Assembly (NCBI RefSeq): GCF_002151125.1
Contig: NZ_MDJZ01000016.1
Span: 124,001-188,000, forward strand
Direction: 5' to 3'
From: Clavibacter michiganensis
GTDB taxonomy: Bacteria; Actinomycetota; Actinomycetes; Actinomycetales; Microbacteriaceae
Length of the DNA: 64,000 bases
Shown: positions 1-64,000 of the stretch, piece after piece
Numbering within the stretch: the stretch's first letter is position 1
How the letters are laid out: each line of letters starts with the position of its first letter
The notes under the pieces: model-generated
Databases searched by the model: none
What the model saw: only the letters and a program-made list of their open reading frames with translations
Told to the model about the DNA's origin: nothing
Program-made: the position numbers and the translations under genes

Positions 1-1
1 C

Positions 2-661
2 GCCGAGGGCGTGCAGGAGAACCTGCCCGAGGCGCACGTCGAGATCGCGACCATGGACCAGCCCGAGCACGGCCTCACCGAGGAGCTGCTCGCCCGCACG
101 GACGTGCTCACCTGGTGGGGCCACGCGGCCCACGCCGAGGTGGACGACGAGATCGTGGAGCGCGTGCACCGGCACGTGCTCGACGGGATGGGCCTCATCG
201 TGCTGCACTCCGGGCACTGGTCGAAGATCTTCACGAAGCTGATGGGCACCACGTGCACGCTCCGCTGGCGCAGTGAGCACGACCGCGAGCTGGTGTGGAC
301 CGTGAACCCGCAGCACCCCATCACCCGCGGCGTGCCGAACCCGATCGTCATCGACGAGCAGGAGATGTACGGCGAGTACTTCGACGTGCCCACGCCCGAC
401 GAGCTCGTCTTCATCTCGGGCTTCACGGGCGGCGAGGTGTTCCGCAGCGGCATGACCTACCGCCGCGGCTTCGGCCGGATCTTCTTCTTCTCGCCCGGCG
501 ACCAGGACTTCCCCGTGTACCACCACCGGGACGTCCGCCGCGTGATCGCGAACGCGTGCGAGTGGGCCCGACCCGACCGCCGCGAGACGCCGACGCTGCT
601 GCGCTACGAGTCCGGCGAGTTCTTCCAGGGGGCCGACTACGCCGGGGCGCTCGAGCGATGA
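2..661 (+). CDS. ThuA-like sugar-utilisation protein, 5' end outside window
   Basis: The frame is open from the first bases, so the N-terminus is missing; 219 codons remain. The sequence matches the ThuA-like family (glutamine-amidotransferase fold) found in trehalose and other sugar-utilisation operons. Seen here are the strand [12 protein letters not shown], the [12 protein letters not shown] loop and a late [17 protein letters not shown] segment. Family members nearly always sit beside Gfo/Idh/MocA oxidoreductases, as here, and are thought to act in keto-sugar metabolism. The stop overlaps the next start (ATGA), so translation is probably coupled. The true substrate cannot be read from this sequence. 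Confidence 0.85.
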
Positions 662-1878
662 CGTCCGTCGAGGAGCGCACGGGGGCCGCCCACCGGATCG
701 TCGCGCCCGCCGACGGCGCGCCGCTCCGGGTGGTGCAGGTCGGCGCGGGCGGCATGGGGAAGGCGTGGCTGAGGACCATCGCGGAGGATCCCGACGTCGA
801 GCTCGTGGGCGTCGTCGACCTCGACGAGGAGGCGGCCCGGGCGGGCGCGTCCGCGCACGGGGCGTCGGCCGAGGCGTCCACCGACCTCGGCGAGCTGATC
901 GCGCGCGTGCGGCCCGATGCCGTCATCGACGTCACCATCCCGCGCGCGCACCACCCCGTCACCACGCAGGCGCTGTTCGCGGGGATCCCCGTGCTCGGCG
1001 AGAAGCCGGTCGCGCTCACGGTCGCGGAGGGGCTGTCGCTCGCGGCGGCCGCCGAGATCACGGGCGAGCTGTTCATGGTCAGCCAGTCGCGCCGCTACAA
1101 CGACCACCTCGTCGCCCTGAAGCGTCGGGCGGCGGACCTCGGCGGCGTCGGCATCGTCACCACCGAGTTCTTCAAGGCCCCGCACTTCGGCGGGTTCCGC
1201 GAGGAGATGGACGACGTGCTGCTGCTCGACATGGCGGTGCACCAGTTCGACGCCGTCAGGTACCTGCTCGACGCGGATCCGGTGGGCGTCTACTGCGAGT
1301 CGTACAACCCCGACTGGAGCTGGTACCGCGGTGACGCGGCCGCCACCGCGGTCTTCGCCTTCGAGGGCGGGGTGCGCTACGTCTACACGGGCAGCTGGTG
1401 CAGCCCGGGCGCGGAGACGTCGTGGAACGGATCCTGGCGGGTCAGCGGCGCGCACGGCACCGCGCTCTGGGACGGCGACCACGAGCCGACGAGCGAGATC
1501 CCGGACGCGCCCGACGGGCCGCCGGCGGATCCCGCGCCGGAGGAGTCGGTGGGCGTCGAGATCGCCGGGTCGCTCCGCGCGTTCGTGCGCGCGCTGCGGA
1601 CCGGTGAGCGGCCGCACGGCGAGGTGCACGGCAACGTGATGAGCCTCGCGATGGTGGAGGCCGCGATCGAGTCGAAGGACACGGGCCGGCGGCTGATGAT
1701 CGACGACGTCCTCGAGCGCGCGTACGCGACCGCGCTCGCCGACGAGCGGCGCGACGACGTGCGCGCGCGGCTCGAGGAGTGGCGCGAGCGGGGCGTGAGG
1801 GAGGCGCTCCAGGGTCCGCCGGCATCCGGGGACCGCCCGGGCATCGCGGCCGTCGCCCGCCCGGCCGCCGCCGGGTAG
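658..1878 (+). CDS. Gfo/Idh/MocA family NAD(P)-dependent oxidoreductase
   Basis: A 406-residue cytoplasmic sugar dehydrogenase-like protein. The N-terminal Rossmann fold shows the dinucleotide motif [12 protein letters not shown] near residues 28-39, followed by an acidic residue in VGVVDLD. The family signature strand GEKPVAL near residue 118 carries the conserved Lys. A C-terminal alpha/beta domain follows ([14 protein letters not shown]). It starts at the ATG overlapping the ThuA stop. Family members oxidise or reduce a sugar or cyclitol carbon. With ThuA upstream and a ROK regulator downstream it is probably a catabolic step for one carbohydrate; the substrate is unknown. Confidence 0.9.
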
Positions 1879-1887
1879 CCTCGTCGG

Positions 1888-1902
1888 GTGGGGATCCAGT
1901 GA
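1888..1902 (+). other. leaderless 4-codon mini-ORF coupled to the ROK gene
   Basis: A GTG at 1888 lies 6 bases after a -10-like TAGCCT (1876-1881). It reads four codons (V-G-I-Q) and stops at TGA 1900-1902, which overlaps the GTG start (1899) of the ROK gene as GTGA. The TAG of the TAGCCT box is itself the stop codon of the upstream oxidoreductase gene. The layout suggests a leaderless transcript whose first tiny frame feeds ribosomes to the ROK start. Function is inferred from position only. Confidence 0.4.
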
Positions 1903-3239
1903 CCGGGCACGAGACGGGCGACGCCGAGCGCGCGCCCCTCGCGCCGGTCGCGGACCCCACCCGCGCCGTGCCGCTCGCGCCGGATCCGCGCTCCCGCGAG
2001 ATCCCGCCCGCCGGCGACGCCCGCTCCCGCGGCACCACGCCCGACCACGTCCGCCGCTCCAACCTCGCGACCGTGCTGCAGATCGTGCACGAGACCGGCC
2101 CCGCGTCCCGCTCCGAGCTGACCCGCGAGACGGGCCTCAACCGCTCCACCATCGCCGCGCTCGTGGGCGAGCTGCAGGAGCTCGGGCTCGTCGTGGAGTC
2201 CGAGCCGCCCGGCACCAACCGCGTCGGCCGGCCGAGCCCCATCGTCTCGGCGGATCCGCGCGTCGTGGTCTTCGCGGTGAACCCCGAGATCGACGCCGTC
2301 ACCGTCGGGCTCGTGGGTCTTGACGGCGTGGTGCAGCAGCGGATCCGCCGCGACACCGAGGGGGTGCCCACCGCCGCGCAGGCCGCGCGGCTCGCCGCCG
2401 CGATCATCGACGGGATCCGCGCCGACCTCCGCGCCACCCGGCCCGACGCGCGCGTGCTCGGCATCGGCGTGGCCGTCCCCGGACTCGTGCGCTTCGACGG
2501 CGGCCTCGTGCGCCTCGCGCCGCACCTCGGCTGGGTCGACGAGCCGTTCGCCGCGCTCCTCGCGGAGGCCACCGGGCTGCCCGCGCTCGCCGCCAACGAC
2601 GCGAGCCTCGCCGCCGTCGCGGAGGGGCGGTTCGGATCCGGCCGCGACGTCGACGACCTCGTCTACCTCAACGGCGGCGCGTCGGGCGTCGGCGGCGGCG
2701 TGCTCATCGGCCGGCGCCCGTTCGGCGGCGCGGAGGGCTACGGCGGCGAGCTCGGCCACACGCTCGTCGACTCCGGCGGCGAGCTCTGCCACTGCGGCGC
2801 CGTCGGCTGCCTGGAGACGACCGTCGGGCAGGACGCGCTGCTCGCGGTCACGGGCCTGCCGCGCGCCCGCGCCGACGAGCTCGGCGACGTGCTCGCGGCG
2901 GCGCTCGAGGCGGGCGACGCGGACATCACACGCGAGGTCGAGCGGCAGATCGACAACCTGGCCGTCGCGCTGCGCAACGTCGTCAACATCTTCAACCCGT
3001 CGCTCGTGGTGCTCGGCGGATTCCTCGGGTCGCTGCACGCGGCGGATCCCGACCGGATCCTCGCCCGCGCCACCGCCCAGGCGCTCCCGGGCGCCCGCGA
3101 GGCGCTGCGCATCCGCCGCGCGGCGCTCGGTCCCGACCGGCTCATGATCGGCGCGGCCGAGCTGGCCTTCGCGCGCGTGCTCGTGGATCCCTCGGGCGTC
3201 GCCCGCGAGGCCGCCGCCGCGGAGCGGACCTCCGCCTGA
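1899..3239 (+). CDS. ROK family transcriptional regulator/sugar kinase homologue
   Basis: A 446-residue protein. An N-terminal winged helix-turn-helix (about residues 50-110, SRSELTRETGLNRSTIAALVGELQELGLV) is followed by a ROK domain. The ROK part has the nucleotide-binding strand LGIGVAVPGLV and the zinc site region GELGHTLVDSGGELCHCGAVGCLET with its HxxxxxxGxxCxCGxxGCxE pattern. HTH plus ROK indicates a repressor of the NagC/XylR type rather than a plain kinase. The GTG at 1899 is chosen because it overlaps the stop of a mini-ORF and leaves a short tail before the HTH. It probably controls the ThuA/oxidoreductase locus. Confidence 0.88.
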   Translation: MTGHETGDAERAPLAPVADPTRAVPLAPDPRSREIPPAGDARSRGTTPDHVRRSNLATVLQIVHETGPASRSELTRETGLNRSTIAALVGELQELGLVVESEPPGTNRVGRPSPIVSADPRVVVFAVNPEIDAVTVGLVGLDGVVQQRIRRDTEGVPTAAQAARLAAAIIDGIRADLRATRPDARVLGIGVAVPGLVRFDGGLVRLAPHLGWVDEPFAALLAEATGLPALAANDASLAAVAEGRFGSGRDVDDLVYLNGGASGVGGGVLIGRRPFGGAEGYGGELGHTLVDSGGELCHCGAVGCLETTVGQDALLAVTGLPRARADELGDVLAAALEAGDADITREVERQIDNLAVALRNVVNIFNPSLVVLGGFLGSLHAADPDRILARATAQALPGAREALRIRRAALGPDRLMIGAAELAFARVLVDPSGVAREAAAAERTSA

Positions 3240-3339
3240 GCGACCTGCCGGGGCTGCTGGGCGCCTTCGCGGGCTGACCGCACCCGGTGCCCCGAGATGG
3301 GGCGCGCGCCGCGGCGCCCGGGCCCCTAGCGTCGAGGCC

Positions 3340-3570
3340 ATGGCCTCCACCCCGCGCCCGATCTGGAACGCGGCCGCCGCGCTGCTGCTCACAGCCGGCG
3401 TGCTCGCGGTCGGCGTGTGGTCGGGCGGCTGCGCCGACCACGTGGGCATCCCGGGTGAGTGCTGGGCAGGGCCGAGCCTCGGCTGGCCCGGGGCGATCCT
3501 GGTGTCCGTCGTCTGCGCGTCGCTCGCGGCGCTCTGCATCCGCCGTGCCGCCGGAGGCCGTCGCCGCTAG
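3340..3570 (+). CDS. small two-helix membrane protein, unknown function
   Basis: A 76-residue protein with two hydrophobic segments (residues about 10-29 and 48-68) separated by a loop containing two Cys (CADHVGIPGEC). A basic tail (RRAAGGRRR) suggests both ends are cytoplasmic. The ATG sits 7 bases after TAGCGT (3327-3332), the leaderless arrangement common in this window, which supports it as a real gene. I do not recognise a family and its neighbours do not reveal a job. Confidence 0.6.
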   Translation: MASTPRPIWNAAAALLLTAGVLAVGVWSGGCADHVGIPGECWAGPSLGWPGAILVSVVCASLAALCIRRAAGGRRR

Positions 3571-3704
3571 GCCCGCCCCTGCGCCCCCGGGGGCACGGCA
3601 TCATCCCCGCGGCGTAGGGCCGGGTGGCCCCGATCTGGTCCTCCTGATCGTCCCGGGCGTCGGGCTCCGTCGCGAGGCTGGACGTGCCGAGCAGAGGAGG
3701 GCAC

Positions 3705-4652
3705 ATGATCGAGGCATCCGGCCTGACCAAGGACCACCCGGGAGGACGCGCGGTCGACCACGTCGACTTCGCGATCCGACCCGGCGTCGTCACCGGCTTC
3801 CTGGGGCCGAACGGCGCCGGGAAGTCCACCACGATGCGCATGATCGTGGGCCTCGACCGGCCCACGTCCGGCAGCGTCACCGTGAACGGGAAGGCGTACG
3901 CGCAGCACCGCGCGCCCCTGGGGGAGGTGGGAGCGCTGCTCGACGCGAAGGCCGTGCACTCCGGTCGGTCGGCCAGGGCGCACCTGCTCTCGCTGGCGGC
4001 CACGCACGGGATCCACCCCCGCCGGGTCGACGAGGTCCTCGACATGGCGGGCCTCGCGAGCGTCGCCCGCCGCCGCGTCGGCACCTTCTCGCTCGGGATG
4101 GGCCAGCGCCTCGGCATCGCCGCCGCGCTCCTCGGCGACCCGCGGACCCTGATCCTCGACGAGCCGGTGAACGGGCTCGACCCGGAGGGCGTCCTCTGGA
4201 TCCGCACGCTGCTGCGCGGCCTCGCGGCCGAGGGCCGCACCGTGCTCCTGTCGTCGCACCTGATGAGCGAGATGGCCCTCACCGCCGACCACCTGCTGGT
4301 CCTCGGCCGCGGCCGCGTGATCGTCGACGCCCCCACGCGCGACGTCGTGGAGCGCGCGCAGACCCGCGTCGTGCGCGCCCGGACCCCGATGCGCGCGGAG
4401 CTCGAGCGGGCGCTCGCCGGTCGACCCGGCGTCGCCGTCGTCGCGGTGGAGCACGACGCGCTCGACGTCTCGGGGATGGACGCGCCGGGCATCGCCGCCG
4501 CCGCGTCCGCCGCGGGCGTGGTCCTGCACGGGCTGGCACCCGTCCAGGTCTCCCTCGAGGAGGCCTACATGCAGCTCACGGCCGGCGAGGTCGAGCACCG
4601 CTCCGCCGCATCCGCCGCCACCCGCCACGACGCCCGAGGAGCACGCGCATGA
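3705..4652 (+). CDS. ABC exporter ATP-binding protein
   Basis: A 315-residue ATPase of the drug/bacitracin export type. Walker A is GPNGAGKSTT (about residues 34-43), the signature is FSLGMGQRL, Walker B is TLILDEPVNGLD, and the H-loop is LLSSHLMSEM. A 100-residue C-terminal extension follows. The ATG at 3705 has a strong AGGAGG ribosome site 4 bases upstream; an in-frame GTG lies 21 bases earlier. The stop overlaps the permease start (ATGA). With the two-component genes downstream it resembles a sensor-controlled export or resistance module. Confidence 0.93.
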   Translation: MIEASGLTKDHPGGRAVDHVDFAIRPGVVTGFLGPNGAGKSTTMRMIVGLDRPTSGSVTVNGKAYAQHRAPLGEVGALLDAKAVHSGRSARAHLLSLAATHGIHPRRVDEVLDMAGLASVARRRVGTFSLGMGQRLGIAAALLGDPRTLILDEPVNGLDPEGVLWIRTLLRGLAAEGRTVLLSSHLMSEMALTADHLLVLGRGRVIVDAPTRDVVERAQTRVVRARTPMRAELERALAGRPGVAVVAVEHDALDVSGMDAPGIAAAASAAGVVLHGLAPVQVSLEEAYMQLTAGEVEHRSAASAATRHDARGARA

Positions 4653-5485
4653 CCGCGACCGTCCCCCCGTCCTCCCACCACCCGGCCGTCCAGCCGATCA
4701 CCTTCCGCCGCCTCGTCGCCGGCGAGCGCATCAAGATCGGCTCGCTCCGGTCCACGTGGTGGATCCTCCTGCTCGGCACCGCCGTCGTCCCGGCCTTCGC
4801 GGTCTCCCGCGTCATCAGCATCGCGGGCGTCCCGGAGGCCGTCGGCTCCGAGGTCATGGTCGGCGCGGCCTACGTCACGGGCGGCGTCGCGCTCGCCCAG
4901 CTGGCCTTCGCGGTGCTGGGGGTGATGGTCGTGGCGGGGGAGTACGGATCCGGCCAGATCCGCACCACGCTGACGGTCACCCCGACGCGCGTCCGGGCGC
5001 TGCTCGCGAAGCTCGTCGTCGTGGTGCTGGTCGTCGTGGCCGCGTCGACCGTCGCCGTGCTCGCGGCCTGGGCCGCCAGCGCGCCCTGGTTCGGCGCGAC
5101 CGGCATGTCCATCGACCTGCGGCGCGAGGAGGACGCCCGGCTCGTCCTCGGCACGCCCCTCTACCTCGGCGCGGTCGCCGCGCTCGCGTTCGGCATCGGC
5201 CTGCTCGTCCGCAGCGCGGCCGCGGGCATCTCGATCGTGGTGGGCCTGCTGCTCGTGGTCGAGAACCTCCTCGCCGCGATCCCGTGGGCGCCGCTGCAGT
5301 CCCTCGCGGCGCACCTGCCCTCGAGCGCCGGCAGCCGGCTGCTCCGGTCGGATGCGGTCGGCTCCGTGATCACCGTCGCGAACGGCACCGAGCTGTCCCC
5401 GTGGGGCGGATACGGGGTCATGCTCCTCTGGGTGCTGGGGGTGCTCGCCGTCGCGGCGGTGCTCCTGCGGCGCCGGGATGCGTGA
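4649..5485 (+). CDS. ABC exporter permease (ABC-2 type)
   Basis: A 278-residue integral membrane protein with about six hydrophobic segments (first TWWILLLGTAVVPAFAVSRVI, last YGVMLLWVLGVLAVAAVLL) and an N-terminal cytoplasmic stretch including AGERIKIGSLRSTWW, typical of permeases paired with this ATPase class. The ATG overlaps the ATPase stop by 4 bases. The ATPase and permease probably form an exporter dimer; the substrate is unknown. The kinase gene follows after 97 bases. Confidence 0.9.
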   Translation: MTATVPPSSHHPAVQPITFRRLVAGERIKIGSLRSTWWILLLGTAVVPAFAVSRVISIAGVPEAVGSEVMVGAAYVTGGVALAQLAFAVLGVMVVAGEYGSGQIRTTLTVTPTRVRALLAKLVVVVLVVVAASTVAVLAAWAASAPWFGATGMSIDLRREEDARLVLGTPLYLGAVAALAFGIGLLVRSAAAGISIVVGLLLVVENLLAAIPWAPLQSLAAHLPSSAGSRLLRSDAVGSVITVANGTELSPWGGYGVMLLWVLGVLAVAAVLLRRRDA

Positions 5486-5565
5486 CGCCCGCGCCGGCTC
5501 CCTCGCGGCCGCGGTCGGTCGGCCGGCCGGCGGGCCGCGGCCGGCGACCTGCGAGAGTGGGACCG

Positions 5566-5586
5566 ATGATCCAGGAGCGGGCGTGA
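5566..5586 (+). other. leaderless 6-codon mini-ORF coupled to the histidine kinase
   Basis: ATG 5566 lies 7 bases after GAGAGT (5553-5558), encodes M-I-Q-E-R-A and stops at TGA 5584-5586. That stop overlaps the kinase GTG (5583-5585) as GTGA. The mini-ORF contains the CAGGAG ribosome site used by the kinase. This is the same plan as at 1888-1902 and 28190-28246. Confidence 0.45.
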
Positions 5587-6950
5587 GCGCGGGGCTCGGC
5601 GAGGCGCCCGACCTCGCCGAGCTGCAGGTGCGACGCCTCGGCCCCGTCGGCCGGTTCCTCGCGCGGCGCCCGGCCGTCGGCGACGCGGCGCTCATCGCCT
5701 GCTTCGCCGCCTGGGCGCTCTTCACGGGCGTCGGAGCCGACTCCATGTACGCGCTGCACGTGCACCTCGGCGACGACACGGTGCTCCGGATCCAGACCGC
5801 GTCCCTCGTGCTGACGGCCGCCGGGTGCGCCCTCCTCGTGGCGCGGCGGAGGAGGCCCGTCGTCGTGGCGGCGGGCATGGCGGTCCTCGGGCTGGGGGCG
5901 CTGGCCCTCACCGGCGCGCCGTCGGGGTTCGACCTCGGGCTCGCGCTCGCCCTCCACGCCGTCGCGGTCTCCCGCCGCCCCCTCGTCACCTGGGCCGTCT
6001 TCGTCCCCGCGGTGGGGGCGATGCTCGTCGCCGCGCGCATCCTGCCCCTGCCGCTCCAGGTCGGCGCCGTGATGAGCGGCCTCTCGCCGGACTCCTCGAC
6101 CGGCCCCGATCCCCTCCTCGGCGGGTGGCAGCCGATCGCCCTCCCCGTCCTCGTGCTCGCGCTCCTGGCCGTGGCCGTGGGGACCGGCGTCCGGAGCCGG
6201 CGGCTGCACCTCGCCCGCATCGTGGAGGCCGCCGAGGCGGTCGCCCGCGAGGCCGAGCAGCGCACCCGGCTCGCGGAGGCGGCGGAGCGCGCGCGGATCG
6301 CGCGCGAGATGCACGACGTCGTGGCGCACAGCATCTCGGTGATGGTGGCCCTCGGCGGCGGCGCCTCCATGGCGCTCGACTGGGCGCCGGACCGCGCCCG
6401 CCTCGCCCTCGACGAGCTCGTGGGGACCGGGCGGACGGCCCTCGCCGACATGCGCCGGGTCCTCGGGGTGCTGCACGACGACCCGCCGGCCGACACCGCC
6501 GACCCGGCCGACCCCGCCGCCGCGGAGCCGTCGGTCGCGCCGCTCCCGGGCATCCGCGACCTCGCGGCGCTCCTGGATCGGTTCCGGCTGGCCGGGCTCC
6601 CGGTGCGCGCGACGGGGATCGCCGACCCCCGGCTCGCGCGCGTGGACGCGACGCTGCAGCTCGCGGTGCACCGCATCGTGCAGGAGGCGCTGACGAACGC
6701 GCTGCGGCACGCGCCCGGGACCGCGGCCGTCGAGGTGGCGATCCGCCTGCTCCCCGGCCGGATGGAGGTCGTCGTCGCCGACCAGGGCCCGGGCGTCCCG
6801 GTGGAGCGGACCCCCGGCTCGGGCCGCGGGGTGCTCGGCATGCGGGAGCGGGCGGCCGCGTTCGGCGGCACGGTGGACGCGGGTCCGCACGGGCGGGGCT
6901 GGCGCGTGCGCGCGGAGCTCCCGTGGGACGACGAGGAGGACGACGCATGA
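5583..6950 (+). CDS. sensor histidine kinase (HisKA_3 / NarL-partner type)
   Basis: A 455-residue membrane sensor. Several transmembrane helices occupy residues about 33-205, followed by a coiled coil and the dimerisation/phosphoacceptor motif RIAREMHDVVAHSISVM with His244. The C-terminal HATPase domain has DQGPGVPV and GRGVLGMRERAAAFGG. The GTG start follows a CAGGAG site inside a mini-ORF. The response regulator begins in the kinase stop codon, so the two form a standard pair. The upstream ABC exporter is the likely target; the stimulus cannot be read from the sequence. Confidence 0.92.
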   Translation: MSAGLGEAPDLAELQVRRLGPVGRFLARRPAVGDAALIACFAAWALFTGVGADSMYALHVHLGDDTVLRIQTASLVLTAAGCALLVARRRRPVVVAAGMAVLGLGALALTGAPSGFDLGLALALHAVAVSRRPLVTWAVFVPAVGAMLVAARILPLPLQVGAVMSGLSPDSSTGPDPLLGGWQPIALPVLVLALLAVAVGTGVRSRRLHLARIVEAAEAVAREAEQRTRLAEAAERARIAREMHDVVAHSISVMVALGGGASMALDWAPDRARLALDELVGTGRTALADMRRVLGVLHDDPPADTADPADPAAAEPSVAPLPGIRDLAALLDRFRLAGLPVRATGIADPRLARVDATLQLAVHRIVQEALTNALRHAPGTAAVEVAIRLLPGRMEVVVADQGPGVPVERTPGSGRGVLGMRERAAAFGGTVDAGPHGRGWRVRAELPWDDEEDDA

Positions 6951-7624
6951 CGAGGATCCTGCTGGTGGACGACCAATCGCTGGTGCGGATGGGGTTCCGG
7001 CTCGTGCTGGAGAGCGCCCCCGACCTCGAGGTCGTCGGCGAGGCGGCCGACGGGCGCACCGCGATCGACCAGGTCGCCGCGCTCCGCCCGGACGTCGTGC
7101 TGATGGACGTCCGGATGCCGGGGGTCGACGGCATCGAGGCGACCCGGCGCATCGTCGAGGAGCACCCGGCCGTGCGCGTGCTGATCCTCACGACCTTCGA
7201 CGTCGACGAGCACGCGTTCGCCGCCCTGCGCGCCGGCGCCAGCGGCTTCCTCCTGAAGGACGCGACGCCCGCCGAGCTGGCGTCCGCGGTGCGCGTGGTG
7301 GCCTCCGGCGACTCCGTGGTCGCGCCGCGCGTGACCCGGCGGATGCTCGAGATGTTCGCCGGCGTGCTGCCCGTGGGGTCCGCCGCACCCGCCGCCGACG
7401 GCGTCCACCCGCGGCTGGCGGCGCTCACGCCGCGAGAGACGGAGGTGCTGCGCCGCGTCGCCGAGGGGCGCTCGAACGCGGAGATCGCCGGCGACCTGTT
7501 CCTCGCGGAGGCGACCGTGAAGACGCACGTCGGCCGGATCCTCGCCAAGCTCGGCGTCCGCGACCGGGTGCAGGCCGTCGTCCTCGCCTACGAGACGGGG
7601 CTGGTGCGCGCCGGGGCGGAGTGA
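6947..7624 (+). CDS. NarL/LuxR-family response regulator
   Basis: A 225-residue regulator. The receiver domain has the acidic pair in LLVDDQ (residues 8-9), phospho-acceptor Asp54 in VVLMDVRMPG and the conserved Lys in GFLLKDATP. The C-terminal LuxR helix-turn-helix reads LTPRETEVLRRVAEG through ATVKTHVGRILAKLGVRDR. The ATG overlaps the kinase stop. It probably activates or represses the exporter operon in response to the kinase at 5583-6950. Confidence 0.94.
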   Translation: MTRILLVDDQSLVRMGFRLVLESAPDLEVVGEAADGRTAIDQVAALRPDVVLMDVRMPGVDGIEATRRIVEEHPAVRVLILTTFDVDEHAFAALRAGASGFLLKDATPAELASAVRVVASGDSVVAPRVTRRMLEMFAGVLPVGSAAPAADGVHPRLAALTPRETEVLRRVAEGRSNAEIAGDLFLAEATVKTHVGRILAKLGVRDRVQAVVLAYETGLVRAGAE

Positions 7625-7684
7625 CCGCGCGCGGCGTCCTGCGCGTGCGGGGGCCAGGTTTCTCCATCCGGATAATGAGAAGGG

Positions 7685-8902
7685 ATGCCCACCTCGCCCC
7701 ACCGCCGTCGCTCCTCGTCCGTCCCCGTGATCGCGGGCCTCGGCATCGCGGGCCTGACCCTGCTCGGCGGATGCGCGCCGGGGGAGCCCGAGCTGCCCGC
7801 CTGCATCGCCCGCACCGCCGTCGACGCGGTCCCCGCCGAGGGAGCGCTGTTCGGCGTCAACCCCGACTGGGGGGACCAGACGCTCGCGGCGTACGCCGAG
7901 CTGCTCGGGCGCGATCCCGCGGTCGCCGTGTCCTTCGCGGACGTCCCGCTCGACGCGACGGACCGGGAGAACGTGCTCGCCGCCGGCGAGCAGGTGCGCG
8001 GCATGGGCGGCACCCTGCTCCTCACCCTCGAGCCGCGCGAGGGCCTCGCCGAGGTCACCGACGAGGTGGCGGGGAACGTCGCCGGGCTCGTCGACGGGAT
8101 CCAGCGCACCGGCGTGCCCGTCGTGGTCCGCTTCGCGCACGAGATGAACGGGTCCTGGTACGCCTGGGGCCAGCAGCCGGAGGAGTACGTGGCGGCCTTC
8201 CGCCGGGTCGCCGACGCGCTGCACACGCGGGCGCCGGGCAGCGCCGTCATGTGGGCGCCCAACGAGGGCGGCGGCTACCCGTTCACGGGCGGCCCGTCCG
8301 CGGCCGTCGCGGGCACCGAGGCCTTCGAGCTCCTCGACACCGACGGCGACGGGGTCCTCACGATCGCCGACGACCCCTACGCGCCCTACTACCCGGGCGA
8401 CGACGCGGTCGACTGGGTCGGCATGTCGCTGTACCACTGGGGATCCGAGCACCCATGGGGCGAGAACGTGCTGCCCGAGGAGGGCAAGTTCGCCGCCCAG
8501 CTCACCGGCGAGTACGCCGGCCTCGACGGCGACCAGACAGCGGTGCCGGACTTCTACGGCGTCTACGGCATCGAGCACGGCAAGCCCGTCGCCATCCCCG
8601 AGACCGCGGCGCTCGTCGTCCCGCGCGGCGACGACGCGGGCGAGCGCGCCATCAAGCAGGCCTGGTGGGCGCAGGTGCTGTCCGACGACACCGCGGCCCG
8701 CTTCCCCGAGCTCAAGATGGTCAACTGGTTCGAGTGGGACAAGGAGGAGGCCGAGGTCGGCGAGAGCGTCGACTGGACCGTGCTCGGCGACCCGGCCACC
8801 CGCGCGGCCTTCGCCGAGGAGCTCCCCGCCTGGCTGCGGTTCGGGGCGGCCCCGGAGCCCTGCGCGGTCCTGACCGGGGCTCCTCCGAGCGCCGGCGGCT
8901 GA
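7685..8902 (+). CDS. GH26-like beta-mannanase-type lipoprotein
   Basis: A 405-residue protein with a lipoprotein signal (basic start, hydrophobic core, lipobox LLGGC with Cys30). The mature part resembles glycoside hydrolase family 26: VVVRFAHEMNGSWYAWG carries the probable acid/base Glu153, AVMWAPNEGG follows, and PVAIPETA offers Glu306 as nucleophile. GH26 enzymes cut beta-mannan or mixed-linkage glucan; anchoring outside the membrane suits a plant polysaccharide. The ATG lies 8 bases after GATAAT (7671-7676), a leaderless layout. An acidic EF-hand-like DTDGDGVLT loop at 218-226 may bind calcium. Confidence 0.8.
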   Translation: MPTSPHRRRSSSVPVIAGLGIAGLTLLGGCAPGEPELPACIARTAVDAVPAEGALFGVNPDWGDQTLAAYAELLGRDPAVAVSFADVPLDATDRENVLAAGEQVRGMGGTLLLTLEPREGLAEVTDEVAGNVAGLVDGIQRTGVPVVVRFAHEMNGSWYAWGQQPEEYVAAFRRVADALHTRAPGSAVMWAPNEGGGYPFTGGPSAAVAGTEAFELLDTDGDGVLTIADDPYAPYYPGDDAVDWVGMSLYHWGSEHPWGENVLPEEGKFAAQLTGEYAGLDGDQTAVPDFYGVYGIEHGKPVAIPETAALVVPRGDDAGERAIKQAWWAQVLSDDTAARFPELKMVNWFEWDKEEAEVGESVDWTVLGDPATRAAFAEELPAWLRFGAAPEPCAVLTGAPPSAGG

Positions 8903-9001
8903 GGCCCGGCGCGGCTGCCTGTGCACGGGCGCGAGGGCGGCGGGTGCCGGGTGCCTAGGCTCGCGGGCATCCCGCCCACCCGAACCCCGAACGGATCCGC
9001 C

Positions 9002-9592
9002 ATGCCCCGTCGCGCCCTCCTCGCCACGTCCGCGTTCGCCGTCACCCTCGCCGCCGTCCTCGGCGCCGCCGCGCCCGCGCAGGCGTGCCCGCGCGACCCG
9101 GCGGAGCGGCAGGCGGTCACCGCCGTCGCGTCCGCCGCGCTGGACCGCCTCGAGATCGCCGACGACGTGGCCGCCTCGAAGTACCTGTCGGGCAAGGCCG
9201 TGGCGGATCCCGCGCGCGAGCAGGCCGTCATCGACGCGACCATCGCCGCCGCGAAGGCCGACGGGGTCGACCCGGTCGCCGCCGAGCGCATCATGCGGGC
9301 GCAGATCGAGGCGAGCAAGCAGGTGCAGGACGCGCTCATCGCCCGCTGGCACGCGCACCCCGCGGAGGCGCCGACGACCGCGCCCGACCTCACCACGAGC
9401 GTCCGCCCGCGCATCGACGCGGTGGACGCCCGGCTCGTCCCGGCCATCGGCGAGGCGCACGACGCTCTCGACGACGCGGCGTGCGGCCACCTCGTGAAGG
9501 ACGCCCGCGGCGAGCTCGGCCGGGGCCTCGACGACGCGCACCGCAAGGCCCTCCGCACCGCGCTCGCGACCGTCTGCACGCCGGAGTCCTGA
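9002..9592 (+). CDS. secreted chorismate mutase, AroQ-gamma class
   Basis: A 196-residue exported protein with a Sec signal ending around AAAPAQA (residues 22-28). The mature part aligns with the periplasmic/secreted AroQ-gamma chorismate mutases, for example the Mycobacterium tuberculosis enzyme: DRLEIADDVAASK, DPAREQAVID and QIEASKQVQ. Arg49, Lys60 and Arg72 fall where that family binds chorismate, and Cys161/Cys192 fit its C-terminal disulfide. It would convert chorismate to prephenate outside the cell. The gene stands alone, with no aromatic-pathway neighbours, so a housekeeping role is unlikely. TAGGCT (8956-8961) is a possible -10. Confidence 0.85.
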   Translation: MPRRALLATSAFAVTLAAVLGAAAPAQACPRDPAERQAVTAVASAALDRLEIADDVAASKYLSGKAVADPAREQAVIDATIAAAKADGVDPVAAERIMRAQIEASKQVQDALIARWHAHPAEAPTTAPDLTTSVRPRIDAVDARLVPAIGEAHDALDDAACGHLVKDARGELGRGLDDAHRKALRTALATVCTPES

Positions 9593-9655
9593 CCGGCCCA
9601 ACCGACCCGGTCGGGTCCGCTGCCCCCGATGCGCGGATCCGGCCGACCCAACCGC

Positions 9656-9687
9656 GCGCGCGTCCGTCCTCCTGGACGGACGCGCGC
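9656..9687. terminator. bidirectional hairpin between convergent genes
   Basis: A perfect 13-bp inverted repeat (9656-9668 and 9675-9687) with a 6-base loop lies between the chorismate mutase stop and the stop of the minus-strand FBP gene. It has no U-tract, like the other hairpins in this window. Confidence 0.7.
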
Positions 9688-9722
9688 CGCCGTGCGGGAT
9701 CAGCGCCCGAGCGGGGACCGCG

Positions 9723-10214
9723 TCAGGCGGTCGACGCGATGTCGGACGCGAACGCGGCGACCCGCGTCCGCAGGTCGTCGATGAGCTGCGCGGTCGCCGC
9801 CGCGGGGTCGAAGCCGAGGTAGGGGATCGGGCGCGGCTTCCGCACGTTCGCGCTGCACTCGAAGTCGGTGCAGACGAGCGTGCCGACGGTGTTGCCGTTG
9901 CGGCCCGCGGCGCCCGCCCGGCGCGCGCCGTAGAACACGACGGGGTTCGGCAGGCGCACGTCCTGGCACCAGGTGCACTGGGCGCGGGATCGCGGTGCGG
10001 TGGAGGACTGCTGCAGCAGCACGCCGATCAGCTCGTCGCCGACGGGGACGACGACGACGCCGCGCTGCGGGGCCTTCGGGTCGCGCCAGCCGAGGAAGTC
10101 GAGGCGGTCCCAGGCGAGGTCGGCGAAGCCCTCGGGGAGGCGGACGTCGCGCGCCTCGCGCTGCGAGGCGTTGACGAGGGAGGAGCGGATGGCGGATTCG
10201 GTCAGGGGGAGCAT
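9723..10214 (-). CDS. FBP (EF-G-binding, treble-clef zinc finger) domain protein
   Basis: A 163-residue cytoplasmic protein. Four Cys arranged as Cys80-x2-Cys83 and Cys115-x4-Cys120, with VRKPRPIPYLGFDP after them, match the FBP domain, named for the C-terminal zinc finger of fusidic-acid-resistance type proteins that bind elongation factor G. Stand-alone actinobacterial versions with a leading alpha-helical part (LTESAIRSSLVNASQREA) are common and of uncertain role. The ATG at 10214 is chosen over longer low-complexity Arg/Pro-rich extensions. Confidence 0.75.
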   Translation of the reverse strand: MLPLTESAIRSSLVNASQREARDVRLPEGFADLAWDRLDFLGWRDPKAPQRGVVVVPVGDELIGVLLQQSSTAPRSRAQCTWCQDVRLPNPVVFYGARRAGAAGRNGNTVGTLVCTDFECSANVRKPRPIPYLGFDPAAATAQLIDDLRTRVAAFASDIASTA

Positions 10215-10450
10215 GCGGTGCCCTTCGTGCGGGGTCGCGGCGGTGCCGCGGGAACGGTGTCGGGAGACGGCGGCCGGATCCTCGTGGATCGGCGGCGCGC
10301 CAGGTGGCGGCCGGCCCTCGCGGGCGCGGCGACGGATCCGCTGACTACCTGGTGCCGACGGACGTGCCGCCGACGACCTCCCCACGCCCCGAGGGCGCCG
10401 CGCTGCTCGTGATGCTCACGGGGCAACGGTACCCCGGGTGGGGGAATCGA

Positions 10451-10900
10451 TCACGCGCCGGCGCCGGGCCAGACGTACTCGAGGTCGTCGGGATCCTCCG
10501 GGAACGCCGGCCGGTACAGCTCCGGCGCCTTGGCCAGCAGCTTCGAGCGGTGGGAGAGGTGCAGCTCCGGGCGGCCCCACCACGGCGGCAGCTCGATGCG
10601 GCCCTCCGTGTACGCGACGAGGTCCTCGGGCGCCTCGGCGAGGATCGCGAGCGTCTTCTCGAAGCACGTGTCGGCGAACCCGCGGCGGGTCCACTCGGCG
10701 CAGGTCGCCTCCTGGTACTCCATGAGCGCGGGCCGGTGGCCGCGCCACATGCGCGTGACGGGGTGGCTCTGCCAGCCGTAGCCCGCGACGGTGACCGCCT
10801 TCATCACCTGCAGGGTCTCGACGCGCTGCTTCCCGAGCCGCCTGTCGTCGAGCACGGCCATGCTCGCCGCGAGGTCCGGGTAGGGGAGGAACGTCTGCAC
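10451..10900 (-). CDS. Pyr_excise / MSMEG_6728-like protein
   Basis: A 149-residue protein starting VQTFLPYPD, with the conserved LDDRRLGKQRVE and HPVTRMWRGH segments of the family related to pyrimidine-dimer DNA glycosylase (Pfam Pyr_excise). In T4 endonuclease V the Thr at residue 2 is catalytic; here residues 2-3 are Gln-Thr, so glycosylase activity is not assured. The GTG at 10900 fits the family N-terminus and lies 6 bases after a TTGACT -10-like box; a TTG 12 bases upstream is the alternative. It has no functional neighbours. Confidence 0.65.
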   Translation of the reverse strand: MQTFLPYPDLAASMAVLDDRRLGKQRVETLQVMKAVTVAGYGWQSHPVTRMWRGHRPALMEYQEATCAEWTRRGFADTCFEKTLAILAEAPEDLVAYTEGRIELPPWWGRPELHLSHRSKLLAKAPELYRPAFPEDPDDLEYVWPGAGA

Positions 10901-11047
10901 CCGGCCAGTCAACTCCGGTGGGCGCGAGGCGGCCGGCGCGGCGGCGTCAGCGCGACCAGGCGTACGGCGTGGTGGTCGAGCAGGCGACGAGGCCGGCGCG
11001 CTCGAGGATCGGGCATGGCGGCCCCCGGCGAGGGTCGCGCCGGCCGG

Positions 11048-12643
11048 TCACGACCGGCGGCGCAGCTGCAGCACGCGCGCGGAGGGGCCGCCCGGTACCG
11101 ACCGGACCGTGAGGATCCCGCGGCCGGCCTCCCACTCGGCGTCCCACGCTGCGAGCCGGGTCGGGAAGGCGGTCGTGACGTCGACGCGCCGGCCGACGAG
11201 CGACGGGAACGAGAGGACGGCGGTGCCGGCGTCGTCGCCGCGGTCCCACACGGAGACCACGACGGCGTCGCCGGCGTCGTGCGCGACGGACGCCCAGCGG
11301 TCGTCCGCCGCGGGCAGCCCGAGCGGCCACAGCGGCACCGAGCAGGCGATGCCGTCCCGGAGCGCGTCCGCCGTGCGGGTCGCCTCGGCGACGAGGGCGC
11401 GCTGATCCGGGTGGAGCCTGTCGTCGCCGTCGCCGTCGCCGTCGTCGGCGGTCGGCGCGGGGCGGGTCAGGCGGGTGACGAGGGCGAACGCGGTGAGCTC
11501 CGGCGTCGCGCCGGGCGGCACGGGCGCCGGGGTCGCGGCGCGCTCGGGGAGCGTCGACAGCGGTGCCGCGGCGGCCGTGCCCGCAGCGCGGAGGAGGTCG
11601 ACCGGGGCGGCGTCGGTCCCGTCGGGTGCCGCGGTCGGCGCGTCGTCGAGGTGCGGTCCGCGGAGGGCGCGGCGTCCCCGGGTCAGCGCCGCGGCCGCGT
11701 CCTCGAGGTCGGTGCCGACGGCGACGAGCGACATGGCCGACGAGCGCGAGGCGCCGGGCGCGAGCGCTGCCGCCGACGCGCCGTCCGGCGCCGCGCCGGA
11801 CAGCGTCACGCGGCAGTCGCCGCGGTGCCCGCCGACCTCCCAGCGCCAGGGGGCGTCGGACGCGACCTCCCACAGCCACGTCACCTCCTGCCGCTCCGAC
11901 CGCAGCCCGGCGACGGGCAGCGCCGCCCCGGGCAGCGCCGCCGCGGGCAGCGCCGCTCGGGCCGTCGCCGCGCCCTCCGAGGAGCGGACGACGGATCCGC
12001 GCGGCGGAGAGGCCGCGTACCCCACGGGATCCCCGAGCAGCTCGCGGCTCCGCAGCGGCAGCGTCGACCAGACGGCGCCGGCCCCGGGCGCGACGCGGCC
12101 CTCGACGAGGTCCCAGTCGGCGGCCGGATCCGGCGCGTCGCCCTTGTCGAGCCGCACGCCGAGCGGCGCGGCCCAGCTCGTGATGACGGCGATCGGCACG
12201 GGCCCGCCCGTGCCGTTGCTGACGACGGCGCTGCTGCGGAAGGCGCCGTCGCGGCCGTGCAGCGTGACGGCGGCGCGGATCCCGCGCGGCGTCTCGGACA
12301 CGATCTCGATGGTCGTGCCGTCGGCGGAGACGGAGTGCGCGACGTAGCGCAGCTCGGCGCCGACCGCCGCCGGCACCAGGCGGTCGACGCCGGTCGGACG
12401 GTCGCGGCGGACGGCGAGGACCTCGACGAGCGGCACCGGGTGCGCGAAGTGCGTCTCCACGGATCCGGCGACGAGGCGGGTGAGCGCGACGGGGCCGTCC
12501 GCGGATCGGCGGAACCGGAGCTCGAGCCGGCCGCTGCGCCAGACGAGGTCGTCGCGGCGGCCGTCGGGTGCGGGGCGGCGGGCGGCGCGGCGGGGACGGT
12601 CCACGGGCCGCGACCGCAGCTCGACGAGCGGGGTGGGGGTCAT
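11048..12643 (-). CDS. GH36 alpha-galactosidase homologue lacking the catalytic barrel
   Basis: A 531-residue protein in one uninterrupted frame. Residues about 30-333 match the N-terminal beta-sandwich of GH36 alpha-galactosidases (WLWEVASDAPWRWEVGG, then AAALTRGRRALRGPHLDD). Residues about 376-531 match the end of the barrel and the C-terminal domain (PELTAFALV, HPDQRALVAEA, VPLWPLGLP). The (beta/alpha)8 barrel of roughly 300 residues that should follow the PHxD motif, with both catalytic Asp, is missing and replaced by some 40 Ala/Pro-rich residues. Hydrolysis is therefore unlikely; a binding or sensing role is possible. The ATG has GGAGG 7 bases upstream. Divergent from a LacI gene with shared operators. 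Confidence 0.75.
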   Translation of the reverse strand: MTPTPLVELRSRPVDRPRRAARRPAPDGRRDDLVWRSGRLELRFRRSADGPVALTRLVAGSVETHFAHPVPLVEVLAVRRDRPTGVDRLVPAAVGAELRYVAHSVSADGTTIEIVSETPRGIRAAVTLHGRDGAFRSSAVVSNGTGGPVPIAVITSWAAPLGVRLDKGDAPDPAADWDLVEGRVAPGAGAVWSTLPLRSRELLGDPVGYAASPPRGSVVRSSEGAATARAALPAAALPGAALPVAGLRSERQEVTWLWEVASDAPWRWEVGGHRGDCRVTLSGAAPDGASAAALAPGASRSSAMSLVAVGTDLEDAAAALTRGRRALRGPHLDDAPTAAPDGTDAAPVDLLRAAGTAAAAPLSTLPERAATPAPVPPGATPELTAFALVTRLTRPAPTADDGDGDGDDRLHPDQRALVAEATRTADALRDGIACSVPLWPLGLPAADDRWASVAHDAGDAVVVSVWDRGDDAGTAVLSFPSLVGRRVDVTTAFPTRLAAWDAEWEAGRGILTVRSVPGGPSARVLQLRRRS

Positions 12644-12696
12644 CGTCGTCCTCCGTGTGCCGGGCGGATCCCTCCGCGTTCGCCATCGAACAGACC

Positions 12697-12704
12697 TTGC
12701 GCAA
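12697..12704. promoter_or_regulatory. LacI operator-like palindrome near the GH36-like gene
   Basis: TTGCGCAA, flanked as CTTGCGCAACTC (12696-12707), repeats the core of the perfect palindrome at 12802-12815. It lies 54 bases upstream of the GH36-like start, on the side serving the minus-strand promoter. Two sites about 105 bases apart in one divergent region suggest one LacI regulator controls both genes. Confidence 0.6.
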
Positions 12705-12801
12705 CTCCCGGGGGTCGCGCGCGGTATCCGCACATCATCCCCCGCACGACGGCGGGCGGCAAGGGCGCGGCGGGTCTCGATCCGATGACGACACGTTCCA
12801 G

Positions 12802-12815
12802 GAGTTGCGCAACTC
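12802..12815. promoter_or_regulatory. LacI operator, perfect 14-bp palindrome
   Basis: GAGTTGCGCAACTC is a perfect palindrome with the central CG typical of LacI-family operators. It covers the expected -35 position of the promoter whose -10 is TAGGCT (12834-12839), 7 bases before the LacI ATG at 12847. This fits autorepression. Confidence 0.7.
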
Positions 12816-12846
12816 GTGGGACCGCGGCTCGGCTAGGCTCCGGCTC

Positions 12847-13887
12847 ATGGACAGCACGACCGCCGCACCGCGGCCGACGATGGCGCAGATCGCCGAGCGC
12901 GCCGGCACCACGGTCCCCACCGTCTCGAAGGTGCTCAACGGCGGCACCGACGTCTCCGAGGCGACCCGGTCGCGCGTGATGGCGGCGGCGCACGCGCTCG
13001 ACTACCGGCGGAGGCCGCGGGCGCGACCGACCGACCGGGATCCCCGGGCCGCCGGCGTCGTCGACGTCGTGGTGGGGCACATCGAGGGCAGCTGGGTCGG
13101 CCCGGTGCTCCGGGCGATCGAGGAGGAGGCGTCCGCGGCGGGCGTCGACCTCGTGCTCGCACGCGCCCGCCCGGACGGCGCGTGGATCAGCCGGCTCCTC
13201 CGCCGCCCGTCGCTCGGCGCGATCCTCGTGCTCGTCGACGCCGCCCCCGCCAGCCTGCACACGCTCACCTCGGCCGGCATCCCCGTGGTCGCGATCGACC
13301 CGAGCTCCCGCCCGCCCGCGGAGGTGGCGAGCGTCGGGGCCACGAACTGGGACGGCGGGCGCATCGCCGCCGAGCTGCTCATCGCCGCGGGGCACACGCG
13401 GATCGGCGTCATTGGCGGCGTGACGGCGCACCTCTTCGGCAGCGCGCGCATCGACGGCCTGACGACGGCCCTGCGCGCGGCCGGCATCCACGTGCCCGAT
13501 GACCGCATCGCCTTCTGCGACTGGGACCGCGAGCGCGCCCGCGCGGCCGCGGGCGCCATGCTCGCCCGGCCCGACCGGCCGACCGCGTTCTTCGCCTGCT
13601 CCGACGTGATGGGCCTCGGCGTCTACGAGGCGGCGGACGACGCGGGGCTGAGGATCCCGGACGACCTCAGCGTCGTCGGCTTCGACGGCGTGCAGGAGTC
13701 GGCGTGGGCGATGCCGCCCATGACCACCGTGCGCCAGCCCATCGCGGAGATGGGCGCCACGGCGTTCCACATGCTGCAGCAGGCGGATCGCGCCGGGCGG
13801 CCGCGGGCGGGCGGCACGCCGGGCACGCGCATGGAGCTCGAGACCGAGCTGGTGATGCGCGGATCCGTGGCGGCGCCCCGGGCCTGA
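12847..13887 (+). CDS. LacI family transcriptional regulator (first)
   Basis: A 346-residue repressor. The LacI helix-turn-helix spans residues about 9-58 (TMAQIAERAGTTVPTVSKVLNG plus hinge region), followed by a periplasmic-binding-protein-like effector domain (GVVDVVVGHIEGSWV, AFFACSDVMGLGVYEAADD, DLSVVGFDGVQES, TTVRQPIAEMG). The start lies 7 bases after TAGGCT. It probably binds the TTGCGCAA sites at 12697 and 12802, controlling itself and the divergent GH36-like gene; the inducer is presumably a galactoside-type sugar. Confidence 0.92.
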   Translation: MDSTTAAPRPTMAQIAERAGTTVPTVSKVLNGGTDVSEATRSRVMAAAHALDYRRRPRARPTDRDPRAAGVVDVVVGHIEGSWVGPVLRAIEEEASAAGVDLVLARARPDGAWISRLLRRPSLGAILVLVDAAPASLHTLTSAGIPVVAIDPSSRPPAEVASVGATNWDGGRIAAELLIAAGHTRIGVIGGVTAHLFGSARIDGLTTALRAAGIHVPDDRIAFCDWDRERARAAAGAMLARPDRPTAFFACSDVMGLGVYEAADDAGLRIPDDLSVVGFDGVQESAWAMPPMTTVRQPIAEMGATAFHMLQQADRAGRPRAGGTPGTRMELETELVMRGSVAAPRA

Positions 13888-13949
13888 CGCGGCCCGGAGG
13901 GGTCCGCGCGAGATCGATCTCGCACCTCGATGACCTGCGGCCGCGTCAG
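13884..13949. terminator. nested hairpin between convergent LacI genes, with a 16-bp palindrome at its apex
   Basis: An 11-bp perfect inverted repeat (13884-13894 with 13939-13949) brackets a second, perfect 16-bp palindrome GCGAGATCGATCTCGC (13908-13923). The outer arms begin in the first LacI stop codon and end 4 bases before the second LacI stop, so the structure probably terminates both transcripts. The inner palindrome matches the GAGATCGATCTC operator seen at 21390-21401. Confidence 0.55.
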
Positions 13950-13953
13950 CCGC

Positions 13954-14955
13954 TCACGCCGACTCGCGCTGGACGAGGCTCGTCGCGAGCACCGGCTGCC
14001 GGTCGACCTCGCGGCCCTCGATGGTCGCGATCACCGTCTCGGCGGCCACGCGCCCCATCTCCTCGAGGGGCTGGCGCACGGTGGTGAGCGGCGGATCCGA
14101 GGTGGTCGCGATGATCACGTCGTCGAAGCCGATGACGGAGACGTCGGTCGGCACGCGCCGCCCCGAGGCCTGCAGCATGCGGATCGCGCCGGCGGCCATG
14201 AGGTCGGAGGATGCGAAGACGCCGTCGATCGAGGGGTGCCGCTGGAGCAGCCGGGCCATTGCGGCCGCGCCGCTCTCGAGCGTGAACTCGGCGTGCACGA
14301 TGGCGCCGTGGTCGACGCCCTGCGCGGTGAGCTCGTCGCGCCAGCCGCGGATCCGGTCGCGCGCGGGCTCCATGTCGTGCGGCCCCGCGATGATCCCGAG
14401 CTGCCGCCTCCCGGCGTCGACCAGCGCGCGCGCCGCGAGCCGCCCGCCCCCGTGGTTGTCGGAGTCGACGATGATCGCGTCGTCCGCGAGGTCGCCGCGC
14501 GGGCGCCCCACCCAGGCCACGGGCACGGGGGAGTCGGCGAGCGTCTGGGCGAGGTGCGTGATCTCGTGCTGCAGGATCACGATGGCGCCGTCCACCGCGC
14601 GCGAGCGGAGGAACCGGGGGATGCGGTCCGCGTCGTCCTGGTCGGCGGGCAGCAGCACGGGTTGGATCTCCGCCGCGTGCAGCCCCTTCGCCGCGCCCTT
14701 GAGCACGGACGTGAAGAACGTGCCGGTGAGGCTGTCGAGCTCGTTGAACGCGATGATCAGCGCGATCGCCCCCGACCGGCCCCCGCGGAGCATGCGGGCC
14801 GCGCTGTTCGCCTCGTAGCCGAGCTGCTTCGCCGCGTGCTCGACGGACGCGGCCATCCGCGCGTCGACCCGGGTGCCGCCCGAGAGCACGCGCGCGGCCG
14901 TGGCACGGGAGACGCCGGCCGCCTTCGCGACGTCGACCAGGGTCGGCCGGGTCAT
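13954..14955 (-). CDS. LacI family transcriptional regulator (second), probable arabinose-glycan repressor
   Basis: A 333-residue repressor. The HTH TLVDVAKAAGVSRATAARVLSGG at residues 5-27 is followed by the hinge AARMLRGGRSG and a sugar-binding core with GVFASSDLMAAGAIRML, DVSVIGFDDVI and TTVRQPLEEMGR. It is divergent from the sugar ABC importer at 15187. GAGATCGATCTC-type palindromes occur in its own promoter, after the importer promoter and before the GH51 gene, so it likely represses all three. Its start overlaps the stop of an 8-codon leader ORF. Confidence 0.93.
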   Translation of the reverse strand: MTRPTLVDVAKAAGVSRATAARVLSGGTRVDARMAASVEHAAKQLGYEANSAARMLRGGRSGAIALIIAFNELDSLTGTFFTSVLKGAAKGLHAAEIQPVLLPADQDDADRIPRFLRSRAVDGAIVILQHEITHLAQTLADSPVPVAWVGRPRGDLADDAIIVDSDNHGGGRLAARALVDAGRRQLGIIAGPHDMEPARDRIRGWRDELTAQGVDHGAIVHAEFTLESGAAAMARLLQRHPSIDGVFASSDLMAAGAIRMLQASGRRVPTDVSVIGFDDVIIATTSDPPLTTVRQPLEEMGRVAAETVIATIEGREVDRQPVLATSLVQRESA

Positions 14956-14978
14956 CGGGCGCTCGCCCTCGTCTGCAT
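14952..14978 (-). CDS. 8-residue leader peptide overlapping the second LacI start
   Basis: ATG 14978 has a strong GGGAGGAG ribosome site (14983-14990) and encodes MQTRASAR. Its TGA overlaps the LacI ATG (ATGA), in a different frame. The LacI start itself has no good ribosome site, so repressor translation probably depends on reinitiation after this peptide. Confidence 0.5.
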   Translation of the reverse strand: MQTRASAR

Positions 14979-15034
14979 GGATCTCCTCCCGGGCGGGCGC
15001 CGTCTCGGTCGCGAAGCCTCCCTGATCCTAGGCG

Positions 15035-15046
15035 GAGATCGATGTC
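15035..15046. promoter_or_regulatory. imperfect LacI operator in the regulator's own promoter
   Basis: GAGATCGATGTC matches the consensus palindrome except near one end. It lies just upstream of a minus-strand TAGGAT (15025-15030), between the -10 and the expected -35 of the second LacI gene, as expected for autoregulation. Confidence 0.5.
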
Positions 15047-15077
15047 TGACGCCGCGGTCCCGGTTGCGCATCGTCGC

Positions 15078-15127
15078 TTGCACCACGCTGGCCCGCGAGC
15101 TACGGTGACGCCAAGAGATCGTTCTCT
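15078..15127 (+). promoter_or_regulatory. importer promoter with downstream LacI operator
   Basis: TTGCAC (15078-15083) and TACGGT (15101-15106) form a -35/-10 pair with a 17-base spacer. The operator variant AGAGATCGTTCTCT (15114-15127, 12 of 14 symmetric) begins at the expected transcription start. A repressor here would block the importer operon, whose first start codon is at 15187. Confidence 0.6.
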
Positions 15128-15186
15128 CGGCCGGAGCGCTGACGCTCCGAGCACGCCGCACGGATCCCCGACGAAGAGGAAACATC

Positions 15187-16458
15187 GTGAGAAGAAGCTT
15201 GACGGCCGTGGCCGCCGCAGCAGCAGTCGCCGTCGCCCTGACCGGATGCTCCTCCGGCGGAGGGGGCGGCGCATCGGACGACCCGAACGCGGAGGCGTCC
15301 TTCTGGTCCTTCACGGGCATCGCCGCCAAGGACGGCGTCGCCGAGTACCAGGAGAAGAAGCCGGACGCGAAGATCAAGCTGACCGAGGTCGGCTCCACCA
15401 CCGAGACGGCCACCGCGCTCACCGCGGCGCTGGCCGGCGGCAAGGTCCCCGACCTCGTCATGATCCAGAACGACGACCTGCCCCAGTTCGTCGAGAACAG
15501 CGGGAACTTCCTCGACCTCCGCACGCTCGGCGGCGATGACATCGCGGACGACTACCTGCCGTGGGCCGCGTCCGCCGCCACCGCGGAGGACGGCTCGGTC
15601 GTCGGGATCCCGACGGACGTCGGCGGCCTCGGCTTCGCGTACCGCGCCGACCTGTTCGAGCAGGCCGGCCTGCCCACCGAGCCCGACGAGGTCGCGGCCA
15701 TGTGGAAGGACTGGCCGTCGTTCATCGCGATGGGCGAGCAGTACACGGAGGCGACGGGCAAGCCGTTCGTCGACAACATCGAGACGAGCATCTTCTTCGC
15801 CACCGTCAACCAGGTGAGCGAGAAGTACTACTCGGAGGACGGCGAGCTCGTCTACGACACGAACCCGCAGGTGGAGGACGCGTTCCAGGTCGCCGTCGAC
15901 GCGCACGACGCCGGCATCAGCGCCGGCATCGCCGCGTTCTCGTCCGGCTGGGCGCCGGGTCGCGCCAACGGCGCGTTCGCCGTCACCGTCGCCCCGTCGT
16001 GGATCCTCAAGGGCATCAAGACGGACGCCCCCGACACCGCGGGGAACTGGCGCGTCGCGAGCGTCCCCGGCGTGGGCGGCAACTGGGGCGGCAGCGTCAT
16101 CGCCATCCCGGCGCGGGCCGAGAACCCGCAGGCGGCCTGGCAGTACATCGAGACGATGATGTCCAGCGAGGCCCAGCAGGAGCACTTCACGCGGTCCGGC
16201 ACCTTCCCGGCCGCGGCGGACGCGGTCGAGAGCGCGGACGTGCTGGCCTACCAGGACGACTTCTACGGCGACTCGAAGATCGGCGAGGTCATGTCGGAGT
16301 CGGTCACGCAGTTCCCGTCCTTCTACAACGGGCCCGACACGACGCCCATCAACGCGGCCTTCCTCAACACGCTCGTCGAGCTGGAGGCGGGCAACGTCTC
16401 CTCCGGCGGGGCGTGGTCCGAGGCGCTCTCGACGGCCAAGACGGCCATCGGCGGCTGA
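15187..16458 (+). CDS. sugar ABC importer substrate-binding lipoprotein
   Basis: A 423-residue extracellular-solute-binding protein of the carbohydrate (CUT1) type. The signal ends in a lipobox VALTGC (Cys20) and a Gly/Ser linker. The mature protein has the family pattern ASFWSFTG, TALTAALAGGKVPDLVMI and GGLGFAYRADLFEQAGL. The GTG start has AGAGGAAA upstream. It binds a sugar or oligosaccharide and delivers it to the permeases at 16527 and 17516. No ATPase gene lies in the operon; CUT1 systems often share an MsmK-like ATPase encoded elsewhere. Confidence 0.93.
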   Translation: MRRSLTAVAAAAAVAVALTGCSSGGGGGASDDPNAEASFWSFTGIAAKDGVAEYQEKKPDAKIKLTEVGSTTETATALTAALAGGKVPDLVMIQNDDLPQFVENSGNFLDLRTLGGDDIADDYLPWAASAATAEDGSVVGIPTDVGGLGFAYRADLFEQAGLPTEPDEVAAMWKDWPSFIAMGEQYTEATGKPFVDNIETSIFFATVNQVSEKYYSEDGELVYDTNPQVEDAFQVAVDAHDAGISAGIAAFSSGWAPGRANGAFAVTVAPSWILKGIKTDAPDTAGNWRVASVPGVGGNWGGSVIAIPARAENPQAAWQYIETMMSSEAQQEHFTRSGTFPAAADAVESADVLAYQDDFYGDSKIGEVMSESVTQFPSFYNGPDTTPINAAFLNTLVELEAGNVSSGGAWSEALSTAKTAIGG

Positions 16459-16526
16459 TCCCGTCCCACCCACCCGGGCGGCCCGGCGCGCGATGCCCCG
16501 GGCCGCCCCTCAGACGGAGGTACCCC

Positions 16527-17516
16527 ATGTCGACGGCGACATCACCCCGCACGAGCACCGAGCCCCCACCGCCCCCGCGGCCCCGCCGCGGCAAGGCGCC
16601 CGCGGTCCCGAAGGCCCGCCAGATCCAGCAGTCGCTCTCCGAGCGCATCGCGCCCTACGCCTACGTGGCGCCCTTCTTCGTGATCTTCATCGTGTTCGGC
16701 CTGTTCCCCCTGGTCTTCACGTTCTACGTCTCGCTGTTCGACTGGAACCCGATCGGCGACCAGACCTTCGTCGGGCTCGCGAACTTCCAGCAGCTCTTCG
16801 CGGACGACCGGTTCTGGAACGCGCTCGTCAACACCTTCGCGATCTTCCTCATCTCGACGATCCCGCAGCTGCTGCTCGCGCTGTTCCTCGCGCACCTGCT
16901 GAACCACGCCCGGCTCAAGTGGGCGAACTTCTTCCGCATGGCGCTGCTCGTGCCGTACATCACCTCGGTCGCCGCGACCGCGATCGTGTTCGCGCAGATC
17001 TTCGACCGCAACTTCGGCCTCATCAACTGGGTGCTGAGCCTGTTCGGCCTCCCGTCGGTCAACTTCATGGCGACCAACCACGGCTCGTGGATCCTCATCT
17101 CGGCCATGGTGATGTGGCGCTGGTTCGGCTACAACACGCTGCTCTACCTCGCCGGCCTCCAGGCGCTCCCGCGGGAGATGTTCGAGGCGGCGGCGGTCGA
17201 CGGGGCGTCGAGCTGGCAGCAGTTCCGGCACCTCACGATCCCCGCGCTCCGCCCGATCATCATCTTCACGGTGATCATGTCGACCATCGGCGGCCTGCAG
17301 ATCTTCACGGAGCCGCTGCTCGCGGCGCCCGAGTCGGGGCTCACGTGCGGCGCCGGCCGGCAGTGCCAGACGCTCGCGCTGTTCCTCTACGAGCAGGGCT
17401 TCGGGCAGTTCGAGTTCGGCTACGGATCCGCCATCGGCGTCGTGCTGTTCGTGATCGTCGTGGTCGTCGCGCTCCTCAACTTCTACCTGTCCACCCGCAC
17501 GAGGAAGGCGAGCTGA
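16527..17516 (+). CDS. sugar ABC importer permease (MalF type)
   Basis: A 329-residue membrane protein with a long proline-rich cytoplasmic start and six transmembrane segments. The EAA loop for ATPase contact is EMFEAAAVDGASSWQQFRHLTIPALRP. CGGAGG (16515-16520) precedes the ATG. The stop overlaps the next start as TGATG. Together with the MalG-type partner it forms the channel for the binding protein at 15187. Confidence 0.95.
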   Translation: MSTATSPRTSTEPPPPPRPRRGKAPAVPKARQIQQSLSERIAPYAYVAPFFVIFIVFGLFPLVFTFYVSLFDWNPIGDQTFVGLANFQQLFADDRFWNALVNTFAIFLISTIPQLLLALFLAHLLNHARLKWANFFRMALLVPYITSVAATAIVFAQIFDRNFGLINWVLSLFGLPSVNFMATNHGSWILISAMVMWRWFGYNTLLYLAGLQALPREMFEAAAVDGASSWQQFRHLTIPALRPIIIFTVIMSTIGGLQIFTEPLLAAPESGLTCGAGRQCQTLALFLYEQGFGQFEFGYGSAIGVVLFVIVVVVALLNFYLSTRTRKAS

Positions 17517-18421
17517 TGTCCGACGTGATCGACCAGACCGTGTCACCGGTCGTCGCCGCACCCGTCCAGAAGCGGTCGGCCCTGCCGAAGCGCCGGGGCA
17601 AGGGCGGCGGCATCAGCCCGATCGTCTACGTGTTCCTGGGCATCGCCGTGCTGATCTCGGTGTTCCCGCTCTACTACATGCTCGTCGTGGCCTCGGTGGG
17701 GGCGACCGCGGTCACCTCGATCCCGCCGCGCCTGCTCCCGGGCGGGAACTTCTTCACCGTCGCGGCGAAGGTGTTCGACACGGTGCCGTTCATGCTCTCG
17801 CTGCTCAACAGCGTGCTGGTCTCGACGACCGTCGCCGTGCTGTCCGCGGTGCTCTGCGCCATGGCCGGGTTCGCGTTCGCGAAGCTCACGTTCCCGGGGC
17901 GGAACACGCTGTTCCTCATCGTGCTGCTCACCATGACGGTGCCCGCGCAGCTGAGCGTGATCCCGCAGTACCTGATCATCAGCCAGCTCGGCTGGGTCGA
18001 CACGCTGCAGGCGATCATCGTGCCGGGCCTCGCGAGCGCGTTCGGCATCTTCTGGATGCGGCAGCACATGAGCACCACGGTGAGCGACGAGCTCATCCAG
18101 GCGGCCCGGCTCGACGGCGCGAACTCGTGGCAGCTGTTCTGGGGCATCGCGTTCCCGGTGGTGCGGCCGGCCGCGTTCGTGCTCGGGCTCATCACCTTCA
18201 CGGGCGTGTGGAACGACTTCATGTGGCCGTTCATCGTGCTGAAGTCGCCGGAGCTGTTCACGGTGCAGATCGCGCTGAAGCAGCTGCAGGCGAACCGGTC
18301 GATCGACGTGGCGCTCGCCATGGGCGGGTCGTTCATGGCGACGCTGCCGCTGCTGATCCTGTTCTTCTTCGTGGGTCGGCGGATGATCACCGGGATCATG
18401 GACGGCGCCTTCAAGGGCTGA
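17516..18421 (+). CDS. sugar ABC importer permease (MalG type)
   Basis: A 301-residue permease with six transmembrane helices and the EAA motif ELIQAARLDGANSWQLFWGIAFPVVRP. It starts at an ATG sharing one base with the upstream stop and ends at the MalG-like tail GRRMITGIMDGAFKG. It is the last gene of the importer operon, followed by a very long hairpin. Confidence 0.95.
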   Translation: MSDVIDQTVSPVVAAPVQKRSALPKRRGKGGGISPIVYVFLGIAVLISVFPLYYMLVVASVGATAVTSIPPRLLPGGNFFTVAAKVFDTVPFMLSLLNSVLVSTTVAVLSAVLCAMAGFAFAKLTFPGRNTLFLIVLLTMTVPAQLSVIPQYLIISQLGWVDTLQAIIVPGLASAFGIFWMRQHMSTTVSDELIQAARLDGANSWQLFWGIAFPVVRPAAFVLGLITFTGVWNDFMWPFIVLKSPELFTVQIALKQLQANRSIDVALAMGGSFMATLPLLILFFFVGRRMITGIMDGAFKG

Positions 18422-18436
18422 ACCCGGCCCCGCGCG

Positions 18437-18489
18437 CGACGACGCCGGCCGCCCCGATCCCTCGCGGATCCGGGCGGCCGGCGTCGTCG
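18437..18489. terminator. 24-bp-stem bidirectional terminator
   Basis: Two 24-base arms (18437-18460 and 18466-18489), complementary at all but one position, flank a 5-base loop. The hairpin separates the importer operon from the convergent GH27 gene. There is no T-tract on either side. Confidence 0.8.
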
Positions 18490-18517
18490 TGCGGTGTCGC
18501 GGCGTCGCGCGGCGTCG

Positions 18518-19774
18518 TCAGCCCAGGCGGAGCAGCCGCACGCCGTGCGCCTCGATCTCGAGCGGGATCCCGCCGTCGACGATCGCCAGCTCCTCGCCCG
18601 ACCAGAGGTCGGTGGCGCGGGTGGCCTCCGAGCAGCCGAGGTCGGCGAGGTGCGCGGTCACGGTGCGGGGCGCGTCGCCCAGCTGGAACACCGCGCGCCA
18701 CCGGGTGGATCCCCGCTCCGCCGCCCACACCACGAGGTCGCCGTCGCGGACGATCTCGCGGCTCGCGTCGCTCCCGAGGAGCTCGAGCACGTCGTCGTTC
18801 GTGAGGAGCGCGAGGGTCGCCGGATCCGTGTCGGGCAGGTGCCCGCCGAACATGAGCGGCGACCGCAGCAGGCACCAGAGCGAGACGAGCGTGCGCTGCT
18901 CGGCCGGCGTGAAGCGGCTCTGCCGGTCGGCCCCGACGTGGGCGCGGACCCCGATGCGGCCGAGCGGCAGCATGTCGGCGTCCGCCCATCCGCCGGGTCG
19001 CTGGTGCGGCGCCCACCGGGCCGCGCGCTGGAACTGCTCGCGGAGGTGGTCCCAGTCGTCCCAGAAGTCGTCCGAGATCCGCCAGAGCTGCGCGGTCTCC
19101 CGCAGCAGGTCGAGGTTCTCGAGGGACAGCTGCTTGCCGGGCGAGAGGCTCAGCGTCATCGGGCGGCCGGACGCCGCGATGGCGCGCGAGATCGCCCGGA
19201 TCTCGGCCGCCTGGATCGGCGGGTACAGCACGTCGTCGAGCTTCACGTAGTCGACGCCCCAGCCCGCGAGCATCGCGAGGACGGAGTCGTAGTACTCCTG
19301 CGCGCCCGGCCGGGTCATGTCGATGCCGTGGTCGTCGGGGTTCCACGGGCAGGGGTTCGCGGGGTCGGCGATGTCGGCGCACGTGGCGTCGGATCCGAGG
19401 ACCGGCAGCCGCTCCTCCGCCGCGCGCCGGGGCACGCCGCGCATGAGGTGCACGCCGAAGCGGAGGCCCATGTCGTGGATCCGCGCGGCCAGGTCCTGGA
19501 AGCCGCGCCCGCCGGCCGACGACGGGAACCGGCCGACCGCGGGCTGCGGGCGTCCCCACGCGTCGAGCTCGGGGGCGGACACCTCCTGGTAGTCGGCCAT
19601 GCCGGGGTCCGGCTCGTACCACTGGATGTCGACGACGACGGTGTCCCAGCCGTGCGGCAGCAGGTGCTCGGCGAGGTAGCGTGCGTTGGCGAGCACCTCC
19701 TCCTCGGTGACGGAGGCGCCGAAGCAGTCCCAGCTGTTCCAGCCCATCGGGGGCCGGGTCGTGGCGGCGCTCAC
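18518..19774 (-). CDS. GH27 family glycosidase (alpha-galactosidase or beta-L-arabinopyranosidase)
   Basis: A 418-residue enzyme with no signal peptide. The GH27 opening GWNSWDCFG is at residues 11-19, the nucleophile Asp180 is in GVDYVKLDD, and the acid/base is probably Asp236 in WRISDDFWDDW. The usual substrate motif DDxW is replaced by DIQWYEP (residues 49-55). Changes in that motif distinguish beta-L-arabinopyranosidases from alpha-galactosidases in this family, so arabinopyranose is possible. The GTG start overlaps the GH51 stop (GTGA). Co-transcription with an arabinofuranosidase supports an arabinogalactan-type substrate taken up by the nearby importer. Confidence 0.87.
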   Translation of the reverse strand: MSAATTRPPMGWNSWDCFGASVTEEEVLANARYLAEHLLPHGWDTVVVDIQWYEPDPGMADYQEVSAPELDAWGRPQPAVGRFPSSAGGRGFQDLAARIHDMGLRFGVHLMRGVPRRAAEERLPVLGSDATCADIADPANPCPWNPDDHGIDMTRPGAQEYYDSVLAMLAGWGVDYVKLDDVLYPPIQAAEIRAISRAIAASGRPMTLSLSPGKQLSLENLDLLRETAQLWRISDDFWDDWDHLREQFQRAARWAPHQRPGGWADADMLPLGRIGVRAHVGADRQSRFTPAEQRTLVSLWCLLRSPLMFGGHLPDTDPATLALLTNDDVLELLGSDASREIVRDGDLVVWAAERGSTRWRAVFQLGDAPRTVTAHLADLGCSEATRATDLWSGEELAIVDGGIPLEIEAHGVRLLRLG

Positions 19775-21288
19775 GCGTCGACCCGGAGCGAGAGCGTCGC
19801 GAACGAGTGCGGCGGCAGCGTGAGGCGCAGGCCGTCCGCGGTGCGCTCGAAGGCGTCGAACGGCACGGGGCTCACGGCGTCGGCGTCGCCCGGGCGGTTG
19901 TGCGCGTCGGGCCGGTCGGCCGTGAGGATGCGGCCCACGACGTCGTCTACCGCGCCGCCGCGGAACGCGAGGTCGATCTCGAGCGGCTCCTCGAGGTCCA
20001 CGTTCGAGACGGAGACGAGCACGCGACCGTCCTTGGCGCTCGCCGAGGCGGAGGCCAGCGGGATCTCCCGGCCGTCGACCGCGCGCTGCGGCCCGACCAC
20101 CGTGGCGGGCAGCGAGGCGGCGTCGTGGTGCCCGCGATTCATCTCGAACACGTGGTACGTGGGGGTGCGCACCATCTCGCCGCCGTCGGGATCCGTGAGC
20201 AGCATCGCCTGCAGCACGTTCACCGTCTGCGCGATGTTCGCCATCCGCAGGCGGTCGGCGAACGCGTGGAAGACGTCGAAGTGCAGGGCCGCGACCATGG
20301 CGTCGCGGATGGTGTTCTGCTGGAAGAGGAAGCCCGGGTTCGTGCCCGGCTCCACGTCCCACCAGGTGCCCCACTCGTCGAGCACCATGCCGAAGCGCTT
20401 CTCGGGGTCGTGCACGTCCATCACGGCGGCGTGCGCGCGGAGCAGCGGCTCGATCCCCTGGGCGGCGACGATCGTCGACCAGTACGCCTCCGCGTCGAAG
20501 TCCGTGGCGCTGCCCTTCGCCGTCCAGCTGCCGCCGATCGTGTAGTAGTGGACGGAGATCGACTCCCACGGCACGGACGAGAACGGGTGCTTCTCCATCT
20601 CCGGGATCACACGCATCAGCGTCTCGGTCCACTCGGTGTCCATGGTGTCGGCGCCGGCCGCGATGCGATGCAGCGGGGTGTCCCCGCCGCTCTCGCAGAA
20701 GGTGCCGAACTGCCGGGCGAGGTCGGCGTAGGTGACCGAGCGCATGTTGCCGCCGCAGCCCCACGCCTCGTTGCCGAGGCCCCAGAACTGCACCGTCCAC
20801 GGCTCGTCCCGGCCGTTGGCGCGGCGGAGGTCGGCCATGGGCGACTGGCCCGCGCCCGTGAGGTACTCGACCCAGTCGGACATCTCCTGCACCGTGCCCG
20901 AGCCGATGTTGCCGGACACGTACGCGTCGGCCCCCAGCAGCTCGCAGAGCGCCATGAACTCGTGCGTGCCGAAGGAGTTGTCCTCCACCGCGCCGCCCCA
21001 GTGCGTGTTGATGAGCTTCGGCCGCTCCTCGCGCGGGCCGATGCCCTCGCGCCAGTGGTAGCGGTCGGCGAAGCAGCCGCCGGGCCAGCGCAGGTTCGGG
21101 ATGTCGAGCGCCTTGAGCGCCTCGACGACGTCCAGGCGGATCCCGCCGGCGTTCGGCACGGGCGAGTCCTCGCCCACGAAGAAGCCGTCGTAGATGCAGC
21201 GGCCGAGGTGCTCGGCGAAGTGCCCGTAGAGGTGGCGGCTGATGGTGGCGCCGGGGCGGTCGAGGTCGACGGTGATGGTGGTGGTCAC
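19771..21288 (-). CDS. GH51 alpha-L-arabinofuranosidase
   Basis: A 505-residue intracellular enzyme. Family landmarks are the start SRHLYGHFAEHLGRCIYDG, NLRWPGGCFADRYHWR, acid/base Glu174 in FWGLGNEAWGCGG and nucleophile Glu305 in MVLDEWGTWW. It releases terminal alpha-L-arabinofuranose from arabinan, arabinoxylan or arabinogalactan oligosaccharides. The GTG has GGAGGAG 7 bases upstream. A perfect LacI operator (21390-21401) lies 102 bases upstream, so this gene and the overlapping GH27 gene form an operon probably repressed by the LacI protein at 13954-14955. Confidence 0.95.
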   Translation of the reverse strand: MTTTITVDLDRPGATISRHLYGHFAEHLGRCIYDGFFVGEDSPVPNAGGIRLDVVEALKALDIPNLRWPGGCFADRYHWREGIGPREERPKLINTHWGGAVEDNSFGTHEFMALCELLGADAYVSGNIGSGTVQEMSDWVEYLTGAGQSPMADLRRANGRDEPWTVQFWGLGNEAWGCGGNMRSVTYADLARQFGTFCESGGDTPLHRIAAGADTMDTEWTETLMRVIPEMEKHPFSSVPWESISVHYYTIGGSWTAKGSATDFDAEAYWSTIVAAQGIEPLLRAHAAVMDVHDPEKRFGMVLDEWGTWWDVEPGTNPGFLFQQNTIRDAMVAALHFDVFHAFADRLRMANIAQTVNVLQAMLLTDPDGGEMVRTPTYHVFEMNRGHHDAASLPATVVGPQRAVDGREIPLASASASAKDGRVLVSVSNVDLEEPLEIDLAFRGGAVDDVVGRILTADRPDAHNRPGDADAVSPVPFDAFERTADGLRLTLPPHSFATLSLRVDA

Positions 21289-21389
21289 GGGTGCTCCTCC
21301 GGTGGGGCGGCGACGATGCCGCGGTGGGGCGTGCGGTGATGCGGTCGGGTGCGGTCGCCGAGCGGTCGTCGGTGCCGTCCCCGAGGTGA

Positions 21390-21401
21390 GAGATCGATCT
21401 C
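21390..21401. promoter_or_regulatory. LacI operator GAGATCGATCTC before the GH51-GH27 operon
   Basis: A perfect 12-bp palindrome. Its last two bases lie within the stop codon of the upstream GH95 gene. The same core occurs at 13908-13923 and in variant form at 15035 and 15114. Its position suits control of the promoter for the GH51 gene (start 21288, minus strand). Confidence 0.7.
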
Positions 21402-23835
21402 AGCGTACGCGTCCCGGGAGCCGCTCGACCTCGACGCGCACGGCGTCCTCGCCGATCCGGATGCGCTCGCCGGCGCGGTGCTCGCGCCCGTCCACGCGCA
21501 TGGACGCCGCCCACGGCAGCCGGAGCGCCGTGCCCTCCGCGGGCGCCAGCCACCCGGCGCCCGGGACGCGCCGCACGACGAGGGAGGCGCCGTCGGGATC
21601 CCAGTCGAGCCGGTCCACCACGAGGCCGCCGCGCGCGCGGAGCCCGGCGACGGATCCGCGCTCCCATGCCGCGGGCAGCGCCGGGAGGACCGCGAGCGCG
21701 CCGGCGTCGGATCCCAGCAGCATCGCCGCCACGAGCGCGGGGAGGCCGCCGCTCGCGTCGAGGTTGAAGATGCGGCCGGCGTCGTGCCGGGTCGTGAGCG
21801 TGGGGCTCCAGTGGTCGCCGGCCAGCCACTCGACGCAGGTGAGCGCGGCCTCCGCGTCGCCGAGCGCCGCGGCCGCGAGGCCCACCTGCACCAGGCCGAA
21901 CGCCATCTCCATCCGTCCGGGCGGCGCGGTCGGGTCCTCGGCGCGCCACGCGATCTTCGCGGCGACGGTCGCCGCGGCCGCGGCACGGAGGCGCACGGCC
22001 TCGTCGCCGTCGCCGACGAACGCGGGATCGACCTCGTACCAGAGCGGGTAGAGCTGCGACGCGTGGCGGTGGGCGACCTGCTCCGGCCAGCGCGGATCCA
22101 GCCACTCGGCCAGCGCGCCGCCCTCGGCCACCCGGTACGGCGGCAGGTCGCGGACCACCGCGGCCCAGCGCGCGTCGAGCGACGCGTCGCCGCGCGCCCG
22201 GCCGAGCAGGGCGGTGGCGCGGGCGGCGTCGCGGAGGATCGCGACGTCCATGGTCGCGTCGGTCGCCGCCGGCACGCGCCCGCCGGCCGGGGTGTTCTCC
22301 GGCGAGTAGGAGGGGACGAGGCGGCGGACCCCGTCGACCGTCACGGTGGCGGTCTCGGCGAAGCGCAGCACGCCCTCGGCCAGCTCCCACAGCCGGTCGT
22401 CGACGATGCCGCGATCGCCCGTGGCGGCGACGGCGTCGGCGGCGATGCGGAGGATCCAGCCGCCGCAGCCCTGCCAGAACGGGTGCGGATAGTCGGCGGA
22501 GAGGTGGTCGGCGCGGCCGTGCGTGGACATGCGCGCGGGCAGCAGCATCCCCTCGGCGTCGAAGACGCGGCGGGCGTTCTCGCGGTGGTCGTCGAGGTGG
22601 GGGAGCACCAGCTCGAGGAGGGTGCGGGCGAGCTCGGGCGTGCCGGTGGGGACGAGGCCCGCGACGGCGCCGTTCTGCACGTTGCCGTTGAGCGTGTAGT
22701 CGGCCGACCACGCCGGTCGCCATGTGCCCTGCCACACTCCCTGCAGCGTGGGCGGCAGCTCGCCGGTGGAGGAGATGATCGCCGCGCGTCCGCTGAGGTA
22801 GGCGACCTCGACGACGCGGCGGCGGGCGGCGGGGTCGCCCGCGCGGGCGGACGCCCAGAGGTCCTCGGTGGTGGGGTCGGTGTCCGTCCCCCCGCGGAGG
22901 TCGAGGGTGGATGCGCCGACGAGCCGGCCGTGGGCCGAACGCTGTCCGGCGCGCAGGTCGTCCCAGGTCGGCATCGCCCGGGGCGGGCCGTCCGGGGTCG
23001 GCGTCGCTGAGGCCGGACCCGTCGCGACGGCGAGGCGCAGCAGCCGGGTCGCGCCGGGGCCGGTGCGGAGGGTCGTGCGCGCGGATCCGCCGACGACCTC
23101 CCACGCGCCGTCCGCGTCGGCCGCCGTGACGGCCCGCACGGCGCCTCCTTCCGAGTCGGCCGCATCGGCCGCGCCGCCGGCATCGGCCGGGCCGTCCGCG
23201 CCCGCCTCGGCCGTGAGGATCCCGCGCTCGCCGCCCGCGACGGAGGCCCGCACCGCGGCGGACGCGTCGGGCACGCCCGTGTCCCACGACGTCGCGTCGC
23301 CCCCGCCGAGGCCGAGCTCGACGACCGTCTCCGAGTCCCGGTCGGACTCGAGCGCCAGCCAGCAGGCGGCGCCGTCGCGCGGCGCGACGAGGCGCAGCGC
23401 ATGCCGGCCGCCCGCGAGGTCGGTCCACTCGATCGCGGCCTCGCCGCCGACGGGATCCATGGTCCGGCGCATGCCCGCCGCGCCGTCCGCGACGCCGCCC
23501 GTCGTGCGGACGACGAGCGTCGCGCAGATGCCGAGCGGATCCGTCCAGACGAGGTCGTCGCCGTAGCCGCTGTCCCGCGCCCCGGCCAGGAGCTCGGCGC
23601 TCGCCGCGTCGGCGTCGCCCGCGAGGAGGGCCTGGCGGATCGCGTCGAGGCGGGGCCGCAGGTCGGGCGCGGACGGTCGCGGGTTCACGGGCGGGAACCA
23701 GCGCTCGTGCGCGAGGGAGATCGTGATCGCGTCGGCCGGCCCGTGCGCGACGGCGCCGATGCGGCCGCTGCCGACGATCACGCCCTCCTCCCACGTCGGC
23801 GCCGCGGTCGCGGTCGTGAAGATCGGGGAGTCCAC
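21400..23835 (-). CDS. GH95-like glycoside hydrolase
   Basis: An 811-residue protein. GH95 hallmarks are an N-terminal beta domain (EGVIVGSGRIGAVAHG, ISLAHERWFP), then in the (alpha/alpha)6 barrel LPPTLQGVWQGTWRPAWSADYTLNGNVQNG, PFWQGCGGWILR and VPSYSPENTP. GH95 members hydrolyse alpha-L-fucosides or alpha-L-galactosides; several barrel positions differ here (GNVQNG for the usual NINIQMNYW), so the substrate is uncertain. No signal peptide is evident. The GTG at 23835 is the only plausible in-frame start and lacks a clear ribosome site. It lies first in a minus-strand run with GH51 and GH27. Confidence 0.8.
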   Translation of the reverse strand: MDSPIFTTATAAPTWEEGVIVGSGRIGAVAHGPADAITISLAHERWFPPVNPRPSAPDLRPRLDAIRQALLAGDADAASAELLAGARDSGYGDDLVWTDPLGICATLVVRTTGGVADGAAGMRRTMDPVGGEAAIEWTDLAGGRHALRLVAPRDGAACWLALESDRDSETVVELGLGGGDATSWDTGVPDASAAVRASVAGGERGILTAEAGADGPADAGGAADAADSEGGAVRAVTAADADGAWEVVGGSARTTLRTGPGATRLLRLAVATGPASATPTPDGPPRAMPTWDDLRAGQRSAHGRLVGASTLDLRGGTDTDPTTEDLWASARAGDPAARRRVVEVAYLSGRAAIISSTGELPPTLQGVWQGTWRPAWSADYTLNGNVQNGAVAGLVPTGTPELARTLLELVLPHLDDHRENARRVFDAEGMLLPARMSTHGRADHLSADYPHPFWQGCGGWILRIAADAVAATGDRGIVDDRLWELAEGVLRFAETATVTVDGVRRLVPSYSPENTPAGGRVPAATDATMDVAILRDAARATALLGRARGDASLDARWAAVVRDLPPYRVAEGGALAEWLDPRWPEQVAHRHASQLYPLWYEVDPAFVGDGDEAVRLRAAAAATVAAKIAWRAEDPTAPPGRMEMAFGLVQVGLAAAALGDAEAALTCVEWLAGDHWSPTLTTRHDAGRIFNLDASGGLPALVAAMLLGSDAGALAVLPALPAAWERGSVAGLRARGGLVVDRLDWDPDGASLVVRRVPGAGWLAPAEGTALRLPWAASMRVDGREHRAGERIRIGEDAVRVEVERLPGRVR

Positions 23836-23994
23836 GTGGTGCGCATCGTCGCGCGAGAGCGATCGGATGATCGGCCCCTTCCGGTCGGCGTCCGTTCGTT
23901 GCGGGCGGCACCAAAGTACCGGGCGGGCTCCGCGCGCGGAAGGAGCGGGGGCGCATCCCGACGGCGCGACGGCCGCCCGCCCTAGGATCGCGGG

Positions 23995-24582
23995 ATGCTC
24001 GGACCCGTCGACCGCCTCGATCCGCCCGCCCGGCGCATCCTCATCGGCGCACCCGCCGGCACCGGGAAGTCCACGCTCGCGCGGCGGATCCACGCCCGCA
24101 CCGGCGTGCCGTACGAGGAGCTCGACGCCCTCTTCCACGGCCCCGGCTGGACCGAGCTGCCCGGCTTCCGCGACGACGTGGCGGCCTTCGCCGCCCGCGA
24201 CTCCTGGGTCACCGAGTGGCAGTACACGACGCAGCTCGGGCAGCTGCTGCCGTCGCGCGCCGACACCCTGGTCTGGCTCGACCTGCCGGTGGGCGTGCAC
24301 ATGGGCCGCCTGATCCGCCGCACCCTGCACCGCCGGTGGTACCGCGTGCCGCTCTGGCACGGGAACGTCGAGCCGCCCCTCGCGACGATCCTCACGGACC
24401 CGGACCACATCGTCCGCTGGGGCTGGAAGGGGCGGGCGAAGCTGCGGACGCGCATCGTGCGGGCGGTCGTCGAGCACCCGCACCTGCGGATCGTGCGGCT
24501 GCGGTCGACCCGCGAGGTCGACGTGTGGCTGCGCGGGCTGCCGGGGGCGGGTCAGCCCACGCGGCCGGCCAGCTCCGGGTAG
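23995..24582 (+). CDS. P-loop kinase-like protein (FlaR/adenylate-kinase-related)
   Basis: A 195-residue protein with Walker A GAPAGTGKST at residues 18-27, VPYEELDALFHGPGW, an LVWLDLP strand and an Arg-rich lid (RLIRRTLHRRW). This is the layout of the topology-modulation/adenylate-kinase-related P-loop proteins; the substrate is unknown. TAGGAT (23983-23988) lies 6 bases before the ATG, so the transcript is probably leaderless. Its last 31 bases overlap the end of the convergent lipoprotein gene. Confidence 0.75.
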   Translation: MLGPVDRLDPPARRILIGAPAGTGKSTLARRIHARTGVPYEELDALFHGPGWTELPGFRDDVAAFAARDSWVTEWQYTTQLGQLLPSRADTLVWLDLPVGVHMGRLIRRTLHRRWYRVPLWHGNVEPPLATILTDPDHIVRWGWKGRAKLRTRIVRAVVEHPHLRIVRLRSTREVDVWLRGLPGAGQPTRPASSG

Positions 24583-25136
24583 AAGTCCCCGCACCCGAGG
24601 CCGATCGGGCCCGGGCCGTCCAGCGTCAGCGGCTGGAACGAGTCGAGATGCGGGGCGTCGGAGACCATGTCGGAACCGTTCACGGCCGACCAGATCGTGC
24701 CCGTGAAGTCCGGCCGGGTCGGATCCTGGTCCGTCGCCCACAGCGCCACGAACCGCTCCGGCTCCACGCCGTCCTCGATCGGGGGCACCACCATCCCCGC
24801 CAGCGTCCAGACCTCCTCGTCCGGGTCCCAGACGGTCTCGAGCCCGTCGAGCTGCAGCCCCGGGTAGGGGCCCGGATCCCGGGCGATGCTGGCGTTGACG
24901 GCCGCGAGCGCGGCGGGCGAGGCGTCGGCGCACTCCGTGACGAGGCTCTCCGGGGTGCGCGTCGGCGTCGGCGTCGGCGTCGCCGTGGACGTCGGCAGGT
25001 CGATCGGCGGCTCCTCCGGCGTGAGCCCGCCGCCCGCCCCGCCGCCCGCTCCACCGGGCGTCGCGCACCCGCTCATCGTGAGGACGGCGGCGGCGCAGAG
25101 TCCGGCCCAGGCGACGGTGGTCCGTGGTGCGCGCAT
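24552..25136 (-). CDS. putative lipoprotein, unknown function
   Basis: A 194-residue protein with a lipoprotein signal (MRAPRTTVAWAGLCAAAVLTMSGC, lipobox Cys24), a Gly/Pro/Thr-rich linker including TATPTPTPTRTPE, and a compact domain with VWTLAGMVVPPI and FVALWATDQDPT. I recognise no family. TAGCGT lies 6 bases before the ATG on the minus strand (25143-25148), the leaderless layout. Confidence 0.7.
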   Translation of the reverse strand: MRAPRTTVAWAGLCAAAVLTMSGCATPGGAGGGAGGGLTPEEPPIDLPTSTATPTPTPTRTPESLVTECADASPAALAAVNASIARDPGPYPGLQLDGLETVWDPDEEVWTLAGMVVPPIEDGVEPERFVALWATDQDPTRPDFTGTIWSAVNGSDMVSDAPHLDSFQPLTLDGPGPIGLGCGDFYPELAGRVG

Positions 25137-25153
25137 GCCCCGACGCTAGGGGC

Positions 25154-26146
25154 TCAGGCGGCCCGGGCGGCGGGCTCGCGGCGATCCGCACCCGGACTGG
25201 GGTGGTCCGCGACGGATCCGCCGCCCGGGACCGACGGCGCCGCGGCCCGCCGCCGACCCTCCGTCGCGAGCACCGCCGCCACGCCCGCCCCGCACAGCGC
25301 GAACCCCAGGAGCGTCACGAGCGTGATCCGCTCCCCGAGCAGGAGCGCGCCCGCCGCCGCGGTCGTCGGCGCGACGAGGAACAGGAGCGCGTTGAGCGCC
25401 GTGATCCCGACCCGCTCGAGCAGCCACCAGTACAGCCCGTACGCGGCGAGGGTCGGCACGAGCGCGGCGAGCGCCGTGGTGATCCAGAACGCCGGATCCG
25501 CGGGCGGCACCAGCGTCCCCGTCGCGATCGCGGCGACCAGCAGCGCGGCCGCGGTGACGACGACGTGCACGGTCAGCGTCACGAGCACCGGGGGCCGCCC
25601 GGACGACCGCCGCTCGAGGAAGGTCCCCGCCACCAGGCAGGCCATGGCGGCCGCGGGCAGCAGGTAGGCGACCGGATCCGCATCCGCCGCCCCCGCCTGC
25701 GACCGCACCACGAGCACGACGCCGACGGCGCCGAGCGCGAGGCCGGCCCACTGCGCGCCCCGCACGCGGAGCCCGAGCAGCGGGCCGACGAGCGTCGCGA
25801 CCACGAGCGGCTGCACCGCGTCGATGAGCGCCGTCGTGCCGGTCGCGATCCCCGCGCCGATCGCCGCGTAGACGAACGCGCAGTAGCCGAGCTGCGCGAA
25901 CGCGCCGATGAGGGCCTGCCGGCCGAGCATCCGCGGCGCGATCCCGCGTGCCGCGCCGGTCACGACGACCAGCGCCACGAGCGCCACGGCGAGCGGCGCG
26001 AACCGCCACACCAGCAGCGTCGTCGCGGGCACCTCGACCGTGCCGATCGCCGCGATGAGGAAGCCGGAGCTCCACGCGAGCACGAACCCGGCGGCGGCCA
26101 CGACGGTCACCAGTGGTCGAGGTATACCGATCTGTCTACTTGTCAT
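25154..26146 (-). CDS. EamA/DMT family transporter
   Basis: A 330-residue membrane protein with ten hydrophobic segments in two EamA repeats (first FVLAWSSGFLIAAIGTVEVPATTLLVWRF, second with PTLAAYGLYWWLLERVGITALNALLFLVAP). Family members export amino acids, nucleosides or drugs. The gene is divergent from a TetR gene (26180). Its own first codons carry a copy of the TetR-type operator, and its -10 TATAGT (26154-26159, minus) overlaps the second copy, so it is probably the regulator's target. Confidence 0.9.
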   Translation of the reverse strand: MTSRQIGIPRPLVTVVAAAGFVLAWSSGFLIAAIGTVEVPATTLLVWRFAPLAVALVALVVVTGAARGIAPRMLGRQALIGAFAQLGYCAFVYAAIGAGIATGTTALIDAVQPLVVATLVGPLLGLRVRGAQWAGLALGAVGVVLVVRSQAGAADADPVAYLLPAAAMACLVAGTFLERRSSGRPPVLVTLTVHVVVTAAALLVAAIATGTLVPPADPAFWITTALAALVPTLAAYGLYWWLLERVGITALNALLFLVAPTTAAAGALLLGERITLVTLLGFALCGAGVAAVLATEGRRRAAAPSVPGGGSVADHPSPGADRREPAARAA

Positions 26147-26171
26147 GGGCTCGACTATACAGAACGGTATA
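26123..26171. promoter_or_regulatory. paired TetR operator sites between the EamA and TetR genes
   Basis: Site 2 (26156-26171) reads TATACAGAACGGTATA, an inverted repeat TATAC-N6-GTATA. Site 1 (26123-26138) reads TATACCGATCTGTCTA and matches the other strand of site 2 at 14 of 16 positions. Site 1 lies within the first codons of the EamA gene; site 2 covers the -10 boxes of both divergent genes. Confidence 0.65.
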
Positions 26172-26179
26172 TTCGTCGT

Positions 26180-26794
26180 GTGAACACCGCCGTCCCCGAC
26201 CTCGCCCCCCTCACCCCCGGGGCCCGCCGCGTGCTCGACGCCGCGTCCGAGCTCTTCTACGCGCGGGGGATCCACGTGGTCGGCGTCGACGCGATCGCCG
26301 CGGCCGCCGGCGTCACCAAGAAGACGATCTACGACCGCTTCGGCTCCAAGGAGCAGCTGGTGGTCGCGTACCTCCAGCACCGCGACGCGCGCTGGCGCGA
26401 GCACCTCGCGGAGCGGCTCGCGCGCACGCCCGAGCCCGGGATCGAACGGGTGCTGGCCGTGTTCGACGCGGCCGTGACGTGGGCGGACGCGAACACGCCC
26501 AAGGGCTGCAGCGCCATCAACGCGCGCGCCGAGCTCGGCGCGGGGGACCTCGGCGACGAGGACGACGGGCACGACGTGCTGCCCGAGGTCATGCGGCAGA
26601 AGGCGTGGCTGCACGAGCTGATCCGCGACCTCTGCCGGGAGGCCGGTGCGCCGGATCCGGCCGCCCTGGCCCGCACCCTGATGCTCCTCTACGAGGGCGG
26701 CCTCGTGACGCTCGGCATGGGCACCTTCGCCCGCCCGATGGCGGTCGCGCGCGATGCGGCCCGCGCGATCCTCGGGGCGTCGCTGCCGGCGTGA
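26180..26794 (+). CDS. TetR family regulator of the EamA exporter
   Basis: A 204-residue regulator. The N-terminal TetR HTH reads ARRVLDAASELFYARGIHVVGVDAIAAAAGVTKKTIYDRFGSKEQL, followed by an all-helical ligand domain containing PKGCSAINARAE. The GTG at 26180 lies 6 bases after TATATT (26168-26173), so the message is probably leaderless. It likely represses both itself and the divergent exporter via the TATAC-N6-GTATA sites; the ligand is probably an exported compound. Confidence 0.9.
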   Translation: MNTAVPDLAPLTPGARRVLDAASELFYARGIHVVGVDAIAAAAGVTKKTIYDRFGSKEQLVVAYLQHRDARWREHLAERLARTPEPGIERVLAVFDAAVTWADANTPKGCSAINARAELGAGDLGDEDDGHDVLPEVMRQKAWLHELIRDLCREAGAPDPAALARTLMLLYEGGLVTLGMGTFARPMAVARDAARAILGASLPA

Positions 26795-26819
26795 TGCCTC
26801 CGCGGCCGTGACCCGCGCC

Positions 26820-27305
26820 CTAGGCGTCGGCCGCGTCGTACAGCAGCCACTGCGCGGGCGCCCCGCTCTCGTGCGGCGTCGGCTGGCGGTGGAGGAAGAC
26901 CTCGCGACCGCTGTGCGGGATCACGTCGACCGCGTCGGCGGGCGAGGCGCCCGGCGGCCAGGCGGGGAAGTCGGCCATGCCGCCCGTGACGAACGGCAGG
27001 GTGGATCCGTCGCGCATCCGCACGACGAACATCAGGTACCCCATCCCCGACTCGCCCGCCTCGTGGACCCGCTCGGTCAGCTCCGCGGGCAGCCGCACGG
27101 GGCTGTCCTCGATGCGCGCGACGTCCTCGACCTCGAAGGCGCCCGTCACGCGGAAGCCCGCACGCGCGACGGCGGCGCGCTCGCCCACGAGGACGCGGTC
27201 GCGGACGTGCCCCGACCGGAGCGTCACGCGGCACGGCGCGAGCAGGCCGCCCTGCGTCCGCGGCACCCGGGCGAGCTGGTCGGCGAGCTCCGGGGTCAGC
27301 TGCAT
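26820..27305 (-). CDS. conserved-looking hypothetical cytoplasmic protein
   Basis: A 161-residue protein with no signal or membrane segment. It has a beta-rich appearance (CRVTLRSGHVRDRVLVGERAAV, GYLMFVVRMRDGSTLPFVTGG). I recognise no family. Minus-strand TAGCGT (27312-27317) lies 6 bases before the ATG, supporting expression. Codon use is like its neighbours. Confidence 0.65.
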   Translation of the reverse strand: MQLTPELADQLARVPRTQGGLLAPCRVTLRSGHVRDRVLVGERAAVARAGFRVTGAFEVEDVARIEDSPVRLPAELTERVHEAGESGMGYLMFVVRMRDGSTLPFVTGGMADFPAWPPGASPADAVDVIPHSGREVFLHRQPTPHESGAPAQWLLYDAADA

Positions 27306-27447
27306 GCCGTCACGCTATCGGCGGATCCGCGCGGCGTCCTGTCGCCGGATCCGGACGACGCCGCCCGACCGGCCTAGCGTCGAGACCACGAGCCGCGCGC
27401 GCACCCGACGCCCGGCCGCCATCCGTCCGATCCGCAGGAGGAGAACC

Positions 27448-28116
27448 ATGACCACCATCGCCATCGTGGGGGCCGGCGCCGGCCTCGGCGCCGCCGTCGC
27501 CCGCCGCTTCGGAGCCGAGGGCTTCGCCGTCGCGCTCATCGCCCGCAACCAGGAGCGCGTCGACGACCTCGCGCGCACCCTCTCCGACGAGGGGATCACC
27601 GCCCGCGGCTACGTCGCGAACGTCCGCGACCACGTGGCGCTCGCTTCCGCGCTCGACCAGGCCGCGCAGGACCTCGGGCCGATCGAGGTGCTCCAGTACA
27701 GCCCGCTGCCGCAGAAGGACTTCCTGCGACCGGTGCTCGAGACGACGCCCGGCGACCTCGTCGGCGCCTTCGAGTTCTCCATCCAGGCGCCCGTCGCCGC
27801 CGTGCACCAGGTGCTGCAGGGGATGCGCGTGCTCGGCCGCGGGACGGTCCTGTTCGTCAACGGCGGCACCGCGGTGCAGCCGCTGCCGAAGTTCGCCGGC
27901 ACCTCGATCGGCTTCGCGGGCGAGACCGCCTACGGCCAGATGATCCACGAGGCGCTCGCGGGCGACGGGATCCACGTCGGCCAGCTGATCATCCCCGGCG
28001 CCATCACGCAGGGCCACCCGAAGAAGGACCCGCAGGTGCTCGCCGACGCCCTCTGGGAGATGCACGTCGAGCGCGGGGAGTTCCGCCGCTTCGCGACCAC
28101 CATGGACGACGAGTAG
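27448..28116 (+). CDS. SDR-fold protein without the usual catalytic Lys
   Basis: A 222-residue protein with the dinucleotide loop VGAGAGLGAAVARRF (residues 7-21) and a Rossmann fold. The classical NNAG motif is replaced by QYSP (82-85), and the active-site YxxxK reads Tyr162-G-Q-M-Ile166, so the Lys is missing. It may bind NAD(P) without standard oxidoreductase chemistry. AGGAGGAG precedes the ATG, and TAGCGT (27375-27380) gives a 67-base leader. No neighbour indicates a pathway. Confidence 0.82.
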   Translation: MTTIAIVGAGAGLGAAVARRFGAEGFAVALIARNQERVDDLARTLSDEGITARGYVANVRDHVALASALDQAAQDLGPIEVLQYSPLPQKDFLRPVLETTPGDLVGAFEFSIQAPVAAVHQVLQGMRVLGRGTVLFVNGGTAVQPLPKFAGTSIGFAGETAYGQMIHEALAGDGIHVGQLIIPGAITQGHPKKDPQVLADALWEMHVERGEFRRFATTMDDE

Positions 28117-28189
28117 GGATCGGATCGGTCGCGCGGGACGCCCCGACGGGGGCTTCCGCACGGCGGCCTCCCGCTGGCACGCTCGCCAG

Positions 28190-28246
28190 ATGGACGCCAC
28201 CGGACCCCTCCTGACCTGGGCCCTCGCTGCCGAGAGGGGATCATGA
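28190..28246 (+). CDS. 18-residue leader ORF coupled to the GyrI-like gene
   Basis: ATG 28190 lies 6 bases after CACGCT (28178-28183), encodes MDATGPLLTWALAAERGS and ends at TGA 28244-28246, overlapping the ATG (28243) of the next gene as ATGA. It carries the GAGAGGGG ribosome site of that gene. Same layout as the mini-ORFs at 1888 and 5566. Confidence 0.4.
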   Translation: MDATGPLLTWALAAERGS

Positions 28247-28686
28247 CGGAGGTGGCCAGGACGCACGAGCTCGGCCGGATCGACGTCGTCGTCCTCGAGG
28301 ACGCCCCCGCCCTGAGCCGCGACGTGCCGCTCGACATCCCGACCATCCAGGCCGCCTGGCCGGCGTTCGAGGCCGCCTTCGACTCGCTCCGCGGGCGCAG
28401 GATGATGGGCCTCGTGCAGGCCGCGGACGGGGTGTACCGCATGGCGTCGGTGCGGCTGGAGCGCGACGGCGCGACCCCGGCAGACATGGACGAGACGGTC
28501 GTCCCGGGCGGCGCCTACCTCCGGCTGCGCCTGCGGGGCGAGGCGCCCGGCGTCTACGAGCTCATCGAGCCGGCGTTCGAGGTGCTGTTCGGCCTCGCCG
28601 ACCACGATCCGGACCGGCCGCACATCGAGCACTACCGCCGTGCGGGCGAGATCGACTGTCTCGTGCCGATCCGCTCGGCGATGTAG
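28243..28686 (+). CDS. GyrI-like effector-binding domain protein
   Basis: A 147-residue cytoplasmic protein resembling stand-alone GyrI-like small-molecule-binding proteins (the domain also found in AraC/MerR effector modules): DIPTIQAAWPAFEAAFDSLRGRRMMGL, GGAYLRLRLRGEAPGVYELIEPAFEVLF and a closing IEHYRRAGEIDCLVPI with the conserved Glu of the binding pocket. It could bind a hydrophobic or drug-like ligand; no HTH is present. Confidence 0.72.
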   Translation: MTEVARTHELGRIDVVVLEDAPALSRDVPLDIPTIQAAWPAFEAAFDSLRGRRMMGLVQAADGVYRMASVRLERDGATPADMDETVVPGGAYLRLRLRGEAPGVYELIEPAFEVLFGLADHDPDRPHIEHYRRAGEIDCLVPIRSAM

Positions 28687-28767
28687 GCGGCGGCTGCCGG
28701 CTGCCGGCTGCCGGTACGAGGATCCGAGGTCCGGACGCCGCGACGCCCGGACGCAGAGACGCCGAGA

Positions 28768-28812
28768 CGACGAGAGCGGCGCGCGACCGGTGGTCGCACG
28801 CCGCTCTCGTCG
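28768..28812. terminator. bidirectional hairpin, 21-bp stem
   Basis: Arms 28768-28788 and 28792-28812 pair at 20 of 21 positions around a 3-base loop. The hairpin lies between the GyrI-like gene and the convergent cutinase-like gene. Just upstream is a threefold tandem CTGCCGG (28694-28714). Confidence 0.8.
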
Positions 28813-28834
28813 GGCCCGGGGGCCGGGGCCGGAT

Positions 28835-29743
28835 CTACCGGGGGCAGGAGCTGGCGGACTCGCTGATGGCGGCCGACGTCGGCGGGGCCGGGCACACGTA
28901 CTTCCTGTACGCGCTGTTGCCGTCGAGGTAGACCTTCAGGAAGTTCGTCACCGCGTCCCGGACCGTGCCGTTCGTCGTGGCGCGTGCCGCGAGGTGGTCC
29001 GCGCCGCGGAGCTCCAGGTACTGCTTCGGGGTGGAGGCGGGGATGGAGTCGTAGGCGGGCTTGCCCATGGACGCCGCCGGGGCGGTCGTGTCGGCCTGGC
29101 CGGTGATCACGAGCGTCGGGGTGGTGATGCCGGGGTACGTGGGCGACTCGGTGGGCTTGTACGGGTCGGTCGTGCCGGCCGGGAAGTCGTAGGGCATGAG
29201 GGCGACCGCGGCCTTGAGGCCGTGCTGCTCCACGGCGGCCTGGAGCGCGCCGCCCCCGCCGAGCGAGTAGCCGACCACGCCGATGTCCGCCGGGTCGACC
29301 TGGTCCTTGACCGAGCTGGCGGTGGCGAGGTACTTCGCCGCGGCGAGCATCTCGTAGGAGCGCTGGTTCGGGAGGTCGTACTTGCCGAGGGTGTCCATGT
29401 TCAGCACGATGAAGCCCTCGCCGGCGAGGTCCTGGGCGAGCCAGGCGAGGTCGGACTGGTCGCCCTTGAGGCCCGGGGCGACGACGATCGCGCCGAGCGT
29501 CTTCCTGCCGGTGCCCTGCGGGGCGTAGAGGGTGGCGGCGCCGAAGCCGGTGCCGTCCGTGGCGGGGATCGTCTGCTGGCTGACGGGATACGCCGCGTGG
29601 TGGTGGGCGGACGCGTGGTCCGCGGTGGCGGCATGGTCGGGGGTGGCGGCCTGCGCGGCGGTGGGGACGCCGAGGAGAGCGAGCGTCGCGAGCGCGGCGA
29701 CGGCCGCGGGTCGGGTGCGGGAGGCGGAGCGGGTGACGGACAT
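28835..29743 (-). CDS. secreted cutinase/polyester-hydrolase-like enzyme
   Basis: A 302-residue exported alpha/beta hydrolase. The signal peptide ends near TAAQA (residues 28-32), followed by a His-rich stretch. The mature part follows the actinobacterial cutinase/triacylglycerol lipase pattern: GAIVVAPGLKGDQSDLAWLAQDLAGEGFIVL, nucleophile Ser160 in GYSLGGGG, Asp218 in ITGQADTTAP and His250 in GADHLA. Cys284 and Cys300 match the C-terminal disulfide of that family, which includes PET-degrading enzymes. Plant cutin or suberin is the likely natural substrate. Dienelactone-hydrolase-family lipase is the alternative label. Confidence 0.82.
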   Translation of the reverse strand: MSVTRSASRTRPAAVAALATLALLGVPTAAQAATPDHAATADHASAHHHAAYPVSQQTIPATDGTGFGAATLYAPQGTGRKTLGAIVVAPGLKGDQSDLAWLAQDLAGEGFIVLNMDTLGKYDLPNQRSYEMLAAAKYLATASSVKDQVDPADIGVVGYSLGGGGALQAAVEQHGLKAAVALMPYDFPAGTTDPYKPTESPTYPGITTPTLVITGQADTTAPAASMGKPAYDSIPASTPKQYLELRGADHLAARATTNGTVRDAVTNFLKVYLDGNSAYRKYVCPAPPTSAAISESASSCPR

Positions 29744-29946
29744 GGTCGTGTCATCTCTCTGTGGTGGGCGGTGATCGGCGTCTCGGCGGGAGGACCCTCG
29801 CCGGACCGCGATGACCATAGGCACGGGGATCCGGGGAAGCCGCCCGCCCCTCCCCAGGAGCCGCCGCCCGTGGAGAGACGGAGCGCGGGATCCGCGGAGG
29901 TGCATGGCGGTGGGCCCGGCGCGCGCACCTGCCCGGACGCACGGAA

Positions 29947-29983
29947 GGGGAGGGGGAGCGACCCGGATGCGCTCCTCCTCCCC
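29947..29983 (-). terminator. hairpin after the YceI gene
   Basis: Arms 29947-29960 and 29970-29983 pair at 13 of 14 positions around a 9-base loop, 35 bases past the YceI stop. The rest of the gap 29744-30017 holds the upstream region of the cutinase-like gene and no other recognisable feature. Confidence 0.6.
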
Positions 29984-30017
29984 TCCAGTCGGGGCGGCCC
30001 CGAGGGCCGGTCCGCGA

Positions 30018-30710
30018 CTACCCCGCGGGCGTGGCCTTCACGAGGAACTCGACCGTGCCCTTGTCCTCGACGCTCACGAAGCCGAGGCTCGGGGCCTCGA
30101 CGCCGTAGTCGGAGAAGGTGACGGGGATGGATCCGCTCACCTGCACGCCGTCCGCGGTGAGCGCGGCCTGCAGCGGGACGGTCACGGTCTGCGTGACGCC
30201 GTGCATGGTGAGCTCGCCGGTCGCGTCGACCGTGGCGACCTCGCCGCTCGCGGGCACGGCCGCGTCGACCGGCTGCGTGAGCGTGAAGGTGGCGTCGGGG
30301 TACTTCGAGACCTCCATGGCGGTGCCGCGGAAGTAGTCGTCGCGCGGCGGCTGGTCGGTGGCGATGGTGCCGACGTCGACCGTGACGGTCGCGGCCTGCA
30401 GCGTGGATCCGTCGACGGTGATGGTGCCGGACACGTCCTCGGTCTTGCCGACGACGGTCACGTCGGTGCCGTTGAGCACCTCGGCCACGCGGTAGCCCGC
30501 GGTGCTGCCGGCGCCGATCTGCCAGTCGCCGGAGAGGTTGCTCGTGTCGAGCGTGGAGTCGGCGGGGGCGGCCGAGACGGAGGGGGCGGCCGCGGGGGCG
30601 CCGACGATCACGTCGCGGTAGAAGGCGGGGCCGAACGCGGCGGCGCTGACACCGAGCACGACCACCACGGCCGCGCTCGTGCCGAGGATGATCTTGTTCT
30701 TCTTCTGCAT
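30018..30710 (-). CDS. YceI family protein, membrane-anchored
   Basis: A 230-residue protein with an uncleaved or late-cleaved N-terminal hydrophobic segment (KIILGTSAAVVVVLGVSAAAFGPAFY) and then a YceI lipocalin-like beta-barrel: SGDWQIGAGSTAGYRVAEVLNGTDVTVVGKT, ATVTVDVGTIATD, YPDATFTLTQP and a central LTMHGVTQTVTVPL. The family binds isoprenoid or other lipophilic molecules in a periplasmic or extracellular setting. CAGGAG precedes the ATG. It has no obvious partner. Confidence 0.92.
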   Translation of the reverse strand: MQKKNKIILGTSAAVVVVLGVSAAAFGPAFYRDVIVGAPAAAPSVSAAPADSTLDTSNLSGDWQIGAGSTAGYRVAEVLNGTDVTVVGKTEDVSGTITVDGSTLQAATVTVDVGTIATDQPPRDDYFRGTAMEVSKYPDATFTLTQPVDAAVPASGEVATVDATGELTMHGVTQTVTVPLQAALTADGVQVSGSIPVTFSDYGVEAPSLGFVSVEDKGTVEFLVKATPAG

Positions 30711-30823
30711 GGGGGTCTCCTGATCCGGATGGTGCTTGTCTGTCCGTCGCGGGAAGGTGCGCCGACATGGAGGACGACGGAGCAGCCGCGGAGAACGTTC
30801 ACGCGCTCAGGGGTCTGCCAGGT

Positions 30824-31816
30824 TCAGCGGCTGGATCCCGGTGCCACGAGGTCCACGCGGCCGGCCTCCCGAGCCACCGCGGAGAACGCCGCCACGAGCT
30901 CCGGCGGCTCCACGACGACGAGCGGCCGGTCGAGGAGCAGGAGCCACCGGGCCATGGACGCGTGGCTGTCCGCACCCGCCGCCACGATGCAGGATCCGTC
31001 GCCGTCCGAGGTGACGGTGCCCCAGGCCGGAGCCACCCACCGCGCCACCTCGGTCGCCGGCGCCTGCACGCGCACCGTGCCCGTCACCCGCCGGATCGTG
31101 GACCGGATGCCGTCGGCGACGAACGCGTCGAGGTCCTCGGCGGGATCCGGGCGGGGCCTGCTCGACACGTCGGTCCGCAGGACGTCGCCCATGCGGTCGA
31201 CGCGCAGCGTGCGCCAGCCCTGCGAGTCGACGGCGTACGCCAGGAGGTACCAGCGGTCGAGGGTCCGGACGAGATGGCGGGGCTCGAGGCGCATCGGTCC
31301 GCGGCGCCCGTCGTCGCGCTCGTAGTCGCAGGTCAGCTGTCGCCGGCTCCGGCATGCCCGGGCGATCTCCGCGAGGGTCGCCGGCGCGGCGGATCCCGCC
31401 GACGCGCGCACCGGCTGCCCGAGGTCGACCTCCCCGGAGTGCCGCTCCACCGCCGTCACCGCCGCGCGCGCCCGCTCGGGGAGCACCCGCGTGACCTTCT
31501 CCAGCGCGGCCCGTGCGTCCGCCCGCTCCTCCGGTCCCGCCTCCGCGACGGCACGACGGAGCGCGAGGTGGATGGCGATGGCCTCCCGCGGATCCAGCAG
31601 CAGCGGCGGCAGCACCGCCCCGGCCTCCAGCCCGTACCCGCCGTCCGTGCCGGTGGCGCTGGTGACGGGGTAGCCGAGCGCGCGGAGGCGGCCGACGTCG
31701 CGACGGATCGTGCGGTCCGTGACGTCGAGCTCGGCCGCGAGCTGCTCCGCGTTCCACGGACGGCGGCGCTGGAGCAGGCCGAGGAGCAGGAGGAGCCGTT
31801 CCGACGTGTCGCGCAT
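30824..31816 (-). CDS. WYL-domain transcriptional regulator (YafY type)
   Basis: A 330-residue regulator. An N-terminal DeoR-like winged helix (ERLLLLLGLLQRRRPWNAEQLAAELDVTDRTIRRDVGRLRALGYPV) is followed by a WYL domain whose motif appears as DRWYLLAYAVDSQGWRTLRVDRM, and a C-terminal WCX part. WYL regulators sense small ligands or nucleic acid. It is divergent from the MDR-type reductase at 31916, a classic regulator-target pair. Confidence 0.92.
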   Translation of the reverse strand: MRDTSERLLLLLGLLQRRRPWNAEQLAAELDVTDRTIRRDVGRLRALGYPVTSATGTDGGYGLEAGAVLPPLLLDPREAIAIHLALRRAVAEAGPEERADARAALEKVTRVLPERARAAVTAVERHSGEVDLGQPVRASAGSAAPATLAEIARACRSRRQLTCDYERDDGRRGPMRLEPRHLVRTLDRWYLLAYAVDSQGWRTLRVDRMGDVLRTDVSSRPRPDPAEDLDAFVADGIRSTIRRVTGTVRVQAPATEVARWVAPAWGTVTSDGDGSCIVAAGADSHASMARWLLLLDRPLVVVEPPELVAAFSAVAREAGRVDLVAPGSSR

Positions 31817-31915
31817 GGCCTCACCCTCGGTCGCCTCCCGGACGGACGCTGTCCGGATCGGTCCCTAGCTTCGCAGCGACCCGGCGGAACGCCCGCCGCG
31901 ACGAGGAGGACCCCC

Positions 31916-32953
31916 ATGACCGAGACGACCCCCACCCGCACGACCGCCCAGGTCGTGCTCGCGCATCACCGGGACGGCGTGCGGGACGCGCCCTCCGCGT
32001 CGCTGGCCGTCCGCGCGGTGGCCGTCCCGCCGCTCGCGGACGGCGAGATCCGCGTGCGCAACGACTCCATGCAGCTGACGGCGGTGATGGCCGACCTCAT
32101 GCGGGCGGACCCTGGGCTGCCGATGCCGCCCTACGCGCTCGAGGAGCCGCTGTGGGGCGGCGCCGTCGGGACGGTCGTCGAGTCGCGGGCGGAGATGCCG
32201 GTCGGCACGGTCGTGACGCACATGAGCGGCTGGCGCGAGGAGGTCGTCGGCATCGCGTCCGCCTTCCGGCCCGTGGACGTCGATCGGCTCCCGAGCGCCG
32301 AGCACGTGCTCAACCAGGGCGTCACGGCGTACCACGGCATGGTCGACGTCGCCCGCGTCGGTCCGGGCGACGTCGTCTTCGTCACCGGAGCCGCGGGCGG
32401 CGTCGGGTCGCTCGCCGGGCAGATCGCCCGGGCGCGCGGGGCGGGGGCCGTGATCGGATCCACCGGGAGCGCCGAGAAGGCCGCCTACCTCGTCGACGAG
32501 CTCGGGTTCGACGCGGCGATCGTGCACCGGGACGAGGACGTCCTCGAGCGGCTCCGCGAGCTCGCGCCGGACGGCATCGACGTGCTCTTCGACACCGTCG
32601 CCGGCCCGCAGCTCGAGGCCGCCGTGCAGGCGGCCGCCCACGGTGCCCGCTTCGCGCTCTGCGGGGCGCTCGCGGGACAGGTCGACGGCGGGGACGGCGG
32701 CCACCCGCGGCTCGACGTGATGACGGCGATCGTCAAGGAGCTCGAGATCCGGCCCTTCTCCACGATGCACACGCCCGCGCAGGTGCGCGCGTGGGAGGAG
32801 CACTACGCGGCGTGGCTGTGGGAGGGGCGGCTCGTGTTCCCCCGCACGATCGTCGAGGGCGGGCTGGCCGCGGCGCCCGGCGCGCTCGACGGGCTCCTGC
32901 GCGGGGAGCACCGCGGGAACGTCATCGTGCGGATCCCGGGTCGCCAGCCGTAG
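31916..32953 (+). CDS. MDR-family NADP-dependent oxidoreductase (quinone reductase-like)
   Basis: A 345-residue zinc-free medium-chain reductase. N-terminal GroES-like part (VRNDSMQLTAVMADLMR), then a Rossmann fold with VFVTGAAGGVGSLAGQIARARGA and the Tyr of the VTAYHGMVDVARVGPGD segment, close to the leukotriene-B4-dehydrogenase/curcumin-reductase group. It reduces alkenals, enones or quinones with NADPH. AGGAGG precedes the ATG; TAGCTT (31866-31871) is a likely -10. Probably regulated by the divergent WYL protein. Confidence 0.9.
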   Translation: MTETTPTRTTAQVVLAHHRDGVRDAPSASLAVRAVAVPPLADGEIRVRNDSMQLTAVMADLMRADPGLPMPPYALEEPLWGGAVGTVVESRAEMPVGTVVTHMSGWREEVVGIASAFRPVDVDRLPSAEHVLNQGVTAYHGMVDVARVGPGDVVFVTGAAGGVGSLAGQIARARGAGAVIGSTGSAEKAAYLVDELGFDAAIVHRDEDVLERLRELAPDGIDVLFDTVAGPQLEAAVQAAAHGARFALCGALAGQVDGGDGGHPRLDVMTAIVKELEIRPFSTMHTPAQVRAWEEHYAAWLWEGRLVFPRTIVEGGLAAAPGALDGLLRGEHRGNVIVRIPGRQP

Positions 32954-33012
32954 GGCAGCAGGGGCGGGCGCGGGTCGCCGACGGGATCCCCTGAGAAGAT
33001 TCCCCTGAGCGG

Positions 33013-33040
33013 TGAACCTTCCGGCCGTCCATCTCGTCGT
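33013..33040 (+). promoter_or_regulatory. candidate autoregulated ECF sigma promoter
   Basis: TGAACC (33013-33018) and CGTCGT (33035-33040), 16 bases apart, lie just upstream of the ECF sigma gene. The pair resembles the TGAACC/CGT promoters used by the mycobacterial SigL group, which often autoregulate. Confidence 0.45.
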
Positions 33041-33057
33041 GGGAGGAGGAGGCACGG

Positions 33058-33564
33058 ATGACCACGGAGAGCACGGCCCGCATGCGGGCGCTGCACGATG
33101 CGCACGCACCCGCGCTGCAGCGGTACGCGCTGCGGCTGACGGGGGATGCGGCGCTCGCCGAGGACGTCGTGCAGGAGGCGCTGCTGCGGGCCTGGCGTTC
33201 GCCCGCGATCCTCGCGGAGGACGACGAGTCGGCCCGCCGCTGGCTCTTCACCGTGGTGCGCAACCTCGTCATCGACGACCGCCGCAGCGCGTGGCGCGGC
33301 CGCGAGACGTCGACCGACGCGCTGCCCGAGGATCCCGTCGCCGACGCGTCCGACGCGATCATCGACCGCCTGCTCGTCGCCGAGGCGCTCGCGTCGCTCT
33401 CCGCGGAGCACCGCCGCGCGGTCGTCAGCTGCTACCACCTCGGTCGGTCGGTCGCGGAGACCGCCGAACGCGAGGGCGTCCCGCCCGGCACCATCAAGTC
33501 CCGCCTCCACTACGCGCTCAAGGCGCTCCGGCTCGCACTGCAGGAACGAGGAGTCACCCGATGA
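33058..33564 (+). CDS. ECF RNA polymerase sigma factor
   Basis: A 168-residue sigma-70 family protein with only regions 2 and 4. Region 2 reads YALRLTGDAALAEDVVQEALLRAWRSP followed by WLFTVVRNLVIDDRR; region 4 reads LASLSAEHRRAVVSCYHLGRSVAETAEREGVPPGTIKSRLHYALKALR. GGAGGAGG precedes the ATG. The stop overlaps the start of a zinc anti-sigma gene (ATGA), so the pair is co-made. The layout resembles the SigK/SigL type of actinobacterial redox- or surface-stress sigma factors. Confidence 0.95.
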   Translation: MTTESTARMRALHDAHAPALQRYALRLTGDAALAEDVVQEALLRAWRSPAILAEDDESARRWLFTVVRNLVIDDRRSAWRGRETSTDALPEDPVADASDAIIDRLLVAEALASLSAEHRRAVVSCYHLGRSVAETAEREGVPPGTIKSRLHYALKALRLALQERGVTR

Positions 33565-34424
33565 ACGACCGCGCCGACGACATCCACGAGTGGGATGCCG
33601 CGTACGTGCTCGGCAGCCTGAGCGCCACCGACCGCGCGCTCTTCGAGGCCCACCTCCAGGGCTGCGACGCGTGCATGCGCTCCCTCGCCGAGCTCTCCGG
33701 CCTGCCCGGCGTGCTGCGGATGCTGCCCGTCGAGGACGCGCTCGCGCTGCTCGACGAGCCGGATCCCGCCGCCGACGCCCGCGGTGCCGCCGCGCCGTCG
33801 GCCGCTGCCGCCGGCTCGACGGCGGCCGGGCCCGCTCCCGTCGCCCTGCCGACCGCCTCGGCCGGCGCCGAGCACCGCGTGCCCCGCGGGCGGGGGATCC
33901 GCGGCGGTCGTCGGCTCCCGGGATCCGCGCCCCGCCCCGCGCGGATCACCCGCCGCACGGGCGGGTGGCTGCTCGCGGCCGCCGCCGTCGTGCTCCTCGT
34001 GGGCGGCGCGGGCCTCGGCTCGGCACTCCGCGCCGGCGTGAGCGCGCCCGTCGCGGATCCGGCCCCGGCCGCCTCCTCTCTTGCCGGGGAGGGGTCCCTT
34101 GCCGAGGGCCTCCCGGCCGACGCCGTCAGCATGCGCTCCGAGCTCGACGAGGGCGTGACGGCGCAGCTCGCCGTGACGGCCAAGCCGTGGGGCACGCGCT
34201 TCGACTGGAGCTGCGCCTACGCGGGCGGTGGAGCGGGCAAGGGCGCCTACGACCTCGTCGCGATCGACGACGACGGGACCCGCACGGTCGTCGCCACGTG
34301 GGGCGCGGGCCAGGCGGAGGCGACCCAGCTCGCGGCCACGTCGGCGCTCCCCATCGAGCGGATCCGCGAGGTGCAGATCACGCCCTCCGACTCCGACGTG
34401 GTGCTGGCGAGCCGGGACCTCTGA
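33561..34424 (+). CDS. anti-sigma factor with zinc-binding domain (RskA-like)
   Basis: A 287-residue single-pass membrane protein. The cytoplasmic N-terminus has the ZAS motif His31-x3-Cys35-x2-Cys38 (HLQGCDAC), the transmembrane helix is about residues 133-155 (GGWLLAAAAVVLLVGGAGLGSAL), and the extracytoplasmic part resembles RskA-type C-termini. It should hold the ECF factor at 33058-33564 inactive until a surface signal triggers release. An Ala/Pro/Gly-rich linker of about 75 residues joins the domains. Confidence 0.9.
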   Translation: MNDRADDIHEWDAAYVLGSLSATDRALFEAHLQGCDACMRSLAELSGLPGVLRMLPVEDALALLDEPDPAADARGAAAPSAAAAGSTAAGPAPVALPTASAGAEHRVPRGRGIRGGRRLPGSAPRPARITRRTGGWLLAAAAVVLLVGGAGLGSALRAGVSAPVADPAPAASSLAGEGSLAEGLPADAVSMRSELDEGVTAQLAVTAKPWGTRFDWSCAYAGGGAGKGAYDLVAIDDDGTRTVVATWGAGQAEATQLAATSALPIERIREVQITPSDSDVVLASRDL

Positions 34425-34512
34425 TCGTCGTCGCCCACCCCTGGCGCGCCGCGCGCGCCGCCCCGTAACCTGGCGTTCGACACCCGAGGAAACACGAGCA
34501 GGCGAGGATCCG

Positions 34513-35889
34513 ATGAGCGACCCGGCGATCCCGGCCGACGTGCCCGAGATGAGCGCCGCCGACGCGGCCGTCGTCGCCGCCCGCTGGAAGCGCAACGCGA
34601 CCCTCTTCCTCAGCGGCCAGACCGTCTCCCTGTTCGGCTCGATGCTCGTCCAGTACGCGGTCATGTGGTACGTCACGTTCGAGACCCGCTCGGGTCTCGC
34701 GGTCGCGCTCTACGCGGTGTGCGCGTTCCTGCCGCAGGGCATCGTCTCGATCTTCGGCGGCACCCTCGCCGACCGCATGAACCGCCGCGTCCTCGTGATC
34801 GTGTCCGACAGCTCCATCGCGATCGTCACCCTCGCGCTCGCCCTGCTGATGATGAACGGGGTCACCGACCTCTGGATCATCCTGCTCGCGGTCGCCGTGC
34901 GCTCCGTCGGGGCCGGCTTCCAGACGCCCGCGGTGCAGGCGATGATCCCGCAGATCGTGCCGCCGGAGCAGCTGCTGCGGGTCAACGGGATCTTCGGCAC
35001 CATCCAGTCCGCCATGGCCCTGCTCGCGCCGGCGGCCGCGGGCGCGATCTTCGCCGCCTACGGCCTCGTGCCGCTGTTCTTCGTCGACGCGATCACGGCC
35101 GCGATCGGCATCGCGTTCCTCGCCGCCGTGGCCGTGCCGACGCTCGCCTCCGTCGCCGACAAGACGTCGACCTACCGCGAGGACCTCGTCGAGGGGATGC
35201 GCTACATCGGCGGCAACCCGGTCGTGCGCTGGCTGCTCGTCGTGTTCGCGATCATCTTCCTGCTCACGGTCGCGCCGTCGTTCATCACGCCGCTGCTCGT
35301 CGCGCGCACATACGGCACCGAGGTCTGGATGGTGACGGTGCTCGAGATCGCCTTCAGCGTCGGCATGCTCGGGGGCGGCGCGCTCGTGTCGACGCTGTTC
35401 GCGAAGTCCGACCGCATGACCCTGATCCTCGTGAGCTGCTTCGGCTTCGCCGTCTTCACCGCGGGCCTCGGCCTGAGCCCCAACCTCTGGGTGTTCTACG
35501 GGTTCATGTTCGCGATCGGCCTGTTCGTGCCGCTGTTCTCGGCGCCGTTCATGACGCTCGTGCAGGAGACCGTCGCCCCGGAGATGCACGGCCGCGTCTT
35601 CAGCTACGTCGGCATCGTCATGGCGCTCGCGACCCCGATCGGCGCGGTCGCGTTCGGTCCGCTGGCGGACGTCTTCAGCGTGCAGGAGCTGCTGGTGGCG
35701 GCGGGGATCATCACGGTCGTCGTGATCACGGTCGCCATCTCCCTGCCGTCGGGCCGCGCGGCGATCCGCCTGGCCCGCGCGAAGAAGGCGGAGGCGGACG
35801 CGGTGGATGCGGATGCCGGGCCGGACGCCGCCGACGCCGGATCCGGCTCGACCCCGGGCGACCCGGCGCGCGTGACGCCCGGCTCCTAG
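34513..35889 (+). CDS. MFS exporter (MefA/macrolide-efflux-like)
   Basis: A 458-residue transporter with 12 predicted helices. The first is TLFLSGQTVSLFGSMLVQYAVMWYV, and the A-motif loop is GGTLADRMNRRVL, as in the MefA-like branch of the major facilitator family. It ends in an acidic, Asp/Ala-rich cytoplasmic tail. TAACCT (34466-34471) is a probable -10, with GAGG before the ATG. Its stop codon overlaps the convergent TPR gene's stop by 4 bases. Probable drug or metabolite efflux. Confidence 0.92.
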   Translation: MSDPAIPADVPEMSAADAAVVAARWKRNATLFLSGQTVSLFGSMLVQYAVMWYVTFETRSGLAVALYAVCAFLPQGIVSIFGGTLADRMNRRVLVIVSDSSIAIVTLALALLMMNGVTDLWIILLAVAVRSVGAGFQTPAVQAMIPQIVPPEQLLRVNGIFGTIQSAMALLAPAAAGAIFAAYGLVPLFFVDAITAAIGIAFLAAVAVPTLASVADKTSTYREDLVEGMRYIGGNPVVRWLLVVFAIIFLLTVAPSFITPLLVARTYGTEVWMVTVLEIAFSVGMLGGGALVSTLFAKSDRMTLILVSCFGFAVFTAGLGLSPNLWVFYGFMFAIGLFVPLFSAPFMTLVQETVAPEMHGRVFSYVGIVMALATPIGAVAFGPLADVFSVQELLVAAGIITVVVITVAISLPSGRAAIRLARAKKAEADAVDADAGPDAADAGSGSTPGDPARVTPGS

Positions 35890-36389
35890 CCCGCGGCGGG
35901 TTCGGTGCGCCCGCGCTCCGCCAGCTCGTCCGCGTACGCGGCGACGGCCCGGCCGTACTCGGGAAGCGCGGGCGCGAGGCGGCGCAGCGCCAGGGTCAGC
36001 GCCTCCGTCGGGCGGCCCGCGTCGTGCAGCGCGAGCGCGAGGAACGCGTCGCGGCCGGGCGCGTGCGCGTCGTCGGGCATCGACTCGAGCAGGGCGACCG
36101 CCTCGGCGGCCTCGCCGACGTTGCGCAGGGAGCTCGCCAGCTGGATCACCGCGAGCGGCCGGTGCTCGGGATCCAGCCCGCCGTCGAGCGCGGCCCGGTA
36201 CATCGGCACGGCCTCCGCCTCGCGGCCCACGAAGTCGTGCGCGCAGGCCAGCTCGAAGAGCGCCCGCGGATCGTCGGCCGGACGCTCGGCGGCCAGCGCG
36301 CGCATCTCGGCGACGGTCTCGTCCGCCCGCTCGTCGTCGGCACTCGCCCAGAAGGCGGCGACGCGGGCGTCCCAGTCGTCGAGGTGCAT
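35886..36389 (-). CDS. tetratricopeptide repeat protein
   Basis: A 167-residue soluble protein made of TPR-like helix pairs (ALFELACAHDFVGREAEAVPMYRAALDGGLDPEHRPLAVIQLASSLRNVGEAAEAVALLE). It opens MHLDDWDARVAAFWASADD, a recurrent start of a small actinobacterial TPR family of unknown role. The ATG lies 6 bases after a minus-strand CAGGCT (36396-36401), so the message is probably leaderless. Confidence 0.85.
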   Translation of the reverse strand: MHLDDWDARVAAFWASADDERADETVAEMRALAAERPADDPRALFELACAHDFVGREAEAVPMYRAALDGGLDPEHRPLAVIQLASSLRNVGEAAEAVALLESMPDDAHAPGRDAFLALALHDAGRPTEALTLALRRLAPALPEYGRAVAAYADELAERGRTEPAAG

Positions 36390-36412
36390 GAGCCCAGCCT
36401 GTCAGGCCGGGG

Positions 36413-36742
36413 TCAGCCCGTGCGATCGGCGACGGGGGGACCGTCCTCGCCGTCCTCCGGCGATGCGGCCCGCTCCGCCTCGTCCGCCGTGCCCTTCCGT
36501 GACGCCCGCATGACGTTCCTCACGCCCCAGACCGCGTACCCCACGATCACCAGGGCCATCCAGATCCCCCGGACCGGACCGGCCGGGAGGAACACCGCGA
36601 CGATCATGAGCGGGATCACCGCGTAGAACTTGACGATCGCGTTCTGGGTGCGGAACTCGTCGTGATCCCGCATCTCCGCCGGCGTCGACCGGCGCGTCCA
36701 CGCCGACCCCTTCCCGCGCCGCTCGGCGTCGTCGTCTCCCAT
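36413..36742 (-). CDS. small two-helix membrane protein
   Basis: A 109-residue protein with a basic cytoplasmic start (RRGKGSAWTRRSTPAEMRDHDEF) and two adjacent hydrophobic stretches (FYAVIPLMIVAVFLPAGPVRG and IWMALVIVGYAVWGV), ending in an acidic tail. I recognise no family. The ATG at 36742 follows minus-strand CAGGCT (36749-36754) by 6 bases; a longer in-frame start at 36778 is less likely. Confidence 0.65.
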   Translation of the reverse strand: MGDDDAERRGKGSAWTRRSTPAEMRDHDEFRTQNAIVKFYAVIPLMIVAVFLPAGPVRGIWMALVIVGYAVWGVRNVMRASRKGTADEAERAASPEDGEDGPPVADRTG

Positions 36743-36774
36743 GCGTCGAGCCTGCCAGGCCGCCGGCCCGCCGG

Positions 36775-37785
36775 TCACCGCGAGCGCGCCGGCGGCGGAC
36801 CCGTCGTCGCGCGGCGCACGAGCCGCGTCGGCAGCTGCACGCGCATCGCGTCGGGCTCGGTGCCTCCCATCAGCGACATGAGGAGATCCACGGCGGTCGT
36901 CCCGAGGCGCTGCATGGGCTGGCGGATCGTGGTGAGCGGCGGCGTCATCTGCGAGGCCTCCGGGATGTCGTCGAAGCCGATCACGGAGAGGTCCTCGGGG
37001 ACGCGCATCCCGAGCTCGGCGGCCACCTGCAGGATCGCGATGCCCGAGAGGTCGTTGGCCGCGAAGATCGCGGTCGGCCGGTCCGACATCGACAGCAGGG
37101 CGCGCGCGGGCTCCCGCGCGGGCGCCGTGAGGAAGAGGCCCGCGCGCACGAGCGCCGGGTCGAACGCGATGCCGGCGTCGTGGAGGGCCCGCCGGTACCC
37201 GGCCTCGCGCAGGCTCGCGGAGCGGAGGTCCGGGCGACCGGCGAGGAACCCGATCCGCCGGTGCCCGAGCTCGAGGAGGTGCCGCGTCGCCTGGAGCGCG
37301 CCGCCGAGGCTGTCGGACTCGACGCTCGGCAGGTCGGCGGGTCCGGTGTGCGGGTCGATGGAGACGACGGGGATCTCGGTCTGCGCGGTCACGACAGTGG
37401 GCGTCACCATGATCGCGCCGTCGATGAGGGTGCCGCTCAGCCGGCTGAGCGACCGCCGCTCCCAGCCCGTGCCGTCCACCTGGCGCGATCCGCTGTAGGC
37501 CAGCAGGTCGTAGCGCGACTTCCGGAGGGCCGCGCCCACGCCCTTGAGGATCTCGGCGCTGAACGGCTCGAAGTCCGCCACGAGCACGCCGATCACGCCG
37601 GTGCGGTGGGAGCGCATGCTGCTCGCGACGAGGCTGGACTCGTAGCCGAGGCGCTCGACGACCTCCATGACGCGGCGCGACGTCTCGGCCGAGATGCCGT
37701 AGCGACCGTTCACCGCCTTGGACACGGTCGACACCGAGACGCCGGCGGCAGCGGCGACGTCGTGGATGGTGGGGCGGCGGGACAT
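36775..37785 (-). CDS. LacI family transcriptional regulator (third)
   Basis: A 336-residue repressor. HTH TIHDVAAAAGVSVSTVSKAVNGRYGIS at residues 6-32, then a sugar-binding core with GVLVADFEPFSAEILKGV, IFAANDLSGIAILQVAAELG, DLSVIGFDDIPEAS and TTIRQPMQRLG. Minus-strand TAGGGT (37793-37798) lies 7 bases before the ATG. It is divergent from the importer-GH3 operon (38014-43595) and probably binds the overlapping palindromes at 37815-37828. Confidence 0.94.
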   Translation of the reverse strand: MSRRPTIHDVAAAAGVSVSTVSKAVNGRYGISAETSRRVMEVVERLGYESSLVASSMRSHRTGVIGVLVADFEPFSAEILKGVGAALRKSRYDLLAYSGSRQVDGTGWERRSLSRLSGTLIDGAIMVTPTVVTAQTEIPVVSIDPHTGPADLPSVESDSLGGALQATRHLLELGHRRIGFLAGRPDLRSASLREAGYRRALHDAGIAFDPALVRAGLFLTAPAREPARALLSMSDRPTAIFAANDLSGIAILQVAAELGMRVPEDLSVIGFDDIPEASQMTPPLTTIRQPMQRLGTTAVDLLMSLMGGTEPDAMRVQLPTRLVRRATTGPPPARSR

Positions 37786-37814
37786 GGACTGGACCCTACG
37801 CCCGGGGAAAAGGA

Positions 37815-37832
37815 TTTCGAAAACGTTTGACG
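37815..37832 (+). promoter_or_regulatory. LacI operator overlapping a -35 box
   Basis: TTTCGAAA (37815-37822) and AAACGTTT (37821-37828) are overlapping 8-bp palindromes; AAACGTTT has the LacI-type central CG. They run into TTGACG (37827-37832), a good -35 for a plus-strand promoter with GAGACT (37850-37855) 17 bases on. Binding would block the importer operon. Confidence 0.6.
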
Positions 37833-37958
37833 ATGATCGGACCGCGACCGAGACTGGCCCGACCGGCCCCCGTCACGACGAAGCGACGACGCGACGACGC
37901 GACATGGGCCCGGTTCGAGTCGCATCCCCACAGCACCAGGCACGCGGCTCGAGCACGT

Positions 37959-37969
37959 CCCCCCCCCCC
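37959..37969 (+). repeat. run of 11 C in the importer leader
   Basis: Eleven C in a row lie 44 bases before the substrate-binding protein start, between the probable promoter and the ribosome site. Such tracts slip easily in replication. Besides the promoter and this tract, the gap 37786-38013 holds nothing else I recognise. Confidence 0.8.
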
Positions 37970-38013
37970 GACACCCACCAGGGTGCGCTCAATGAAGAGA
38001 CAGGTAGAACGAC

Positions 38014-39303
38014 ATGAAGGCACGGAAGATCCTCACGGGATCCGCGGCCCTGCTCGTGGGGGCTCTCGCCCTCACCGGCTGCAGCGGCGGCTCGGGCAGC
38101 AGCGACGACGGCGGCCCCGTCGAGATGACGCTGTGGCACAACTCCACCACCGGCCCCGGCAAGGCGTTCTGGGACAAGACGACCGCGGACTTCAACGCCG
38201 CCAACCCCGGCGTCACGGTCACCCCCACGTCGGTCCAGAACGAGGACCTCGACGGCAAGCTCCAGACGGCGCTCAACTCCGGCGACGCACCCGACCTCTT
38301 CCTGCAGCGCGGTGGCGGCAAGCTCGCCGCCACGGTCGCGGCTGGCCAGGTCATGGACATCACCGACGGCATCTCCGCCGACGCGAAGGCCGGCATCGCG
38401 GAGAGCGCCTTCGACGCGAACTCGATCGACGGCAAGGCCTACGCCATGCCCGTCGCCGTGCTCCCCAGCGGCATCTTCTACAGCCAGGACCTCTTCACCG
38501 CGGCCGGCATCACCGAGACGCCGAAGACCATGGACGAGCTCGACGCGGCCGTCGACAAGCTCAAGGCCACGGGCGTCGCGCCCATCGCGCTCGGCGCGAA
38601 GGACGCCTGGCCCGCCGCGCACTGGTACTTCAACTTCGCGCTCCGCGAGTGCAGCTCGGACACGCTCGAGCAGGCCGCCACCGACAAGGACTTCAGCGAC
38701 GAGTGCTGGATCAAGGCGGGCCAGGACGTCGAGGACCTCGTGGGCACGAACCCCTTCAACGACGGCTTCCTCACCACCGCGGCGCAGCAGGGCGCGGGCA
38801 GCTCCGCCGGCCTCATCGCCAACAAGCAGGCCGCCATGGAGCTCATGGGCGCCTGGGACCCGGGAGTCATCGCGGGCCTGACCCCCGACCAGAAGCCGCT
38901 GGCCGACCTCTCCTGGTTCCCCTTCCCGGAGATCTCCGGCGGCGAGGGCGCGCCCGGCTCCATCATGGGCGGCATCGACGGGTACTCCTGCTCCGCGCAG
39001 GCCCCGAAGGAGTGCGTCGACTTCCTCAACTACATCGGCACCGCCGACGTGCAGAAGGAGTACTACGCGGCCTTCAACGCCCCGCCCGTGAACACCGAGG
39101 CGCAGAGCGCGGTCACCGAGCCCTACCTGCAGGAGATCATCACGGCGTACAACGACGCGCCCTACGTCTCCCAGTGGCTCGACACGGTCTACGGCCTGAA
39201 CGTGGGCAACGCGATGAACGTCGGCGTCGTCGACCTCATGGCGGGCGACGGCAGCCCGGAGAAGCTCATCCAGACCGTCGGCGACGCGGCCAAGAAGGCC
39301 TAG
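38014..39303 (+). CDS. sugar ABC importer substrate-binding lipoprotein (second importer)
   Basis: A 429-residue CUT1-type binding protein. Lipoprotein signal with lipobox ALTGC (Cys23) and a Gly/Ser linker, then VEMTLWHNSTTGPGKAFWDKTTADF, LQTALNSGDAPDLFLQ, LPSGIFYSQDLFTAAGITETPKTMDEL and a pair of Cys in RECSSDTLEQ/DECWIK. It captures an oligosaccharide for the permeases downstream. The GH3 enzyme at the end of the operon suggests a beta-xylo- or beta-gluco-oligosaccharide. Confidence 0.94.
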   Translation: MKARKILTGSAALLVGALALTGCSGGSGSSDDGGPVEMTLWHNSTTGPGKAFWDKTTADFNAANPGVTVTPTSVQNEDLDGKLQTALNSGDAPDLFLQRGGGKLAATVAAGQVMDITDGISADAKAGIAESAFDANSIDGKAYAMPVAVLPSGIFYSQDLFTAAGITETPKTMDELDAAVDKLKATGVAPIALGAKDAWPAAHWYFNFALRECSSDTLEQAATDKDFSDECWIKAGQDVEDLVGTNPFNDGFLTTAAQQGAGSSAGLIANKQAAMELMGAWDPGVIAGLTPDQKPLADLSWFPFPEISGGEGAPGSIMGGIDGYSCSAQAPKECVDFLNYIGTADVQKEYYAAFNAPPVNTEAQSAVTEPYLQEIITAYNDAPYVSQWLDTVYGLNVGNAMNVGVVDLMAGDGSPEKLIQTVGDAAKKA

Positions 39304-39313
39304 GCGATCCGAC

Positions 39314-40342
39314 ATGGCTATCCGCGAGAGCTCGCTCGACGAGCAGCGTCCCGCGGCTGATCCTGCACACCCCGAGGGCGGCGTCGTGACGACGCCGCCC
39401 TCGGCGGTGCGTGCGCGACGCCGCGGCCTCGGCTGGACCGGTCGCCTCGAGGTCCTCATCCTCGTCGGCCCGGCCCTCCTCTTCTTCCTCGGCTTCGTCA
39501 TCTACCCCGTGGTGATGGCGGCCTACTACGGCTTCTTCAGCTGGCAGGGCTTCGGCCCGCCCACGATCTTCGTGGGCTTCCGGAACTACATCACGATCCT
39601 CCAGGACCCCACGTTCCACGAGGCGCTGATGCACAACGCCGTCATCGTGGTCCTGTCGCTCGTGCTCCAGGGCCCGGTCGCGATCATGGTGGCGCTCCTC
39701 CTCAATCGGAAGCTGCGCGGCCAGTCGCTCATCCGCGTGCTGATCTTCGTGCCCTACGTCATCTCCGAGGTCGTCGTCGGCACCGGCTGGAGCCTCATGC
39801 TCCAGGGCTCGGGCGCGCTCAACGGCTTCCTCGCGAACATCGGCCTGGCGGACCTCCAGCAGGACTGGCTCGCCAACCCGGACATCGCGATCTGGTCGCT
39901 CATGACGATCATCACGTGGAAGTACATCGGCTTCGCGGTGATCCTCTTCCTCGCCGGCCTCCAGGGCATCCCCGAGGAGCTCTCCGAGGCGGCCGCCATC
40001 GACGGCGCGTCGTACTGGCAGATCCAGCGGCGCATCACGCTGCCGCTGCTGGCTCCGACGCTGCGCATCTGGGCGTTCCTGTCGATCATCGGCTCGCTGC
40101 AGCTGTTCGACCTCGTCTACATCATCTGGGGCCAGTACATCTCCGCCACCGCGGGCACCTCGACCATGGCCACGTACCTCGTGGCCAACGGACGCGGATC
40201 CGGCAACTACGGGTACGGCAACGCCGTCGCCGTGGTGCTGTTCCTCATCTCCCTGGTCGTCGCGCTCGTCTACCAGCGGTTCGTGCTCAACCGGGACACC
40301 GCCGGCGCCCTCACGGGTGCGGGAAGGAAGAAGAAGAAGTGA
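39314..40342 (+). CDS. sugar ABC importer permease (MalF type, second importer)
   Basis: A 342-residue permease with six transmembrane helices and the EAA motif ELSEAAAIDGASYWQIQRRITLPLLAP. It begins 10 bases after the binding-protein stop and ends with a poly-Lys tail whose stop overlaps the next GTG. As in the first importer, no ATPase gene is in the operon. Confidence 0.95.
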   Translation: MAIRESSLDEQRPAADPAHPEGGVVTTPPSAVRARRRGLGWTGRLEVLILVGPALLFFLGFVIYPVVMAAYYGFFSWQGFGPPTIFVGFRNYITILQDPTFHEALMHNAVIVVLSLVLQGPVAIMVALLLNRKLRGQSLIRVLIFVPYVISEVVVGTGWSLMLQGSGALNGFLANIGLADLQQDWLANPDIAIWSLMTIITWKYIGFAVILFLAGLQGIPEELSEAAAIDGASYWQIQRRITLPLLAPTLRIWAFLSIIGSLQLFDLVYIIWGQYISATAGTSTMATYLVANGRGSGNYGYGNAVAVVLFLISLVVALVYQRFVLNRDTAGALTGAGRKKKK

Positions 40343-41244
40343 GCGTCGTCACCGCGGCTCCGCGCAACGCGGACCTCGATCCCACCTACTCGGCGAAGGC
40401 GCCGAAGCCCAAGCGGGCCAAGACGCCCGGCCAGGGCAACAACCCGATCCCCTACCTCGTCGCGGTCGTGCTCATCGCCCTGATGCTCACGCCGGTGGCG
40501 TACATCATCCTGGGCGGGTTCCGCACGAACGCGCAGATCACGACCGACCCGGCGGGCTTCCCGTCGCCGTGGCAGATCGGCAACTACCTCGACGTCCTCA
40601 CCGGCTCGATGTTCTGGCGCCAGGTGGGCAACTCGCTCATCGCCGCGATCGGCACCACGGTCGGCGCGGTCGTGCTCGGCCTCATGGCGAGCTACGTGCT
40701 GGCCCGGTACACGTTCTTCGGCCGGGGTGCGCTCTACGCGCTCTTCGCGTCGGGGCTCATGTTCCCCATCACGGTCGCCATCACGCCGCTCTACATCGTG
40801 ATCCGCTCGCTCGGCCTCACGAACTCGCTGCCGGGGATCATCCTCCCGCAGATCGCGTTCGCGCTCCCGACGACGATCATCATCCTGGTGCCGTTCCTGC
40901 GGGCCATCCCGGACGAGATCCAGGAGGCCGCGTTCATCGACGGGTGCAGCCGCATCGGCTTCTTCTTCCGCATGGTCGTGCGGCTGTCGATGCCGGGCGT
41001 CATCACGGTCGGGATCCTCGCGTTCATCGGCAGCTGGAACTCCTACCTGCTCCCGCTGTTCCTCCTGAGCGATCCGTCGATCTACACGCTGCCGCTCGGC
41101 GTGCAGTCGTTCTCGTCGCAGTACTCCGTGGACACGGCCAAGGTGCTGGCGTTCACGTCGCTCTCGATGATCCCCGCGCTCATCTTCTTCTCCATCTTCG
41201 AGCGCCGCATCGTCGGCGGCCTCACCGGCGCGGTGAAGGGGTGA
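40339..41244 (+). CDS. sugar ABC importer permease (MalG type, second importer)
   Basis: A 301-residue permease. Six transmembrane helices, EAA motif EIQEAAFIDGCSRIGFFFRMVVRLSMP, and the typical end ERRIVGGLTGAVKG. The GTG start overlaps the MalF-type stop (GTGA), and its own stop overlaps the GH3 start in the same way, so four genes are translationally linked. Confidence 0.95.
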   Translation: MSVVTAAPRNADLDPTYSAKAPKPKRAKTPGQGNNPIPYLVAVVLIALMLTPVAYIILGGFRTNAQITTDPAGFPSPWQIGNYLDVLTGSMFWRQVGNSLIAAIGTTVGAVVLGLMASYVLARYTFFGRGALYALFASGLMFPITVAITPLYIVIRSLGLTNSLPGIILPQIAFALPTTIIILVPFLRAIPDEIQEAAFIDGCSRIGFFFRMVVRLSMPGVITVGILAFIGSWNSYLLPLFLLSDPSIYTLPLGVQSFSSQYSVDTAKVLAFTSLSMIPALIFFSIFERRIVGGLTGAVKG

Positions 41245-43595
41245 CCGGGGCGGAGGCGCCATCGGGCGCCGTCGCGCTGCCCGAGGTGTCGGAGCGCGTG
41301 CGCGAGCTGCACGCGCGCATGACCCTGGAGGAGAAGCTCGCGCAGATCGTCGGCTACTGGGTCGACCAGGGCGGCGAGGTCGTCGCGCCCATGCAGGGCG
41401 AGATGGCCACGACCGGCCGCTACGAGGAGGCGACCGAGCACGGCCTCGGGCACCTCACCCGCGTGTACGGCACGCGGCCCGTGGATCCGGTCGAGCGCGC
41501 GTCGTGGCTCTGGGCCGAGCAGAGGCGGCTCCAGACGGAGACGCGTCTGGGGATCCCGGCGCTCGTCCACGAGGAGTGCCTCACCGGGCTCGCCGCGTGG
41601 CAGGCCGCGACCTTCCCCACGCCGCTCGCCTGGGGCGCGTCCTTCGACCCGGGCCTCGTGGAGGAGATGGCCGCGCTCATCGGCGGATCCATGGCCGAGC
41701 TCGGCGTGCACCAGGGCCTCGCGCCCGTGCTCGACGTGATCCGCGACGCCCGCTGGGGTCGCGTCGACGAGTGCATCGCCGAGGACCCGTACGTGGTCGG
41801 CACCATCGGCACCGCGTACGTGAAGGGCCTGCAGTCGGCCGGGATCCACGCGACGCTCAAGCACTTCGTCGGCTACTCGGTCTCGCAGTCCGGCCGCAAC
41901 CACGCGCCCGCGCACGTGGGCCCGCGCTTCGTGGAGGACGTGCTGCTGCCGCCCTTCGAGATGGCGGTGCTCGACGGCGGCGTGCGCTCGGTCATGAACT
42001 CGTACGCGGAGATCGACGGCGCGCCCGTCGGGGCCACGCCCGAGTACCTCACCGACGTGCTCCGCGGGCGCTGGGGCTTCGACGGCGTCGTGGTCTCCGA
42101 CTACTTCTCGGTCGCGTTCCTCCAGGTGATGCACGCCGTCGCGGGCGACCGCGGCGAGGCGGCGGCGCTGGCCCTCGAGGCCGGCATCGACGTGGAGCTG
42201 CCGACCGGCGACGCGTACCTCGCGCCGCTGGCGGAGCGGATCCGCGCCGGGCTCGCCGACGAGTCGCTCGTCGACCGCGCGGTGCTCCGCGTGCTCGACG
42301 AGAAGGAGGAGCTGGGGCTCCTCGACGCGACCTTCGACGCGCCGCCCACCGAGATCGACCTCGACACCCCGGCCCACCGGGACGTCGCGCGTCGTCTCGC
42401 GGAGGAGTCCGTGGTGCTGCTCGCGAACGACGGCACGCTGCCGCTCGCGGGCGGCGACCGCAGCGCTCCCGGGCGCATCGCGCTCATCGGCCCGAACGCC
42501 GACAGCGCCGAGGCGCTCATGGGCTGCTACTCGTTCGCGAACCACGTGCTCGCGCACCACCCGGGCACGCCGCTCGGGTTCGCGATCCCGACCGTCGCCG
42601 AGGCGCTCCGCACGGAGCTGCCCGACTCGGAGCTCGTGCTCGCGCCCGGCGCCGACGTCGAGGGCGACGACCGCTCCGGCTTCGACGCCGCGGTCGAGGC
42701 CGCGCGTGGATCCGACCTCGCGGTCGTGGTCGTCGGCGACCGGGCGGGCCTGTTCGGCCGCGGCACGGTCGGCGAGGGCAACGACGTCGAGAGCCTCGAG
42801 CTGCCCGGCGTCCAGCGCGAGCTGGTCGAGGCCGTGCGCGCCACCGGGACCCCCGTGGTCGTGGTGCTGCTCACCGGCCGGCCGTACGCGGTGGCGTGGG
42901 CCATCGAGGGTGAGTCCGCTCCCGCCGCCGTGCTCCAGGCGTTCTTCCCGGGCGAGGAGGGCGGGTCCGCGATCGCGGGCGTCCTCTCCGGTCGGGTGTC
43001 GCCGTCGGGCCGCCTGCCGGTGTCGCTCCCGCGGTCCGCGGGCGCGCAGCCGTTCTCGTACCTGCACCCGATCCTCGGGGGCCCGTCCGAGGTGACGAGC
43101 GCGGATCCCACGCCCGTCCTCCCGTTCGGGCACGGCCTGTCGTACACGACGTTCTCGCGCTCGGATCTGCGGGTGGACGCCGCCGAGGTGGTCGCGGGGG
43201 AGTCCTTCACCGCGACCGTCGAGGTGCGCAACGCGGGCGACCGCGACGGCACCGACGTCGTGCAGCTCTACGCGCGCGACGTGCAGGGCAGCGTCACGCG
43301 GCCCGTCGCGCAGCTGCTCGGCTACCTGCGGCTGGATCTGGCCGCCGGGGAGTCGGCGCGCGTCACGTTCCGGGTGCCCACCACCCGCCTCGCCCTCACC
43401 GACCTGCGGTACCGCCGCATCGTCGAGCCGGGCGCGGTCGAGCTGTGGGTCGGACCGTCGAGCGCCGTGAAGGAGACGGAGGCCGCGATCGCGGTCACCG
43501 GATCCGCGCACCACGTCACGATCGCGGACGAGCGGTACGTGGGTACGTCGGTCGAGCGCGTCGGGGTGGCCGAGCGGGTGCTCGCGACCAGCTGA
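41241..43595 (+). CDS. GH3 beta-glycosidase (beta-xylosidase/beta-glucosidase)
   Basis: A 784-residue cytoplasmic enzyme with all GH3 parts. Barrel with LAPVLDVIRDARWGRVDECIAEDP, HATLKHFVGYS (Lys207/His208) and nucleophile Asp287 in VVVSDYFSVAFL; the second alpha/beta domain; and a C-terminal fibronectin-III-like domain (DVVQLYARDVQGSVTRPVAQLLGY). No signal peptide, so it acts on imported oligosaccharides. The SDYFS nucleophile context and HEECLTG segment resemble beta-xylosidase-type members, but glucosidase activity is possible. Last gene of the LacI-controlled importer operon. Confidence 0.93.
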   Translation: MTGAEAPSGAVALPEVSERVRELHARMTLEEKLAQIVGYWVDQGGEVVAPMQGEMATTGRYEEATEHGLGHLTRVYGTRPVDPVERASWLWAEQRRLQTETRLGIPALVHEECLTGLAAWQAATFPTPLAWGASFDPGLVEEMAALIGGSMAELGVHQGLAPVLDVIRDARWGRVDECIAEDPYVVGTIGTAYVKGLQSAGIHATLKHFVGYSVSQSGRNHAPAHVGPRFVEDVLLPPFEMAVLDGGVRSVMNSYAEIDGAPVGATPEYLTDVLRGRWGFDGVVVSDYFSVAFLQVMHAVAGDRGEAAALALEAGIDVELPTGDAYLAPLAERIRAGLADESLVDRAVLRVLDEKEELGLLDATFDAPPTEIDLDTPAHRDVARRLAEESVVLLANDGTLPLAGGDRSAPGRIALIGPNADSAEALMGCYSFANHVLAHHPGTPLGFAIPTVAEALRTELPDSELVLAPGADVEGDDRSGFDAAVEAARGSDLAVVVVGDRAGLFGRGTVGEGNDVESLELPGVQRELVEAVRATGTPVVVVLLTGRPYAVAWAIEGESAPAAVLQAFFPGEEGGSAIAGVLSGRVSPSGRLPVSLPRSAGAQPFSYLHPILGGPSEVTSADPTPVLPFGHGLSYTTFSRSDLRVDAAEVVAGESFTATVEVRNAGDRDGTDVVQLYARDVQGSVTRPVAQLLGYLRLDLAAGESARVTFRVPTTRLALTDLRYRRIVEPGAVELWVGPSSAVKETEAAIAVTGSAHHVTIADERYVGTSVERVGVAERVLATS

Positions 43596-43602
43596 TCCCG
43601 CC

Positions 43603-43662
43603 CGCACGACGGAGCCCCGGCGCCGCGTCCTCGAGACGCGGCGGCCGGGGCTCGGTCGTGCG
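43603..43662. terminator. long bidirectional hairpin after the GH3 operon
   Basis: Arms 43603-43629 and 43635-43662 pair over about 27 bases with two mismatch or bulge positions around a 5-base loop. It separates the GH3 operon from the convergent NmrA-like gene. Confidence 0.8.
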
Positions 43663-43675
43663 CGGCGGCTGCGGG

Positions 43676-44524
43676 TCAGCCGCGCGCGAGGTGGTCGCGC
43701 ACGGTCTCCGGCTCGCGGCCGAGGAGCTCGCCGAGCAGCGGATCCGTGCCCGCGAAGAAGCCGCCCGCCGCCGCCAGCGGCAGGGTGATCAGGAAGCGCG
43801 CGACCGCCTCCGGCGTGCCCGCCGCGACGAGCCCGGCGATCCACTCCTCCGGGTCCACGAGCTCGAGGCGCACCTCGCGGCCGGCGACCTCGGACGCCTG
43901 CTCGGCGACGTCGGCCATGGTCGGCGCCTCGCCCGCGGTGAGCATGACGGGCCCGTCGAGCGGCGCGTCGGCGAGCAGGATGCGGGCGGCGCCCTCCGCG
44001 GCGTCGGCGCGCGCCGTCCACGAGACCGGGCCATCCGCGGGGACGCGGATCACGCCCGTCTCGCGCCAGGCCCCGAGCAGCAGGTCGACGCTGTGCAGGT
44101 AGAAGCCGTTGCGGAGCGCGGTCCACGGGACGCCGGAGTCCGCGAGGATCCGCTCGGTCGCGATGTGGTCCCGCGCGGGGCCGAAGGGCGAGTCCTCGGC
44201 GGCGCCCTGGTGGCTCGTGTAGAGGATCCGGTCGACGCCCGCCTCGACCGCAGCCTCTATCGCCGTGCGGTGAAGCGCCACCGCGTCGGCGCGGGGGTCG
44301 CTGGAGGACACGAGCAGGAGCTGGTCGGCGCCCGCGAAGGCGGCGGGCAGGGAGGCCGCGTCGGCGTAGTCGCCGCGGCGCACCTCGACGCCGCGGTCGG
44401 GGAAGGAGCGCGCGCTCTCGGGATCCCGGGCGACGACGACGAGCTCCGTGGCGGGGATGCGCGCGAGCAGGTGCTCGGCGGTGGCGCCGTTGAGCGCGCC
44501 GGTGGCTCCGGTGATGGTGATCAT
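43676..44524 (-). CDS. NmrA-like NAD(P)-binding protein
   Basis: A 282-residue atypical SDR. N-terminal GATGALNGATAEHLL dinucleotide loop (residues 6-20), RDPESARSF, and VDRILYTSHQGAAEDSPFGPARDHIATERILADSGVPWTALRNGFYL, which matches the quinone-oxidoreductase-2/NmrA group. It is a probable NADPH-dependent quinone reductase or redox sensor. Divergent from a TetR gene with an operator between them. Confidence 0.9.
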   Translation of the reverse strand: MITITGATGALNGATAEHLLARIPATELVVVARDPESARSFPDRGVEVRRGDYADAASLPAAFAGADQLLLVSSSDPRADAVALHRTAIEAAVEAGVDRILYTSHQGAAEDSPFGPARDHIATERILADSGVPWTALRNGFYLHSVDLLLGAWRETGVIRVPADGPVSWTARADAAEGAARILLADAPLDGPVMLTAGEAPTMADVAEQASEVAGREVRLELVDPEEWIAGLVAAGTPEAVARFLITLPLAAAGGFFAGTDPLLGELLGREPETVRDHLARG

Positions 44525-44584
44525 GGATCTGCCTCTCGTGGTAGCGGTGATAACACGTGAACGGTAGCACGGGAAGCAGTGCGC

Positions 44585-44600
44585 TAACGCGTGTGCGTTA
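44585..44600. promoter_or_regulatory. TetR operator between the NmrA-like and TetR genes
   Basis: TAACGC-GTGT-GCGTTA is a perfect 6-bp inverted repeat with a 4-base spacer, overlapping the TetR promoter (start 44611). A weaker related stretch, GATAACACGTGAACGG, lies at 44549-44564 nearer the NmrA-like start. Confidence 0.65.
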
Positions 44601-44610
44601 TCGTCGATCC

Positions 44611-45348
44611 ATGACCGTCGAGACCTCCGCCCCGGCCGACGCGCGCGCCGGGACCCGCGATCGCATCGTCGACGTCGCCGCCGACCTGCTGCGCGCCGAG
44701 GGCCGCGCCGCCGTCACCACGCGCGCGGTCGCGGAGGCCGCCGGCGTGCAGGCGCCCACGATCTACCGGCTCTTCGGCGACAAGGAGGGCCTCCTCGACG
44801 CCGTCGCCGAGACCGAGATGACGCGGTTCGCCGCGACAAAGGCCGTCGTGATCCGTGCCGCCGCCGAGCGCGCCGCGGACGCGGTCGACGACCTCCGCGC
44901 GGGCTGGGACGCGACCATCGCCTTCGCGCTCGACAACCCCGAGCTGTACGCGCTCATGAGCGACCCCGCCCGCGGGGAGGGCTCGCCCGCCGTGCGCGCC
45001 GGCGTCGCGCTGCTGGAGGAGCGCGTGCACCGCGTCGCCCTCGCCGGGCGCCTGCGCGTCGCCGAGCCGCTCGCGGTCGAGCTGATCCACGCGGCCGCCA
45101 CGGGCGCGCTCCTCTCGACGATCCGCCGCCCGGCCGCGCAGCGCGACCGCGGGCTCGTCGACGCCATGCGCGACGCGGTGCTCGACAGGATCCTCACGCC
45201 CCCGGAGCGCACCCGCGCCCGGCGCGAGCCCGGCCTCGTCGAGCGCGCCGTCGCGCTGCGGGCGCACGTGGCCGACGCGGACCGCCTCAGCGCCGGCGAG
45301 CGGTCGCTCCTCGCGGAGTGGCTCGACCGGATCGCCGCGGCGCGCTGA
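44611..45348 (+). CDS. TetR family regulator
   Basis: A 245-residue regulator. HTH reads RDRIVDVAADLLRAEGRAAVTTRAVAEAAGVQAPTIYRLFGDKEGLLDAV, followed by an all-helical ligand domain. The ATG lies 8 bases after GTTATC (44597-44602) in the operator, so the message may be leaderless and self-repressed. The divergent NmrA-like gene is the likely target. A short GGCGCC hairpin (45366-45381) follows the stop. Confidence 0.92.
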   Translation: MTVETSAPADARAGTRDRIVDVAADLLRAEGRAAVTTRAVAEAAGVQAPTIYRLFGDKEGLLDAVAETEMTRFAATKAVVIRAAAERAADAVDDLRAGWDATIAFALDNPELYALMSDPARGEGSPAVRAGVALLEERVHRVALAGRLRVAEPLAVELIHAAATGALLSTIRRPAAQRDRGLVDAMRDAVLDRILTPPERTRARREPGLVERAVALRAHVADADRLSAGERSLLAEWLDRIAAAR

Positions 45349-45382
45349 CCCTGCGCCGCCCGGCCGGCGCCGTCAGGCGCCG

Positions 45383-46240
45383 TCAGGCCCCCGCCACCTC
45401 CACGGGCGCCGTCGTCAGCGCCTGCAGGCCGGTGACGCGGAGGAGATCCAGCCGCGCCTCGTCCGTGCTGCCGGGCTCGGCCGTGTAGACGACGATGCGG
45501 AGGTCGCTGCCCGGCACCGAGAGGGTGTCGCAGTCGATCGTGATGGGGCCGACCGGCGTGCTCGTGACGGTCTTGCGGCTCGACCGGTGCTCGGCGACGC
45601 GCGCCTCACTCCACCGGCGCTCGAACTCCGGCACCTCGGCGCGCAGGCGGGCGACGAGCCGGGCGAGCGCGCGGTCCTCCGGGTAGCGGCCGACCGCGGT
45701 GCGCAGGTCGGCCGCGAGGTCGCGCGCGAACTCCTCCTCGTGCACGGCGTCGAAGTCGGTGCCCGCGTGCCCCTGCGTGAAGTAGGTCCAGACGAGGTTG
45801 CGGTCCCAGCCGGTGCGCGTCGACGGATCCCCGTTCAGCGCCGCCCACAGCGGGTTCCAGAGCAGCATGTCGTGCGTCGCCGTGAACACGGCGATGGGCA
45901 CGTCGCCGAGCCGGTCGACGATCCGGTGCACGCCCGGGGTGATGTGCCGCGGCACCTCGCCGCGACCGGGCGGGGCGACGCCCGCGACCCGGTGCAGGTG
46001 GTCGCGCTCGTCCTCGGTGAGGCGGAGCGCCCGGGCGAGCGCGCCGAGCATCTGCGGCGACGGGTTCACCGACCGGCCCTGCTCGAGCCGCACGACGTAG
46101 TCGACGCTCACGCCCGCGAGCGCGGCGAGCTCCTCGCGGCGGAGGCCCGCGGTGCGGCGGTGGGATCTTGCGGGAAGGCCCACGTCGGCCGGCTGCACGC
46201 GCTCGCGCCAGGAGCGGAGGACGCTCGCGAATTCGGTCAT
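45383..46240 (-). CDS. XRE-family regulator with MmyB-like ligand domain
   Basis: A 285-residue regulator. Xre HTH RRTAGLRREELAALAGVSVDYVVRLEQGRSVNPSPQMLGALARAL at residues about 27-71, then the PAS-like MmyB domain with FTATHDMLLWNPLWAALNGDP and the fatty-acid-pocket region DLLRVTG. Such proteins sense fatty acids or aromatic ligands and usually regulate a divergent dehydrogenase, here the SDR at 46342. Minus-strand CAGGAT (46247-46252) lies 6 bases before the ATG. Confidence 0.93.
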   Translation of the reverse strand: MTEFASVLRSWRERVQPADVGLPARSHRRTAGLRREELAALAGVSVDYVVRLEQGRSVNPSPQMLGALARALRLTEDERDHLHRVAGVAPPGRGEVPRHITPGVHRIVDRLGDVPIAVFTATHDMLLWNPLWAALNGDPSTRTGWDRNLVWTYFTQGHAGTDFDAVHEEEFARDLAADLRTAVGRYPEDRALARLVARLRAEVPEFERRWSEARVAEHRSSRKTVTSTPVGPITIDCDTLSVPGSDLRIVVYTAEPGSTDEARLDLLRVTGLQALTTAPVEVAGA

Positions 46241-46341
46241 GCCCCCATCCTGCGCGCGGGGAGACGGATCAGCCTGGTACCGCCGGTCCTCCCGTCGACC
46301 GGTGCCTGGGCGATGCGGCGGGCGGGGCGCAGGCTCGATGC

Positions 46342-47022
46342 ATGACCACGACACTGATCACCGGATCCAACCGCAGCCTCGGCCTCGAGACCGCCCGCCG
46401 CCTCATCGAGGCCGGCCACACCGTCTACGCCGGCATGCGCGACACCGCCGACGGCGACGCCGCCCGCGCCCTCGGCGCCCACCCCGTGCAGCTCGACGTC
46501 GACGACCAGGCGAGCGTCGACCGCGCGATGTCCGAGCTCCCGGAGCTGGACGTGCTCGTCAACAACGCCGGCATCCTCGGCACCTCGTTCGGCGTCGACG
46601 ACCTCACCCCGGAGGCGATGGCCGCGGTGCTGCAGACGAACGTCGTCGGCATCGTCCGGGTCACGCAGGCGGCGCTGCCGCTGCTGCGCGCCTCCGCCGC
46701 GCCCGTCATCGTGAACGTCTCCTCCGGCGTCGGCTGGCCCCGCGCCCTCCGCGGCGACGGCACCGACGAGAGCCACGTGCTCGCGATCCCCTACGCGGCG
46801 TCGAAGGCCGCCGTGATCACCGCGACCGTGCAGTACGCCAAGAACCTGCCGGGCTTCCGGGTCAACGCGACCGACCCCGGCTACACGGCCACCGACTTCA
46901 ACGGCAACAGCGGCCACCAGACCGTGACCGAGGGCACCGACGCGACCGTCGCGATGGCGCTCGTCGGACCCGACGGGCCGACCGGCGAGTTCCACAGCCG
47001 GCACGGGCGCATCGAGTACTGA
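46342..47022 (+). CDS. short-chain dehydrogenase/reductase
   Basis: A 226-residue classical SDR: cofactor loop ITGSNRSLGLETARRL, NNAG motif in LDVLVNNAGILG, Ser in VNVSSGVGW, active-site YAASK and DPGYTATDFNG after it. CAGGCT (46330-46335) lies 6 bases before the ATG, so the message is likely leaderless. Target of the divergent XRE regulator by position; substrate unknown. Confidence 0.93.
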   Translation: MTTTLITGSNRSLGLETARRLIEAGHTVYAGMRDTADGDAARALGAHPVQLDVDDQASVDRAMSELPELDVLVNNAGILGTSFGVDDLTPEAMAAVLQTNVVGIVRVTQAALPLLRASAAPVIVNVSSGVGWPRALRGDGTDESHVLAIPYAASKAAVITATVQYAKNLPGFRVNATDPGYTATDFNGNSGHQTVTEGTDATVAMALVGPDGPTGEFHSRHGRIEY

Positions 47023-47043
47023 GGCCCGGGCTCCGCGCCCGGC

Positions 47044-48459
47044 TCAGGCCGCGCCGAGGCCCGTGACGCCCGCGGCGACCGCGGGCGTCACGATGCCGTC
47101 GGGCCAGCGGAGCCCCACCCCGGGCTCGGCGGTCAGCCGGCCGATCCCCGCGGTCGTCGCGTGCGGCGACGCCATGCGCGAGGCGCCCGGGGCGTCCGCG
47201 GTCAGCATCCCGAACCCGGGGAAGCAGGTGAGCCAGTCGCCCATCGCGACGTCGGCGGATCCGGGCACGGGCACGTCCGCGACGTCGACCACCGCGCCCG
47301 TCCCGCTCGCCTCCGCGAGCATGCCGGCGGTGCCGACGATCCCGGCCATGCTCACGTCCTTCGCGGCGGCCGGGCGGGCGCGCGCGACGGTCGCGGCGAG
47401 GTCGCGGAGCTCCGCGGGGGAGCGCTCCTCGGTCGAGTTCCACTGCGCTCCGCGGTGGCCGGACCGCCAGGATCCGGACACGTCGACCGTGAGGCTCAGG
47501 GCCTGGCCGGCGGAGCCACCGCCCCCGGGGACCGGCTCGGCGGTCCTGCCGAGGGCGGTGACGCTGAGGGCGGCGGGCACGCCGAGCTGCGTGTGCCCGC
47601 CGAGGACGGGGATGCCCCAGGCCGCGGCGGCGCGGCGGACGCCGGCCATCACGCGGCGGACGGACGCGGCGTCGCGCCCCGCCACGGAGTCGAGGAGGCC
47701 CACGGGGGTCGCGCCCATCGCGCTGAGGTCGTTGACGTTGACGAGCACGCCGCACCAGCCGGCCCACTCGGGATCCCGCTCCACCATGCAGGGGAGGATC
47801 GCGTCGCAGGCGGCGATCACGTCGGTGCCGGGCACGGGGGCGCCGTCGTCGCCCACCCAGCCGGGCCCGCCGAGGGCGCCGAGGGCGGCGGGATCGCCGG
47901 ACGCACCGGGCTCGAGCACAGCGGCGAGGTGCGCCTTGGTCGCGTCGACGAGCCGCTGGATCCGGCCGATGGGCCAGCGCATGGTCACGTGGTCGACGCC
48001 GCCGACGACCGCGGTGCCGGTGGGGATCCAGCCCAACCGCCGGAAGAGCACCGCGCTGCGCGCCTGCACGGTCGCGTCGAAGCGCAGCACGCCGGCCTGC
48101 TCCGCGTGCACCGCGGCGGCCCGCACGAGCGCCGAGCCGACGCCGCGGATCCCGCGTGCGCCGGGCGCCACGACCAGCCGCGACCCGGTCCACCAGCCGA
48201 TGTCCCGGACACCGACGGGCGCGAGCCGCACGCCGCCGACGACCTCGCCGGCGGCGCGCGCGACCAGCACGACCGTGCGCGGATCCTCGTCGAGCGCGTC
48301 GAGGTCGGTGCCCGCGAAGATCCCCTGCTCCTCGACGAACGCGTCGTGCCGCAGGCGCCGGTAGGCGTCGAGGTCGCGCCGGTCCGCCTCGGACACGAGG
48401 AACGCCGGCGCCGACCGGACGACCGGCGGGCCCATGAGGGCGGGGACGTCGAGGAGCAC
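47044..48459 (-). CDS. GNAT N-acetyltransferase fused to AIR-synthase-like domain (MSMEG_0567/Sll0786 + Sll0787 types)
   Basis: A 471-residue two-domain protein. Residues about 20-160 are a GNAT acetyltransferase (RRLRHDAFVEEQGIF, GSRLVVAPGARGIRGVGSALVRAAAVHA, LFRRLGW). Residues about 165-471 are AIR-synthase-like (LVNVNDLSAMGATPVGLLDSVAGRD, GIPVLGGHTQLGVPAALSVTALGR, AAAKDVSMAGIVGTAGMLAEASG). The two parts correspond to the nitrogen-starvation acetyltransferase and the AIR-synthase-like protein of the Nit1C cluster, encoded by separate genes in cyanobacteria. A GTG start lies 3 bases after the radical SAM stop. The product would acetylate and phosphorylate or cyclise an unknown intermediate. 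Confidence 0.88.
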   Translation of the reverse strand: MLLDVPALMGPPVVRSAPAFLVSEADRRDLDAYRRLRHDAFVEEQGIFAGTDLDALDEDPRTVVLVARAAGEVVGGVRLAPVGVRDIGWWTGSRLVVAPGARGIRGVGSALVRAAAVHAEQAGVLRFDATVQARSAVLFRRLGWIPTGTAVVGGVDHVTMRWPIGRIQRLVDATKAHLAAVLEPGASGDPAALGALGGPGWVGDDGAPVPGTDVIAACDAILPCMVERDPEWAGWCGVLVNVNDLSAMGATPVGLLDSVAGRDAASVRRVMAGVRRAAAAWGIPVLGGHTQLGVPAALSVTALGRTAEPVPGGGGSAGQALSLTVDVSGSWRSGHRGAQWNSTEERSPAELRDLAATVARARPAAAKDVSMAGIVGTAGMLAEASGTGAVVDVADVPVPGSADVAMGDWLTCFPGFGMLTADAPGASRMASPHATTAGIGRLTAEPGVGLRWPDGIVTPAVAAGVTGLGAA

Positions 48460-48462
48460 GGA

Positions 48463-49584
48463 TCAGCCCCCGGCGGTCTGCAGGGCGGAGCAGGCGCCGC
48501 AGGCCGCGCAGCCCGCCTTCTGGTCGGCGCCGCGCATCCCGGCGGCCTGGAGCGCGCGCGAGACGCGGAACGTCACGTCGCGGAGCACGGATCCCTCGGG
48601 CGCCGGCACGTGGTCGACGTCCGTCGCGAGCGTCCCGCGCAGCGGCCGGAACGGCACGATGAAGGGGTAGACGCCCATCTCGATGAGCTCCTGGGCGCCG
48701 GCGACCATCTCGTCCGGATCCTCGCCGAGCCCCACCAGCAGGTAGGTGGAGACCTGGTTGCGGCCGAAGACGCGCACCGCCTCCCGCCACGCGGCGCGGT
48801 ACTCGTCCATCGAGACGCGGGACTTGCCCGGCATCCAGCGGCGGCGCACGTCGTCGTCCATCGACTCCACGTGGATCCCGATGGACCGCGCGCCGGCCTC
48901 GTACAGGTCGGTGATGGTCGACAGCTGCGCGGGCGGCTCGCACTGCACCTGGATCATGAGGTCGGGGACGGCCTGCTTGATGGCCCGGACGCAGCGCGCG
49001 AGGTGGGTGGCCCCGCGGTCGCGCCCGTTGCTCGTGCCCGTGGTCATCACCATCTGCTCGACGCCGTCGAGCCGCCAGGCCGCCTCCGCGACCTCCGCGA
49101 GCATGGCCGGCGTCTTGACCGCGATGGTGCTGCCCGAGGCGAGGCTCTCCTCGATGGAGCAGAACCGGCAGCGCTCCGACTCGTCGTACCGCACGCACGT
49201 CTGCACCACCGTGGTGGCCAGCACCTTGGCGCCGTGCAGGCGCGCGATCTTCTCGTAGGAGACGCCGTCCGCGGTCTCGAGGTCGTAGAACCGGGGCCGG
49301 TCGACCGCGTCCACCTCGTAGCCCGTGTCCTCGCCGTCGAGCAGCAGCCTGCCGTCGTCGACGAGGTAGGGGCTGTCCGGGTCGGCCGGCACCGCGGACT
49401 GCAGCCCGCGGAACATCACGTGCCCGTCGTCGCTCGGCCCGGCGCCGCCCTCGCGGTGCACGGGCGCGGCGACGCGGATCCCGCGGATGGCGATGTCGAC
49501 GCGCGTGGTGAGCGCGGCGGCGTCCGCATCCGCGTCCGACTGCCGGGCGCGGCTCGGCGTCGTGGTCCCTCTCGTGATGGTCAT
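48463..49584 (-). CDS. MSMEG_0568-type radical SAM protein
   Basis: A 373-residue radical SAM enzyme of the Nit1C cluster. The iron-sulfur motif is Cys130-x8-Cys139-x2-Cys142 (TCVRYDESERCRFCSIE), not the usual CX3CX2C. A barrel with VMTTGTSNGRDRG, IQVQCEPP and GIHVESMDD follows. A second cluster site is suggested by Cys359, Cys362 and Cys365 near the C-terminus (AGCAACGACS). It should cleave S-adenosylmethionine to start radical chemistry on the cluster's unknown substrate. It sits between the MSMEG_0572-type gene and the GNAT fusion in one minus-strand operon. Confidence 0.92.
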   Translation of the reverse strand: MTITRGTTTPSRARQSDADADAAALTTRVDIAIRGIRVAAPVHREGGAGPSDDGHVMFRGLQSAVPADPDSPYLVDDGRLLLDGEDTGYEVDAVDRPRFYDLETADGVSYEKIARLHGAKVLATTVVQTCVRYDESERCRFCSIEESLASGSTIAVKTPAMLAEVAEAAWRLDGVEQMVMTTGTSNGRDRGATHLARCVRAIKQAVPDLMIQVQCEPPAQLSTITDLYEAGARSIGIHVESMDDDVRRRWMPGKSRVSMDEYRAAWREAVRVFGRNQVSTYLLVGLGEDPDEMVAGAQELIEMGVYPFIVPFRPLRGTLATDVDHVPAPEGSVLRDVTFRVSRALQAAGMRGADQKAGCAACGACSALQTAGG

Positions 49585-49595
49585 GGGCGCACCGG

Positions 49596-50126
49596 TCAGA
49601 CCATGTACGTGCTGTTGATGATGGCTCCCTTGCGGGCGTAGTGGATCACCGCGTCCTGCACGTCGAGCGGGTGGCACGGGATCACGCCCGCTATGAGGTC
49701 CTCCTCGCGCGCGCCATGCAGCGCCAGGCCGAAGCGGCAGCAGAAGACGGTGCCGCCCTCGCCGATGAACGTCTCGAGGGCGTTGTTGATGTTGTTCTCG
49801 CCGGGGAAGCCGTCGGCGCCCGTCGTGGGGAAGCCGCGGTTGGCGATGGCGTTCAGGGATCCGGGTCCGTAGAAGTACAGGACGCTCGTGAATCCCTTGC
49901 GCAGCGCGCGCGTGGCCTGCAGCACGGCGACGAAGCTCACCGACGACTCGTGCGCGATGCCGTGCACGAGCTGGAAGTAGTGGTCCTCCTTGGTGGCGGT
50001 GTAGTCGGGGAAGATCTTCGTCGACCCGTAGATGCTGCTGCCCTTCGGCAGCGAGGGGTGCGCGATCTCCTCGCGCGACCTCTCGATGTTGTCGAGGATC
50101 TGCTGGTCGATGTCGGCGTCGCTCAT
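49596..50126 (-). CDS. MSMEG_0572/Sll0783-family nitrogen-starvation response protein
   Basis: A 176-residue soluble protein of the DsrE-like Sll0783 family: SSIYGSTKIFPDYTATKEDHYFQLVHGIAHESSVSFVAVLQATRALRKGFTSVLYFYGPGSLNAIANRGFPT. In Synechocystis, Sll0783 is induced under nitrogen starvation and needed for polyhydroxybutyrate build-up. It is first in the minus-strand arm of the cluster, with AAGGAG before its ATG, and shares the 50127-50402 control region with the nitrilase. Confidence 0.93.
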   Translation of the reverse strand: MSDADIDQQILDNIERSREEIAHPSLPKGSSIYGSTKIFPDYTATKEDHYFQLVHGIAHESSVSFVAVLQATRALRKGFTSVLYFYGPGSLNAIANRGFPTTGADGFPGENNINNALETFIGEGGTVFCCRFGLALHGAREEDLIAGVIPCHPLDVQDAVIHYARKGAIINSTYMV

Positions 50127-50402
50127 GGTGCTCTCCTTGGCGGTCGGATGCGGCGGGTCGGGGTCTGGCTCGAGTCTTCGGTCGTGCTGTTGCGGGCGGA
50201 TTACGGCGACAATTCCATTTGCTACCCCATGTCGGCGGTCGGAGCCGGAAGGCCCGGTCGTGAGCGGATTCGGGTCCTGCGGATGGCGCGCGCGAAACGA
50301 GATCTTGTTCCGAGCGAAACCAAGCGGAAACACACCGTGGCCTTGACTGGGCCCCACGCGCAGGATCCTGCGCCGACCGGATCGACCCCCTCAGGAGGCA
50401 CG
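50127..50402. promoter_or_regulatory. divergent control region of the Nit1C-type cluster
   Basis: This is the longest gene-free stretch. A notably AT-richer patch lies at 50200-50226. Further on, GAAAC occurs at 50294-50298, 50316-50320 and 50327-50331, spaced 22 and 11 bases. An 11-base spacing of GAAAC-like half-sites is a property of GlnR nitrogen-control boxes, though the partner GTnAC half-sites are not clear. TCAGGAGG-type ribosome site precedes the nitrilase. Confidence 0.5.
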
Positions 50403-51305
50403 ATGTCGACGACCGTCGCCGCCGTCTCGGCGAACTTCACCCGGGACCTCGAGCAGAACTACGCGCTCATCGCGAGCCTGATCGCCGAGGCCCGGGAGAG
50501 CGGCGTCCAGCTCATCGCATTCCCGGAGGCCGCGATCGGCGGCTACCTCTCCTCGCTCGGCAACCACGGCGACACCCTCAAGACCACGAGCCGTTCGCTG
50601 CCGCCGGCGATCCGCCTCGATGGCCCCGAGATCCGGCGCGTGCAGGAGATCGCGGGCGACATGGTCGTGTGCATCGGCTTCTGCGAGCTCGACGACGACG
50701 GCGAGACGCGGTACAACGCGGCCGTCTGCCTCGACGGATCCCGGATCCACGGCTCGTACCGCAAGGTGCACCAGCCTCTCGGCGAGGCCATGTCGTACTC
50801 CGCGGGCGACGTCTACGCGGCGTTCGACACCCCGGTCGGCCGCGTGGGGATGCAGATCTGCTACGACAAGGCCTTCCCCGAGGCGGCCCGCTCGCTCGCG
50901 ATGGACGGCGCCGAGATCATCGTGAGCATGTCGGCCTGGCCGGTCGCGCGCACGGCGACGGCCGAGGACCTGCAGCAGGATCGGTGGACCTACCGGTTCA
51001 ACCTCTTCGACTCCGCGCGGGCGCTCGACAACCAGGTGTTCTGGGTCGCCTCGAACCAGGCCGGGTCGTTCGGGTCGCTGCGCTACGTCGGCAACGCCAA
51101 GGTCGTGGATCCCGGCGGCAACGTGCTCGCGACGACGCTGCTCGACGCGGGGCTGGCCATCGCCGAGATCGACGTCGAGGGCACGTTCCGGGCGATGCGC
51201 GGCGGCATGTTCCACCTGCGCGACCGCCGGCCCGACGCATACAGGACCGGCGAGGGCGTCCCCGCCGCCGGCCTCCCCGCCGAGGAGGCGCTGGCCCGTG
51301 CCTGA
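50403..51305 (+). CDS. nitrilase (Nit1C-type, Nit6803-like)
   Basis: A 300-residue carbon-nitrogen hydrolase with a complete active site: Glu42 in AFPEAAIGGY, Lys121 in SYRKVHQPLGE (with Glu128) and Cys153 in VGMQICYDKAFPEAARSL. It is shorter than plant and Rhodococcus nitrilases, as usual for the cluster-1 branch. It hydrolyses a nitrile to acid and ammonia, probably an intermediate of the cluster or, as reported for other Nit1C clusters, a product of cyanide assimilation. First gene of the plus-strand arm; its end overlaps the MSMEG_0570-type gene by 8 bases. Confidence 0.95.
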   Translation: MSTTVAAVSANFTRDLEQNYALIASLIAEARESGVQLIAFPEAAIGGYLSSLGNHGDTLKTTSRSLPPAIRLDGPEIRRVQEIAGDMVVCIGFCELDDDGETRYNAAVCLDGSRIHGSYRKVHQPLGEAMSYSAGDVYAAFDTPVGRVGMQICYDKAFPEAARSLAMDGAEIIVSMSAWPVARTATAEDLQQDRWTYRFNLFDSARALDNQVFWVASNQAGSFGSLRYVGNAKVVDPGGNVLATTLLDAGLAIAEIDVEGTFRAMRGGMFHLRDRRPDAYRTGEGVPAAGLPAEEALARA

Positions 51306-51627
51306 GATGACCTTCCGGGTGCGCTGGCCCGACGGATCCGAGGCCGACTGCTACTCGCCGAGCCTCGTGATGCACGACCACCTCGCCGCCGGATCCGAGT
51401 ACCCGCTCGACGACTTCGTGCGCCGGTCCACCGAGGCGCTGCGCGTCGCGAGCGAGCGGGTGCGGGCGCGGTACGGGTTCGCGTGCACGTCCGCGATGCA
51501 GCAGGAGGAGGAGATCCTCCGGGCGGCCGCGGGCTTCGACGGCGGGACCGTGGCGGTGCTGCGCATGGAGCCGCCGCTGCCGGACCCGGCGACGACGACC
51601 GCGACCGCGACGGGGGCCGGCGCGTGA
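51298..51627 (+). CDS. MSMEG_0570-family nitrogen-starvation response protein
   Basis: A 109-residue small protein conserved in Nit1C clusters: MPEMTFRVRWPDGSEADCYSPSLVMHDHL, YPLDDFVRRSTEALRVASERVRARYGFACTSAMQQEEEI. Function unknown; the conserved Cys18 and Cys63 are notable. The GTG at 51298 gives the family N-terminus; an ATG 9 bases later is possible. It overlaps genes on both sides. Confidence 0.92.
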   Translation: MPEMTFRVRWPDGSEADCYSPSLVMHDHLAAGSEYPLDDFVRRSTEALRVASERVRARYGFACTSAMQQEEEILRAAAGFDGGTVAVLRMEPPLPDPATTTATATGAGA

Positions 51628-52928
51628 CCCGCGCGACCCGCGTCGTCGACGGCGCGCGCGTGCCCGTCGCGGTGGTGGGCGGCGGCCAGGCCGGGCTCTC
51701 CATCAGCTGGCACCTCACGCGCCGCGGCGTCGAGCACGTGGTGCTCGAGCGCGACCGCGTCGGGCACGACTGGGCCGACCGGCGCTGGGACGCCTTCACG
51801 CTCGTCACGCCGAACTGGCAGTGCCGGCTCCCCGGGTACCCGTACGCGGGCGACGACCCCGACGGCTTCATGACGCGCGACGAGGTGCTCGCGTGGATCC
51901 GCGGCTACGCCGACTCCTTCGACGCGCCCGTGGTCGAGGGCGTGCTGGTCACCCGGCTGCGCGAGGCGGCCGCGGGCGGCTTCGAGGTCGTCACCGACCA
52001 GGGCACGATCGTCGCGGAGCAGGTCGTCATCGCGACGGGCGGCTACCACCGGCCCGTGCTCCCGGCGGCCGCCGCGCGGATCCCCTACGGCATCCGGCAG
52101 GTGCACTCCGCCGACTACCGCTCGCCCGAGGCGCTCCCCAAGGGGGCCGTGCTCGTGGTGGGATCCGGCCAGTCCGGCGCGCAGATCGCCGAGGACCTCC
52201 ACCTCGCGGGTCGCCAGGTGCACCTCGCCCTCGGATCCGCGCCCCGGTGCGCCCGCCGGTACCGCGGCCGCGACTGCATCGCCTGGCTCGAGGACATGGG
52301 CGTGTACGACATCCCCGTGACCGCGCACGTCGGCGGCCTCACCAAGCGCGAGTCGACCAACCACTACATGACCGGGCGTGGCGGCGGGCGGGACATCGAC
52401 CTGCGCGCCTTCGCCCGGGACGGCATGCGCCTGCACGGGCGGCTCGCCGGCGCGGACGGCACGCGGCTCGCCTTCACGCCCACCGTCGAGGCGTCGCTCG
52501 ACCATGCCGACTCGGTGATGGAGTCGATCAAGGACGACATCGACCGGCACATCGCGCGGGCCGGCATCGACGCGCCGACCGAGCCGCGGTACGTGCCCGT
52601 CTGGCGGCCGGAGCGCGAGGAGACCGGGCTCGACCTGGCCGAGGCCGGGATCACGAGCATCGTGTGGGCGGCCGGCTACCGGTCCGACTACTCGTGGGTG
52701 CAGGTGGGCGCGTTCGACGGATCCGGGCACCCGATGCACCAGCGCGGATCCAGCGCCGTCACCGGCCTGCACTTCCTCGGCCTGCCGTGGCTGCACACGT
52801 GGGGATCGGGGCGCTTCGCCGCGATCGCGCGCGACGCCGAGCACCTCGCGGACCGGATCGAGGAGCGCGTGGCCGAGCGGAGGCCGGAGCACGCCGGCGC
52901 CGGGGTGGGGGCGGCCTGGTCCGGCTAG
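51624..52928 (+). CDS. MSMEG_0569-family flavin-dependent oxidoreductase
   Basis: A 434-residue flavoprotein monooxygenase-like enzyme. FAD loop VAVVGGGQAGLSISWHL (residues about 15-31), NADPH loop VLVVGSGQSGAQIAEDL, and the closing strand GLHFLGLPWLHTWGSGRFAAI typical of the MSMEG_0569 family. It would oxidise, perhaps N-hydroxylate, the pathway intermediate. The GTG overlaps the previous stop (GTGA). The next gene starts 10 bases after its stop. Confidence 0.93.
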   Translation: MTRATRVVDGARVPVAVVGGGQAGLSISWHLTRRGVEHVVLERDRVGHDWADRRWDAFTLVTPNWQCRLPGYPYAGDDPDGFMTRDEVLAWIRGYADSFDAPVVEGVLVTRLREAAAGGFEVVTDQGTIVAEQVVIATGGYHRPVLPAAAARIPYGIRQVHSADYRSPEALPKGAVLVVGSGQSGAQIAEDLHLAGRQVHLALGSAPRCARRYRGRDCIAWLEDMGVYDIPVTAHVGGLTKRESTNHYMTGRGGGRDIDLRAFARDGMRLHGRLAGADGTRLAFTPTVEASLDHADSVMESIKDDIDRHIARAGIDAPTEPRYVPVWRPEREETGLDLAEAGITSIVWAAGYRSDYSWVQVGAFDGSGHPMHQRGSSAVTGLHFLGLPWLHTWGSGRFAAIARDAEHLADRIEERVAERRPEHAGAGVGAAWSG

Positions 52929-52937
52929 CCTGTCGCC

Positions 52938-53804
52938 ATGGCCGAGATCACGATGGGGGCGGTCGCGGCGCACTTCGGGCGCGACGTCGAGCGGACGCTC
53001 GCCAAGCTCCCCGGCATGATCGACCAGGCCCGCGAGCGCGGCGTCGACCTGCTGGTGCTCCCGGACGCGACCATCGGCGGCTACCTGCTCGACATGGAGC
53101 ACCCGGGGCCGGACGCGCTCCCGCCCGCCGTGGAGCTGGACGGCCCGGAGGTGCGGGCGGTGACCGAGATGGCCGGCGACATGACGGTGTGCTTCGGGGT
53201 CGCGGAGCGCGCGCTCGAGGGCGGCGAGGAGATCCGGTACAACAGCGCCGTCTGCGTGCAGGGCGGCCGGGTGCTCGGCACGCACCGCAAGGTGCACCTG
53301 CCGCTCGGCGAATCGGAGGCCTACCGGGCCGGATCCGCGTTCGCGGCGTTCGACACCCCCGTGGGACGCGTCGGCATGATGATCGACTTCGACAAGACCT
53401 TCCCGGAGTCGGCGCGCACGCTCGCGCTCGACGGCGCCGAGATCCTCGCCTGCCTGAGCGCGTGGCCGGCCAGCGTCACCGACCGCTCCGACCGGCTCCG
53501 CAACGACCGGCAGGCGCACCTGTTCGACCTCTACGACTGCTCGCGCGCGGCCGAGAACCAGCTCTACCTCGTGTCGTCGAACCAGACCGGGGTGCTCGGC
53601 GGCCTGCGGTTCCTGGGGCAGGCGAAGGTCGTGGATCCCGCCGGCGAGATCGTCGCGAAGACGTGGGCGAAGGGCGGCCTGGCCGTCACGACCGCGGACG
53701 CGTCGTCGGACATCGCCCGCGCCCGACGCACGATGCACCACCTGCGCGACCGGGTGCCGGCGGCCTACGCGCCGACGCCCGCACCCGCGCCCGCCGCCGG
53801 CTGA
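52938..53804 (+). CDS. nitrilase-fold protein with mutated catalytic triad (pseudo-nitrilase)
   Basis: A 288-residue close relative of the nitrilase at 50403, aligning along its whole length. The catalytic Glu is replaced by Asp43 (VLPDATIGGY) and the nucleophilic Cys by Asp150 (VGMMIDFDKTFPESARTL). Lys118 (HRKVHLPLGE) and Glu125 remain. The frame is intact and codon use is normal, so the gene is maintained but should not act as a nitrilase. It may bind the substrate or partner the active copy. TAGCCT (52926-52931) lies 6 bases before the ATG, giving it its own possible leaderless promoter inside the operon. Confidence 0.88.
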   Translation: MAEITMGAVAAHFGRDVERTLAKLPGMIDQARERGVDLLVLPDATIGGYLLDMEHPGPDALPPAVELDGPEVRAVTEMAGDMTVCFGVAERALEGGEEIRYNSAVCVQGGRVLGTHRKVHLPLGESEAYRAGSAFAAFDTPVGRVGMMIDFDKTFPESARTLALDGAEILACLSAWPASVTDRSDRLRNDRQAHLFDLYDCSRAAENQLYLVSSNQTGVLGGLRFLGQAKVVDPAGEIVAKTWAKGGLAVTTADASSDIARARRTMHHLRDRVPAAYAPTPAPAPAAG

Positions 53805-53853
53805 CCCGCCGATCCCCGACCCGCCGCCCGCCGACCCACCCGAGGAGCGCCCC

Positions 53854-55020
53854 GTGCGGATCGCCCTGCTGACCTACTCCACCAAGCCGCGCGGCGGGGT
53901 GGTGCACACGCTCGCCCTCGCGGAGGCGCTCGCCCGGCGCGGGCACGACGTCGTCGTGTGGACCCTGGGGCGCGGCGGCGACCGCGCGTTCTTCCGCGAG
54001 GTCGACCCGGCCGTGCGGATCCGCGTGGTGCCGTTCGCCGCGCGCGACGACGAGACGGTGGGCGAGCGCATCGTCCGCTCGATCGCGACCATGCGCGCGG
54101 CCTTCGCCGCCGCGCGCCAGGCCGAGGCCTACGACGTCGTGCACGCGCAGGACTGCATCTCGGCGAACGCGGCCGGGCCCTGCATCCGCACCATCCACCA
54201 CCTCGACGAGTTCACGACTCCGGAGCTCGTGCGCTGCCACGACGCCGCGGTGCGCGAGCCGATCGCGCGGCTGTGCGTGTCCGCCGCCGTCGCCGCGGAG
54301 GTCGAGGCCGGATGGGGGCTGGTGCCCACGGTGATCCCGAACGGCGTCGACGGCGCGCGCTTCCGGGCGGCGGCGGGGCCCGCGGGCGCCGAGGGCCGCG
54401 ACCGGATCCGCGCCGCGCTGCGCGAGCACGGCGTGGAGGGGGACTACGTGCTCGCGCTCGGCGGCATCGAGCCGCGGAAGGGCAGCGTCGACATGCTCGA
54501 GGCGTTCGCGCTGCTCCGTGCGTCGCGGCCCGGTCTCCGGCTCGTGTTCGGCGGCGGCGAGACCCTGTTCGACTACCGGGCGTACCGCGAGGCGTTCGAC
54601 GCGCGCGCGGCCGAGCTGGGGATCCGGCCGGTGATCCTCGGGGTCGTCGACGACCCCGACGTCCCGCCGCTCGTCGCCGCGGCGGGCGCGCTCGCGTTCC
54701 TCTCCACGAAGGAGGGCTTCGGCCTCGCCGCGATGGAGGCGCTCGCCGCGGGCGTGCCGGTGGTCGCCCGCGACCTGCCCGTGCTGCGCGAGGTGTTCGG
54801 GTCGTCCGTGCTGTTCGCGACGGGTCCGGCGGGCGCGGCCGACGCCCTCGCCGCGGCGCTCGACGGGCGCGCGCCCGACCCGGCGGGGGGCCGCGCGCTC
54901 GCCGCGTCCCACGACTGGGACGACGTCGCCCGCCGGCACGAGGCGTTCTACCGGGCGACGGGGACGGAGGGCGACGGTGGCGAGGCAGTCCATCTCGCGG
55001 ATCATCTCGGGTCTCGCTGA
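53854..55020 (+). CDS. MSMEG_0565-type family 4 glycosyltransferase
   Basis: A 388-residue GT-B enzyme. N-terminal LLTYSTKPRGGVVHTLALAEALARRGHDV, the middle VIPNGVDGARF, and the donor-site motif EGFGLAAMEALAAGVPVVARDLPVLREVFG with the EX7E pattern. It belongs to the glycosyltransferases linked to Nit1C clusters in mycobacteria. It suggests that the cluster product is glycosylated. The GTG has GAGGAG upstream. Its last 44 bases overlap the ligase gene. Confidence 0.92.
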   Translation: MRIALLTYSTKPRGGVVHTLALAEALARRGHDVVVWTLGRGGDRAFFREVDPAVRIRVVPFAARDDETVGERIVRSIATMRAAFAAARQAEAYDVVHAQDCISANAAGPCIRTIHHLDEFTTPELVRCHDAAVREPIARLCVSAAVAAEVEAGWGLVPTVIPNGVDGARFRAAAGPAGAEGRDRIRAALREHGVEGDYVLALGGIEPRKGSVDMLEAFALLRASRPGLRLVFGGGETLFDYRAYREAFDARAAELGIRPVILGVVDDPDVPPLVAAAGALAFLSTKEGFGLAAMEALAAGVPVVARDLPVLREVFGSSVLFATGPAGAADALAAALDGRAPDPAGGRALAASHDWDDVARRHEAFYRATGTEGDGGEAVHLADHLGSR

Positions 55021-56431
55021 CGCGGATCCCGACCGCGTCGTCGTGCGCGACGACGCCGGGACGCTCACCGCGCGCGAGCTCGACCGGGCGTCGAACCGGC
55101 TGGCGCGCGCGTACCTGGCGCTCGGCGTCGGGCAGGACGACCGGGTCGCGATCGCGCTGCCGAACACCCGCGAGATGGTCGTCGTCTGCGCGGCCGTCTG
55201 GAAGGCCGGCGCGACCCCGCAGCCGATGTCGACCGGGCTCTCCGCCGAGGAGCGCGCGCACGTCGAGGACCTCGCCCGGCCCGCGCTCGTGGTCGGCGCC
55301 GATTCCTCGCGGAAGGGCGTCCCGTCCGTGCCCGCCGGCTGGTCGCCGCCGGCGGGGCTCGACGACGGACCGCTGCCCGACGCCTGGGCGCGCAGCTGGA
55401 AGGCGCCGACCTCGTCGGGATCCACCGGCCGCCCGAAGGTCGTCGCGACCACGGCTCCCGCGCTGCTGGATCCGACGCTCCCCGTCGCGCCGTACCTCCC
55501 GCTCGACCAGGTGCAGCTGGTCACGGCGCCGCTCACCCACTCGGCCGCGTTCACCTACGCGTTCCGCGGCCTCATGACGGGCCACGCGCTCGTGCTCCTC
55601 CCGCGCTTCGACGAGCGGCGGGTGCTGGCTGCGATCGCCGAGCAGCGGATCACGTGGGCGCTGCTCGTGCCGACGATGCTGCATCGCCTGCTCCGCCTCT
55701 CCGCCGACGAGCGGCGCGCGGCCGACCTGTCGAGCCTCCGCACGGTGCTGCACCTGGGCGCGCCGTGCCCGTCCGGCGTGAAGCGCGCGTCCATGGACTG
55801 GATCGGGCCCGAGCGGCTCGTCGAGGTCTACGCGGGGAGCGAGTCGAACGGGATCCTCACGATCCGCGGCGACGAGTGGCTGCGGCACCCGGGCAGCGTC
55901 GGCCGGCCCGCGGCGGGCACGGCCGTCTCGATCCGCTCGGCCGAGGGACGGGAGCTGCCCGCGGGCGAGGTCGGCCGGATCTGGATGCGGCGCGACGGCG
56001 GGCCGGCCTATGCGTACGTCGGCGCCGGATCCGCCCGCACCCCCGACGGCTGGGACACGCTCGGCGACCTCGGGCGCGTGGACGACGACGGGTACGTGTT
56101 CGTGCTCGACCGCGCCGACGACGTGATCCTGCGCGGCGGCGTCAACGTGCACCCCGCCGAGGTCGAGCGCGTGCTCGAGCAGCACCCGGACGTGCGCGGC
56201 GCGGTCGCGTTCGGCGTGCCGGACGACGACCTCGGCCAGCGCGTCGAGGCCGTGGTCGACATCGCGGACGCGGAGGTCGACGCCGCCGAGCTGCTCGCCT
56301 GGGCCCGCGCCCGCCTGGATGCGGAGCGCCGCCCGGCCGCCGTGCGCCTCACCCGGACGCCCGTGCGGGACGACGCCGGCAAGACGCGGCGGCGGGCCTA
56401 CGCGCGGGCGGCGGTCGAGGGGCGCGACTGA
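54977..56431 (+). CDS. AMP-dependent acyl-CoA synthetase/ligase
   Basis: A 484-residue ANL-family enzyme. P-loop TSSGSTGRPK at residues 145-154, the AMP-site region VEVYAGSESNGILTIRG, the hinge DRADDVILRGGVNVHPAEVERVL, and the catalytic Lys in DDAGKTRRRA near the C-terminus. It activates a carboxylic acid as an adenylate, then probably a CoA thioester. The acid released by the nitrilase is one candidate substrate. The GTG start lies inside the glycosyltransferase gene in another frame. Confidence 0.93.
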   Translation: MARQSISRIISGLADADPDRVVVRDDAGTLTARELDRASNRLARAYLALGVGQDDRVAIALPNTREMVVVCAAVWKAGATPQPMSTGLSAEERAHVEDLARPALVVGADSSRKGVPSVPAGWSPPAGLDDGPLPDAWARSWKAPTSSGSTGRPKVVATTAPALLDPTLPVAPYLPLDQVQLVTAPLTHSAAFTYAFRGLMTGHALVLLPRFDERRVLAAIAEQRITWALLVPTMLHRLLRLSADERRAADLSSLRTVLHLGAPCPSGVKRASMDWIGPERLVEVYAGSESNGILTIRGDEWLRHPGSVGRPAAGTAVSIRSAEGRELPAGEVGRIWMRRDGGPAYAYVGAGSARTPDGWDTLGDLGRVDDDGYVFVLDRADDVILRGGVNVHPAEVERVLEQHPDVRGAVAFGVPDDDLGQRVEAVVDIADAEVDAAELLAWARARLDAERRPAAVRLTRTPVRDDAGKTRRRAYARAAVEGRD

Positions 56432-56440
56432 GATCCCGCG

Positions 56441-56851
56441 TCAGTCGAGCACAGCGGTCGCCTCCACCTCCACGAGCACGTCGGGCTCGAACAGGATCTC
56501 CACGCCGATGAGCGACGCGGGCGGCATCGGGCTCGGGAGCCCCAGCTCGTCCGCGACCGACTCGACGCCCGCGAGGAACGCGCCCATCCGATCGGGCGTC
56601 CAGCGCGTGACGTAGAAGGTGAGCCGCACGACGTCGCCGAATCCGGCGCCCGCGCTCGCGAGCCCGGCGTGCGCGTTGCGGAGGGCCTGCGCGACCTGGC
56701 CCGCGAGGTCGTCGGGCGATACGGCGGATCCGTCGGCCGTCCGCGCGATCTGTCCGGCGACGTGCACCTGGCGGCCGCCGGTCGCGACGGCGACGTGGTG
56801 ATACGGGACCGGCTGCATGAGGCCGGCGGGGGAGGAGAGGACGACGGGCAC
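56441..56851 (-). CDS. RidA-family protein without the deaminase Arg
   Basis: A 136-residue YjgF/YER057c/UK114-fold protein: GRQVHVAGQIARTADGSAV, AQALRNAHAGLASAGAGFGDVVRLTFYVT, and PPASLIGVEILFEPDVLVEVEATAVL. In RidA enamine/imine deaminases the position before the last strand holds an essential Arg (PxRxxV); here it reads PPASLIGV, so classical deaminase activity is doubtful. It is convergent with the ligase gene (9-base gap) and divergent from the HxlR gene. It may belong to either unit. Confidence 0.88.
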   Translation of the reverse strand: MPVVLSSPAGLMQPVPYHHVAVATGGRQVHVAGQIARTADGSAVSPDDLAGQVAQALRNAHAGLASAGAGFGDVVRLTFYVTRWTPDRMGAFLAGVESVADELGLPSPMPPASLIGVEILFEPDVLVEVEATAVLD

Positions 56852-56891
56852 GGGGGCTCCTTCGGGTGTCTGCGCGGCCGCGGATCGGGCC

Positions 56892-56908
56892 GGTATCTCC
56901 TGGATACC
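56892..56908. promoter_or_regulatory. HxlR operator between the RidA-like and HxlR genes
   Basis: GGTATC-TCCTG-GATACC is a perfect 6-bp inverted repeat with a 5-base spacer in the divergent region. It lies 41 bases upstream of the RidA-like start and about 24 bases before GAGACT (56932-56937), the -10 of the HxlR gene, so it overlaps that promoter's -35 region. Confidence 0.65.
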
Positions 56909-56944
56909 CGGTGACGGGCGGTCGCTTCCACGAGACTGGGTGTC

Positions 56945-57352
56945 GTGACGGATACCGCGACGCATGCCGCCCACCCGCCCCACGACCCCGCCGATCGGCT
57001 CGCGATCAGCGCGCCCCACCGCGAGCTGCTCGACCAGGTCCTCGACCGGTGGTCGCTCGCCGTGCTCGACCGGCTGTGCGAACGGCCGACCCGCTTCGCC
57101 GAGCTGCGCCGCGTGATCCCGGCGGTCACGCAGAAGTCCCTGACGACGACGCTCCGCCGGCTCGAGCGGAACGGCATCGTCGAGCGCGTCGTGCTCGGCA
57201 CCCGGCCGCTGGCGGTCGAGTACCGCATCACGCCGCTCGGCAAGACGATGCGCGCGCCCGTCGACGTGCTCCTCGCCTGGGCGTCCCAGCACATGCCCGC
57301 GATCGAGGCGGCCCGCGACCGCTTCGACGACGCGACCGACGGGCCCGTCTAG
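56945..57352 (+). CDS. HxlR-type winged-helix regulator
   Basis: A 135-residue regulator with the HxlR winged helix: DRWSLAVLDRLCERPTRFAELRRVIPAVTQKSLTTTLRRLERNGIVERVV, then VEYRITPLGKTM. HxlR proteins often respond to aldehydes, quinones or redox stress and control a divergent detoxifying gene, here the RidA homologue. The GTG lies 7 bases after GAGACT. The next gene's GTG follows its stop directly. Confidence 0.92.
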   Translation: MTDTATHAAHPPHDPADRLAISAPHRELLDQVLDRWSLAVLDRLCERPTRFAELRRVIPAVTQKSLTTTLRRLERNGIVERVVLGTRPLAVEYRITPLGKTMRAPVDVLLAWASQHMPAIEAARDRFDDATDGPV

Positions 57353-57889
57353 GTGGGCCACGCGATCCTCCGCCCCTGGACCGCTGCCGACGCGCCGGTT
57401 CTCCGCGACGCGTTCCTCACGACGCCGGATCTGGTGACCCAGCTCGGCGGCGCCGACCTCGCGACGGTCGACGCAGCCGAGGCGCACATCGCGGGTCCGC
57501 TCGCCTCCGACGACGCGCACCGCGTCTGGGCGATCGTCGACGGGGGAGCCGCGCTCGGCACCGTCGGCGTCTCCGCCATCGACCGCCGGCACGACACGGC
57601 GTGGCTGCACTACTGGCTGGCGGGATCCGGCCGGGGACGCGGCCTCGCGACCCGGGCCCTCGCGGGCGCCGCGGCGTGGGCCTTCGCCGACGGCCTGTTC
57701 CGCCTCGAGCTCGGGCATCGCGTGAACAACCCGGCGTCGTGCCGGGTCGCGACGCGCGCCGGGTTCGCGGCTGAGGGGATCGAGCGCGCGAAGCTCCGCT
57801 ACGGCGCCGAGCGGTTCGACGTGGAGACGCACGCGCGGCTCGCGACGGATCCGGTGCCCACGGTCGCGCCGCTGCCCGTCGTCGGCTGA
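57353..57889 (+). CDS. GNAT N-acetyltransferase (RimJ/RimL type)
   Basis: A 178-residue acetyltransferase: AILRPWTAADAPVLRDAFL, the acetyl-CoA loop GSGRGRGLATRALAGAAAWAF and LELGHRVNNPASCRVATRAGFAAEGIERAKLRYG are typical of the RimJ/RimL group acting on protein N-termini or small amines. The GTG abuts the HxlR stop, so the two genes are co-transcribed. Convergent with the MarR gene (13-base gap). Confidence 0.92.
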   Translation: MGHAILRPWTAADAPVLRDAFLTTPDLVTQLGGADLATVDAAEAHIAGPLASDDAHRVWAIVDGGAALGTVGVSAIDRRHDTAWLHYWLAGSGRGRGLATRALAGAAAWAFADGLFRLELGHRVNNPASCRVATRAGFAAEGIERAKLRYGAERFDVETHARLATDPVPTVAPLPVVG

Positions 57890-57902
57890 TCCCGGAGCGC
57901 GG

Positions 57903-58370
57903 TCAGCCGGTGCTCGGCGCGCTGCCCGCCGGGGCCGCCCGCCGCGACCCGTCCCGGAGGCGCCGCAGCCCGTCCTCGAACGCCCCGACCCGCTCGGCGC
58001 CCTCCGCGCGGACCCACCGCGCCCGGATCCGGTCGAACGCACCCGCGCCCACGGCCACCGCCTCGCGACCCCGGTCGGTGAGCCGCAGCTCCTTGCGGCG
58101 GGCGTCGGCGGCGTCCGCCGTGCGCTCGACGTAGCCCAGGCCCTCCAGCGCGCCGATCGTCTTGGCCGCCGCCTGCCGCGAGACGCCGAGCGCGCGGGCG
58201 AGGCCCGCGGCGGTGACCGCGCCCTCGTCGACGGCCTGCATCGCGAGCTCCGCCGCGACGGTGAGGCCGGGATGGCCGGCGGCGGTCAGCTCGGCCGTGA
58301 CCTCGTCGACCATGGCGTCGAACGTCTCCGCCACCAGTCGCGCGAGCGCGGCCCCGGGATGCGTCGTCAT
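57903..58370 (-). CDS. MarR family regulator
   Basis: A 155-residue regulator with winged helix VTAAGLARALGVSRQAAAKTIGALEGLGYVERTADAADARRKELRLTDRGRE. Minus-strand TAGGAT (58378-58383) lies 7 bases before the ATG, so the transcript is probably leaderless. It is divergent from a hydrolase operon whose promoter carries two CAACCGGGTTG palindromes, the probable binding sites. Confidence 0.92.
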   Translation of the reverse strand: MTTHPGAALARLVAETFDAMVDEVTAELTAAGHPGLTVAAELAMQAVDEGAVTAAGLARALGVSRQAAAKTIGALEGLGYVERTADAADARRKELRLTDRGREAVAVGAGAFDRIRARWVRAEGAERVGAFEDGLRRLRDGSRRAAPAGSAPSTG

Positions 58371-58389
58371 GCCGTCGATCCTACCCCGG

Positions 58390-58432
58390 TTGACAACCGG
58401 GTTGCCTTCTTCCTATTCTGACAACCGGGTTG
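58390..58432 (+). promoter_or_regulatory. consensus promoter with two MarR operators
   Basis: TTGACA (58390-58395) and TATTCT (58414-58419), 18 bases apart, form the best sigma-70-type promoter in the window. The palindrome CAACCGGGTTG occurs at 58394-58404 (over the -35) and 58422-58432 (just past the -10), 28 bases apart. Repression by the divergent MarR protein is the natural reading. Confidence 0.75.
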
Positions 58433-58464
58433 CCGATCGGGCGCCCGACGACGAGGAGGACCCC

Positions 58465-59427
58465 ATGACCGCATCGCCCATCACCCCCATCGCCGCGCCG
58501 GGCGCGACCGTCCCCGGGACGCAGCACCACCGCGCCGACGTGGGCGGCACGAGCCTGCACGTCGTGACCGCGGGATCCACCGGCTCCACGGTCCTGCTCG
58601 TGCACGGCTTCCCGGAGTCGTGGTGGGCGTTCCACCGGCTGATCCCGCTGCTCGCCTCCGAGCACCGCGTGGTCGCCGTGGACCTGCGCGGCTTCGGCGA
58701 CTCCGACGTCGCCGGGCCCGACCACGACAGCGCGACCACGGCCGCGGACCTGCACGCGCTCATCGACGCGCTCGGACGCGGACCCGTGCACCTCCTCGCG
58801 CAGGACATCGCCGGCGGCGCCGCCTACCGCCTCGCCGCGGACCACCCCGAGAGCGTCCGCAGCCTCACCGCGGTCGAGATGGGGCTCGCGGGCTTCGGGC
58901 TCGAGGGGCTCGGCGACATCACGCACGGCGGCTCCTGGCACATCGGCGCCCTCGCCGCCCCCGGCATCCCCGAGCTCCTGCTGGCCGGCCGCGAGCGCGA
59001 GCTGCTCGGATCGTGGGCCTTCCCGACCATGACCGCCGTGGCCGGCGCGGTGACGGACGCGGACGTCGACGAGTTCGCGCGCGGCTACGCCCGACCCGGC
59101 GGTTGGGCGGGCGCGGTCGGCCTCTACCGGTCGATGCTCGCCGAGGGCGCCGAGCTGCGGGCGCGCGCCGAGGTGCCGCTCGCGATCCCGGCGCTCGCCG
59201 TGGGCGGATCCGGCGGGCCGTTCACCGTCGCGACCCTCGAGGGCGTGATGGCCGGCCCGGTCGCGTCGGTCCAGCTCGACGGCGTCGGCCACCACGTCGC
59301 GCTGGAGGCGCCGGGACCGCTCGCCGACGCGGTGCTCGCCTTCCTCCGCGGGGTGGACGGCGGCGTCGAGCCGCTGCCCACGGGATCCGCGACACCGGAC
59401 GAGGCGCCCGGTAGCGTCGGAGCGTGA
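58465..59427 (+). CDS. alpha/beta hydrolase (epoxide hydrolase/dehalogenase-like)
   Basis: A 320-residue hydrolase. Oxyanion strand LLVHGFPESWWAFHRLIPLLA, VVAVDLRGFGDSD, nucleophile position as Asp in LLAQDIAGGAAYRLA, and GVGHHVALEAPGPLA with the catalytic His. An Asp nucleophile and a Trp-rich HGFPESWW loop are features of the epoxide hydrolase and haloalkane dehalogenase branch. GAGGAGGA precedes the ATG. Expected to detoxify or use a xenobiotic that inactivates the MarR repressor. Its stop overlaps the next GTG. Confidence 0.9.
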   Translation: MTASPITPIAAPGATVPGTQHHRADVGGTSLHVVTAGSTGSTVLLVHGFPESWWAFHRLIPLLASEHRVVAVDLRGFGDSDVAGPDHDSATTAADLHALIDALGRGPVHLLAQDIAGGAAYRLAADHPESVRSLTAVEMGLAGFGLEGLGDITHGGSWHIGALAAPGIPELLLAGRERELLGSWAFPTMTAVAGAVTDADVDEFARGYARPGGWAGAVGLYRSMLAEGAELRARAEVPLAIPALAVGGSGGPFTVATLEGVMAGPVASVQLDGVGHHVALEAPGPLADAVLAFLRGVDGGVEPLPTGSATPDEAPGSVGA

Positions 59428-59822
59428 CCTGGCCCGCGCTGCACATCACCCGTTCCGTCGACGCCGACGTGGCGTCCGTCGTCGCCGTGGCGGGGGATCC
59501 CGCGCGGCTGCCCGAGTGGGCGGCGGGCGTCAGCTCCGGCATCCGCCTCGAGGGCGGGCGCTGGCTGTCGGACTCGCCGATGGGCGCCATCGAGATCGCG
59601 TTCACGGGCCCGCGTGAGCTCGGGATCCTCGACCACGACGTGACGCTCCCCGACGGCACCGTGGTCCGCAACCCGCTGCGCGTCCTCCCCAACGACGACG
59701 GCAGCGAGGTCGTCTTCACGCTCTTCCGCCGGCCGGGCACGACCGACGTCGCGCTCGCGGAGGACGCGGCGCTCGTCGCGGAGGACCTCGACCGCCTCGC
59801 GGCGCTGGTCGCGCGCGGCTGA
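59424..59822 (+). CDS. SRPBCC (START-like) family protein
   Basis: A 132-residue protein with the SRPBCC opening HITRSVDADVASVVAVAGDPARLPEWAAGVS and a helix at the end (AEDAALVAEDLDRLAALVA), the helix-grip fold that holds hydrophobic ligands. The GTG overlaps the hydrolase stop and also lies 6 bases after TAGCGT (59412-59417), so it may be read both coupled and from its own promoter. Confidence 0.85.
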   Translation: MTWPALHITRSVDADVASVVAVAGDPARLPEWAAGVSSGIRLEGGRWLSDSPMGAIEIAFTGPRELGILDHDVTLPDGTVVRNPLRVLPNDDGSEVVFTLFRRPGTTDVALAEDAALVAEDLDRLAALVARG

Positions 59823-59904
59823 TCCGCGCGCCCGCACCGCAGGCCGGATCCCGCCGACCGACGCGCGCCCCGCGAAGCGGGCACCGCCCCGCCACACTGG
59901 ATCC

Positions 59905-60798
59905 ATGAGCACCGCCGCCGACGCCCTCGCCCTCCTCGTCGCGGGCATTGATCGCGAGCGGCTGGGCGCGCACGGCGTCGTCGTGCGGATCGGCGACGAC
60001 GAGGTCGCGCACCGCTGGCGCAGCGACGACCGCGAGAACCTCTACTCGGTGTCGAAGGGCGTCTGCGCGCTCGCCGTCGGCATGGCGGTGGATGAGGGGA
60101 TCCTCCGGCTCGACACCCGCGTCCCCGAGCTGCTGCCGGACCTCGACCTCGGCGCGGGCGTCGACGAGGTCACCGTCGAGCACCTCCTCACGATGACGAG
60201 CGGCATCGACTTCGCCTGGTTCGGCGACGAGCCCGTGCCCGGCCCCGACCTCGCGCAGGCGATGCTCGGCCTCCCCGCGAGCGACCCGGGCCGCGTCTTC
60301 CGGTACAGCGACGCCAGCCCCTACGTGGCCATGCGGATGCTCGCCGCCGCGGTCGGCGACGTGCGCGACTGGCTCCTCCCGCGGCTCTTCGATCCGCTCG
60401 GCATCGACGACCCGCAGTGGCACCGCTGCCCGCTGGGCTTCATCGTCGGCGGCAGCGGGCTGGAGCTGCGCACGGGCGAGCTCGCGCGCATCGGCCGGCT
60501 GCTCCGCGACCGCGGCGCGTGGGAGGGCCGGCAGCTCGTGGGCGCCACATGGGTCGACCGGATGCACGGATCGTGGGTCGACACCGGCGCCGACCCCGCC
60601 GCGCCCTTCGCCCGCTACGGCCTCGCGACCTGGGACGGGCCGGGCGACGCCTGGCGCCTCGACGGCCGCTACGGCCAGTACGTGCTGGTCGACGGATCCC
60701 GCGACGCGGTCGTCACCATCACGGCCCACGAGGAGGAGCGCGACCACCGGCTCGCGGAGCTGGCGGCGGCGGCCGTCGCGGAGGCGGCGCCCGCGTGA
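59905..60798 (+). CDS. serine hydrolase, beta-lactamase class C-like
   Basis: A 297-residue protein of the beta-lactamase/penicillin-binding fold. SxxK motif as Ser48-V-S-Lys51 in NLYSVSKGV, the YSD motif in FRYSDASPYV, and EHLLTMTSGIDF. No signal peptide is apparent, so an esterase or amidase role in the cytoplasm is more likely than antibiotic resistance. CACACT (59893-59898) lies 6 bases before the ATG. Confidence 0.87.
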   Translation: MSTAADALALLVAGIDRERLGAHGVVVRIGDDEVAHRWRSDDRENLYSVSKGVCALAVGMAVDEGILRLDTRVPELLPDLDLGAGVDEVTVEHLLTMTSGIDFAWFGDEPVPGPDLAQAMLGLPASDPGRVFRYSDASPYVAMRMLAAAVGDVRDWLLPRLFDPLGIDDPQWHRCPLGFIVGGSGLELRTGELARIGRLLRDRGAWEGRQLVGATWVDRMHGSWVDTGADPAAPFARYGLATWDGPGDAWRLDGRYGQYVLVDGSRDAVVTITAHEEERDHRLAELAAAAVAEAAPA

Positions 60799-60825
60799 GG
60801 AGGACCTGATCCGCCGGCCTCGGGG

Positions 60826-60869
60826 TTGGTAACATTACCAAGCTCCCCTGAGCTTGGTAACATTACCAA
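60826..60869. promoter_or_regulatory. duplicated AT-rich palindrome over the ATPase promoter
   Basis: TTGGTAACATTACCAA occurs twice as identical copies (60826-60841 and 60854-60869), 28 bases apart. Each has 7-bp perfect arms and a CA centre. Copy 2 contains the -10 TAACAT (60858-60863) and ends one base before the GTG; copy 1 contains the -35 position TTACCA. The spacer carries a further AGCTC/GAGCT inverted repeat. Base composition differs sharply from the surroundings. Confidence 0.75.
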
Positions 60870-60870
60870 C

Positions 60871-62112
60871 GTGCGCGACGCGACCGACAACCCCTTCAGC
60901 CCCGGCTCCGACACCGTCCCGGAGATCTGGGCCGGCCGCACCGAGCAGCTCAGCGACTGGCGCGACGTGGTCCGCCCCCGCCTCCTCCGGGGGCTCCCCG
61001 AGCGCGGGCGCACCGTGCTCGGCGAACCGGGGCTCGGCAAGTCCTCCCTCGTGCGGCGCATCGCGCAGACCGCCGCGCGGGAGGGGGACTGGGTCACGCC
61101 GCAGCTCCGCATCCCCCTCGGCGCCGATCCGCTCAAGCCCGTCGCGGCCGCGGTGCTGGAGCTCGCGCGCGCCGCCGGTCTGCCTGCGGTGCGCGAGAAG
61201 CGCATCAAGGACGCCATCGCGCGCGTGGAGACGGTCGCGGCAGCCGGGATCTCGCTGTCCATGCGCGGGGGATCCGAGCAGAGCGGCCCGGAGCCGTACA
61301 CGGCGCTGACCGCGCTGCTGGTCGAGGTCGGCCGCGCGGCGATGCGGCACGAGCGGGTCGCCCTGGTGCACATCGACGAGGTCCAGAACATCACGGACGA
61401 GCGGACGCTGTCCCAGCTGCTGATCGCGCTCGGCGACGCGATCACGCACGAGGAGGAGGTCGCCGTCCCGGGCGGTGCCCGTGTCCGCCGGTCCCTGCCG
61501 ATCGCCGTGTACCTCACCGGCCTGCCGGACTTCGAGGACCGGGCCGGCGCCCACAAGGGCGCGACCTTCGCGCGGCGCTTCCGCACCACGGTCCTGACCG
61601 CGATCGACGACGACGACATCCGCGCCGCGCTGCAGGACTTCGTCGTGCCGGGCTGGGAGGTCGCGGACGGCTCCGGCCGCACCCGTCGGATCCGCATGGA
61701 GCAGGATGCCGCCGCGGCGATCGTGGACCTGTGCCGCGGGGAGCCGTTCCTCTTCCAACTGGCGGGGGAGCGCGCGTGGTACGCGGGATCCGGGCCGACG
61801 ATCACCCGGGACGAGGTCCATGCGGGCTGGCGCGGGGCGGAGCGCGAGGCGGCCGCGCACGTCGAGCGGATCCTCGAGCGGCTGCCCCCGCGGGAGCGCG
61901 CCTTCATCGAGGCGATGGCCGCGCTGCCCGCCGAGGAGCGCACGCTCACCCGCATCGCGAAGGAGATGGGCCGGTCGAGGGCCGCGGAGGTCGGCACCAC
62001 GGCGCAGCGCCTCGACACCGTGCGCGGCATCATCGACCGGGGCACGGCCTACGGCTTCCGGCACCGCGCGATCGAGGCGCACCTGACCAGCGGATGGCCG
62101 CGGGTCGGGTGA
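60871..62112 (+). CDS. AAA-type ATPase with C-terminal winged-helix-like region
   Basis: A 413-residue protein of a STAND/ORC-like ATPase family common in actinobacteria, opening DNPFSPGSDTVPEIWAGR. Walker A GEPGLGKSS at residues 51-59, Walker B VALVHIDEVQN with Asp169/Glu170, sensor-1-like YLTGLPD, and a C-terminal region RAFIEAMAALPAEERTLTRIAKEMGRSRAAEVGTTAQRL resembling a winged helix. The role is unknown; such genes often occur alone or in defence or mobile regions. The GTG at 60871 is chosen because an upstream ATG would translate the palindromes. -10 TAACAT is 7 bases before the GTG. Confidence 0.82.
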   Translation: MRDATDNPFSPGSDTVPEIWAGRTEQLSDWRDVVRPRLLRGLPERGRTVLGEPGLGKSSLVRRIAQTAAREGDWVTPQLRIPLGADPLKPVAAAVLELARAAGLPAVREKRIKDAIARVETVAAAGISLSMRGGSEQSGPEPYTALTALLVEVGRAAMRHERVALVHIDEVQNITDERTLSQLLIALGDAITHEEEVAVPGGARVRRSLPIAVYLTGLPDFEDRAGAHKGATFARRFRTTVLTAIDDDDIRAALQDFVVPGWEVADGSGRTRRIRMEQDAAAAIVDLCRGEPFLFQLAGERAWYAGSGPTITRDEVHAGWRGAEREAAAHVERILERLPPRERAFIEAMAALPAEERTLTRIAKEMGRSRAAEVGTTAQRLDTVRGIIDRGTAYGFRHRAIEAHLTSGWPRVG

Positions 62113-62148
62113 GCCCGCCGAGGAACAGCGCGTCGGTGCGGATCCCCG

Positions 62149-63186
62149 TCACGCGCCCGTCGACGCCCGCGCGACCACGCGCACCGGCTCGCGGGTGACG
62201 CCCGCGACGGTCGCGCCGCCGATCATGTCGACCAGCCGCTGCGCCGCCGTCCGGCCGAGGCGCTCGAGCTCCATCGCGACGCTCGACAGCGGCGGGCGGG
62301 CCTCGCGGACCAGCAGGTCCCAGTCGTCGAAGCCGATGACGGCCACGTCGCCCGGCACGTCGCGGCCCTCGTCGCGGAGCGTGTCGAGCACGCCGCGCGC
62401 GATGTGGTCGCTGCCGCCGATGATCCCGTCGACCGCATCCCCGCCCCGCACGAGCAGGCGCGCGCAGTCCCTGCCCCACGCCTCGCCCCACTGCCCGTAG
62501 AGCGCGGATCCGCCGACCGGCTCGAGCCCGTGCGCGGCGAGCGCCGCCACCACGCCCTCGGCCCGTTCGCGGGCCGCCGCGTACGACGACTCGCCGTTCA
62601 CGAGCGCGATCCGCGTGCGTCCCCGCGCGATGAGATGCTCGGCCGCCAGGCGCCCGGCCGCTACGTTGTCGGGCGTGGACGACGCGTCGGCCTCCCCGGT
62701 GGAGGGCGCGTAGGCGTAGACCACGGGCACGTCGCCGACGTCGGCCACGGGTGGCCGCGGGTTGGTGGTGCGGCCGACGACGAGGAGGCCGTCGACGCGG
62801 CGGGCCAGCAGCGATCGGACGTGGGAGCGCTCGCGGTCGGGGTCGTCGCGCGTGTCCGCCAGCAGGACGGAGAGGCCCGCGGCGTCGAGCGCCTCCTCGG
62901 CGCCGCGGACGATGGGGACCACGAAGCGGTGGTCCAGCTCGCTCGTGACGACGCCCACGCTGCCCGTGCGCGCGGAGTTGAGGGCGCGGGCGAAGAAGTT
63001 CGGGGTGAAGGACAGCTCGGCAGCCGCCTCCTCGACGCGACGCCGGGTCGTCGGGGCCACCTGCGGTCGTCCGTTGAGCGCCTTGGAGGCGGTCGCCATG
63101 CTCACGCCCGCGGCGCGCGCGACGTCCGCGAGGGTCGCGGTCGGCGCCGCCGGGACGGACCCCGCCCGTCCCTCGTCCGCCGCCAT
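62149..63186 (-). CDS. LacI family transcriptional regulator (fourth)
   Basis: A 345-residue repressor. HTH TLADVARAAGVSMATASKALNGRPQVAPTTRRRVEEAAAELSFTPN, then a sugar-binding core with GVVTSELDHRFVVPIVRGAEEAL, IIGGSDHIARGVLDTLRDEG, DVAVIGFDDWDLL and LSSVAMELERLGRTA. An ATG at 63204 in the same frame would run through an operator-like stretch, so 63186 is preferred; minus-strand TACTTT (63193-63198) lies 6 bases before it. Divergent from the GH127 gene and probably its repressor. Confidence 0.92.
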   Translation of the reverse strand: MAADEGRAGSVPAAPTATLADVARAAGVSMATASKALNGRPQVAPTTRRRVEEAAAELSFTPNFFARALNSARTGSVGVVTSELDHRFVVPIVRGAEEALDAAGLSVLLADTRDDPDRERSHVRSLLARRVDGLLVVGRTTNPRPPVADVGDVPVVYAYAPSTGEADASSTPDNVAAGRLAAEHLIARGRTRIALVNGESSYAAARERAEGVVAALAAHGLEPVGGSALYGQWGEAWGRDCARLLVRGGDAVDGIIGGSDHIARGVLDTLRDEGRDVPGDVAVIGFDDWDLLVREARPPLSSVAMELERLGRTAAQRLVDMIGGATVAGVTREPVRVVARASTGA

Positions 63187-63189
63187 GTC

Positions 63190-63273
63190 TCGAAAGTAGT
63201 TCATGTTGTCGTTGACCCGGCGGCGCGTCCCCGGTTAGCGTCGACCCGGGTAAGACCGAAAGTAGTTTCGGTC
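63190..63273. promoter_or_regulatory. GH127/LacI divergent promoter with two related operators
   Basis: The inverted repeat GACCGAAA-GTAG-TTTCGGTC (63254-63273) has perfect 8-bp arms. A partial copy, CGAAAGTAGTT (63191-63201), lies over the LacI gene's -10. The plus-strand promoter TTGACC (63212-63217) and TAGCGT (63236-63241), spacer 18, places the strong operator just past the transcription start of the GH127 gene. Confidence 0.7.
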
Positions 63274-63304
63274 CGCCGAGAGTCGACGACGACCAGGAGG
63301 AGCC

Positions 63305-64000
63305 ATGAGCACGATCCACCCCGAGACCGCATCCGCCCCCGCTCGCCCCGCGCGCGCCAGAGGCCCCGTCGCGCCGTCGACCTCGCGCCTGACCTCGCTC
63401 GACGCCGCGGAGATCCGGCTCGTCGCGGGCTTCTGGGGCGACCGTCAGCGGCTCGACGCCGACGAGATCCTCGCTCACTGCGAGTCCTGGATGGAGCGCA
63501 TCGGCTGGACGTCCAACTTCGACCGCGCCGCCTCCGACGAGGAGGGCTGGGAGCACGCCGGCATCGAGTTCGTCGACTCCGAGATCCACAAGCTGCTCGA
63601 GGGCATGGCGTGGGAGCTGGGGCGGCCGGTCGCGGACGGCGACACCGCGGCGGCGCTCTCCCGAGCCGACCTCGACGAGCGCTTCGGACGGCTCGTCGCC
63701 CGCGTCGCCGCGGCGCAGGACGCGGACGGCTACCTCCACACCTCCTTCGGTCGCCCGTGGCAGCGCCCCCGCTACTCCGACCTCGAGTGGGGGCACGAGC
63801 TGTACTCGATGGGGCACCTCATCCAGGCGGGCGTCGCGGCGCACCGCACGGGCGCGTCCGACGAGCTGGTGCGCGTGGTGACCCGCGTCGCCGACCACCT
63901 CTGGGACGCCTTCGGGCCGGACGGGCGCGAGGTCGTGTGCGGGCACCCCGAGGTGGAGGTCGCGCTCGTCGAGCTCGGGCGGGCGCTGGGGGAGCCGCGG
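63305..64000 (+). CDS. GH127 beta-L-arabinofuranosidase, 3' end outside window
   Basis: 232 codons are open to the window edge. Family GH127 (formerly DUF1680) features: LTSLDAAEIRLVAGFWGDRQ, EFVDSEIHKLLEGMAWEL, AAQDADGYLHTSF, LEWGHELYSMGHLIQAGVAAHRTGA and GHPEVEVALVELGRALG. The catalytic Cys region lies beyond the window. Such enzymes remove beta-L-arabinofuranose from hydroxyproline-linked arabinans of plant extensins. AGGAGGAG precedes the ATG, and no signal peptide is seen. Probably controlled by the divergent LacI regulator. Confidence 0.9.
   Translation, partial: MSTIHPETASAPARPARARGPVAPSTSRLTSLDAAEIRLVAGFWGDRQRLDADEILAHCESWMERIGWTSNFDRAASDEEGWEHAGIEFVDSEIHKLLEGMAWELGRPVADGDTAAALSRADLDERFGRLVARVAAAQDADGYLHTSFGRPWQRPRYSDLEWGHELYSMGHLIQAGVAAHRTGASDELVRVVTRVADHLWDAFGPDGREVVCGHPEVEVALVELGRALGEPR

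Follow-up and report, generated by a model that had tools for sequence, protein, structure and literature searches.

A strain-variable gpr-type cluster of Clavibacter with a GlnR-type box and two CN-hydrolases, one intact and one nucleophile-less

Gene content, edges and known counterparts

The window analysed here, a 64-kb stretch of Clavibacter DNA, holds a nine-gene cluster at 47,044–56,431, recognized from open reading frames and family profiles and arranged as two divergent arms; the ten open genes at this place are these nine and a flanking RidA homologue. Families were assigned by NCBIfam profiles with their bit cut-offs, and the acyl ligase and RidA by Pfam:

47,044..48,459, minus strand: GNAT fused to a PurM/HypE/SelD/ThiL-like domain, MSMEG_0567 type (TIGR04045, 84.7 bits over residues 27–161, cut-off 68; TIGR04050, 452.4 bits over residues 167–468, cut-off 312)
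48,463..49,584, minus strand: radical SAM protein, MSMEG_0568 family (TIGR04043, 509.6 bits, cut-off 304; variant_rSAM NF045502, 155.5 bits)
49,596..50,126, minus strand: MSMEG_0572/Sll0783 family protein (TIGR04044, 230.2 bits, cut-off 110)
50,316..50,332, plus strand: GlnR-type box GAAACCAAGCGGAAACA in the divergent promoter (match to GNNACN6GNAACA)
50,403..51,305, plus strand: CN-hydrolase A (PF00795, 155.7 bits)
51,298..51,627, plus strand: small protein, MSMEG_0570 family (TIGR04042, 126.9 bits, cut-off 80)
51,624..52,928, plus strand: flavin-dependent oxidoreductase (FMO-like), MSMEG_0569 family (TIGR04046, 645.3 bits, cut-off 498)
52,938..53,804, plus strand: CN-hydrolase B (PF00795, 125.6 bits)
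53,854..55,020, plus strand: GT4-type glycosyltransferase, MSMEG_0565 family (TIGR04047, 426.4 bits, cut-off 260)
54,977..56,431, plus strand: AMP-dependent acyl ligase (acyl-CoA synthetase type), accessory member (PF00501, 202 bits)
56,441..56,851, minus strand: RidA homologue, flanking, outside the module (Pfam)

Comparison with the empty sites of cluster-free Clavibacter genomes placed the edges at about 47,028–47,061 and 56,406–56,438, delimiting a module of 9.4 kb that is strain-variable within the genus (present in 5 genomes and absent from 13 of 18). RidA, which a preliminary description of this DNA had counted as a member at the edge, is a chromosomal neighbour and not a module gene: two cluster-free Clavibacter genomes (G309 and G312) keep it beside an SDR gene at the same, empty site, and only 2 of the 5 cluster-bearing ones have it.

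Where the locus was uncut by a contig end, all eight core genes were present in 61 of 64 relatives. The acyl ligase adjoined the glycosyltransferase in 35 of these 64 (one relative, L094, being scored as without it though a ligase stands there in its gene listing) and underwent about nine changes on the radical-SAM tree; it is therefore not essential to the core chemistry.

By family names and published annotation, as given in the accessible text of PMC6039565 and PMC4222082, eight gene families are common to this cluster and gpr of M. smegmatis (MSMEG_0565–0572), including the fused GNAT–PurM-like gene and two CN-hydrolases. Seven NCBIfam models that take their names from six MSMEG genes scored over cut-off, and the two CN-hydrolases stand as in relative L039, whose gene order is that of MSMEG_0572 to 0565 minus an MSMEG_0570-type gene (none was found there by search). 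A GlnR-type site is a further likeness; unlike the one-operon gpr, the Clavibacter cluster has two divergent arms and an extra acyl ligase, and is a strain-variable module. Besides RidA, three genes had been described as additions to a Nit1C set, of which only the acyl ligase lies outside the ordinary gpr complement, the glycosyltransferase and the second nitrilase-fold gene being already in the eight-gene operon.

Nit1C itself (Podar 2005; nit1C of Pseudomonas CECT5344; the Synechocystis sll0783 region) is defined by a subfamily-1 (Nit6803-type) nitrilase in the cluster (PMC1199592, accessible text). All its other gene kinds, six of seven (ORF1/Sll0783, radical SAM, GNAT, AIRS, ORF6 and flavoprotein), occur here, with TIGR04044, 04043, 04045, 04050, 04042 and 04046 all over cut-off; the cyanobacterial AIRS model TIGR04049 was under its own (175 of 321 bits). 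The initial claim of a recognized Nit1C set thus holds for these six, although GNAT and the AIR-synthase-like domain, taken for two genes, are a single fused one, and it fails for the seventh: against the nitrilase profile TIGR04048 (cut-off 502.6) A scored 47.2 bits and B 21.3, and a profile search found no match over cut-off anywhere in the genome. In place of that nitrilase stand CN-hydrolases A and B. On its gene families, then, we class the cluster as gpr-type, a nitrilase-free arrangement that is sister to Nit1C.

Two CN-hydrolases, one without a nucleophile

Both hydrolases share PF00795 and solved relatives with nitrilase-superfamily amidases (N-carbamoylputrescine amidase, PH0642, D-carbamoylase), and neither reaches an NCBIfam cut-off; the best fit of A is N-carbamoylputrescine amidase, at 105 bits far under the cut-off of 410. 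A keeps the intact catalytic set Glu42-Lys121-Glu128-Cys153, and Glu-Lys-Glu-Cys is retained in 75 of 75 named relatives and in all 16 genomes of the class sample that have A only. The residues around its Cys are CYDKAFPE, which we take to be amidase-type rather than nitrilase-type. Judged from its sequence, A is amidase/carbamoylase-like and not a Nit6803-type nitrilase. The selenoprotein idea printed for MSMEG_0571 is unsupported in the window, where A ends in a TGA stop that overlaps the GTG initiating the MSMEG_0570-type gene.

Unlike these amidases, B has Asp150 in place of the nucleophilic Cys and lacks the base Glu, which is replaced by Asp43; Lys118 and Glu125 are kept. Among named relatives the Cys is replaced by Asp in 72 of 72, the Lys is kept in all 72, and the base Glu has become Asp in 71 and His in one. 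The same nucleophile-position Asp occurs in all 50 non-redundant B sequences, which conserve 13 positions found conserved in B only, and at the base position some lineages carry Gly, Gln or His. As a control we read 28 CN-hydrolase domains from outside the cluster, 26 of which were readable at the nucleophile column (25 Cys, one Ser and no Asp).

The B sequences form one clade (SH-aLRT 99), with dN/dS of 0–0.19, and B is under purifying selection; its mean conservation is slightly higher than that of A (0.74 vs. 0.70). That B is a decaying, functionless gene, as loss of both catalytic Cys and base Glu and the existence of clusters without B (below) might suggest, is hardly credible given the invariant Asp, the B-only conserved positions, the low dN/dS, the single clade and the retention of B with the rest of the core in 61 of 64 uncut relatives. 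MSMEG_0566 has been printed as a putative aliphatic amidase (PMC6039565, accessible text); we equate B with it by gene order in L039, the nucleophile loss having been read in the B proteins compared here. A literature search of titles and abstracts found none describing B's active site.

Enzyme exchange around the core and the GlnR-type box

Across relatives, as assigned from sequence, the hydrolase and flavoenzyme positions are taken by unrelated enzymes and the core is largely constant. An unrelated flavoprotein stands in place of the MSMEG_0569 flavoenzyme in 15 loci, and for the amidohydrolase a search for solved relatives gave none at a meaningful E-value. The MSMEG_0569 flavoenzyme was over cut-off in 31 of 33 genomes with B vs. 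2 of 16 with A only, five of the latter having sub-cut-off relatives of it (303–364 bits). We did not uphold a dependence of B on this flavoenzyme, as the raw counts would suggest, since the Fisher test (p 2e–8) ignores kinship and only 3 pairs are independent; one genome (G331) has B together with the other flavoprotein, which also speaks against it.

Several apparent exceptions to the pairing of A and B were discarded, the missing partner being elsewhere in the same genome (L062, L067, L071 and L074); in the L063 genome B belongs to a second cluster. There remain Brachybacterium L127/G517 and G344, with A and the flavoenzyme and no B, a further 14 genomes that lack B and pair A with another flavoprotein, and G336, where B stands alone, with no A, no flavoenzyme over cut-off and no other cluster gene within the 15 kb examined.

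The box at 50,316–50,332 has the GlnR regulon site form Gn2AC-n6-GnAACA and is the sole GNNACN6GNAACA match in the window (0.43 expected). A strict match was present in 8 of 8 divergent promoters; pooling the divergent with the Curtobacterium-like layout gave 13 of 13 loci, vs. 1 of 65 for the other layouts, in a count that left out L063 and L083 (region cut wrongly) and in which, where an amidohydrolase gene lies upstream, the region taken may miss the operon promoter. In L056 the strict match does not coincide with the aligned box, whose last base is different there. A stricter pattern gave 8 matches in the genome of the window vs. 1 for the reversed pattern, and four of the remaining matches precede glnA, amtB, a glutamine-type ABC ATPase and an amidase-like gene. 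The box predicts nitrogen-starvation control of both arms and, being the one such box between them, their co-expression; GlnR binding and induction are reported for gpr of M. smegmatis in the accessible text of PMC4222082 and PMC3662644. New here are the contrast of an intact A with a nucleophile-less B, a box like those of glnA and amtB, and the exchangeability of hydrolases and flavoenzymes.

Proposed function and alternatives

With somewhat more confidence than doubt, we read the locus as a gpr-type cluster in which GlnR would switch on both arms under nitrogen starvation and the proteins would synthesize or modify a single small metabolite. For the PurM-like domain of the fused gene the best solved relative is HypE (2z1e, E 4.4e–8). 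HypE and PurM use ATP to activate an amide-type oxygen, and the domain may do likewise. The radical SAM protein, with cluster motif C-X8-C-X2-C read off its sequence, and the flavoenzyme would contribute radical and redox chemistry; GNAT and the acyl ligase could add an acyl group, and the glycosyltransferase a sugar. A may open one C–N bond in an intermediate of amide, carbamoyl or amidine type. B, which would not be a usual hydrolase, may bind either intermediates of this class or A, and would act as a partner subunit or in chemistry without a covalent thioester.

More tentatively, B may be a neofunctionalized nitrilase-fold protein rather than a dead copy, in which a single ancient event replaced both Cys and base Glu. 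The resulting Asp-Lys-Glu-Asp site might carry out a non-hydrolytic step, or B might form an obligate hetero-oligomer with A, the setting being a starvation-induced pathway in which a nitrilase, a TIM-barrel amidohydrolase or CN-hydrolase A, three unrelated folds, takes the hydrolase position while the core stays largely constant. A conserved nucleophile-less B is a sharp, testable way into the function of the cluster, as it may prove to be a partner subunit or to have a new activity.

According to the accessible text of both reports, a gpr deletion strain of M. smegmatis, when starved of nitrogen, had a lower NADPH/NADP ratio and survived peroxide less well (PMC6039565), and the ratio failed to rise under nitrogen starvation in a Synechocystis sll0783 mutant (PMC3901256). 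Because mutants of these related clusters have lower NADPH/NADP in nitrogen starvation, the product of the Clavibacter cluster probably acts, by analogy, on redox balance. The preliminary description was right that the product of such clusters is not settled.

A pathway induced by nitrogen starvation may equally be catabolic. The cluster could serve nitrogen scavenging, an external amide-, carbamoyl- or amidine-type compound being broken down, with A freeing ammonia and the rest preparing the substrate. We think this unlikely, though it has the intact catalytic set of A in its favour, the GlnR-type site common to amidase-like and transporter genes, the mostly nitrogen-assimilatory GlnR regulon of M. 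smegmatis (PMC3662644) and the extra nitrogen that the gpr mutant requires for biofilm formation (PMC6039565). Against it, no transporter gene was found in the module by NCBIfam profile search of the window genes; a glycosyltransferase, a GNAT and an acyl ligase are what one expects in a biosynthetic route; and the redox phenotypes, in the accessible accounts, arose in nitrogen-free medium (PMC6039565, PMC3901256).

Less probable still is direct NADPH regeneration, as proposed for gpr, in which the flavoenzyme and the DsrE-like protein would act as reductases raising NADPH/NADP. Both mutant phenotypes fit it, and the MSMEG_0572/Sll0783 family is DsrE/YchN-like according to the literature; our search for solved relatives of this family gave none at a meaningful E-value. 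The AlphaFold model of the cluster's member has a mean pLDDT of 88.5. However, it leaves the radical SAM protein, the glycosyltransferase and the hydrolases without explanation, and the putative reductase is swapped for an unrelated flavoprotein in the 15 loci noted above. The cluster flavoenzyme is moreover FMO-like by Pfam, and the FMO class normally consumes NADPH, which counts against regeneration.

Nit1C and gpr have been studied separately, for growth on cyanide (Pseudomonas), redox and storage polymer (Synechocystis) and peroxide survival (M. smegmatis), and the word Nit1C is not used in the accessible text of the gpr paper (PMC6039565). The similar NADPH phenotype with and without a nitrilase argues that nitrile breakdown is not their common function, in keeping with the initial doubt about simple nitrile breakdown. 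Assimilation of nitriles or cyanide as in nit1C of Pseudomonas CECT5344, for life on cyanogenic plants, was the other route first suggested; it draws on the core genes common to Nit1C and on NitC, the nit1C nitrilase, reported to be indispensable for growing on cyanide (PMC11049912, accessible text), and is very improbable here, since the lack of a NitC-type (Nit6803-type) nitrilase in cluster and genome removes its basis. The many cluster-free Clavibacter genomes also count against it, as do the presumably amidase-type residues around A's Cys. Of the plant-associated actinobacterium first envisaged, the case for the plant link is weak, the cluster being missing from 13 of 18 Clavibacter genomes and the best 80 named relatives of 490 being spread over many actinobacterial genera; the host is indeed actinobacterial, two of its Clavibacter genus-mates being the named relatives L055 and L056.

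Gene content and edges of the cluster

The source genome of the window (3.02 Mb, 18 contigs) belongs to Clavibacter, since its genus-mates include L055 (Clavibacter lycopersici) and L056 (C. michiganensis CASJ009). It carries the cluster as two arms:

47044-48459, minus strand, GNAT fused to a PurM-like domain
48463-49584, minus strand, radical-SAM protein
49596-50126, minus strand, MSMEG_0572/Sll0783 protein
50403-51305, plus strand, CN-hydrolase A
51298-51627, plus strand, MSMEG_0570 protein
51624-52928, plus strand, MSMEG_0569 flavoprotein
52938-53804, plus strand, CN-hydrolase B
53854-55020, plus strand, MSMEG_0565 glycosyltransferase
54977-56431, plus strand, acyl ligase

Nit1C, in the account of Podar et al. 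(PMC1199592), comprises seven genes and is limited to one group of subfamily-1 nitrilases. That nitrilase was found neither in the cluster nor in its genome, and the gpr operon of M. smegmatis (PMC6039565; annotation also PMC4222082) has the same eight genes, the acyl ligase being extra here; the cluster is thus gpr-like, and not Nit1C proper. The preliminary description had it as an extended Nit1C-type cluster. Because the gene set is the gpr set, the glycosyltransferase, previously taken for an addition, is none; Podar et al. also place one in some Nit1C clusters (PMC1199592).

The radical-SAM gene occurs in 5 of 18 Clavibacter genomes, this one included. In two genomes lacking it, RidA adjoins an SDR gene and the empty-site alignment skips from window position 47028 (G309) or 47061 (G312) to 56438; in G301, where the cluster is present, the alignment is confined to 47037-56406 and the SDR gene lies ~400 kb off. 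The module edges are therefore clean, and RidA, once counted in at the edge, is a mere neighbour, since it stays beside the SDR gene in the two cluster-free genomes.

A scan of the genome_contigs collection with a radical-SAM alignment yielded 490 relatives. The analysis went on with the best 80, and 64 of these were free of contig-end cuts by our own thresholds. All eight core genes were present in 61 of the 64, and the acyl ligase adjoined the glycosyltransferase in 35 (L094 being scored without it, yet with a ligase listed there). In C. michiganensis CASJ009 (L056/L046) two genes, those for the acyl ligase and for the MSMEG_0570-type protein, are seemingly split over several frames, and may be broken or misread.

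The paired hydrolases

Among the best 80 of 490 relatives, the Glu-Lys-Glu-Cys set of A is intact in 75 of 75, and B has Asp for the Cys nucleophile in 72 of 72, with the base Glu replaced by Asp (71) or His (1), and Lys and the second Glu kept throughout. A class sample of 394 genomes, with six candidates scored per genome, gave 50 with a match at E <= 1e-40: 33 with B (this genome included), 16 with A only and one distant relative (G607). All 33 B genes have Asp for Cys (base Asp in 25, Gly in 7, Gln in 1); Glu-Lys-Glu-Cys is found in every A-only genome, and likewise in the single hydrolase of L041, a cluster from another class. Control CN-hydrolase domains outside the cluster, drawn from genomes without a radical-SAM gene over the cut-off, had Cys in 25 of 28, Ser in one and Asp in none, two being unreadable.

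B forms one clade (SH-aLRT 99) in a tree of 99 sequences, made by a quick method with long outgroup branches, so that its root and the placement of single-hydrolase clusters are unsure. Values of dN/dS for the window against five relatives are alike (B 0-0.19, A 0.08-0.20). At eight positions A and B are each fixed for a different residue, and another 13 are conserved only in B; residues 183-205, a segment picked post hoc, hold 6 of these 21 (1.7 expected, p 0.003). The constant Asp, single clade, low dN/dS and B-specific conserved positions argue for a retained function of B rather than decay. Genome G336 has a solitary B gene that bears the Asp signature (L166:7342-8205), with no A, flavoprotein or other cluster gene in the 15 kb examined around it.

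GlnR-type sites and proposed function

The M. smegmatis GlnR consensus, Gn2AC-n6-GnAACA (PMC3662644), matches the 64-kb window at a single site, which lies between the arms. With 0.43 matches expected and at least one somewhere in 34 of 100 shuffles, its weight lies in place and conservation, not mere occurrence. Strict matches occur in 8 of 8 divergent and 5 of 5 Curtobacterium-type promoters (0.05 expected together); of 65 loci with other layouts, counted after two wrongly cut regions were left out, one has such a match. In L056 the strict match lies away from the aligned place, and the aligned box differs in its last base.

A stricter form has 8 matches in the window's own genome vs one for the reversed pattern. 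One of the 8 is the cluster's. Four more precede glnA and amtB, which score over their cut-offs, and the genes of a glutamine-type ABC ATPase and an amidase-like protein, which score below theirs; one falls between two transporter-binding-protein genes, and two are unassigned. At the site before the amidase-like gene (L212, C17:109102), the ORF on the other side has no family match; its sequence resembles an ANTAR domain. In M. smegmatis the gpr operon is bound by GlnR and strongly induced (PMC3662644; PMC4222082; PMC6039565).

The closest solved structure to the PurM-like domain is HypE, which dehydrates carboxamides with ATP. This domain, with the glycosyltransferase, GNAT and acyl ligase, suggests that the cluster synthesises or modifies a small metabolite, each chemical step being putative, and A would cleave one C-N bond. 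Synechocystis has a Nit6803-type nitrilase, in lieu of which M. smegmatis gpr has two CN-hydrolases. The phenotypes are nonetheless similar: both the gpr mutant (PMC6039565) and the sll0783 mutant (PMC3901256) have a low NADPH/NADP ratio in nitrogen starvation. This is the best hint at one purpose for both clusters.

Exchangeable parts

Fourteen A-only genomes, and G331 as well, have an unrelated FAD protein in the position between A and the glycosyltransferase (e.g. L173:8269-9822). The MSMEG_0569 flavoprotein is in none of these 15 loci and over cut-off in none of their genomes, five of which have weaker relatives elsewhere; on the radical-SAM tree, which includes 12 of the 15 loci and leaves out G331, the replacement is one change.

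A PF04909 amidohydrolase, without an NCBIfam match at 1e-10, is present in 49 of 168 loci (e.g. L167:3357-4190), a set that includes short ones. Among the seven distant clusters L047-L053 it adjoins the radical-SAM gene in six (L047-L050, L052 and L053), flanked on its other side by the Sll0783-type gene in five, a place that, as far as the loci themselves are compared, the nitrilase occupies in Nit1C (PMC1199592). All 37 clusters whose A is window-like (at least 70% identity) and which have space for the gene lack it, as do 20 of the 52 whose A is less similar; the amidohydrolase was not found in 27 of 37 whole genomes, this one included, picked mostly for clusters without it. The hydrolases thus vary around a largely constant core; its glycosyltransferase could not be found in two clusters, L041 and L048. 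The MAG of L063 holds two gpr-type clusters (L202), one with A, B and the flavoprotein, reflecting either real duplication or mixed binning.
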